From: a virus
Strand: one strand, 5' to 3'
Length of the DNA: 28,133 bases
Virus record (IMG/VR): IMGVR_UViG_3300029319_000365
Location: 1-28,133 of that record
Part shown: positions 1-28,133 of the stretch, piece by piece
Position numbering within the stretch: position 1 is the stretch's first letter
Layout: each line of letters opens with the position of its first letter
Notes under the pieces: generated by a model
The model's database searches: none
The model's input: the letters and a program-made list of their open reading frames with translations, nothing else
Told to the model about the DNA's origin: nothing
Program-made: the position numbers and the translations under genes

Positions 1-70
1 CATTTGAGGAGTTTCCTTCTCCACGTAGCGACGAGAGCTTCTCTCTCATCTTGTCTAAGTTAATACCCAT
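1..70 (-). CDS. N-terminus of a phage protein, possibly gp32-like ssDNA-binding protein (partial)
   Basis: An ATG at 68-70 (minus strand) opens 23 codons that run off the left edge of the window. The peptide begins MGINLDKMREKLSSLRGEGN. A good Shine-Dalgarno sequence (AGGAGATAAAA directly before ATG) supports the start, and the gene follows the tubulin-like gene by about 30 nt. Short N-termini of the type M-x-I-x-L-D-K-x-R-x-K-L-x-x-L are familiar from gp32-type single-stranded DNA-binding proteins of divergent T4-like phages, and a neighbouring polymerase gene fits that idea. With only 23 residues visible, the function is a guess; the existence of a coding start is much better supported. Confidence 0.65.
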   Translation of the reverse strand, partial: MGINLDKMREKLSSLRGEGNSSN

Positions 71-95
71 TTTTATCTCCTTTGTGGGTTAAAGT

Positions 96-119
96 ACGAT
101 CAGCTAATATCCTGATCGT
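96..119 (-). other. 8-bp inverted repeat over the stop codon of the tubulin-like gene
   Basis: ACGATCAG (96-103) and CTGATCGT (112-119) are perfect inverted repeats with an 8-nt loop. On the coding strand this forms a hairpin spanning the last codons and the TGA stop of the tubulin-like gene, about 25 nt before the next start codon. No U-run follows, so it is not a standard intrinsic terminator. It could be an mRNA-stability or processing hairpin, or chance. Confidence 0.35.
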
Positions 120-963
120 CTAGCAATTCACCATAGGATTGTACCATAGATGAATATTTAATGCAATAACAATATTTCTGTTCGTAACTTGTCTCGAACA
201 CGCCATACGAAATGCTGGTTCCTTCTTCAATCTTTGACTTAACAAAGTGGTTGATACGTCTGAAGAGTGTTCCGTCATTCTTTAGGTCGTCCTTGCCGAT
301 ACCATAGTAATATACCACATCACGAGCGGCTGTCAAGTCGTAAAACCAATTTTCTTTTTCCTCTTCCTCGTCGTCACCCAAGACAACAACTCCCACTGTA
401 GCGATACGAGAGATCTCGCTTGGGTGCGTGAAGCTGCCAATCACTGGCTCGCTGTTCTCAAAAACGTTAATCATGTGAATCGTGTTAACGATCGCCTGGT
501 TTAGGGTGTCATAGTATCCCACAATAGAGACGTCGCCTATGCTCTTCTCTAGTTGCAGGTTATCGATTAAGTAAATTCTCTCTAGTAGTCCGGACCGAGC
601 ATACTCCTGTAGCACATTGCGCACAATACGCTCTTGCATTTTCTGAGTTTCGCTCATCAGGGCTAAGTCAGGCTGAATGTAGACAACTCGAAGATTGTTA
701 CCCTGTAGTTGTTCTAGAAGATTCAGGATGCCTCCGGAAACATTACCGGAACCACACGTTATTACCAATGTATCCTCGCCTTTAAACTTAAGCTTCCTCT
801 TTAGGTTTGGAAAGTTTGCATCGTACTCTTCGTGAGACTTCTTAGCCTTAATGGTGATATCTGCGTCCTTAGCTGTATCGATACCGTATGTCGTATACTG
901 CGGGAATTTTGCAAACGCACTTGCGATGTTGCACCCTGCTTTTCCTAGACCCACTACAATCAC
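100..963 (-). CDS. FtsZ/tubulin-like GTPase-fold protein
   Basis: A 287-aa protein that looks like a very divergent member of the tubulin/FtsZ superfamily. The N-terminus has a G-x-G-x-x-G-C-N loop (GLGKAGCN, residues 5-12) after a beta strand, as in FtsZ. Residues 71-78 (GSGNVSGG) sit where the GGGTG(S/T)G phosphate-binding signature is expected and are a degenerate version. Residues 134-165 (IDNLQLEKSIGD... to the helix with LNQAIVNTI) match the layout of the FtsZ IPNxxLL strand and following helix. The region where the NxDxxD catalytic T7 loop should lie (about 170-185, VIGSFTHPSEIS) lacks it. The protein is shorter than bacterial FtsZ. The start is GTG at 961-963, overlapping the upstream TGA by 4 nt, so translation is probably coupled. 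Phage tubulins (PhuZ, TubZ) position DNA or capsids; the role here is unknown. A Rossmann-fold NAD(P)-type protein is the main alternative. Confidence 0.6.
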   Translation of the reverse strand: MIVVGLGKAGCNIASAFAKFPQYTTYGIDTAKDADITIKAKKSHEEYDANFPNLKRKLKFKGEDTLVITCGSGNVSGGILNLLEQLQGNNLRVVYIQPDLALMSETQKMQERIVRNVLQEYARSGLLERIYLIDNLQLEKSIGDVSIVGYYDTLNQAIVNTIHMINVFENSEPVIGSFTHPSEISRIATVGVVVLGDDEEEEKENWFYDLTAARDVVYYYGIGKDDLKNDGTLFRRINHFVKSKIEEGTSISYGVFETSYEQKYCYCIKYSSMVQSYGELLDDQDIS

Positions 964-1277
964 TTTTCAATCACCCAACTAAGCACAGTACCGTCGTTAA
1001 ATCCCCCCTTAGTGATGCGTTTGGCTGTGCTGTTCGCCATAATCTGGGAATCTCTAATCTCATAAAGATCACAGAGGAAGTGAAAGATCTCCATGACATC
1101 GCCGGCCTCTTCGGGACATGGATCTTTGAGGAACTCCTCAATCTCTTCTCGAAGCTTCTTGCTGGCATAGTTTTTCAATATATCACCATCTACCGTGTGA
1201 CATATGCAGTTCTTCCCAGATTCTTCAATAATCTGTGGGATCTTGTCTCTCACCAGTTTATTATAAAATTTCTTCAT
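960..1277 (-). CDS. MazG-like nucleotide pyrophosphohydrolase
   Basis: A 105-aa all-alpha NTP pyrophosphatase of the phosphoribosyl-ATP pyrophosphohydrolase-like (COG4997-type) group. The N-terminus YNKLVRDKIPQII is typical of this group. The metal-binding helices show E-x-x-E (E44/E45 to E47/E48) followed by E57-x-x-D60, the ExxE...ExxD signature that binds Mg2+ and the triphosphate. A conserved K-G-G-F (residues 90-93) lies near the C-terminus. Enzymes of this type hydrolyse (d)NTPs to monophosphate and pyrophosphate, and in phages are thought to alter nucleotide pools or alarmone levels; the substrate cannot be told from sequence. ATG at 1275-1277 overlaps the polymerase stop (ATGA), and its own stop overlaps the next GTG (GTGA). 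The three genes therefore form one tightly coupled cassette. Confidence 0.85.
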   Translation of the reverse strand: MKKFYNKLVRDKIPQIIEESGKNCICHTVDGDILKNYASKKLREEIEEFLKDPCPEEAGDVMEIFHFLCDLYEIRDSQIMANSTAKRITKGGFNDGTVLSWVIEK

Positions 1278-2461
1278 AGCTTCAATTCTTTCATCTGTCC
1301 GAGGTTGCGGCCGGCAGAGACGTTAACCTTGAACGCATCATAGCGCGTATTCCTGAAGGTGTCAAGCACATTCAGTAAATCATAACGATCCTCTTCAGCG
1401 AGGTCAATATATACAGCGTCGTGAATAAGAAATGCGATGTTGCTCTTTCTCCCCTTCAAAAGCTCGTAGACCTTGTAAGCCTGCTCGTGCACCATGTCAA
1501 TTGTGGTGCTTTGAATGATGTAATTGAGCGAATGATGCTCGTCCACATTCTCCATTATTCTACCATAATCTGTCTTAATTTTGAAGCCATCCCAGTACTT
1601 ATTTCGCACAAAATCCTTGCTATACAATCGCTCTAAGTCCTTATTTTCATTACTAGAATAGAGCCATGCAAAAGTCTTTACCTTGGCCTCATCACGAGTT
1701 AGCGAGTCACCAAAAACGTTCTTCACATTCCAGTCATGAATGTCGTTTTGGGGCTGCTCTTGCTCCGAAAGTGCCAAAAGTACTCGAAGCTCTGCGGCAT
1801 TGAAATCAAGCTCTACAAGCCAATCATTGTTGGGTTTTACGCAGGAGCGAAACTCTTTGCCCATCGTCAAAATTGGGAAACTGTTGGGATTTGTTGATAG
1901 GCGCCCAGTCACCGTCCCCCAGGGGTTATAGTCACACACATGGCGCACACTCTTGAGGGTGCGATGAAAGTTTTGGCCCTTAACTGACCCGAGCAAATGC
2001 TTAATCGGATTAATGTCGATGTTTAGTGGTTGCGATGCGATCTTACTTGTCATCACAATCACTTCATACATGCGCTCATAGTTTTCTGGTCGAGGGAAAT
2101 TCTCTAGCACATGTGCCGTGATCTTGTTTTTGGTGTCGAGATACTGATACAGGAAGTACTCCGGGACCAGATCATAAAAGCAGTTTTCCTCCATCGAGAG
2201 GCGCGAAGTGTTGAAGGCCTTGAGAGACGCTCTGAGCGTCTTTTTTATCTTTTCCCAGTCCTCCTTCGTATCTTCCGGACAAACGTCTGTAAGAGTCGCT
2301 CCTTGGCTGTAAATGCGTGCCAGCTCGTACTGGTCACCCCGTAGGTGCGGCGAGTAGTCCCAGGTGCTCCCCTCAGGCGGCAATTGGTGTTCTGGATATA
2401 TCATCTTGTTGGCGTAGTAGCCGACACAATCCGCCTTAGCGTCTAGAACTTGAAAAAGCAA
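1274..2461 (-). CDS. Family A DNA polymerase, polymerase domain only
   Basis: A 395-aa protein carrying only the thumb/palm/fingers of a PolA-type polymerase. Visible motifs: the T-x-TGRLS...P stretch (183-196); motif A ELDFNAAELR with catalytic D219; motif B R256-x3-K260-x3-F264-x3-Y268, with exactly the spacing of E. coli Pol I R754/K758/F762/Y766; the N-x-x-I-Q segment (313-317); and motif C with H347-D348. The usual glutamate after HD is A349. There is no 3'-5' exonuclease or 5' nuclease domain, so proofreading, if any, must come from another gene. The distances A to B (about 37 residues) and B to C (about 88) are shorter than in Pol I, so the fingers are compact. The start is TTG at 2459-2461, supported by AGGAGG 4 nt upstream. 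T4 itself uses family B gp43, so this is a different replication strategy. A split PolA is, to my knowledge, reported for Rhodothermus phage RM378. Confidence 0.9.
   Translation of the reverse strand: MLFQVLDAKADCVGYYANKMIYPEHQLPPEGSTWDYSPHLRGDQYELARIYSQGATLTDVCPEDTKEDWEKIKKTLRASLKAFNTSRLSMEENCFYDLVPEYFLYQYLDTKNKITAHVLENFPRPENYERMYEVIVMTSKIASQPLNIDINPIKHLLGSVKGQNFHRTLKSVRHVCDYNPWGTVTGRLSTNPNSFPILTMGKEFRSCVKPNNDWLVELDFNAAELRVLLALSEQEQPQNDIHDWNVKNVFGDSLTRDEAKVKTFAWLYSSNENKDLERLYSKDFVRNKYWDGFKIKTDYGRIMENVDEHHSLNYIIQSTTIDMVHEQAYKVYELLKGRKSNIAFLIHDAVYIDLAEEDRYDLLNVLDTFRNTRYDAFKVNVSAGRNLGQMKELKL
2222..2246 (+). terminator. Antisense intrinsic-terminator-like hairpin inside the polymerase gene
   Basis: On the plus strand AGACGCT (2225-2231), loop CTG and AGCGTCT (2235-2241) are followed by TTTTT (2242-2246), with further G-U/A-U pairs extending the stem. 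This is the form of an intrinsic terminator for transcription running against the gene. It lies within coding sequence, so it may be chance. Confidence 0.3.
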
Positions 2462-2465
2462 CGAT

Positions 2466-2471
2466 CCTCCT
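2466..2471 (-). promoter_or_regulatory. Strong ribosome binding site deciding the TTG start of the polymerase
   Basis: The coding strand reads AGGAGG, then 4 nt, then TTG. The site overlaps the TAG stop of the upstream 445-aa gene (2470-2472). No ATG lies near, so this consensus site is the reason to accept TTG as the start. Confidence 0.75.
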
Positions 2472-3807
2472 AGTAGGTTCTTTGAACGATCGAACCAACA
2501 GTAGTCAGTTTACCAGTTGCCGCAGTGTTGTCAAGGAGATTTCGTAAAATATCTCTGTTAAGGAAAATGTAGTCCACCTCATAGATGTAGTCTCGATACA
2601 CTTGATTGATGTATTCGGCCACATTTTGGAGGCGACTGATGGACTTATCGGGCTGTAGATGATAGATATTGCCCAGCTCTGCTTTCAGCTTTGTACCAAC
2701 ACGGACTGAGTTCTGACTCTCAATGCCGCGCAAGGCGAGATAAAAGTCACTACTCACCTTTTCTGTTAAAGTTGCAGCTACCGAAGCCCGAGTATTAGGA
2801 ACACGCTCCAAGTTTTCAATACTGTAAGAGCCACAGTTTGGCAACTCAATTCTTACCTGATACAGGGGTTGGCGCTCGACCATAGTGTTATAAGAATTGA
2901 TCATGAAGTTACGAAGATCTTGGATATCGGTGAGATATGTTTTCTTAAAGTATGCCTCAAAAAAGTTGTTCTTGCCTATGATGTCCCCATCATCATTAGC
3001 GTAACGTGACAGATACTGCAGGCACGGGTCAGAGAACAGGTCGGCGGTTAGTATCCACGGAATGTTTTTGTTCACAGTAAAGCCAAACTTCTTGGCAGCA
3101 CGAACATAGAAATTAAAGTTAGGATCGCTGATGAAGTTATCGTACTTATAGGCATCGTCCCCCGGAGGACCCTGATCGATAGCAATCGCGAGGCCCGAGT
3201 TCATAACACTCATAATGTTGGTAAGCATATAGTTGCTCTTAGTGATGGGAATATAGGGGGCGACGGTTTGCAAATACTGTCCGTAATGCTCGATGAAAGT
3301 AGCAAAATTGGTAATCTTATTGCTTTGATCCGGAAGCAGCTTGGAAAGAAACGCCTCAAACACATTGTCCAAATGAGCCCCATAAAGCGCTGTAGGATCA
3401 TGATAGGCACGATAGGCCTTCATGTCAAAAATCTTATCGTTCCCATCCGCGCGGAGGATGCCTAAGATTCTTGCGCTTCGCATGTGAGCAACGAAATCTT
3501 CAAAAGCTTCGACTACAAAATTGAGAGCAAACAGGTTATTTCGCGCCGTGCTTGCAATTGGCAGCAGACTCTGCGCGTCCGGAATAATCGAGTTCTGCTG
3601 CTGATCCACTCGGCCATAATACAGCTTATCATACCAGGTGTCAAGGGGTGCAAAAAGATGGCTGGGGTATACCTGCTCTTTATAAAGCAGGCGCTGGTAA
3701 TACATGGCTAACGGATCTAGATCGTTGGCACCCGCAGGATTGAGTCTATCATAAAGCTGGTAATTGAAAGAGGGGGCGATTGAAAGTTGTCTGAATATCC
3801 TTGGCAT
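2470..3807 (-). CDS. Unknown protein at the end of the tail gene run (probable virion or baseplate protein)
   Basis: A 445-aa protein that I do not recognise. It is rich in aromatic residues and asparagine, has no signal peptide or membrane segment, and no catalytic motif that I can see. The composition is that of a globular structural protein. The start ATG (3805-3807) has AGGAGGTTACTAATA before it. It begins just after the stop of the 1250-aa hub candidate and is the last gene before the replication cassette, so it probably belongs to the tail/baseplate transcription unit. A virion protein is the most likely role, from position only. Confidence 0.8.
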   Translation of the reverse strand: MPRIFRQLSIAPSFNYQLYDRLNPAGANDLDPLAMYYQRLLYKEQVYPSHLFAPLDTWYDKLYYGRVDQQQNSIIPDAQSLLPIASTARNNLFALNFVVEAFEDFVAHMRSARILGILRADGNDKIFDMKAYRAYHDPTALYGAHLDNVFEAFLSKLLPDQSNKITNFATFIEHYGQYLQTVAPYIPITKSNYMLTNIMSVMNSGLAIAIDQGPPGDDAYKYDNFISDPNFNFYVRAAKKFGFTVNKNIPWILTADLFSDPCLQYLSRYANDDGDIIGKNNFFEAYFKKTYLTDIQDLRNFMINSYNTMVERQPLYQVRIELPNCGSYSIENLERVPNTRASVAATLTEKVSSDFYLALRGIESQNSVRVGTKLKAELGNIYHLQPDKSISRLQNVAEYINQVYRDYIYEVDYIFLNRDILRNLLDNTAATGKLTTVGSIVQRTY

Positions 3808-3809
3808 TA

Positions 3810-6800
3810 TTAGTAACCTCCTGAGGTCAGGTCATCGTCTTCTATCACGATGCCACTTCCCTGGAATGGTCCGTAGATCACTATTGAACCCGAACCATCG
3901 CCATCGTCTTCTATCACGATGTCTCCGCCCTGGGAGAAGTCTAGTGGTGCTGACACCGGGACCGGGAATGGGACCCCTCTCCAGCTGCTGTCCGGATGCT
4001 CTTCTTCTACCACTCTGAAATCGGGATCCGGGTCGGTGGTTGTCGAAGGAATCGGACGGTGTGGTGGAGGCGAGGCACCAGGCCTGGCTGGTCTGGACGT
4101 CGGTCCCCTATCTGTGCTCCACCAATTCTCGGGTTCCTGTTCGGGCTGCAGATCATCGTAACTTAAGGGGCGCAACAGCTCAGCCTGATCGAAGCGAATA
4201 CCTTGGTGTAAGGCGCGCACACTTGTTTCAAAAGAGTTGGGGGTGAGAACAGAACCTACCGAGGTTATCATATAATAACCATGAATACCTAATAAGTCTA
4301 ACTCTCTCTCACTGGCGTCAAAGAGCAGGGGACTTATATAGGTGTAGGCTCCGTTAACATAGAGGTTGTTACCGACCAATTCCAAATTGGCAGAATAAAG
4401 TTCGCGCAACTGTTCGGCACCGAGTTCCCCATTTTTCTGAATCTTTACCTCGCGCAGTAATGGCTGGTCCTCACGTTGGAAATTAATACTTTTAACCAGG
4501 CCACAGGCTGAACCCACATAATGATGGTATATGCCCCGAGCTACATCTTGGGAATACTTGCCAGTAAGATTCTTTGGTCGCGAGTCGGTGGACACCATTA
4601 TAAGACCGAGGCGTGTATTGGCCGCCTCTTCGCAAGTTACCTCTTGGCGTGCGGCAGCTATAGTATTTGAGTTTACCAACTCACCAGGAGCAAAAGCACG
4701 ACTTAAAGTGAGAGGCAGAGCATCAAACCGCTGGGAGAAGTTTAGTTTGGGACCAAAACAATCAGACTTGAGTGCATCCGTAACAAGACTGGCGCTTATG
4801 TCTTTAATAAAATCTAGAAGGAAATACTTATCAATATCCTTCTTCACTACATTTTCTTTAAACCATACCTGAAATGCGTCTAAGGATAGGGGAATATCTC
4901 CTATGTTCATTAGTTGGGTGATATTATTAATATCTGTAAACGTTGTGGGTTCGAGTCGTGTTAGTGCGTTGAGAAAGCGCATGTCTCTTAGCTGACCACA
5001 GGCCATGATCTCATCAAGGTTCTTTATTTGGAGAGCTGTAAGTGGATCGATCATCTCCACTTCTGAGAGGAACATGTTAAAATCGATTTTTTCACCATCA
5101 TTATTTTCCTCAATCTGTGCTAAGACACTGTCAATCAAGTCTCCCAAATAAATATAAGGTATAAATACAATGTCAGGAGGGTCAGTGTCAATACACCTGA
5201 ATCTCTCATCCAGCTGGGCCTGGGCTGCGTCGGCGGCTTCGTCTGGTGTCGTGTCGCCAGTGGCGGCTGCTGCAGCAACATGGTCTAAAACTTCTGTCTG
5301 AATAGCTTGGTTGCCGCGTAACACCGTCAGAGATTTGCTTTTTCGACGTTTTGCGCGGGCCGCTCTCTCTCGCGGATCCAAGTCCGCATAAGGTGTCAGG
5401 AGAAGTTCTTTAGCCTCGACGGCCAGTTGGTAAACCTTATCGTCTGCATATAAGTTCCTAAGAAATCTCTTATAGCGTATAAGCCTATCCTGACCTTCAA
5501 GTTGGATAATCCTTTCTAAGGTCTCTTTTAGTTCCTTTTTCTGGTCCTCAGTGAGTCTTTCTTTCTCCTCTAATTCCTCAACACGAGCTTCTAGTGTTTC
5601 AATTTCAGCTGCGTTTTCTGAGGTGATGGTGCTGCTCAAGATATCCGAAGCGGGTGCACGAAGAAGTCCCGAAAGACTGGCCTGGTAGTCGATAGACAGT
5701 TCAACACTGCCGTTCTCGGCAAAATTCAAATCATGGCGCGTTTGCTGAAGAAAGAAGGAGGTGCGCGACTCATCGAGCGCCAGCTTTAGTTTGTCGATAT
5801 CTCCCTTATAGTGAGGGAGAAGGGTTGTAAAATTGTCCGGGGTCGACCAGCCAGCGCACACTTTAATGCGAAAATCTACACCATCGTACTTTCTATGAAG
5901 CTGATTTCCAACCGTGCACACATTATTTGGAGTTTCAAGTTCTCTTTCGTCATCGCGGAACCTGGCTGCTCCGCGGGAGTTGATGATGAGGTCTAAAAAG
6001 TTGGGAGTTGGCTGACCCGCGGCTCGCGCTTCTCTGAAAAAATCATTAACGGTTTGAAAATAAATAACAAGATTTGCTGATATGTTGTTGTCTACTTCTG
6101 CTGGCTGGACGCCATCCAGGGACCAACTAAACGATTTCACACCTACACCGGGGGCGCGACCTAAGCGGCCTGCTGTTATGTTCTGAACATCTGTCTTACT
6201 AAGGAAGTTGGGGATGTCAATGTCTTTTTGACTTCCGGGAATAAGCTTACCTTTTTCATCATATTCAACGCGTGAAATTCTTAGATATGGAGTCAATAGA
6301 CTATAAACATCTGGGCATATATTCAGGAAGGGATCAACATTCTTTTTATAGTTGATCGTGTTCATAACAGTCGCTGGTTGTGAATTGGTGTCTACGGGCA
6401 CAATGTGTTTGTAATTTGGATTATGAGTTGCTGAGAGGCTTGCAACATTTTCTAATAAAACACACTGGAAATCCGTTGGGGTGATATTAAGCTGAGTGGG
6501 CGTTTCGCGGCGAACCAGGGAAGGTGAGTCGGGGTCACGCTCGGCGCGTGCGGCCTCTTGTTCGAGAATATCTGCCCACACTTCTTTGGCGACCTTATCC
6601 GCAACTCGCTTCAATGCGTCAGGGTGATTGCGAGCAATGCGTTCGACAAACTCCTCAAAGAGGAAACTCATTTGGCTGCTATTGAAGGGGGTCTCAAGCT
6701 TCATAAACAAAACGTTATCGTCCTTGAAGTCTTCATTCAGGTTATCAAACCCTAAAGATGGGATATTCTTTAAGAACGCATACGATTGTATTTCTGGTAG

Positions 6801-7562
6801 ATTTTCAAAACTGCTGGTAAAGCCCGGCACTGGTTTTAACGGGTACTTGGTCGTGCTGCTGAAGAATCCTATGACCTCCTGGGGGGCCGGCTTAGCTATC
6901 GCTATCCAAGCATCAGCTCGGGTGATCGAGGGCCGGCCGGGGACGATGACGGTATCCTCAGTTATTACCATTTCACTGTAGTTAGGGCCTCGCGATCCGA
7001 AGGCGTCGGTACCGAAAAGCTGGCGATCGCGACCATAACCAAATTGTCGTATTTCGGCAAGCAGTGTAGAATAAACACCGAATTCATCGGATGTAATTGC
7101 TGCAGATTCGGGTGGTGGGGGACCCTGGGCACCTTGTTCCCTTAGGGGTAGGATAAGGTCTATCTCGGGGTAGTCCGACAGGAGGTATATCCGTTCGTAT
7201 TCCTCTCTTTGAAGACGCGCGAGGGTTGGGACCTGGCCGAAGGCTCCGCGAGCTTCACTAAGCTCGATTGATCGATCTAGAAATTTCTTCTTGGATTCAA
7301 TGCCGTAGCCCCCGTACAGAGTCTCGACTGCACGCTCTACGACGTCTAGGCCGGCAGGCTCTAGAAACAGCACATCTCCGTCACTCCCCGAATAGGGGCC
7401 GAACGGAGCTTCGTTTAGTTTCTCAGGGTTTTCTGTGAGCCATGTTGTTAAAAAGGCTTCAGCTGCTAGGTCTACAGTTGGAGTGGATTCCCGGGGTGGG
7501 TCCCCATTAACATACGCGTGCGCCTCATCTCGGCCCTTGTCGATGATCGGAGTAGTAGTCAT
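3810..7562 (-). CDS. Very large tail protein, candidate baseplate hub
   Basis: A 1250-aa protein, the largest in the window. It lies after the tape measure and LysM genes, where contractile-tail phages normally place the hub (gp27/gpD-like). Near residues 1060-1130 the text D-x-L-G-I-H-G-Y-Y-M-I-T-S-V then N-S-F-E-T-S-V-R-A-L resembles the end of hub proteins, in which a GxYxVxxV strand and a FxTxLxA strand close a barrel. Residues about 650-690 form a strong coiled coil (ETLEARVEELEEKERL and following). The region after it is Ala/Asp rich. The C-terminal tail of roughly 120 residues is Pro/Ser/Asp rich and ends in two acidic IVIEDD repeats. N-terminal parts are not recognised. The start ATG (7560-7562) is preceded by GAGAGGGG. 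No lysozyme or peptidase motif was seen. The hub call is inference from position and the C-terminal pattern. Confidence 0.75.
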   Translation of the reverse strand: MTTTPIIDKGRDEAHAYVNGDPPRESTPTVDLAAEAFLTTWLTENPEKLNEAPFGPYSGSDGDVLFLEPAGLDVVERAVETLYGGYGIESKKKFLDRSIELSEARGAFGQVPTLARLQREEYERIYLLSDYPEIDLILPLREQGAQGPPPPESAAITSDEFGVYSTLLAEIRQFGYGRDRQLFGTDAFGSRGPNYSEMVITEDTVIVPGRPSITRADAWIAIAKPAPQEVIGFFSSTTKYPLKPVPGFTSSFENLPEIQSYAFLKNIPSLGFDNLNEDFKDDNVLFMKLETPFNSSQMSFLFEEFVERIARNHPDALKRVADKVAKEVWADILEQEAARAERDPDSPSLVRRETPTQLNITPTDFQCVLLENVASLSATHNPNYKHIVPVDTNSQPATVMNTINYKKNVDPFLNICPDVYSLLTPYLRISRVEYDEKGKLIPGSQKDIDIPNFLSKTDVQNITAGRLGRAPGVGVKSFSWSLDGVQPAEVDNNISANLVIYFQTVNDFFREARAAGQPTPNFLDLIINSRGAARFRDDERELETPNNVCTVGNQLHRKYDGVDFRIKVCAGWSTPDNFTTLLPHYKGDIDKLKLALDESRTSFFLQQTRHDLNFAENGSVELSIDYQASLSGLLRAPASDILSSTITSENAAEIETLEARVEELEEKERLTEDQKKELKETLERIIQLEGQDRLIRYKRFLRNLYADDKVYQLAVEAKELLLTPYADLDPRERAARAKRRKSKSLTVLRGNQAIQTEVLDHVAAAAATGDTTPDEAADAAQAQLDERFRCIDTDPPDIVFIPYIYLGDLIDSVLAQIEENNDGEKIDFNMFLSEVEMIDPLTALQIKNLDEIMACGQLRDMRFLNALTRLEPTTFTDINNITQLMNIGDIPLSLDAFQVWFKENVVKKDIDKYFLLDFIKDISASLVTDALKSDCFGPKLNFSQRFDALPLTLSRAFAPGELVNSNTIAAARQEVTCEEAANTRLGLIMVSTDSRPKNLTGKYSQDVARGIYHHYVGSACGLVKSINFQREDQPLLREVKIQKNGELGAEQLRELYSANLELVGNNLYVNGAYTYISPLLFDASERELDLLGIHGYYMITSVGSVLTPNSFETSVRALHQGIRFDQAELLRPLSYDDLQPEQEPENWWSTDRGPTSRPARPGASPPPHRPIPSTTTDPDPDFRVVEEEHPDSSWRGVPFPVPVSAPLDFSQGGDIVIEDDGDGSGSIVIYGPFQGSGIVIEDDDLTSGGY
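3833..3921. repeat. 20-bp direct repeat encoding the acidic IVIEDD motif
   Basis: The 20-bp sequence CATCGTCTTCTATCACGATG occurs at 3833-3852 and again at 3902-3921, a 69-bp (23-codon) period. It encodes IVIEDD twice near the C-terminus of the 1250-aa protein. The in-frame period suggests a recent tandem duplication of a 23-residue unit, with the linker since diverged. Confidence 0.75.
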
Positions 7563-7566
7563 CGTC

Positions 7567-7908
7567 TTACCCCTCTCTATACATTCTCAAAACAGCTTCC
7601 AGTGGCGTGGGGATATAGATGATATCTCCGATGGAGATGTCCGCTTCAGTGGGCTTCTGGTTAAAGAGAGCAATGACCCACCAATACTGTGCGGAGCCAT
7701 AGTATTCAATAGCCAGCTTGTAGTATCGGTCTCCAACCTTCCAAATATGGCGCGACCGAGTAATGTCGGCCATCTGTTCGACCGTAGGATACTTCAAGGT
7801 GGGGGATGCGTATTGGCGAATAGACTTAACGTTTCTTCCCTCTAGAAGCTTTTTGTAGTAGGAACTCTTGTTAAGAAGAATGCGTCGGTAATCGTTACGT
7901 GTTGGCAT
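7567..7908 (-). CDS. LysM-domain baseplate protein (gp53-like)
   Basis: A 113-aa protein whose second half is a LysM-type module: W-K-V-G-D-R-Y-Y-K-L-A-I-E-Y-Y-G, then Y-W-W-V-I-A-L-F-N, then I-G-D-I-I-Y-I-P (residues about 55-100). This arrangement is typical of small phage baseplate proteins, including the LysM part of T4 gp53 and the LysM tail proteins next to the hub in P2- and Mu-like phages. Such modules link hub, tube and wedge and may touch peptidoglycan. It is shorter than T4 gp53 (about 196 aa). The start ATG (7906-7908) has GGAGG upstream. Its position between the tape measure region and the hub candidate agrees with the call. Confidence 0.85.
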   Translation of the reverse strand: MPTRNDYRRILLNKSSYYKKLLEGRNVKSIRQYASPTLKYPTVEQMADITRSRHIWKVGDRYYKLAIEYYGSAQYWWVIALFNQKPTEADISIGDIIYIPTPLEAVLRMYREG

Positions 7909-7911
7909 ACG

Positions 7912-8826
7912 TTATGAACCTCCCTGCAAGATACTTGCTTGGGCGACCTGGATGAACTCAGCAGGCTCCCCGGGTGTTGGGGTGGTCACCGAACCTGTAG
8001 CACTGGTGGTAACTGTGAAGTTCTCTTCCTTCCTGTATGTGACCATGTGAGCATTGGGAAACTTACCGTTTACATCATCGCTGCCGAAAACATAATCGCC
8101 GGCGGCATTCACGTACCAGCCAGTAAGGTGTGTGTGAAGCACTGTGTAGGTTAAAGAGATATTAAGAGTTTTGGGGATATAACTCTGTTCTGTGGTGGTG
8201 TCCCGCTGGAAGTCTTGACTTAGAGTTGCCCCGGAGTTACCGAAGGCCTGTTGGGTCGCCAGGTAGGCATCAGGGTCGGGATTGAAGCTGAACCCAAGGC
8301 CGTCTTGATCGCGAATCTCGCTGGTCGACTGGGTCGTAGAGCGGCGGGAGCCGGCCAAAAAGCCGCCCTGATTAACGTCAGGCGCATATGTCGCGCCCTC
8401 TAAATAGCCAATCAGTGGCGTGCCGTCTGAGGCCTGAGATGCCAGATTGGTCCATTGCAGACCAATAAGGGGTGCTGCCTTAAGAACGTTTTGTTGTGTG
8501 CGCTTTCCGGTTTCGTACACAGGATAGAGAAACTCAATAAGGCGATTAACTTGAAGTAGGTTTTCTATGGCCTCGACCCTATCGGCTGCAATAACATCAA
8601 AGCCCATAGTGATGGTACGAACAGTATTATCAAATGTAGCTAGCTGGTCCATGCGACCGTAAACATTTTGCCTGTTCCAGTTAGAAACAAACTGATCTTG
8701 GAATTCAGTGACCCACCCATTAAAACGAACAAAATTCTCTTTACCCGCTGGAGAAGTAGGAAGATGTATAATCTTCACTTTGAAGAATTGAGATTTGGTT
8801 AACGCTGGGGTTTGAATATATGCCAT
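7912..8826 (-). CDS. Tail structural protein, possible tube initiator or distal tube protein
   Basis: A 304-aa protein directly after the tape measure. The first 110 residues contain FNGWVTEFQDQFVSNWNRQ, then V-Y-G-R-M-D, then T-R-like beta strands (V-R-T-I-T-M-G-F-D-V), then an A-I-E-N-L-L-Q-V-N helix and L-I-E-F-L-Y-P-V-Y. This looks like a tail-tube-type beta-barrel unit, in which a strand contacting the tube precedes a helix. Residues 150-215 are polar and low in predicted structure. T4 uses gp48 and gp54 to start the tube on the hub, and one of these roles would suit the location. The assignment to gp54-type is tentative; a virion role is likely. The start ATG at 8824-8826 is the only good one. 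Confidence 0.75.
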   Translation of the reverse strand: MAYIQTPALTKSQFFKVKIIHLPTSPAGKENFVRFNGWVTEFQDQFVSNWNRQNVYGRMDQLATFDNTVRTITMGFDVIAADRVEAIENLLQVNRLIEFLYPVYETGKRTQQNVLKAAPLIGLQWTNLASQASDGTPLIGYLEGATYAPDVNQGGFLAGSRRSTTQSTSEIRDQDGLGFSFNPDPDAYLATQQAFGNSGATLSQDFQRDTTTEQSYIPKTLNISLTYTVLHTHLTGWYVNAAGDYVFGSDDVNGKFPNAHMVTYRKEENFTVTTSATGSVTTPTPGEPAEFIQVAQASILQGGS

Positions 8827-8832
8827 GTTTTT

Positions 8833-10773
8833 CTACCTATTTGTATACAACAGTCCCATCTCATCTATTGCTTTAACTACAATATCTTTAACCTGCTTGT
8901 CTCCAACGTAGACGTTAAATCCTGGAGTGCCTGCACCTCTACCATTTAGGTTCTTATTCAGTTTTTTCAACTCTTCGAGTTGTTCTTTTTGCTCTGTACC
9001 CAGAATTTTCTGCAGGGGGCCGCCACCTTTAAAGTGCATGCTCACATCGCGAGGGTGCAATGCGTAGGCTTTGCCCTTTGCATCCCTAACCAGGTCGTTT
9101 ACCTTTTCAGGATCGTCAGCCATAAGGCCAACGCCTGTGCCGACTGCGAGGCCTCCGGCCCCAACAGCAAATTTCTTTTTAGCGGTGACGTCCCCCGAGA
9201 AGCGGCTCGCGCGCTTCGCCATACGGCCTGCTCGGGTGGCGACGGCCAGGCTTCGGCCCGCCATCAGGGCACGTGCACCAACAAGCGCTCCTGTTCCGGC
9301 GGCGCCGAGACCCAAAACAGGGCCAGCAAACAACGCGGCAACCGCTGCAAGAGGCACAGCTACTTTGGCTACTTTTGAAAAGCCGTCCTCCGCCTTGCCA
9401 AGGGACTCAGCCATGTCGCCCAGACCCTCAACCGCGGGAATAAGGACGTTATCAAAAAATGGCTCAGCAGACACAATGAATGACATGAATGCTTTCTGTA
9501 TTTTCTCGACAATAGGCATTGTTTCTGCAGCAAGTTTCTTGAAGTCGTCAAGGTTTCGTTTCTCCAGTTTAAGCTTGGCTTGGGACTTGCCCAGTAATTC
9601 TGCCGCCTCTTTGCCGCTTATCCCCAGCGCGCTGGCGATGGCCATAAGCTCTTGTCCGGATGCCTTTGCTATATCGACTCCGCCGCGAGCAAAAGCCTCT
9701 CGCATCATCTCAATACCTGCGATTGGGTCCTCATAAGCTGCATTCAACATATCGATAGAATTAAGATATGGGCCGCCCAAAATAGCGTTAAGACGTCCAA
9801 CTGCTCGGCCGGCATCATCAAAAGTCTCAAACTGGCCAGTGACCTTAATCAAGGTGGACATATCAGTACCTAGGGCCTTAGCGGTTACCCTCATCTCGTC
9901 GAATACGTTGACACCGTTACGACCAAAGCGTACTAAAAATTCCGAACTTGCATTAAACTCAGATGCTAATTTATTAATATCTTCTTTCAAATCTATGGCT
10001 GTGGAAGCCATGCTTAGCATCGCGTCGGACGCTTCGTCTGTGGACATGTGCATGCCCTGGGTTGCTGTTTGCATGATTTCGGCCTGATTACTGAAGGACA
10101 TCCCCACAGCGTCCAAAATAACCGAGGTGTCAGTTAATACTCCTTGTTCTGTCTCGTTTAAATACGCAAAGTCGGTGAACTCATTACGAAGCGCAGATAC
10201 CGATCGTACGACCTCGTCAAAGGTAATACCTGCTTGAAGGTTATTCAACGCAGTAGACTGGATGATTTTGTTGTACTCTTTTGTGGCACCACTCTGACGA
10301 CGGAAATTCTGAATGGCCGTGTCTTGCTGCAGCGTGAACTGGAGCAGGACGTCCAGGTACTTGGTACCGGCTGCAGCTATGAGCCGCATATTGGCATCAC
10401 CATCCGCTACCGCGCTGGCGAAGTCTTGCATGCTGGTTTCGGAGTTATTCAGTCGACCAATAAAGTCTCCGAGCTGAGTGTTGGTTCCTAGAAAACTGCC
10501 TGCTAAGCTATCTACAAGCTCGCGACTCTGCTTCAAAGTCTCAAGCTGCTTCTTCAGTGCCTGCGAGACGCCCTCATGCGCATTAGCTAGGTCAATGACT
10601 TTCTGCTGAAGGTCGGCTACCACTTCAGCCTGGGCTCGATAGGCCTCGGTGCCTTCTTTCTCGGCCTTTAATTTATCTCTTTCGAGCTGAAGCTGTCTTC
10701 TCGTTCTTTGTTCATTTAGCTTGTCTAGTTCTAATTGTCTTAGTTGTCGTTCTAGATCTTCTTTCGTAGCCAT
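8833..10773 (-). CDS. Tail tape measure protein
   Basis: A 646-aa protein with the classic tape measure plan. Residues 1-90 are a highly charged coiled coil. The middle is largely helical, with many short repeats of Ala, Met and charged residues. Residues about 468-500 form a hydrophobic Ala/Gly/Leu segment (VAVPLAAVAALFAGPVLGLG), the type of segment that inserts into or crosses the host membrane during DNA ejection. The C-terminal part is basic and then polar. In tailed phages the length of this protein sets tail length; at about 0.15 nm per residue this one would give a tail near 95-100 nm. It follows the tube and chaperone genes, as in most contractile-tail phages. I saw no lysozyme or peptidase domain. 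The start ATG is at 10771-10773. Confidence 0.9.
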   Translation of the reverse strand: MATKEDLERQLRQLELDKLNEQRTRRQLQLERDKLKAEKEGTEAYRAQAEVVADLQQKVIDLANAHEGVSQALKKQLETLKQSRELVDSLAGSFLGTNTQLGDFIGRLNNSETSMQDFASAVADGDANMRLIAAAGTKYLDVLLQFTLQQDTAIQNFRRQSGATKEYNKIIQSTALNNLQAGITFDEVVRSVSALRNEFTDFAYLNETEQGVLTDTSVILDAVGMSFSNQAEIMQTATQGMHMSTDEASDAMLSMASTAIDLKEDINKLASEFNASSEFLVRFGRNGVNVFDEMRVTAKALGTDMSTLIKVTGQFETFDDAGRAVGRLNAILGGPYLNSIDMLNAAYEDPIAGIEMMREAFARGGVDIAKASGQELMAIASALGISGKEAAELLGKSQAKLKLEKRNLDDFKKLAAETMPIVEKIQKAFMSFIVSAEPFFDNVLIPAVEGLGDMAESLGKAEDGFSKVAKVAVPLAAVAALFAGPVLGLGAAGTGALVGARALMAGRSLAVATRAGRMAKRASRFSGDVTAKKKFAVGAGGLAVGTGVGLMADDPEKVNDLVRDAKGKAYALHPRDVSMHFKGGGPLQKILGTEQKEQLEELKKLNKNLNGRGAGTPGFNVYVGDKQVKDIVVKAIDEMGLLYTNR

Positions 10774-10784
10774 TTAAAACCCCT

Positions 10785-11111
10785 CTAGTTTTTGAATGGC
10801 CACCTTAAGCCTGTTTCAAGCTCAAATTTCTTAACGGCCCGGTTGAGGCTGTACTTTGAGTTCATTGTTTTAGGATCATTAAGTCCATTTTTAAGATAAG
10901 AGTCCATATAACGCTTCTCGCTGTGTAGAGCGTTTGTGAAAGCGTCAATCTGGGATGTTGTTCCTCTAATGTTGAGAGGCACATCGTATCCCATCGCGTA
11001 AAGATCCAACATCATGTTGCGTGCCTGGATGGCAAACTTTGTGTATAGCGCCTCGTTTAAAGGCTTGTCGAGATTGTTAAGATCTATAACTGGTTTTACT
11101 ACATCACTCAT
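10785..11111 (-). CDS. Small conserved-looking tail-module protein of unknown function
   Basis: A 108-aa protein beginning MSDVVKPVIDLNNL. An upstream in-frame TTG (11145-11147) would add 12 residues, but I prefer ATG at 11109-11111: the extra residues look non-conserved in character, and a GGGA element lies about 11 nt before the ATG. Features seen are a helix with FAIQARNMMLDLYAMG, the string NIRGTTSQIDAFTNALHSEK, and an aromatic end (LETGLRWPF). No zinc or catalytic motif is visible. It sits between the gp26-like chaperone and the tape measure, so a role in tape measure packaging or tail assembly is possible, but this rests on position only. Confidence 0.8.
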   Translation of the reverse strand: MSDVVKPVIDLNNLDKPLNEALYTKFAIQARNMMLDLYAMGYDVPLNIRGTTSQIDAFTNALHSEKRYMDSYLKNGLNDPKTMNSKYSLNRAVKKFELETGLRWPFKN

Positions 11112-11134
11112 GAAAAGACTGTCCCTGTTAAATA

Positions 11135-11142
11135 TAAATAGT
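11135..11142 (-). promoter_or_regulatory. Candidate late-promoter motif ACTATTTA (site 1)
   Basis: The coding strand reads ACTATTTA, 24 nt before the ATG of the 108-aa gene, in the short gap after the chaperone extension. It is one of several copies of the same octamer in leaders of this window. Confidence 0.4.
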
Positions 11143-11159
11143 TTCAAATAAGAAAGTAC

Positions 11160-11360
11160 TTACTTCTTTGTTCTGGCTTGTTCATTTCGTTCCTTCTGGT
11201 CGCGGAATTCTTGCGTCAATCTCTCAAGAAACCATCGCCGCAAAGCAATAGGCAGGTTATACAGTTCTGTAAATGACCACCCTCCGTGGTGCTTCAACAG
11301 GAAAAACTCTTCATAAACTGCTTCTTGGTATTTAGGCGTCAGGCCAAAAAAACGCTGCCG
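11160..11360 (-). CDS. Out-of-frame C-terminal extension of the gp26-like chaperone (probable frameshift product)
   Basis: In the frame +1 (equivalently -2) to the gp26-like gene an ORF opens after a TGA at 11361-11363, crosses the T7 run, and stays open to a TAA at 11160-11162. Beyond the junction it encodes 60 residues: LTPKYQEAVYEEFFLLKHHG, then a helix containing FTELYNLPIALRRWFLERL, then a very basic, charged tail ending QARTKK. The ORF contains no ATG or GTG, so independent start is unlikely; only TTG/CTG codons are available and none has a good Shine-Dalgarno site. Shifting on the T7 would give a fusion of about 337 aa (+1) or 338 aa (-2). In lambda (G/GT), P2 (E/E') and Mu, tail assembly chaperones between tube and tape measure genes are made in long and short forms this way. 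The peptide fits the helical, charged extension seen there. A one-base assembly error in the homopolymer is the main alternative. Confidence 0.75.
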   Translation of the reverse strand, partial: RQRFFGLTPKYQEAVYEEFFLLKHHGGWSFTELYNLPIALRRWFLERLTQEFRDQKERNEQARTKK

Positions 11361-12174
11361 TCATGGGCATGCCTACCTTTCCTTCTTCGCCACACTTGAT
11401 ACAAGTAAAGTCAAAACGAAGGTCGAGGTCGGGCTTGATCTCCTCATAAGTATTTCGGAGGTGCTTAACGTCCGGGAGAGGCATAGACTCAATAAACTGA
11501 CTCAATACAGGTGGGTCCTTGTGCTCATTAGCCTGCACCACTACAGCCTTAAGCAGCCCGGTGACCGGGTTGGAGACTCCCTTGTTGCCGTCACCCACCA
11601 ACATGGCCACTGTCCGCTTCTCGTCTCTTGATGTCAAGAGGCGGACATAAATGCGTACCTTGCTAACCGGCAATTCAAAAGAAAAGATGCCGGCGCCCTC
11701 ATCAGTCACACTATCTGGCAAATCCAAAGTGCGCGGCTCAAGTTCTGTTAAATCAAAATCATATGGCGCTTCATGACCACAAGCAGTACAGGGAGTATTC
11801 ACCGTATAGAAGGGGCCAAAGCCAGTAATTCTAGCAGCAATAAGCAGAGCATTCTTGTCGCCTATAAGTAGGTCCCCAACTTTGATGGCCGGGTCGACAA
11901 TGACAGCGCTTAGAAGCCTGTCGATCGCTAGCTCATTCTTTAGTAGAGCTTCGGAGGTAAGGATGTCTTCCTCTTTGGCCGTCATGTGTTTGATTTCGAC
12001 CACAGTCTCACCCCGGAGAGGGTGGCCCTCAGGGTAGTATAGGCCCTTGCTGGGCAGCTCTACAAACTCTGTGGGATTAACGAATGCAAAGAGATCGGAT
12101 GTATCGACAGTGGGGGGAGTTGGCGCGTCGGGGTGCGGTGCGCCAAGCCGCTCTGAGTTGTTTCTTCGTGACAA
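11332..12174 (-). CDS. gp26-like (T4_baseplate family) protein, probable tail assembly chaperone
   Basis: A 280-aa protein of the T4_baseplate/gp26 type. Hallmarks are VELPSKGLYYPEGHPL (residues 38-52), a helical stretch with MTAKEEDILTSEALLK (64-79), the L-I-G-D-K-N-A-L-L-I-A-A-R segment (103-115), and two CxxC pairs (C129/C132 and C258/C261) that probably bind one zinc. The end is AFFWPDA. In T4 gp26 is a hub/baseplate assembly protein, but the location here, between tube and tape measure, is that of the G/GT tail assembly chaperones. The start is TTG at 12172-12174; GAAGG lies 6 nt before it and no upstream ATG fits. The stop follows a T7 run and the reading continues in another frame, which suggests a regulated long form. 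Confidence 0.85.
   Translation of the reverse strand: MSRRNNSERLGAPHPDAPTPPTVDTSDLFAFVNPTEFVELPSKGLYYPEGHPLRGETVVEIKHMTAKEEDILTSEALLKNELAIDRLLSAVIVDPAIKVGDLLIGDKNALLIAARITGFGPFYTVNTPCTACGHEAPYDFDLTELEPRTLDLPDSVTDEGAGIFSFELPVSKVRIYVRLLTSRDEKRTVAMLVGDGNKGVSNPVTGLLKAVVVQANEHKDPPVLSQFIESMPLPDVKHLRNTYEEIKPDLDLRFDFTCIKCGEEGKVGMPMTAAFFWPDA
11346..11352 (-). promoter_or_regulatory. T7 slip site for recoding at the end of the gp26-like gene
   Basis: The coding strand is GCG-TTT-TTT-TGG in the zero frame, seven T in a row, 11 nt before the TAA stop (11332-11334). A Phe tRNA on the second TTT can re-pair perfectly after a +1 or a -2 shift, and both lead into the long open frame. A simple -1 shift fails because it meets TGA within a few codons. 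RNA polymerase slippage on the run is another possible mechanism. Confidence 0.6.
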
Positions 12175-12188
12175 AAGTTACCTTCTTT

Positions 12189-12764
12189 CTAGGCTCCTGC
12201 AGCAGCGGCTACAGCTGGCCCAACAGCATAGTCAGCCCAATCATAGCGGAATTCCATGTCAATGTTAAGGATATCTTCGGCGCCATAGTCCAAATCACCA
12301 AAGGTTGCGCTGATGATAAAGGCGTTGTTGAGGGTCCATGTACCAACAAGACCACCCTGACCATTCAGCTCCTCAATAATAACATTACCAAGGGCATCAA
12401 GAGCACCAGCCTTGTTCACGGTTCCTGGAGCCTGGGCTGCGTTAAAGAAGACATCTTCCTGAACGTCAGGCTTAAGGTAACCGGAGCGGGTCAGCGCATC
12501 ATAAAGAATCTTGTTACCATCTGGGTTAATAGCATTAACGATGGTGGCACTAATAGTGTTCCACTCAACGTTGCCTGGGTAGTAGTAGGTGTTACCGAGG
12601 AACTTATGTTCGGTTACTCCTACACTGTACGATGGCTTGGAGACACTCCTAGCAAGGTACTGCTGATAGGCATACTCGGCATCCTCCGAGATTAGATTTG
12701 GAAGAGTAAGCAAAAATCTATGCTGTCTTCTAGGTTCTGATAAAGCGCTTGTCCAAAATGGCAT
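12189..12764 (-). CDS. Tail tube protein (gp19-like)
   Basis: A 191-aa protein placed directly after the sheath gene, as in nearly all contractile-tail phages. The beginning (M-P-F-W-T-S-A... R-R-Q-H-R-F-L-L-T-L-P) and the later strands (VGVTEHKFLGNTYYYPGNVEW, then I-S-A-T-I-V-N-A) match the gp19 beta-sandwich, and the region W-T-L-N-N-A-F-I-I-S-A-T-F-G-D-L-D-Y is the conserved strand near the C-terminus, where gp19 proteins have a G-x-L-D-Y/W motif. It is a little longer than T4 gp19 (163 aa). Hexamers of this protein stack into the rigid inner tube through which DNA leaves. The start ATG (12762-12764) is preceded by AGGAGAC. Confidence 0.93.
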   Translation of the reverse strand: MPFWTSALSEPRRQHRFLLTLPNLISEDAEYAYQQYLARSVSKPSYSVGVTEHKFLGNTYYYPGNVEWNTISATIVNAINPDGNKILYDALTRSGYLKPDVQEDVFFNAAQAPGTVNKAGALDALGNVIIEELNGQGGLVGTWTLNNAFIISATFGDLDYGAEDILNIDMEFRYDWADYAVGPAVAAAAGA

Positions 12765-12821
12765 TCTGTGTGTCTCCTAAGTTCTTACTCTTAATTAGTG
12801 CGTCTATTTAAAACGGACTTC

Positions 12822-15611
12822 TTAATCGTCAAATGATGCTCCCGTGCGTGTGATGTTGAAGTCAATCGCAATGTACTCGATGGCACGTGCTGGCTTCAGG
12901 AAGATCTGAGCATACAGAATGTTACGATCCACCAAATCTGGTGTTGTTGTTGTGCTGTCAAGGACAACTCTGTAGTCAGTCAGTCCGAAGTTGGTCTTTA
13001 CGTTTGCAAGGAATGGGTTAACCTGCGCTGTAAAGCGGAGCCATGTCTGCTGTACGTTTGGATCGAAGAGCAGTGTCGAAGCAATCTGCGAGATGCGCTT
13101 CTTCACAAAGATCATCAGGCGACGTACGTTAATGCGGTCAAGAGCCGATGGTGTCACCTGAAGTGTCTTCTGGCCGAAGATAACAATACCCTCTGCTGGG
13201 AACTTAGCAATTGGGTTAATGTTAGCTGTGTAGAGGTCGTCACGATCCTTGCGGCGCAGCTGGTGTGCTACGTCGATCACTGGGATACCGGCGGAACCCT
13301 CTGTCAGTCCACCGCGGTTGAAGCCGGCTGGGGCAAACCAAACCTGCGTCTTGCGCTGGGAGCTAGAGAACGTACCGATGGCTGGGACGGATGGCGGAAG
13401 CCATACGAAGGCACCATTGATGGGATCGCGAGCGCGGACCCATGGGTAGTAGGTGCAACCGTAAGAGGTGTTAAGGCCTCGTGCTCTCAGTCCGTTAATA
13501 AGCCCACGAATAGTCGACGTTGTGTTCAGGCGGTCGAGAGACTTACCCTCCTCACGTGGCTGGAACGAGTTTGGCAGGTCAATGACTGCCAGGGCGTCGG
13601 CACGGTCTTCGCAGGTGCGAATGAGGTGAGTGGTAAGACCATCCTGTGTGAGGCCTGGTACTGCAGCGAGGTTCATCTCAACTACCTCTGGGTCTGCCAC
13701 CGAATCGATGGAGCGTCGAATAGAGTTAAAGACGTAGTTGGTGCTGTCAGTTGGAGTGTCTGCCAGGTTACGGTTAGCAAATGGGTCAAGCTCGGTGATG
13801 TTGACACCATCAAAGCCGCCATACATTGGAACCGTGAAGCGGTCGTAGCCCTGGTCGAGGACACCACTGACGGCGCCACTATTAGCGGTAAGCGACGTAC
13901 CCGCAGCATAAGAGCCGGACTTCCAAACGCCGGAGCCCGAAACATCATCAAGGCTAAAGCGCATGGAGCGCTCTACGTTGTTACCGCTGGACGATACAAA
14001 CATGTCCGCAACGATACCGCCGCGAGGACGCAGAAGGTCGATGGTCGAGCGGTCAAACACTGTGCTACCTGCGGTCTTAGCTGTCTGGAAGCCGAAGTAT
14101 GCGTCGGTTGGGTTCGAGAGGTTACCATCGGATGCCGATACTCGAAGCTCTGGCGCTGGGTATGCAACCGAGCAGCTCACAGCATCGACCAAGGTTCTGA
14201 AGACACCACCCTTCTTTGCATTCAAGGGGCCGCTGGGCTGAAGTGTGTTCGATCCTGTAATCCAGTTGCCAGAGGAACCAGACGCGGGAACAAGTTCATC
14301 AGTGTACTTAAAGATGCCGCGGAAGCCGAATGGGAGAAGCGCTGGGTTAGAGAGTCCTGCATCAACCTCAGAGTTCATGGCGAGGCGTATGAACTGAGAT
14401 ACTGCGGGGTAGCTGCCCTTCTGCATGTAACGTCGGTCAGAGGCTTCCCACTCCTGATAGGAATCACCAATTCGACGAGCAACATAGTTTGGGGAGTCTG
14501 GGTTTAAGTTACAGTTGTTGAACTGCTCGATAACGCGAACGACGTTGTCGGAATCGCTGAGAGCGCGGAGGACAACCGAGAAGGTGCCATAGTCTGTGCT
14601 CTCGTTGGTGGAGCGCTGAATGTCTTCGATAGACACCTTAATGTTGCGGTTGGTCCAATCTCCAGGCTGTTCAAGGGCATGAATAGTGAAGAGGTCCTGT
14701 GCGCCTGCACCGAGATCGCAACTAATAATCGGAGGAGTCTGTGCTGATTGGAGTGCTGCCCTGAAGTAACTTCCGGATACTGCGCCCTGGCTGTAGAGCT
14801 TAACGATGGCAGCGAAGGTCTGAGTATTTGTGATGTTGGCCTTCAGGTGGCGATCAAAGGTTTCTCCCAGGAAGTAGTTAAGCGGTGCCGAGTCAACGCC
14901 GCTGTTGGTTCTTGCTGGGTTCGTATTGAAGACCTTTCGAATGTAGGACGAATCATTTTCGTTAAAGTTGAAAGTTGTTGTAAGGGTCTCTGAGCCCTTG
15001 TAGTTGTTAATAACCATTTTGAACTGGTACTGGGGGCCTTCGTCGCCGAAGATGATACCCATACCTTGCGATTGTGACAACGAGGCGACCAGGCTGGGCT
15101 CGTCTTTGGAGCCGCTGGCTATGTTACCGGTAAGCTCTATATTCGCAGTGCCATCCGCGTAGAAGATAGCAGCGAGAGCGCCCGGTACCGCCTGTCCATC
15201 GAGGTCACCAGAGCCACTTTGAAAGACCACCAGACCATATGCGTTGGTTGTATCCCAACCAGCTTTGCCAACGGTTGTTGCATCATCAGCTTCGGCGCCG
15301 AGGAGGCGAACGTATGTCAGAGGAGAGCTGTTGCGAAGGTATGCCTGGGCGGCGTACATACCATAAGTGGTAGCAGTTGTGTTCGCGCCCTGTCGCCACA
15401 CATCCTCACCGGAAGCGCCAGGAGACGGCGTACCGAAAACACTTACGAATTCTTCAAAAGAACTAACCGTAACGGGTCTCAGGGCTGGGCCCTTTTCTGC
15501 ACGACCAATGATTACTGGGCCGATTCCAGCTGGAGAAGCTGGTACCTGAGAGTTATCGATTTCGTTAACGAAAACACCAGGGGATACAAATCTGTAATTT
15601 TTAACTGACAT
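12822..15611 (-). CDS. Contractile tail sheath protein (gp18-like)
   Basis: A 929-aa sheath protein. The N-terminus (FVSPGVFVNEIDNSQV, then G-P-V-I-I-G-R-A-E-K-G-P-A, then a segment with F-V-S-V-F-G) is the standard sheath N-terminal domain. The C-terminal 180 residues (D-V-A-H-Q-L-R-R-K-D-R-D, I-V-I-F-G-Q-K-T-L, I-N-V-R-R-L-M-I-F-V, and the last strand A-I-E-Y-I-A-I-D-F-N-I-T) form the contractile core that handshakes with neighbouring subunits. It is about 270 residues longer than T4 gp18 (659 aa); the extra lies in the middle, in the surface-exposed protrusion domains (roughly residues 130-560). On infection the sheath shortens and drives the tube through the envelope. The start ATG (15609-15611) has AGAGGAGA upstream. 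Two copies of the ACTATTTA motif lie in its leader. Confidence 0.96.
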   Translation of the reverse strand: MSVKNYRFVSPGVFVNEIDNSQVPASPAGIGPVIIGRAEKGPALRPVTVSSFEEFVSVFGTPSPGASGEDVWRQGANTTATTYGMYAAQAYLRNSSPLTYVRLLGAEADDATTVGKAGWDTTNAYGLVVFQSGSGDLDGQAVPGALAAIFYADGTANIELTGNIASGSKDEPSLVASLSQSQGMGIIFGDEGPQYQFKMVINNYKGSETLTTTFNFNENDSSYIRKVFNTNPARTNSGVDSAPLNYFLGETFDRHLKANITNTQTFAAIVKLYSQGAVSGSYFRAALQSAQTPPIISCDLGAGAQDLFTIHALEQPGDWTNRNIKVSIEDIQRSTNESTDYGTFSVVLRALSDSDNVVRVIEQFNNCNLNPDSPNYVARRIGDSYQEWEASDRRYMQKGSYPAVSQFIRLAMNSEVDAGLSNPALLPFGFRGIFKYTDELVPASGSSGNWITGSNTLQPSGPLNAKKGGVFRTLVDAVSCSVAYPAPELRVSASDGNLSNPTDAYFGFQTAKTAGSTVFDRSTIDLLRPRGGIVADMFVSSSGNNVERSMRFSLDDVSGSGVWKSGSYAAGTSLTANSGAVSGVLDQGYDRFTVPMYGGFDGVNITELDPFANRNLADTPTDSTNYVFNSIRRSIDSVADPEVVEMNLAAVPGLTQDGLTTHLIRTCEDRADALAVIDLPNSFQPREEGKSLDRLNTTSTIRGLINGLRARGLNTSYGCTYYPWVRARDPINGAFVWLPPSVPAIGTFSSSQRKTQVWFAPAGFNRGGLTEGSAGIPVIDVAHQLRRKDRDDLYTANINPIAKFPAEGIVIFGQKTLQVTPSALDRINVRRLMIFVKKRISQIASTLLFDPNVQQTWLRFTAQVNPFLANVKTNFGLTDYRVVLDSTTTTPDLVDRNILYAQIFLKPARAIEYIAIDFNITRTGASFDD

Positions 15612-15645
15612 TCGCTCTATTCTCCTCTGCGAGATTATTCAAAAG

Positions 15646-15663
15646 TAAATAGTGTTAAATAGT
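15646..15663 (-). promoter_or_regulatory. Candidate late-promoter motif, two tandem copies (site 2)
   Basis: ACTATTTA occurs twice on the coding strand (15656-15663 and 15646-15653), with a period of 10 bp, 35-52 nt before the sheath start. A doubled element ahead of one of the most abundant virion proteins fits a promoter role. Confidence 0.45.
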
Positions 15664-15673
15664 ATGAATGGTA

Positions 15674-16618
15674 CTATTCTCTGTAAAATCCATCTTTTAT
15701 GTTCTCAGGGATTTCGCCAAAGATACTCTTCTCTCTACCTATCTTCACTTCGACAGCGTTTTCACGGCGGACTATCTTTGGTTTCTCCTGGTTTTCACCT
15801 TCGCCGATAAGATAGCCCAGTACCTCAATGCCGATAGTTGTTTCGTAGTTTCTCTGCTCCATTCCAAGCGAGGCTTTGTTGGAGTTGTTAGAGAAGCCTC
15901 CGTCGATAAAGACTTCATAATAATGCCCTTCGTTTTCAATCCGGCGAGGCATGCGGGAGTTGCCTGGAACGGTAAGGAAAGGTCGAATCAGTTCATTTAA
16001 CTGCTGCTGATATTCAGTTCGCACAGTAATTTCATACTGCACTTTTACCCAGGTGGGTAGAGGTATGGTAATGGTTTCGTACACCGCCTTCGCAGGGGAC
16101 ATATTTCTCTTGTTGGTGTTGAGCATTTTACTAGCCACATTGCGGTCGGGACCATACTTTCGGTTTGCCGCTGCGTTCTGGAATTCTGCTGTCTTCTTCT
16201 GGTTGAGTTGACGGGCGACCGTGATAGTTCCGCCACGAGCATCGTCTACAGGATAGAGGTTGGCAAACACTGTACCACGGAAGTTAGGCTCCTTAGTAAC
16301 CGAAGATCGGTTAACCGTAATGAGAGGCAGAATCAAAGTCTCCTCTTTATCTCTTAAGTCTTTGTTGTTCTTAATTTGATAGGCACGCTCGGCTGTCACC
16401 CAGAGAACGGGTACCTTCTTGAACCCCTCGTTCGTGACTGTCGAAAGGTTGAGGTCTTCGTCGATAAAGCGAAGCATCGCTCCGTCAATAGTTTCAAGCG
16501 ACGAAGGCATGAACTCTATTTCTTGCAGCTTTTTAGCTACGTCTTTATCACCAACGTAGTTAAAGCGCTGCGAGCGCTTGTCCTCAATCTCCTTCTGTGA
16601 TCTTTTGCTACGAGCCAT
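15674..16618 (-). CDS. Neck/tail-completion protein, possibly the tail terminator (gp15-like role)
   Basis: A 314-aa protein between the gp13-like neck gene and the sheath gene. The N-terminal third is basic and charged. The middle has L-I-L-P-L-I-T-V-N-R-S-S-V-T and a conserved-looking R-G-G-T-I-T-V-A-R. Residues about 190-215 (WVKVQYEITVRTEYQQQLNE) resemble the strand-helix of tail terminator and completion proteins, in which a [Y/F]-x-I-x-[V/I]-x-T strand is followed by a helix with Q-x-x-N-E. T4 gp15 caps the sheath and tube at this position in the virion, and synteny (neck protein, this gene, sheath) agrees. The specific gp15 equivalence is inference; a structural role is likely. The start ATG is 5 nt after the neck gene's stop. 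Confidence 0.75.
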   Translation of the reverse strand: MARSKRSQKEIEDKRSQRFNYVGDKDVAKKLQEIEFMPSSLETIDGAMLRFIDEDLNLSTVTNEGFKKVPVLWVTAERAYQIKNNKDLRDKEETLILPLITVNRSSVTKEPNFRGTVFANLYPVDDARGGTITVARQLNQKKTAEFQNAAANRKYGPDRNVASKMLNTNKRNMSPAKAVYETITIPLPTWVKVQYEITVRTEYQQQLNELIRPFLTVPGNSRMPRRIENEGHYYEVFIDGGFSNNSNKASLGMEQRNYETTIGIEVLGYLIGEGENQEKPKIVRRENAVEVKIGREKSIFGEIPENIKDGFYRE

Positions 16619-16623
16619 CTAAG

Positions 16624-17889
16624 TTACCCCACAAAGATGCCGGTCGGTACATTCTGGAGAACCTTGGCAGCAGAGTCCTGCATAGAGGAATCGAGGGCTG
16701 CGAGCCTCTCGTATGTCATTTCATCTAGGAGCGTCTTCAGCTCGTCACGCAAGCTATCCTGCTCGGCTTTCGCCTGTGCCAACAAATCAGACGCATTAAG
16801 TGTCACGCTTTCCCCGGGAATGGGAACAGTTGCAAACTTGCCTCTAACTTGGCCTAGCATCTCTTTAGTCAGCGCCAGTGCAAAACGTCGGATCCACTGC
16901 TTGCCGATAGAATTAATATTCTCATATGGAATATTCTGGAATGGCAGGGTATTCATGTTGTTGATGCCCTTCGCGCCTGTATCCCCGCGTGGACTGTCAT
17001 CCCACGGCTCATACTGATTCTCAATTGTGAACTGAATCCAGAACTTCTCTGGGCTTGTGCCCAAAGGCTGTGGAAAGATGCGCAACATATTGTCGTGGAT
17101 CTCATAAGAATAATGAGACACACGAGTGTAGATAGCGTCTTCATACGCCATCGCCTGGAGCTTGTTCTGCCATGTTGGAACGATCTCAAAAGTAGAATCA
17201 TCAGCATACTGGCCATATGTGCGGAGGTTGCCTACAACCGAGAAGCCGCCGTAGTAGCCATAGAATCTCCACATTGCGCGCGGGGTTTTGAAGAAAACCT
17301 TCCGCACGACAATACGCTTGTCCTTGACTTGACCATAGTATGGAGCATCAGTATCTGTAGCCGAGGATGCAGAGATCAGTGTCTGAAGATCGTAATCCTG
17401 TTGGCCCGTAATTCTATCAATGGAGCCTGAATAAATGGGCACCGTCCCTCCGAACCCCGCATCTGTGGCTAGACCTTCAGTGATCCGGCGTACATAGCCA
17501 TAATCAAACTTAGGATAGCGTAGCTCAACGTTTGTTCCCGAAAGGGCACTGCCCTCGACAAACTGGCCGTCTTCATTAAAAGAGCCCGTTGTGGCCCCGA
17601 GGTAGTCAGAGAGCGAGTTGCGGCTCTGATGCAAATTGATGATATAGGAATATTCTAGAATGGCCTCTTCGTAAGCTGAGTATACATTTCCTTCTGCTAA
17701 CTCAATGTCCAGGACGTCGCCGCCTAGTTTCTTATATGTAAAAGCAACCTGATCTGCTGCGCCCGAAAGGAAAGCAGCCGAGGAGTACACTCCAAAGGGA
17801 AGGGTTGCCATCACATTGGAAGGGCTGCCTGTTACTGGCAGAATATTGGCATTTGAGGTAGAAGCCGGGTAAAGTTTGGGTATCGCCAT
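16624..17889 (-). CDS. Neck protein (gp13-like)
   Basis: A 421-aa head-tail connector-type protein. Residues about 50-95 (YKKLGGDVLDIELAEGNVYS then A-Y-E-E-A-I-L-E-Y-S and H-Q-S-R-N-S-L-S-D-Y-L-G) form the helical head-completion module in which a stretch of acidic residues precedes an A-x-x-E-A-x-x-x-Y helix. The C-terminal third (INSIGKQWIRRFALALTKEM, then L-G-Q-V-R-G-K-F) followed by S-D-L-L-A-Q-A-K-A-E-Q is strongly reminiscent of gp13-type neck proteins in marine T4-like phages. It is longer than T4 gp13 (309 aa). It lies right after the capsid gene but behind a strong terminator hairpin, so its level is probably set separately, perhaps by the motif at 17916-17923. The start is ATG at 17887-17889. 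Confidence 0.8.
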   Translation of the reverse strand: MAIPKLYPASTSNANILPVTGSPSNVMATLPFGVYSSAAFLSGAADQVAFTYKKLGGDVLDIELAEGNVYSAYEEAILEYSYIINLHQSRNSLSDYLGATTGSFNEDGQFVEGSALSGTNVELRYPKFDYGYVRRITEGLATDAGFGGTVPIYSGSIDRITGQQDYDLQTLISASSATDTDAPYYGQVKDKRIVVRKVFFKTPRAMWRFYGYYGGFSVVGNLRTYGQYADDSTFEIVPTWQNKLQAMAYEDAIYTRVSHYSYEIHDNMLRIFPQPLGTSPEKFWIQFTIENQYEPWDDSPRGDTGAKGINNMNTLPFQNIPYENINSIGKQWIRRFALALTKEMLGQVRGKFATVPIPGESVTLNASDLLAQAKAEQDSLRDELKTLLDEMTYERLAALDSSMQDSAAKVLQNVPTGIFVG

Positions 17890-17915
17890 TTAGAGTTCCT
17901 CGATTAGTCTATTAC

Positions 17916-17923
17916 TAAATAGA
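17916..17923 (-). promoter_or_regulatory. Candidate late-promoter motif TCTATTTA (site 3)
   Basis: The coding strand reads TCTATTTA, 27 nt before the neck gene ATG and immediately after the terminator stem. It could serve as a promoter for the downstream gene, or simply be part of the U-rich terminator tail. Confidence 0.35.
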
Positions 17924-17952
17924 AAGCCCCGCCTCAAAAGAGGCGGGGCTTT
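17923..17952 (-). terminator. Strong intrinsic terminator after the capsid gene
   Basis: AAAGCCCCGCCTC (17923-17935), loop AAAA, GAGGCGGGGCTTT (17940-17952): a perfect 13-bp GC-rich stem with a 4-nt loop, followed on the coding strand by a pyrimidine-rich tail (CTATTT). It lies 27 nt after the capsid stop codon and would cap very abundant capsid mRNA. Confidence 0.9.
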
Positions 17953-17978
17953 GACTATTTTGACCTTAGGTCAGGCTA

Positions 17979-19724
17979 TTAGCCCGAAACAAGATTCTTA
18001 CAGACAACCAGTCCATACATATCTGGACGAACCATCTTCTTGGCGTAACGGGTCATGACACCCTTACGAGGTACGAAGTCCTCTACACCGAAGATAGTAG
18101 GTGTGGTCTGCAGCGGCACATAAGGTGCGTAGACATAGCCACTCTCAAGGAAGCTACTACCACGACGTCCTACGAGGAGGAGGTTACGTGGGAAGTATGG
18201 ATCGACAATAACGTCGAACTTCTTGGAGAGCGAGCCAACCTTAACGGCACCAGCATCGCCACGATCGCTATCAGCAGTCACGTTAGCGCGGAAGCCAGCT
18301 GTGAACTCAAGGATGTTAGCAACTTCTGGTCCGCAGACGACGAAGTTAGCAGCACCACGGAGAGTCTTACGGTGGATCTGAGCCGAAACATCATTGATTG
18401 TCTCAATGAGAGTCTCATACCACTCGCTGACGTTACCGGTGAACTCACCTACGGTAAGAATCTCACCAGTCTCGCGGTTCAGGAACTGACCTGGGCTACG
18501 CGACCAGTAACGTGTACCAGCCTTGGCGCCTCGGACGAGGTCCTCAAGGATCTCACTGTCGATCTCAAGGGCAACCTGCTCAGAAAGGATCTGAGTAAGC
18601 TCAACCTCTGCATCCAGGTTGTGGTATGCGTTGAGGTCCTGACCAAGCTCTGGGGTCCACTTGGCCTTGAGCTTCTTGGTAACAGCTGTAACTGCTACCG
18701 AGTCAACCTTGATGTCGATCTCTGGGATCTTGGCCTCATTCTCCAGACCCCAATCTGTGGTACCCTCGACCGAACCAATAGCACCGCCGGCCTGGAAGTT
18801 GTCTTTCATGGCGAAGGTGAAGGTAAGCGAAGCGTCGAGCGAAGTCGAAAGCTGGGTTGGGGTTCGCGAACCGTCTGGGCTGATGACGGTAACAAGAAGT
18901 GTGTCATCGTCATTGGCAACAATATCATCAAAACGAGTCAAGCGACGAATTAGGGTAGCATTAGCTGGGGCCGCTGTAATGGTGATGAAGTCATCCGGGT
19001 TGAGATCTGAACCTGCAGCCGTAACAACAGCAGCCTTGCTCATAGTACCGACACAGAAAGTTGCACCCGAAAGGATGTCTGCGTCGAAGTCAAGCAGTCG
19101 GTCGACCCGATAGGCAGTGTTAACATTAGCCTGGTTGGCGTTCTCGAAATCGATAGTGCCGTCGCCACGGACGGTACCAGAGGCAACGCACTGCGGGTTA
19201 ATAGCCACCGAGCCAGTTGGGGACGAGTAGCCGTTGTTGAGGGCGTAAGGGCCGGCCTCAGCAAAGGTACCAGTCAGCAGAACACCACCGGTGATCTGGC
19301 TAGCAACACGGCCGCCACCATAGAGGGACGAAAGTGTGCGGTAACCGAGACGAGGATCGTCAGCTTCCTCGCCTGCACCAATTGTGTCAGAAACCTGGAA
19401 GTCCAGGAAGAAGATGAGACCCGATGGGAGACTCATTGGCTGAACGCTCACAAGATCCTGAGCGATCAGGGCGCCGAATACTCGGCGTACAAGTGGGAAT
19501 GCAACAGCTGCAAAACCCTGTACGTCACCAGCAGCCATGCTACTGGCCTCACGGAGAAGCTCCTTTGCCTGGTTCTCAAGCAACTGAGCCATACCGTTCC
19601 GCCTGGTATCATCTGTAATACCCTCAAGAAGACCTGTCTGCTCCCACTTCGAAATGAGTGCAGCGCCCTCTGCCGAGAGATCACGATTAATAATACCTTC
19701 GGTTAATTTTTCTACAATAGACAT
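17979..19724 (-). CDS. Major capsid protein (T4 gp23-like)
   Basis: A 581-aa gp23-family capsid protein. Residues 48-62 (LLENQAKELLREASS) and 76-110 (F-P-L-V-R-R-V-F-G-A-L-I-A-Q-D-L-V-S-V-Q-P-M-S-L-P-S-G) are the family signature just before the HK97-fold core. Later landmarks are R-Y-W-S-R-S-P-G-Q-F and H-R-K-T-L-R-G-A-A-N-F-V-V, and the C-terminal V-G-R-R-G-S-S-F-L-E-S-G-Y-V-Y-A-P-Y. A likely maturation cleavage is L57-R58-E59/A60, which matches the (L/I)-x-E rule of the T4 gp21 prohead protease. It is about 60 residues longer than T4 gp23 (521 aa), with extra sequence around residues 130-330, the usual place of insertion domains. The protein forms the hexamers of the head shell. The start ATG has AGGAGGTTATATA before it. 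A strong terminator follows. The protease gene itself is not in the window. Confidence 0.97.
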   Translation of the reverse strand: MSIVEKLTEGIINRDLSAEGAALISKWEQTGLLEGITDDTRRNGMAQLLENQAKELLREASSMAAGDVQGFAAVAFPLVRRVFGALIAQDLVSVQPMSLPSGLIFFLDFQVSDTIGAGEEADDPRLGYRTLSSLYGGGRVASQITGGVLLTGTFAEAGPYALNNGYSSPTGSVAINPQCVASGTVRGDGTIDFENANQANVNTAYRVDRLLDFDADILSGATFCVGTMSKAAVVTAAGSDLNPDDFITITAAPANATLIRRLTRFDDIVANDDDTLLVTVISPDGSRTPTQLSTSLDASLTFTFAMKDNFQAGGAIGSVEGTTDWGLENEAKIPEIDIKVDSVAVTAVTKKLKAKWTPELGQDLNAYHNLDAEVELTQILSEQVALEIDSEILEDLVRGAKAGTRYWSRSPGQFLNRETGEILTVGEFTGNVSEWYETLIETINDVSAQIHRKTLRGAANFVVCGPEVANILEFTAGFRANVTADSDRGDAGAVKVGSLSKKFDVIVDPYFPRNLLLVGRRGSSFLESGYVYAPYVPLQTTPTIFGVEDFVPRKGVMTRYAKKMVRPDMYGLVVCKNLVSG

Positions 19725-19749
19725 TATATAACCTCCTAGTATGTTATTG

Positions 19750-20832
19750 TTATTTATTCAAACCTGCTAAACGCAGCATACGATCCATTTTTGAATCGCG
19801 TGGTGCCGTGTTGTTTTTCTTAGAATTGATCAAAAGCGATGATGGTCTCTGAACCGCTTCACGAAGTGTTTGTGGTCGTGTTCTCTGATCAGGAGTGGAC
19901 CCCACTGCGTTTTGAATCGTTTCAAAAATCATGCTGGCTTCTTCAACAGAATTGGCGGTTTGAACAGCCTCGACAATTTGATTCTTTTGTCGCTCATTCA
20001 AGGAGGCGCTGCTCAAAGCCTTGTTTTGATAAACAAGCTTGGCGTTCGCCAAGTTCAACTGTGTCAGCTGGGACTTGGCTTCCATGATGAGAGCACGAAG
20101 CTCTCGGTTGGATTCTGTAATATCGGAAATCTTGGCCTCATAAAGCTCGGCGTCGGATACAACGTCGGGGGCCGTGGCGACTTCCTCTTCAATTTCTTCT
20201 TCTTCCAGGTGTGCGGCCTGGGCGGCGGCCATTGCATCGTTGTTGGCCTGCTCAATGCTGTTGTTGGCAGAGTTAACTGAGGCCCATCCCTGTGGGCGCG
20301 GAACCATATCAACTACAAGCTCTTCAACTAGCTCTGCGAGCATCTCTTCGGTAAATGCAATGTCTTCGTCTTCGTCAAGTGGCATACCCGCTGTACCGCC
20401 ACCAGATGCTGCAACTGCTGCAGCCTCTTCGGCGTCGTCTTCGTCCTGGGTCATATAGTCGGAGCCGGCGGCTTCATCCACTATCTCTTCTGCGAGTTCT
20501 GTGGCGTCGATCAGATCATCACTCTCGACAATCTCATCCTCTTCAGCGATGCGCTGCTTGAGGGCGTCAAAGTCAATCTCTACAATTTCACCTTGCTCAG
20601 GTGCATCGAGTTCTTCGTTCTGAAATGCAAATGGTACGTCGTCGACAAATTCCATGAGGTCTTCATCGCCTTCCTCGACGGGAGTTACGTCTTCCTCCTG
20701 CTCCAAAAGGGTCGCTAGAGCGCCCTTTACTTCAGTTGAATACTTCTCTAATACGGCATTTTCTGCGTTTTTCAGGGCTGCCTCTTTGAGGGCCTTAGCA
20801 TCAACGATGGCTTCTTCTAATAAGGATGACAT
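19750..20832 (-). CDS. Prohead core/scaffolding protein (gp22-like)
   Basis: A 360-aa very acidic, mostly helical protein directly upstream of the capsid gene. Residues 1-45 are a helix (LLEEAIVDAKALKEAALKNA and following), residues about 46-165 are dominated by Glu/Asp with runs such as EEGDEDLMEFVDD, residues about 235-275 form a coiled coil (L-Y-E-A-K-I-S-D-I-T-E-S-N-R-E-L-R-A-L), and the basic tail ends K-M-D-R-M-L-R-L-A-G-L-N-K. This composition and position match T4 gp22, the internal core around which gp23 assembles and which is later chopped up by the gp21 protease; several L-x-E motifs are present as possible cut sites. In T4 the protease gene lies just before gp22, but here a fibre gene does. 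The start ATG (20830-20832) has GGAGTTAATTCT upstream. Confidence 0.85.
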   Translation of the reverse strand: MSSLLEEAIVDAKALKEAALKNAENAVLEKYSTEVKGALATLLEQEEDVTPVEEGDEDLMEFVDDVPFAFQNEELDAPEQGEIVEIDFDALKQRIAEEDEIVESDDLIDATELAEEIVDEAAGSDYMTQDEDDAEEAAAVAASGGGTAGMPLDEDEDIAFTEEMLAELVEELVVDMVPRPQGWASVNSANNSIEQANNDAMAAAQAAHLEEEEIEEEVATAPDVVSDAELYEAKISDITESNRELRALIMEAKSQLTQLNLANAKLVYQNKALSSASLNERQKNQIVEAVQTANSVEEASMIFETIQNAVGSTPDQRTRPQTLREAVQRPSSLLINSKKNNTAPRDSKMDRMLRLAGLNK

Positions 20833-20868
20833 AGAATTAACTCCAAACTCTTACACGTGTGTCAAAAA

Positions 20869-20876
20869 TAAATAGT
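20869..20876 (-). promoter_or_regulatory. Candidate late-promoter motif ACTATTTA (site 4)
   Basis: The coding strand AATACTATTTATTTTTG lies 37 nt before the scaffold ATG and about 80 nt after a strong terminator. The terminator-motif-start order is the one expected for a promoter opening the head operon. The part AATACTATT resembles the downstream half of the extended T4 late promoter (TATAAATACTATT), though the TATAAATA core is not intact. Confidence 0.5.
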
Positions 20877-20953
20877 ATTAAAAATACTCAAATGACTAAT
20901 GGATGTCATTTCTTCAACTATTGCTATATGGGTGAAAACCCACCACATAATTG

Positions 20954-20985
20954 AAAAGGGAGCCCCCCTTGCAGAGGGCCCCCTA
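20954..20985 (-). terminator. Intrinsic terminator after the 644-aa fibre-like gene
   Basis: On the coding strand AGGGGGCCCTC (from 20985), a 6-nt loop, and GGGGGCTCCCT (to 20958) form an 11-bp stem with two G-U pairs, followed by TTTTC (20957-20953). It lies 33 nt after the stop codon and separates the fibre gene from the scaffold-capsid operon. Confidence 0.88.
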
Positions 20986-21005
20986 AACAATAGCGGGATA
21001 AACCA

Positions 21006-21022
21006 GCTAGTCTTAGACTAGC
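21006..21022 (-). repeat. Short perfect inverted repeat over the fibre gene stop codon
   Basis: GCTAGTC (21006-21012), TTA, GACTAGC (21016-21022) form a 7-bp stem that contains the TAG stop (21018-21020). With the terminator 20 nt beyond, it may add 3' end stability; it could also be chance. Confidence 0.35.
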
Positions 21023-22952
21023 GGATGACCCATGCGTCAGAACCAACGTAAACGAGATCAAGCGCGCCGCGGTCGGACTCGATGACAACCGAAGCTGCAC
21101 CATCAATAGTCTCCGACGCTGGGACGGCGATAGTCAGGTTATAGGTTGCTGCATTCGCAGGCGCCTTAACCGAAACAACATCACCAGCATCCGGAGAGGC
21201 TGGGAGTGTCCATGTTCGGGCAGCACTGAAGTTAGCACTCGAGAAGTTCATACCCTCAGCCAAAGTACCGGCGGAATCGCCGATGTTCTGTGGAGTTGGG
21301 GATGCATCCGATACAAGCTTACCAGAGCTAACACTAATACCTGCGCCAGCAATGCTGGTGAGGAAGTTAGCCATGGTGACCTTCTTCGAAGAGTCATCAG
21401 AAGCGTCAACAAACACAAGCTGATCAGCAGCTACGACACCTGCACTACCAAGAGCACTCAATTCGTTGAGGTCAAGCTTGAGAGCGCCGGCAGCAGCAGC
21501 AAGGCCAACACCAGCAATTTTGCCAGCATAATTGGCAAGACTCATGTTCTTGATAGCACCAGTACCACTATCATTCGCAATCATCAAGTCTGCGGTTACG
21601 TCAATATCGCCATCGGCAATTGTTCCGAGGCTAGCGGCTGTAAGGCCGGCACCAAGGGTCATTGCACCACGGACGAAACCAGTCGAAGCGGCCGAAAAGG
21701 CGCCCGAACCCGAAAGGGTGGTGAACTTACCAGCAGCCTGCGAAGAGGCACCAACGGTTGTACCGTCGATGGCACCACTATCAATGTTAACATTGGTGAT
21801 GGCCTGGCTGTTTGCATCAAGAGCTGCACCAAGCTGGTCAGCCTGGAGGCTATCGATGTAAGCAACGCCGTCAAGGTAAAGATCCTTGAACTGCTTGGCA
21901 GAAGAACCAAGATCCGATGCATCGTCCACGTATGGCAGCACGTTGCCGTCGAGGGTAATGTTGCCAGCGCTCTCGAAGCTAGAACCAGAGACCACACCAT
22001 CGTGACCGAGGTAAGCAAGAAGAGCGTCTTCAGCTGCGTTGAGAACTACGATCGAACCTGTCTTTGCCATGATCGATGCGAAGTTGTTACCAGCTGGGCC
22101 CTTAGACCGAACCTGGAAGAACTTACCGCCGCCCATGCCATCATCGTTATAACCGAAGTCAGCAGAGTCCTCAATCTCACCAGCGGTGCCAATGAATGGA
22201 ACGCGCTCAGCGGTAAGATCGCTGACCTTAAGGGTAGACAAAGTTGCAGCTGCGGCACTGTTAGCACCGATAACCACACCATCCATCGCACCACTGTCAA
22301 CATTGATGTTAGTGATAGCCTGGCTGTTCGCATCAAGTGCGGAACCGAGCTGATCAATGTGACCTACGTCAACGTGTACAGCAGACCACTGCAGTGCCGA
22401 AGTACCGAGTGCTCGTGCGCTATCACTGCTAGGTACGAGATCACTATCGAAACGACCTGTTGCAGTAATTGTATCACTGGTTGCATCACCGAGGTCTACG
22501 TCGCCACCGGCAACGAGAGTGGTAAATGTACCGGCTGCAGCGGTGTTAGCACCGATGACAGCGTTATCAATTGCACCACTGTCAATGTTAACATTGGTGA
22601 TGGCCTGGCTGTTTGCATCAAGTGCAGCGCCGAGCTGATCAGCCTGAAGACTGTCAATGTACGCTACACCGTCAATGTAGAGATCCTTGAACTCCTTAGC
22701 GGAAGAACCGAGATCAATTTGGCCATCCTGGTTTGGTACAAGACTGTCGCCGAAGAAAGACTTTCCTGCAACCTCAAGCTTACCAGAACCGGAAATAGCT
22801 CCCACAAAAGTAGAAGTACCGGCAACGGCAAGGTTACCTGCAGCCTGAACGTGGGAAGAAGCCGAAAGGACACCGGCCGAAGCCTTGATGTCACCTTCCT
22901 GCTCCAGGGCGCCCGAAAGTACGGAGTCGCCGAGTTGGAATTTATATGCCAT
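21018..22952 (-). CDS. Repetitive fibre-like virion protein
   Basis: A 644-aa Ala/Ser/Asp/Gly-rich beta-structured protein made of repeats. Three copies of L-G-x-A-L-D-A-N-S-Q-A-I-T-N-[VI]-N-[VI]-D-S-G-A and two copies of D-L-G-S-S-A-K-x-F-K-D-L-Y-[IL]-D-G-V-A-Y-I-D are visible in the first 400 residues, a design common in long phage fibres and head or tail appendages. The middle (about 455-560) has L-N-E-L-S-A-L-G-S-A-G-V-V-A-A-D-Q-L-V-F-V-D. The last 60 residues end I-D-G-A-A-S-V-V-I-E-S-D-R-G-A-L-D-L-V-Y-V-G-S-D-A-W-V-I, a domain shared with the end of the 643-aa neck-fibre fusion (23125-25056). The place in the virion is unknown: tail fibre, collar fibre or head decoration are all possible. 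The start ATG has AGGAGGATTTAAAAA before it, and the gene ends at a strong terminator. Confidence 0.85.
   Translation of the reverse strand: MAYKFQLGDSVLSGALEQEGDIKASAGVLSASSHVQAAGNLAVAGTSTFVGAISGSGKLEVAGKSFFGDSLVPNQDGQIDLGSSAKEFKDLYIDGVAYIDSLQADQLGAALDANSQAITNVNIDSGAIDNAVIGANTAAAGTFTTLVAGGDVDLGDATSDTITATGRFDSDLVPSSDSARALGTSALQWSAVHVDVGHIDQLGSALDANSQAITNINVDSGAMDGVVIGANSAAAATLSTLKVSDLTAERVPFIGTAGEIEDSADFGYNDDGMGGGKFFQVRSKGPAGNNFASIMAKTGSIVVLNAAEDALLAYLGHDGVVSGSSFESAGNITLDGNVLPYVDDASDLGSSAKQFKDLYLDGVAYIDSLQADQLGAALDANSQAITNVNIDSGAIDGTTVGASSQAAGKFTTLSGSGAFSAASTGFVRGAMTLGAGLTAASLGTIADGDIDVTADLMIANDSGTGAIKNMSLANYAGKIAGVGLAAAAGALKLDLNELSALGSAGVVAADQLVFVDASDDSSKKVTMANFLTSIAGAGISVSSGKLVSDASPTPQNIGDSAGTLAEGMNFSSANFSAARTWTLPASPDAGDVVSVKAPANAATYNLTIAVPASETIDGAASVVIESDRGALDLVYVGSDAWVIR
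21764..22637. repeat. Three diverged coding repeats within the fibre-like gene
   Basis: Copies lie near 21764-21837, 22271-22352 and 22563-22637. The outer two share an uninterrupted 41-nt identity (21781-21821 and 22582-22622) 801 bp apart, a multiple of three, so recombination between them would delete or add 267 residues without a frameshift. Confidence 0.85.
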
Positions 22953-23124
22953 TTTTTAAATCCTCCTAAAGATTAAATGACGAAACGTATTGAAAAACAT
23001 TAATATTTTGAGGGGTACCACAATCGGAGGAGAAATAGAACTAAAATTATACCCAAATTACGTCTCGATACATATAGGCTCTTCGACGTAACAAAAGCAG
23101 AAATATTTTAATTTATTTTTAGTT
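22953..23124 (-). promoter_or_regulatory. 172-bp leader of the fibre-like gene with a possible TATAAT element
   Basis: This is one of the longest gaps in the window, AT-rich and without an ORF. The coding strand contains GGGTATAATTTTAG with TATAAT at 23046-23051, about 95 nt before the start, but no good -35 hexamer at 17 nt. A strong ribosome site (AGGAGG) lies just before the ATG at 22952. No ACTATTTA octamer was found here. The promoter call is weak. Confidence 0.3.
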
Positions 23125-25056
23125 TTAGTAGATGAACCAATTGGACCCATCAGTGTACACTAAAACTGAGCCATAGGGCGATTCAAGAATAACAGATGGA
23201 GCGCCATCAATCTTCTGGGAGCCGGCCGGATTGAGAGTAATCGCTTTATTGGAAGCAGCCGCACCGGATTCATCTTTAACTAATAATACTTGACCTGCTG
23301 TAAATGTCGACGCATCAAACAAGATACTTGAAGGGACATGGGTTACTCCTAATATATAATTAGCCGAAGAGGCGGTGTGACTAGCTGATACAGGAACGCG
23401 ATTATGAACGAGCCCTGAGTTTATAGTCACCCGATTATTAGATGTGTCATAAGCCACATTGGAACTTCCACTAATTTCTCTCCCAATGGGAGAATCAAAC
23501 CTAAACTGGAGTGAACCTACCGGGCCATCAGCTACCTCGATAGCGCTAGCGGTAACGTTAGTGAGATATCGGCCGTCTCCATAGAAATAGGTCGCAGACA
23601 CATTGGACGAAGCACTAACGGTCCCCACCACTGAAAGCGTATTGCTTGAAGTGAGGTAGCGAAGATTTGAACTACCAGAAATCTTTCCATCGTCCGAGAA
23701 GTAATACTGAAGATCCCCCATGCTGCCTTGGGCGCGGGCGACGTTAACGAGGTGCCTTCCGTCTCCGTAATACAAACTGGAGGACATGAAAGATGAACAA
23801 GTAATGTTGTGCCACAATGAAGTATCAGCCAAGATGGTGCTTGCAGAAATTTGAGTTGTAGATACAATATTCGGCAGGTATGCCAGACTAGCCGTGATGT
23901 CGCCGGCCAATAAACAACTTGCAGAAATACTTGTGTCCCCAGAGCCATCAACGTCACCCATGCTTGCTATGACCCCGTTGCCATTCGCCGTGTCATGAAT
24001 TTCAATAGCGCCAGCAATCTTAAGTGGTGATCCGCCGACAAGTATGCCCTTAACAGTAAGGTCGCCTGCTACCATAACATCCGCCGAGGCTGACACACTG
24101 CCAATCACAGCCAACTCATGAGAGGGGCTTGTTGTGCCGACACCCACTTTGCCGGCCACAGCAACATTTCCAGCATAAAAAGAATTGGCCGAGGCCGAAA
24201 CCGCACCTACAACCGTCAGCGCATGAGAGGGAGCATCCGTACCAATACCCAGAAAGCCGCTAGATGTCAAAAAAGTAAGATTGGCGCTTCCCGTAAATGC
24301 CCCTGAGCCTTTTTGAATCTGGATAGAACCAGTGGGACCGGTGGCATTCTGCGAGGTAGCCGTAATCGTTATTCCACCCCCAGAACCTCCATCTGTTATT
24401 TCAATGCCGGTTCCACCTGTCAGCACTCTTTCGTTTGGAAGTTTGGCTTCGGAAGCTACAGTAATATATGTAGCATTGAGGGGGGGATATGGTGCTGCCC
24501 TGGGCGCAGGGTTGCTGGCCCCTGAGTCCTTCTGGTCTTTAACCGCCGGGCGATCAATACCGGGCATAACCCTAAAGACGCCTTGGCGGGCGCGGACACA
24601 CTCCGCGCTAACCTGGAACTTATGTTCTACTTGGCCAAATAGAAACCGAGTATCGTTATAGAGTTTAACGATCTCATAAAAGATTTCACCATACTGGACA
24701 AAGTCTCCCACTCTCACATAGAGGTCCTGGTCCTCTACAAGTCGACGTCGATGAAAGTTAACTGTTAGTTTGGTCTGATATTCGTAGCCATATCTTTCAT
24801 TGGACTGTTCGTTCTCGACCTCAACATATGCAAACACCCGTACAGGTGGTAAAGAAACCTTTTCTTTCGCCTCACCATAGATATCATTAAAGTTCGACTC
24901 TTCAATACTGATCGGATAGTAGGCTATCGTCTGACCAAGGACTCTTTCCGCCAGCTCGTCGTTAACCTGCTTTACAAGATTGCGTTCCTTCTCGCCAAAG
25001 AACATTGGCGCTGGTGGTGCAGCCGGTCTAGTCCATTTGTTTTTTGGATCTGCCAT
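23125..25056 (-). CDS. Neck-like domain fused to a repetitive fibre domain
   Basis: A 643-aa two-part protein. Residues 1-165 are a close paralogue of the neighbouring 171-aa protein: shared blocks include F-F-G-x-x-E-R-x-L-V-K-Q-V-N-D-E-L-A-E-R-V, R-R-R-L-V-E-D-Q-D-L-Y-V-R and G-Q-V-E-H-K-F-Q-V-S-A-E-C-V-R-A-R. Residues about 190-560 are Ser/Gly/Ala-rich fibre sequence with recurring V-G-[AT]-V-S-A-S and Y-x-Y-G-D-G-R-[HY]-L-x-N-V units. The C-terminal 60 residues (K-I-D-G-A-P-S-V-I-L-E-S-P-Y-G-S) match the end of the 644-aa protein. The first domain probably anchors the fibre to the virion neck, so the product may be a collar or whisker-like fibre. The start ATG (25054-25056) has AGGAGAACGC upstream. 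The role of the first domain is inferred from a resemblance to T4 gp14 layout. Confidence 0.8.
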   Translation of the reverse strand: MADPKNKWTRPAAPPAPMFFGEKERNLVKQVNDELAERVLGQTIAYYPISIEESNFNDIYGEAKEKVSLPPVRVFAYVEVENEQSNERYGYEYQTKLTVNFHRRRLVEDQDLYVRVGDFVQYGEIFYEIVKLYNDTRFLFGQVEHKFQVSAECVRARQGVFRVMPGIDRPAVKDQKDSGASNPAPRAAPYPPLNATYITVASEAKLPNERVLTGGTGIEITDGGSGGGITITATSQNATGPTGSIQIQKGSGAFTGSANLTFLTSSGFLGIGTDAPSHALTVVGAVSASANSFYAGNVAVAGKVGVGTTSPSHELAVIGSVSASADVMVAGDLTVKGILVGGSPLKIAGAIEIHDTANGNGVIASMGDVDGSGDTSISASCLLAGDITASLAYLPNIVSTTQISASTILADTSLWHNITCSSFMSSSLYYGDGRHLVNVARAQGSMGDLQYYFSDDGKISGSSNLRYLTSSNTLSVVGTVSASSNVSATYFYGDGRYLTNVTASAIEVADGPVGSLQFRFDSPIGREISGSSNVAYDTSNNRVTINSGLVHNRVPVSASHTASSANYILGVTHVPSSILFDASTFTAGQVLLVKDESGAAASNKAITLNPAGSQKIDGAPSVILESPYGSVLVYTDGSNWFIY

Positions 25057-25068
25057 TCATGCGTTCTC

Positions 25069-25584
25069 CTACGAAGGTCTCGTTACGGCTTCTTTAACCC
25101 TAAATAGGCCGCGGCGTGCACGAACACACTCAGCGCTTACCTGAAACTTGTGTTCAACTTGCCCAAAGTAGTATCTGGTATCGTTGTAAATGCGCACAAT
25201 TTCATAAAATAGTTCGCCATATTGAATAAAATCCCCAGGTCTTACGTACAGGTCCTGATCTTCGACCAAGCGGCGTCGATTGAAATTGACTGTCAGGTTG
25301 GTGGTATAGTCATAACCGAACTTCTCATTTGTCTGTTCGTTATCTACCAGCACATAAGCGTATACTCGAACTGGGGGTAGTGTAACTTTATCTATCGCCT
25401 CGCCGTAAGTGTTATTAAAATGCGTATCTTCAAGGTCTACAGCGTAATAAGCAATGGCTTGGCCAACAACGCGCTCGGCCAGTTCATCGTTGACTTGCTT
25501 TACTAGGTCTCGCTCATTTTTCCCAAAAAACATGGGTGGCGGAGGGGCCTCCGGCTGGTTCCACTTATTTTTAGGATCTGACAT
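25069..25584 (-). CDS. Possible head-closure/neck protein (gp14-like layout)
   Basis: A 171-aa protein with the order Y-Y-A-V-D-L-E (about 46-52), N-N-T-Y-G-E, an A-Y-V strand, F-G-Y-D-Y, N-L-T-V-N-F-N-R-R-R-L, R-P-G-D-F-I-Q-Y-G-E-L-F-Y-E-I and Y-Y-F-G-Q. T4 gp14, as I recall it, has the same order (C-Y-Y-V-P-R-E, the I-F-G-E-D segment, a beta strand, E-G-D-L-I-Y-F, the L-F-E-I strand and F-Y-Q-L-G). The protein is therefore a candidate for the gp14-type neck component that closes the filled head. A close paralogue fused to a fibre follows it after 12 nt. It is shorter than T4 gp14 (256 aa). ATG (25582-25584) is preceded by GGAGAAGTAAGA. The gp14 link needs a structural comparison; the gene itself is certain. 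Confidence 0.75.
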   Translation of the reverse strand: MSDPKNKWNQPEAPPPPMFFGKNERDLVKQVNDELAERVVGQAIAYYAVDLEDTHFNNTYGEAIDKVTLPPVRVYAYVLVDNEQTNEKFGYDYTTNLTVNFNRRRLVEDQDLYVRPGDFIQYGELFYEIVRIYNDTRYYFGQVEHKFQVSAECVRARRGLFRVKEAVTRPS

Positions 25585-25605
25585 TCTTCTTACTTCTCCC
25601 TAGGG

Positions 25606-25638
25606 TCTAATAGTAAATAGTACTTTATGACTATTAGA
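25606..25638 (-). promoter_or_regulatory. Candidate late-promoter motif inside an inverted repeat (site 5)
   Basis: ACTATTTA (coding strand, 25614-25621) lies 30 nt before the ATG at 25584. TCTAATAGT (25606-25614) and ACTATTAGA (25630-25638) are perfect 9-bp inverted repeats flanking it, so the motif sits in the loop of a possible hairpin that starts 16 nt after the stop of the 274-aa gene. Confidence 0.4.
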
Positions 25639-25653
25639 ACTTTGTATCGAGAG

Positions 25654-26478
25654 TTATGCGTCTGATGTGCGGCAGCGGAACACTCGCATTCTCTCGATCA
25701 GACCGCGGAAAGTTCGAGTATGATTTACTTCAATCGCGAAGAACGCAACCTTAGTGCCGGATACTGTAAGAGGAGTGGTAATGCCGGCGGTGGCTTGAGT
25801 TTGTGTCCAGTTCGAGCTGCCATAGTTGGCGTATTGTCTTTTAGAGTTGATCACCAATGGTTCATTAAATGCCTTCACGCCGGTGGCCGCGCCAGAAGTT
25901 ATAGCACACTGGCCTGTCATATAGTAGACTATCTCAAATGTGTTAAATTCGTTACTATCGGCGATCAATCCTTCGGTGCCGGGGCCCTTTAAAGATCGCC
26001 ACTTTTGATTAGTGTTGTGAACCACCCCGCAGCCCATTCCTTTCCAACTGTTGGTAGATACTCCATCCCAGAGATTCATTCCGACACCCTCGTAGTTGTT
26101 TGCCGGTATGCCATCGGGATAATCTTGAATCCATTGTACACAAATAGTGTCTTCGGCCGATAAGTTGGGCACCAAAGCATTGAGGTTGGCAGATAAGACG
26201 GGGCAGACGCGTCCGGTGGAAGAAAACCAGTCGCTGCTGGCTGCAGGAGTGATTAGGATGCCGTTTCCCGGCTTAACCTCTAGAGTACCGTTATTAATCG
26301 CCGCAGTCCAGGTCACCCCATTAATAGTAATGGTGTCTTCGTCGGACATGTCGCCGCTGCTATTGTAGTCCCCAAAATTAACCTCATAGGTCAACTCCCA
26401 GCCGTTATATGTAATGTCGGATATGCTTTTAATGTTTGCCATCTCTACTCCTGCTATGTGAGATATCGAATTTGACAT
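25654..26478 (-). CDS. Adsorption/fibre-type protein, paralogue of the 328-aa gene
   Basis: A 274-aa protein rich in Thr, Asn, Gly and Trp, of the beta-sandwich kind used in receptor-binding tips. Its N-terminus (I-A-G-V-E-M-A-N-I-K-S-I-S) matches that of the 328-aa protein (N-G-V-D-M-A-N-V-K-T-I-S). Similar (V/I)-N-G-V motifs are found at the N-termini of phage fibre proteins, probably as an attachment helix or trimer seed. The C-termini also agree (F-R-G-L-I-E-R-M-R-V-F-R against K-I-T-C-L-W-K-K-L-R-I-L-R). The middle shows G-V-G-M-N-L-W-D-G, and a lectin-like fold is possible. The start is uncertain: ATG at 26476-26478 (GGGAG upstream), or the internal ATG 12 codons later, which has AGGAG 6 nt before it. 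No enzymatic motif was found. Confidence 0.75.
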   Translation of the reverse strand: MSNSISHIAGVEMANIKSISDITYNGWELTYEVNFGDYNSSGDMSDEDTITINGVTWTAAINNGTLEVKPGNGILITPAASSDWFSSTGRVCPVLSANLNALVPNLSAEDTICVQWIQDYPDGIPANNYEGVGMNLWDGVSTNSWKGMGCGVVHNTNQKWRSLKGPGTEGLIADSNEFNTFEIVYYMTGQCAITSGAATGVKAFNEPLVINSKRQYANYGSSNWTQTQATAGITTPLTVSGTKVAFFAIEVNHTRTFRGLIERMRVFRCRTSDA

Positions 26479-26491
26479 TCCATTTCTCCCT

Positions 26492-26827
26492 CTAGACCTC
26501 TCTTTCTAAGATTGCTTCGATCATGGGCTCCAAGGAAGCAGAATTATTTTGAAACTCAGTAAGAGCGTCTCCAGATAGTCGGGAGGCTACATCTGCGAAT
26601 GTTGGGGATCCGCCGGCTAAAACTGCTTCTTCAATAGCACCCACCCAGGGATGGGTTCTAAGTACGCCCAGTGTGGGTCCCGCGTTGATAAATGCATCAT
26701 GTATACGGATAGTGCCGAAAATACGATCTTGCAGGGCGGCTGCAGCCCCGCCAATAATAGACTCAAAAATATCAAACCTTAGTTGCATAAACGAAAGCCA
26801 TTCTGCTTTAGTAGTAGGTTGACTCAT
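26492..26827 (-). CDS. Small unknown protein between two adsorption-type genes
   Basis: A 111-aa, mostly helical, slightly acidic protein that I do not recognise. Notable pieces are W-L-S-F-M-Q-L-R-F-D-I-F-E-S and a central A-G-P-T-L-G-V-L-R-T-H-P-W-V. No signal peptide, membrane segment or metal site is visible. It starts with ATG (26825-26827) 1 nt after the stop of the 328-aa gene and ends 13 nt before the next start. Small helical proteins inside fibre clusters are often assembly chaperones (as T4 gp38 or gp57A), but nothing in this sequence shows that directly. Confidence 0.7.
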   Translation of the reverse strand: MSQPTTKAEWLSFMQLRFDIFESIIGGAAAALQDRIFGTIRIHDAFINAGPTLGVLRTHPWVGAIEEAVLAGGSPTFADVASRLSGDALTEFQNNSASLEPMIEAILEREV

Positions 26828-26828
26828 A

Positions 26829-27815
26829 TTAAGTGCCTCTTCTCAAAATTCTAAGTTTCTTCCACAAGCACGTAATTTTCGAGTCCCTGCTACCGTTCGT
26901 TCGATAGGCAGCAGAGACGCCCACATTAATTTGTCGTCCCTGGCTTGTTGTGGTCCCGGGCCGAAATATAAACTGTGTGGTTTGTCCGGGGTTGGCGGTG
27001 GTGTTGACCGGCGGAGATCCGCCGCTTGTTCCCATATCTAAGGGGAGTTGACTTGCCATACTGCCATACGCGTAGTGATCGGTAACCGTAAGGGGTGTTT
27101 GAAATGCGTTATATACGCCGGCTCGGGATGACCATGAAGCGCCCGGATAGAATACGATCTCACAAAAAGTAGGGCGAGCAGCGTCCGCGACAGAGGGGGT
27201 GATCCAATATTGATTACCGGAGGTTCCAGCCTGCTGCATATCTCCATTTCTGAAGAACCACTGATTATTGTCTGTGGCGGAGCTTGTTGTAATCCACGAG
27301 CTTTGCATCCAGTTACCGGCGGAAGAGCCGCCGCGAGTGGGCTGGCCCGTAGTGCCATCTAGAATCATACTACCCCCATAAAAAATAGAATCAGCCGTGC
27401 CAGCGGTGTTGACTGTGAACTCGTGTAACGTTTGGAATGCGAAAGTTTCATTCCGGTCATATGTGAGTCCAGCAGCTGTATAAATATTATCAATGGGCGC
27501 ATAGATAACTGGGCCAGTTTGAAGATTATTTTCCCAGTGGCCGGTAATTTTCGTGGAGTCAATTACAATTCTCATGCCGGTGCCACTTACTAGCTTCATT
27601 TCGTTGGCCAAGGTGTTATTGCCTGCGGACCATGCTACAATCTCCCCGTTGCTGCCTGTTAGATTTCTAGGCCAATCGGTGTTGTCCGAGGCCGATGTAC
27701 CTTGTGCAGTGAGGTCTACCTCATAAATGGTTTGCCAGTCTACAGCTACGTCAGCGGTACTGATGGTTTTAACATTTGCCATATCTACTCCATTAACTAT
27801 CCGCGAGTTAGCCAT
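26829..27815 (-). CDS. Adsorption/fibre-type protein
   Basis: A 328-aa Thr/Ser/Asn/Gly-rich protein, probably beta-structured and surface exposed. Residues 8-20 (N-G-V-D-M-A-N-V-K-T-I-S) are shared with the 274-aa paralogue, as is the basic aromatic end (K-I-T-C-L-W-K-K-L-R-I-L-R). The middle includes D-W-P-R-N-L-T-G-S-N-G and N-N-Q-W-F-F-R-N-G-D-M-Q. This pattern of a conserved N-terminal motif and a diverged body is expected for receptor-binding proteins. ATG at 27813-27815 follows the previous stop by 1 nt, with GGAG 11 nt upstream; an internal ATG 11 codons later has GGAG 5 nt before it and may be the true start. Confidence 0.75.
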   Translation of the reverse strand: MANSRIVNGVDMANVKTISTADVAVDWQTIYEVDLTAQGTSASDNTDWPRNLTGSNGEIVAWSAGNNTLANEMKLVSGTGMRIVIDSTKITGHWENNLQTGPVIYAPIDNIYTAAGLTYDRNETFAFQTLHEFTVNTAGTADSIFYGGSMILDGTTGQPTRGGSSAGNWMQSSWITTSSATDNNQWFFRNGDMQQAGTSGNQYWITPSVADAARPTFCEIVFYPGASWSSRAGVYNAFQTPLTVTDHYAYGSMASQLPLDMGTSGGSPPVNTTANPGQTTQFIFRPGTTTSQGRQINVGVSAAYRTNGSRDSKITCLWKKLRILRRGT

Positions 27816-27816
27816 C

Positions 27817-28133
27817 TCATGCTAGCTCCACATAGGTACCGTCCGGATTAAAGTAGATTACGTTAGGGGTGCCCGTAGCATACCCCACCGTACGCACATA
27901 TGAATTAGAAGTTGTTGGCGCTGAGCTGCTAAAGTAACCACCTCCAGTGACCGATGGAGAGGCTGCACTACTGGATTGAATATATACTGGGCCACCCTTG
28001 ATAAAAGAGCCCGAATAGAAACTATGAGCGTCGAAGAACCCTCGGATTAGCATACCAGAGGACGCAGCCTTAGTTCCCAGCGCAATCGCTAGAAGCTGGT
28101 TGTGGCCACTGCCGGTAACCGATGCGTCGGCTG
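27817..28133 (-). CDS. C-terminal part of a fibre-like protein (cut by the window edge)
   Basis: The frame is open from the right edge to TAG at 27817-27819. An internal ATG (28051-28053) is not the start, since 26 further codons upstream (A-D-A-S-V-T-G-S-G-H-N-Q-L-L-A-I-A-L-G-T...) read through in frame to the edge. The segment L-L-A-I-A-L-G-T-K-A-A-S-S-G-M-L-I-R-G-F-F, then V-R-T-V-G-Y and finally V-I-Y-F-N-P-D-G-T-Y-V-E-L, is the common C-terminal domain of long repetitive fibre or structural proteins in marine phages. The visible part is 105 residues; the rest lies beyond the window. It is the first gene of the visible fibre cluster. Confidence 0.8.
   Translation of the reverse strand, partial: ADASVTGSGHNQLLAIALGTKAASSGMLIRGFFDAHSFYSGSFIKGGPVYIQSSSAASPSVTGGGYFSSSAPTTSNSYVRTVGYATGTPNVIYFNPDGTYVELA

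Follow-up and report, generated by a model that had tools for sequence, protein, structure and literature searches.

A predicted tubulin/FtsZ-fold protein without the T7 catalytic motif in the replication gene cluster of one Far-T4 phage clade

The viral DNA studied here (IMG/VR record IMGVR_UViG_3300029319_000365; 28,133 nucleotides, referred to throughout as the window) opens on a run of minus-strand genes in which a divergent tubulin-like protein is encoded between a family-A DNA polymerase and a gp32-type SSB (Table 1). The GTG start of the tubulin-fold gene overlaps the stop of the preceding small open reading frame (ORF), whose N-terminus we take to resemble MazG/PRA-pyrophosphohydrolase; no HMM assignment was obtained for this ORF. 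The polymerase ORF has a TTG start, contains motifs A, B and C, and shows no exonuclease domain. A full-length relative of the truncated SSB, found in another contig (L008, MGINLEKMREKLSSLRGDGNSSNDTFWRP...), matches annotated phage SSBs. Elsewhere in the window, two adjoining minus-strand ORFs (23125-25056 and 25069-25584) have very similar N-terminal regions of about 150 residues, with the pattern MxDPKNKWxxPxAPPxPMFFGxxERxLVKQVNDELAERVxGQ, and are an apparent tandem duplication.

Table 1. Position of the tubulin-fold gene, its sequence features and its neighbours in the window. Residue numbers refer to the tubulin-fold protein.
Feature	Position	Strand	Basis and remarks
gp32-type SSB gene start (MGINLDKMREKLSSLRGEGNSSN...)	1..70	-	Cut by window edge
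Tubulin/FtsZ-fold gene	100..963	-	287 aa, GTG start; ORF list, relatives, models, dN/dS; core gene of Far-T4 clade
Clade-specific C-terminal tail LLDDQDIS (residues 280-287)	103..126	-	LDDQ[DE]I in most of the window's clade, absent from the divergent clade
T7/H8 replacement segment NSEPVIGSFTHPSEISR (residues 170-186)	406..456	-	No NxDxx[D/E], no helix H8; highly variable except R186 (98%)
H7 core helix (residues 150-169)	457..516	-	Y150/Y151, N155, invariant H163-M164; DSSP of model, E. coli FtsZ alignment, conservation
N135, preceding H7 at end of strand 6	559-561	-	Opposite E. coli FtsZ N165
Family-specific invariant QEYARS (residues 119-124), end of H5	592..609	-	Q119, Y121, R123, S124 in 51/51 clusters
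T4-like loop GSGNVSGG (residues 71-78)	730..753	-	Aligns with GGGTGTG; G71, G73, S76, G77 kept, central TG lost
Region of deleted FtsZ T3 loop (residues 30-64), between strand 2 and strand 4	772..876	-	hhalign gap opposite FtsZ T3
T1-like nucleotide loop GLGKAGCN (residues 5-12)	928..951	-	Aligns with FtsZ T1; G5, G7, G10 in 92-96% of 51 clusters
Small ORF between polA and tubulin-fold gene	960..1277	-	105 residues, N-terminus NKLVRDKIP; 4-nt overlap with tubulin-fold gene; overlaps polymerase ORF
Family-A DNA polymerase	1274..2461	-	395 aa; PF00476 1e-15, phrog_17 5e-19

Relatives of the tubulin-fold protein are numerous in uncultured viruses. The first scan of IMG/VR confirmed 108, and two further scans confirmed at least 574 and at least 597 viral relatives. 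The family is under purifying selection, with a median dN/dS of 0.084 and a maximum of 0.20 among 98 close pairs, and as a core gene it persists among members that are only about 40% identical. No relative was found in cultured phages or plasmids (50,697 phage records and 72,556 plasmids searched), nor in a cellular genome collection scanned by two short motifs, a search that reaches only motif-bearing relatives; Pfam, NCBIfam and PHROGs gave no confident assignment of the protein. Conservation is reported below for 184 family members where motifs are concerned and for 51 sequence clusters where single residue columns are concerned. The acidic tail of the window protein (LDDQ[DE]I[SG], residues 280-287) recalls, in its position, the C-terminal peptides of FtsZ and SSB.

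The genomic position of the gene is fixed. Among 192 loci, the upstream neighbour is either polA (55 loci) or the MazG-like gene (120 loci) in all 175 that could be tested, and the downstream neighbour is the SSB gene in 185 of 185 testable loci. Beyond SSB there usually follow uvsX, a 5'-3' exonuclease, a DnaB/gp41-type helicase and ribonucleotide reductase. A separate scan with the polymerase as query found the tubulin-fold gene downstream in 66/66 testable polA loci. Much of the divergent clade has no MazG-like gene at this place, and in loci without it the tubulin-fold gene frequently overlaps the polymerase stop or lies directly against it. Each of five contigs of 112-194 kb carries a single copy of the tubulin-fold gene. 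A search of 16 contigs with PF00091 for a second tubulin in the same phages gave no match above the cut-off, with 13 of 14 controls detected; this result excludes only canonical second copies, since PF00091 also misses the tubulin-fold family itself (3 of 31 members match, with E 0.018 at best, short of the cut-off).

The major capsid and tail genes identify the carrier. Its gp23 matches phrog_138 at 6e-70, and the best matches of its tail sheath are Microcystis phage Mel-JY01, LR756508, Flavobacterium phage immuto and Rhodothermus phage RM378; by these matches the carrier is a Far-T4 phage. In Mel-JY01, immuto and the uncultured phage LR756508 the order polymerase-x-SSB-RecA-exonuclease-helicase is kept, and slot x holds unrelated small or acidic proteins, with no tubulin-fold gene. 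As these sister modules have other proteins in the slot, the tubulin-fold gene is a clade-specific gain or replacement, and the module as such does not depend on it. The Mel-JY01 slot before SSB (52405-53691; 8406-9692 of contig L192) encodes a 428-aa hypothetical protein whose sequence is unrelated to the tubulin-fold protein and whose tail is charged and rich in proline. Replication modules are described in the Far-T4 genome paper, with no tubulin or FtsZ (PMC4360716), and later accounts describe Far-T4 phages as widespread in aquatic environments and tied to Bacteroidetes/Flavobacteriales, with the tubulin-fold gene unmentioned (PMC7198788, PMC13037479). None of the papers searched mentions 'Far-T4' and 'FtsZ' together.

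A further 77 IMG/VR contigs (L208-L284) carry FtsZ-like genes, most of them about 50% identical to bacterial FtsZ and some with an intact NxDFAD; these could be phage-borne FtsZ or host contamination. We considered whether an evolutionary intermediate might lie among them and rejected this, as none of the available flanks contains Far-T4 replication genes.

AlphaFold2, supplied with a 31-sequence alignment, modelled the window protein with a pLDDT of 89.7 and a pTM of 0.89, and DSSP analysis of the model shows the tubulin strand-helix order, a 20-residue H7 helix (150-169) and a C-terminal domain. Foldseek searches of the PDB with this model matched FtsZ and TubZ at E 1e-12 to 1e-10, with FtsZ at the top, and VIA-align gave a Z of 24.3 and an rmsd of 3.1 over 258 aligned residues for CetZ (3zid), and Z values of about 21-22 for FtsZ, TubZ and tubulin. 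The independent model of a divergent member (L079, 42% identical) reached a pLDDT of 94.1 and matched CetZ at Z 24.8 over 259 residues. The two divergent models both match CetZ, FtsZ, TubZ and tubulin over their whole length (Z 21-24.8), and the assignment to this fold is thus well founded; the modelling confirms a predicted protein of the tubulin/FtsZ superfamily built from a Rossmann-like N-terminal domain, the core helix H7 and a C-terminal domain.

At the level of sequence, homology to the tubulin/FtsZ superfamily is weak but real. A phmmer search of the PDB with the single window sequence found CetZ2 (4b45) at E 0.004, and the family profile scored 37.4 against the FtsZ profile (P = 2e-4), compared with at most 19.6 for 40 column-shuffled FtsZ profiles, 16.7 for a reversed profile and 18.8 for polA; PDB profile searches with the family alignments found nothing. 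The commonest Pfam match in the family is TrkA_N, which covers only residues 2-34 of the window protein and has a best E of 1e-4 in one member. A plain Rossmann/TrkA-N dehydrogenase is rejected because the fold searches match tubulin/FtsZ over the whole length. The preliminary description of this gene had read a tubulin/FtsZ fold from the N-terminal GLGKAGCN loop, the degenerate GSGNVSGG signature and the strand-helix order around IDN. All three are present (residues 5-12, 71-78, and 133-135 followed by helix H6), and the proposed fold is borne out by both models, with their H7 helix and C-terminal domain, by the fold searches, and by a profile score above its controls.

The nucleotide-binding side of this fold is largely kept. 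Across the 184 members the T1 loop is mostly GLGxAGC[NAS] and the T4 loop mostly G[AS]GxI[ST]G[GA]; against the signature GGGTG[TS]G, T4 retains positions 1, 3, 6 and 7, with 2, 4 and 5 altered. In the profile alignment, from which all residue equivalences to FtsZ are taken rather than from structural superposition, Y150/Y151 stand opposite A181/F182 of E. coli FtsZ and N155 opposite N186. In FtsZ and tubulin, the positions of N165, F182 and N186 (E. coli FtsZ numbering) are guanine-base contacts. The corresponding residues are highly conserved among the 51 clusters (N135 in 94%, Y150 in 92% and N155 in 96%). With T1, T4 and the equivalents of the guanine contacts kept, binding of a guanine nucleotide has most likely been retained. 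One divergent member (L186, 10001-10822) has lost two of these equivalents, N135 being replaced by I and N155 by Y, and nucleotide binding may therefore not be universal in the family.

The elements that sense and cleave the gamma-phosphate tell a different story. The T3 loop is the gamma-phosphate sensor in FtsZ and tubulin; the profile alignment indicates that this loop, GLGAGAN in FtsZ, is deleted, with a similar length across the whole family. The region retains a family motif of its own, HEEY (44-47), with E45 and Y47 in 96% of clusters. The motif NxDxx[D/E] is described as the FtsZ hydrolysis motif (PMC12583498), and its D209 and D212 are invariant in the nine FtsZs compared (9/9). Between residues 165 and 195 it occurs in 0/184 members, none of which has N at the first position; its absence is thus family-wide, as the preliminary description had supposed for the window protein. 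Helix H8, which follows T7, is absent from the models of both the window protein and L079. The T3 deletion and the loss of H8 extend what had been described before. Since T3, the T7 catalytic motif and H8 are all gone, we infer that the protein should not hydrolyse GTP on assembly or show dynamic instability.

The loss of the T7 motif carries one qualification. In the phmmer alignment PSE183I stands opposite TSEV of CetZ2 (4b45), which sets E183 against the T7 glutamate, and column 183 is acidic in 130/184 members. E183 may accordingly be the last acid of the motif, a possible catalytic residue surviving in the window protein with some residual activity, although it is not conserved: in many other members this column is P, V, G, N or K. 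Elsewhere the family has conserved residues of its own; the best conserved are QEYxRS at the end of H5, H163-M164-N166 in H7, R186, Y218 and Y220, which, judged by topology, probably sit on the T7 side of H7. An active GTPase with a re-wired site could be built from these, with E183, or R123, H163 and R186, replacing the two aspartates and driving a dynamic cytomotive filament. The near invariance of Q119, R123, H163, R186 and Y218 would suit such a site. We consider it quite unlikely nonetheless, as no acid column within residues 169-186 exceeds 76% of clusters and the gamma-phosphate loop is absent.

We tentatively favour, at somewhat less than an even chance, the reading that this is a new tubulin/FtsZ-fold family from which GTP cycling has been removed, core to one Far-T4 clade and acting as a fixed scaffold in phage DNA replication. 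In the predicted structure the nucleotide-binding domain is present together with H7 and the C-terminal domain; a guanine nucleotide would be bound with no GTP cycle run, and the protein, whether monomeric or assembled into a short static polymer, would be the scaffold on which replication proteins or the replicating DNA are held. The place of the gene among those for polymerase, SSB, recombinase, exonuclease and helicase makes this the likeliest role, and both the role and the oligomeric state are guessed from that context. The more specific version, a GTPase-dead core replication protein in which the guanine nucleotide has become a fixed structural ligand and which holds together polymerase, SSB or replicating DNA, is possible but doubtful.

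Work on phage PhuZ bears on whether such a scaffold would polymerise. When the T7 loop of PhuZ is disabled, filaments continue to form, but they are non-dynamic and phage DNA is mispositioned (PMC7950403). A PhuZ-like motor role is therefore unlikely for the present protein. A static or slow filament, in which a head-to-tail polymer like those of FtsZ, TubZ and PhuZ would anchor or position replicating DNA without dynamic instability, agrees with the same observation, with the full tubulin fold including H7, and with the conserved nucleotide side. It is nevertheless unlikely in our estimation: conservation is poor across the T7/H8 face, which in known filaments provides the lower half of the longitudinal contact, H8 is missing from both models and T3 is deleted. 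The variability of this face likewise weakens the polymer version of the scaffold.

The same combination of a kept guanine pocket and a varying assembly face would fit a protein that does not polymerise at all, a nucleotide-binding regulator or enzyme, for instance one that senses (d)GTP or a related nucleotide and works alongside the polymerase, the MazG-like protein and ribonucleotide reductase; genes of nucleotide metabolism are indeed its neighbours. We know of no tubulin-fold enzyme of this kind, however, and the MazG-like gene is not adjacent in much of the divergent clade, so that we regard this explanation as distinctly improbable.

The preliminary description had also suggested a host-division inhibitor, here a protein that would poison FtsZ. 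The protein has the FtsZ fold, and FtsZ inhibitors are known from other groups of phages, but its identity to FtsZ is only about 12-16%, and the T7/H8 face with which it would dock on FtsZ is its most variable part. A strict place in the replication module, as a single-copy core gene, fits poorly with such a function, which we hold to be extremely improbable. The division inhibitor is the part of the earlier interpretation that is not supported; its reading of the fold, the degenerate nucleotide loop, the loss of T7, the T4-like phage type and the setting beside a polymerase is, and the literature we found describes no such setting for PhuZ or TubZ.

The tubulin-fold proteins known so far are for the most part filaments driven by GTP. 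In this large, conserved viral family the fold and the guanine pocket have been retained, the loops for sensing and cutting have been lost, and the gene is locked into a replication cluster. A part in replication would take the tubulin fold beyond the cytoskeleton; should the protein still polymerise, the family would offer a direct test of whether phage DNA organisation needs GTP hydrolysis.

Comparison with the known systems places the family apart from each of them. CetZ (3zid, 4b45, 4b46) is the closest solved fold, with Z 24.3/24.8 and an rmsd of about 3 over some 260 residues; it is an archaeal FtsZ-like GTPase with T3, the T7 glutamate and H8, whereas the present family is viral and lacks T3, NxDxx[D/E] and H8. 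FtsZ shares the fold and the E. coli guanine contacts N165, F182 and N186 as equivalents; the phage protein is shorter, has neither D209/D212 nor the T3 loop GLGAGAN, and lies outside a division gene context. TubZ, a partition GTPase of plasmids and prophages that works with TubR and centromeres, is again alike in fold (Z 22-23), but the conserved neighbours of the tubulin-fold gene are polA/mazG and SSB. PhuZ (phiKZ gp39, 201phi2-1) is likewise a phage-encoded tubulin fold of large tailed phages; it is a T7-dependent dynamic GTPase of nucleus-forming jumbo phages whose assembly is driven by a long C-terminal helix (PMC7950403). The present protein has a short tail and no catalytic motif, and its gene is placed between those for polA and SSB. 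Its model ends in an 8-residue helix (275-282) and a low-confidence tail in place of the long PhuZ-type helix, and the divergent clade has almost no C-terminal tail. Single-sequence searches of six long contigs, made without a positive control, gave no match to phiKZ gp54 (chimallin) or gp39 (PhuZ). The best viral fold match is A0A6J5RW92, an 'FtsZ' of an uncultured Caudovirales phage in BFVD (TM 0.76-0.77 of the query, E 1e-11 to 2e-12), which differs in its length of 452 aa and is 12-16% identical, the comparison being one of fold. The family represents a new, lineage-wide form of the tubulin fold and does not belong to the PhuZ, TubZ, CetZ or FtsZ families.

Follow-up and report, generated by a model that had tools for sequence, protein, structure and literature searches.

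The gene encoding a gp26-like protein in the genome of an uncultured T4-like phage raises the question of whether it specifies one protein or two, the longer one by a change of reading frame close to its end. The phage is represented by a virus record of 28,133 bases, which was analysed at its full length and is referred to here as the window. Phages lambda and P2 and some T4-like phages produce a longer form of their tail assembly chaperone by frameshifting. Results of our analysis indicate, with a probability that we estimate at about 0.9, that this gene encodes tail assembly chaperones of a T4-type contractile phage and yields two proteins through a +1 slip on UUU_Y. The second, longer chaperone would very probably be made by ribosomes that slip one base forward.

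The genes considered here are encoded on the minus strand. The gp26-like (TAC-N-like) short chaperone of 280 aa (11332..12174) is preceded by the gene of the tail tube protein (12189..12764; phrog_4542 tail tube, E 6.5e-20) and followed by that of the tape-measure protein (8833..10773; phrog_167 tape measure, E 7e-7). This is the position given in a preliminary description of the same DNA, with the small correction that one 120-aa ORF of unknown function (10785..11147) separates the chaperone locus from the tape-measure gene. No Pfam- or PHROG-type family was found for the product of this ORF, and phage Mel-JY01 has an ORF of 71 aa where the window has this one of up to 120 aa. The start codon of the gp26-like gene is a TTG at 12174, behind AAGAAGG, and the LSRRNN start is kept without an ATG in close relatives. 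The sheath protein of the window (15611-12822) is unusually long (929 aa), and Pfam sheath models match its C-terminal part only.

The gp26-like ORF ends with MTAAFFWPDA and a TAA stop at 11334-11332, 11 nt past a run of seven T (11346..11352). This run spans two consecutive Phe codons, the last ones of the ORF, and the initial base of the TGG that follows, i.e., TTT TTT T(GG). The coding strand of the window has no other run of at least seven T, and an A7 run is absent. In the +1 frame, no stop occurs from 11360 until a TAA at 11162-11160, and the residues read in it after the slip are GLTPKYQEAVYEEFFLLKHHGGWSFTELYNLPIALRRWFLERLTQEFRDQKERNEQARTKK. These 61 codons with their stop (11160..11345) encode a putative C-terminal domain (TAC-C-like, resembling gp51 and DUF6760), and the segment 11332..11345, comprising GGCCTGACGCC and the 0-frame stop TAA, is used by both frames. 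As the preliminary description had stated, the T7 run lies 11 nt before the end of the ORF, and the second frame contains neither ATG nor GTG; the one TTG of the second frame, at 11297, had not been counted. The -1 frame, which was described as closed at once by a TGA, meets it within a few codons. The fusion product was foreseen at about 37 kDa, and its computed size is 337 aa and 37.9 kDa, with a second-frame part that is basic (calculated pI 9.2). Since the chance of an open frame this long is about 6% from base composition, the openness of the frame alone is unremarkable, and its significance rests on conservation.

Searches with the gp26-like protein and two named relatives as queries, complemented with named phages, provided 251 gp26-like loci, which are partly redundant and comprise about 160 distinct junction sequences. 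With the second-frame profile, 242 of the 251 loci were found to have the second frame in +1 phase and one to have it in the other frame. Contig ends truncate five of the remaining eight loci. The last three belong to phages XacN1, Paride, and BRock; the profile does not recognise their second frames, the homology of which was judged by eye. A six-T site or a 0-frame fusion at the slip position was found in none of the 251 loci. A scan of genome contigs yielded three loci only, with junctions of the same phage type. For 58 distinct second-frame DNA sequences of the nearest clade, the median dN/dS was 0.10 (64 pairs with dS of 0.1-1.5), and the comparison of the window with locus L002 revealed only synonymous changes in the second frame at a dS of about 0.5. 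Variability in the +1 phase amounts to 0.84, 0.49, and 1.44 bits at the three codon positions, the third being the highest. Sequence comparison thus indicates that the second frame is under strong purifying selection, and, judged by its conservation, the long product is real. The preliminary description would have been contradicted by reads with six T, or by related genomes in which the segment is missing or under relaxed selection; among the relatives, neither six-T sites nor relaxed selection was encountered. The alignment of relatives that it proposed as a test revealed conservation at the protein level and a recurring slip site.

Both parts of the predicted long product are homologous to proteins of phage T4. 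The gp26-like ORF matches PF12322 (T4_baseplate; E 4e-14, 53 bits vs. the curated cut-off of 24.5) and phrog_150 (baseplate hub; E 4e-16), and PF12322 also covers T4 gp26, S-PM2 gp26, and residues 1-201 of T4 gp51, after which 48 residues of gp51 remain. The second-frame profile aligns with a set made up of the C-terminal 50 residues of the gp51 proteins of eight phages and of S-PM2 gp51 (hhalign E 4e-5, not equalled in 100 column shuffles, probability 69%), which is a single comparison of short domains, like the other gp51 links of this kind, with moderate probabilities of 62-69%. A PF12322 domain is followed by a short gp51-like C-terminal end, as in a long form. The profile aligns also with DUF6760 (hhalign E 7.5e-5, 0 of 100 shuffles as good). 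The Pfam model of DUF6760 (PF20546) was matched by 20 of 37 relatives, with the best E of 7e-5, and the window segment, with 17.9 bits, does not reach its cut-off of 27; phrog_634 ("baseplate hub assembly catalyst") was matched by 7 of 37 second-frame members. The second frame carries no PF12322 copy of its own and is not a separate, complete long-form gene as in T4.

Structure predictions were based on alignments built from the window and IMG/VR loci only. For the short form, the AlphaFold model (pLDDT 85) resembles gp26-type hub proteins predicted in BFVD for many phages (best match E 3e-20; SP-15 gp26, E 2e-18), and the model of the second-frame domain (pLDDT 84.6) consists of three helices, arranged as helix, turn, short helix, and long helix. 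Among solved structures, nothing significant was found by sequence search or by fold comparison with the PDB; the fold match to the HK97 tail chaperone 2ob9 has an E of 3.8 and is not evidence. A tblastn search of plasmids with SP-15 gp26 gave no match.

Natural fusions argue most strongly for the two parts acting as a single chain. In contractile-tail clusters of Bacteroidota, DUF6760 follows a gp26-like gene, and in two of them (L267:859-1623 and L268:859-1623) both form one continuous ORF of 255 aa, the first 208 residues of which match the gp26-like profile (E 1e-7) and the end of which matches the second-frame profile (E 7.5e-5). In a third cluster (L266, minus strand), the gp26-like protein and DUF6760 are encoded by separate overlapping ORFs. 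Because of the PF12322 short form, the gp51/DUF6760-like second frame, and these one-chain homologues, we consider the products of the locus to be a short and a long chaperone.

The way in which the second frame is reached can be judged from the junctions of relatives. Among distinct junctions, TTT TTT TGG occurs 124 times, TTT CTT TGG 21 times, CTT TTT TGG and TTT CTA TGG three times each, TTT TTT TAC twice, and TTC TTT TGG, TTT CTA TTC, and TTT CTT TAC once each. In the 242 loci, the second frame comes immediately behind TTT TTT TGG CC or a variant of it. Named phages add TTT TTT CAC (SP-15), TTC TTT CGT (SagM-GXN1), CTG TTT CGC (BRock), and TTT TTT AGT (LIS04). UUU is followed by U or C in every one of these junctions, so that a Phe-tRNA could pass from UUU to UUY with perfect pairing. 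The preliminary description allowed a slip of either +1 or -2, the latter known from phage Mu and giving a product with one extra Phe. A -2 slip agrees with the window itself, where the second UUU on T7 would also re-pair perfectly, and TTT CTT TGG is compatible with it if the first pair is G-U. However, in TTC TTT TGG (loci L058, L059, and L061) it would put the Phe-tRNA on UCU, and TTT CTA TGG and the sites of SagM-GXN1 and BRock have no -2 pairing in common. As the slip-site variants share the UUU_Y +1 route and no single -2 route, pairing rules favour +1, and a -2 slip seems quite improbable. The variants also bear on slippage of RNA polymerase on the homopolymer at the junction, which would give mixed mRNAs, one of them continuous. 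Seven T are short for slippage of a bacterial polymerase, and the relatives with TTTCTTTGG, TTTCTATGG, and TTCTTTTGG keep the second frame with homopolymers of no more than four T; the existence of variants without a long homopolymer excludes this as the general route, and we regard it as highly improbable.

The frame relation could also be apparent, if the real run had six T and the gene were continuous. Although homopolymers are prone to sequencing and assembly errors, the same relation is seen in more than 200 contigs and isolate genomes, including those with non-homopolymer sites; on this family-wide pattern an error is rejected for the family, and we give it next to no credence. Another reading would make the second frame a separate small gene, translated from the TTG at 11297 or by translational coupling, and database annotators do call short ORFs at this place (S-PM2 "gp51", SP-15 gp46, and immuto gp232). 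Start codons, however, are absent from most relatives and are not conserved: among 58 distinct second frames, 37 lack ATG, GTG, and TTG in the first 24 codons, and the others have starts at differing places. Moreover, the G1, L2, and Y6 residues of the second-frame domain, which are invariant or nearly so, lie upstream of every possible start, and T4 and Bacteroidota homologues have both domains on one chain. We reject an independent gene for want of conserved starts and ascribe very little likelihood to it. In its composition, the locus resembles that of a frameshifted chaperone, with a short ORF that ends in a conserved slippery site and an overlapping out-of-frame ORF that has no conserved start of its own. 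The slip-site recurrence, the second-frame conservation, the lack of a conserved start, and the homologous fusions bear out the earlier proposal of an extension analogous to that of lambda G/GT.

No stimulator common to the relatives, either a Shine-Dalgarno sequence or an RNA structure, was found. Ahead of the slip site of the window, Shine-Dalgarno-like pairing is weak at best (-2 kcal/mol), and the downstream RNA structure is not unusual across relatives (mean z of -0.26). Some groups of relatives have G-rich upstream sequences, and the window is not among them. The 0-frame stop lies several codons beyond the slip, not in the A site. We infer slippage itself, its efficiency and +1 direction, and the binding partners of the products, and propose the following course of events. 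Most ribosomes would terminate at 11332 and produce the 280-aa short form, while a minority, with the Phe-tRNA on UUU before a pyrimidine (UUU_U in the window), would slip by +1 with perfect re-pairing and read 61 more codons to give the long form of 337 aa. The lambda G/GT pair suggests, by analogy, that the short form may coat the tape-measure protein, that the long form may recruit tail tube subunits through its C-terminal helical domain, and that both forms would depart before the tail is completed.

Tail assembly chaperones of T4-like phages were identified by Vladimirov, Gautam and Davidson (Virology 2022, 566:9-15; doi 10.1016/j.virol.2021.11.003), as cited in PMC10885494 and PMC12846349, and gp26 and gp51 had been listed as hub assembly chaperones already in a 2010 review of T4 (PMC3004832). 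A passage of PMC10885494 states that some T4-like phages have a short and a long gene in place of frameshifting, and one of PMC12846349 refers to poly-T motifs as -1 signals in T4-like chaperone genes. Accordingly, the link between gp26-type and G/GT chaperones drawn in the preliminary description is correct, but, as far as the citing passages tell, it was published in 2022, and what our analysis would add is the +1 UUU_Y version, its spread in uncultured T4-type phages, and the DUF6760 connection. The remark that T4 itself is without such a frameshift agrees with the same passages of the T4-like chaperone literature.

Like the locus of the window, the T4-like chaperones (26/51) comprise a PF12322 short form and a C-terminal helical domain on the long form, and in most relatives they are encoded between tube and tape measure. 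In T4, unlike in the window, the long form is encoded separately by a duplicated gene (51), which has diverged from 26. Vladimirov et al. reportedly name these T4 genes, 26 and 51, as those of the two forms. In S-PM2, as in the window, a second-frame domain (57 aa) that has the same motif comes directly after a PF12322 gp26, and a long gene follows in the tape-measure position; unlike in the window, the shift to the second frame is -1, at T TTT TTC. The S-PM2 gp26 and annotated gp51 (57 aa; L255:10472-11364) are joined by the -1 frame at TCTTTTTTC, and the annotated start of gp51 is probably an artefact. A -1 second frame was noted also in other more distant relatives, XacN1 (T TTT TTT) and Paride (T TTT TTC).

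P2 E/E+E' and lambda G/GT resemble the locus of the window as two-product chaperones made by frameshifting on a U-rich sequence immediately ahead of the tape-measure gene, but their shift is -1, and in the T4-like poly-T site, as given in the cited passage of PMC12846349, it is -1 as well, in contrast to +1 in the window. The canonical arrangement of -1 frameshifting (X XXY YYZ with the second ORF in -1) is not found here, as the second ORF is in +1. The less usual part of the system is the forward direction of the slip. A +1 frameshift in a tail chaperone gene has been described for the haloarchaeal myovirus HSTV-2 (PMC5009743), which shares with the proposed slip of the window its direction and the kind of gene. 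The CUU_U step of prfB (RF2) is a possible slip in the immuto-group variant TTT CTT TGG, whereas the in-frame stop that prfB has in the A site is lacking, and no conserved Shine-Dalgarno stimulator was identified.

The preliminary description also proposed a search of the second-frame peptide against gpT/E'-type extensions. A direct hhalign comparison of the window second frame with P2 E' was not significant (E 0.07), and the link passes instead through DUF6760 (L266-L268), which aligns with P2 E' (L270:1431-1858) with an E of 5e-6 (FHWPPSELYPM in one vs. FHWSPEQLLHM in the other). A DUF6760 bridge would, tentatively, tie the P2 and T4-type long forms into one family; as the alignments behind it are small, we treat it as a lead. 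DUF6760 is named in none of the papers that were searched. It is possible, at somewhat less than even odds, that T4-type gp26/gp51, the gp26-like and DUF6760 proteins of injection systems, and P2 E/E' share one ancestral C-terminal chaperone domain, the coupling of which to the short form was rewired repeatedly, by +1 slip, -1 slip, in-frame fusion, or gene duplication, with U-rich junction codons that allow a change between +1 and -1.

The +1 direction, the UUU_Y site, and the DUF6760 bridge to P2 E' are the less documented elements of this system. Small hypothetical genes of immuto (gp232, L083:3333-3443), SP-15 (gp46, L087:3258-3377), and BRock (gp135, L091:3255-3437) look like internally started, truncated second-frame domains. 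Gene callers overlook the second protein, and named phages have it either without annotation or with an internal start; hence, many environmental T4-type phages would lack an annotated long form of their chaperone. The +1 UUU_Y site is a testable recoding signal, and the in-frame fusions, together with the DUF6760 link, suggest a chaperone design common to phage tails and contractile injection systems.
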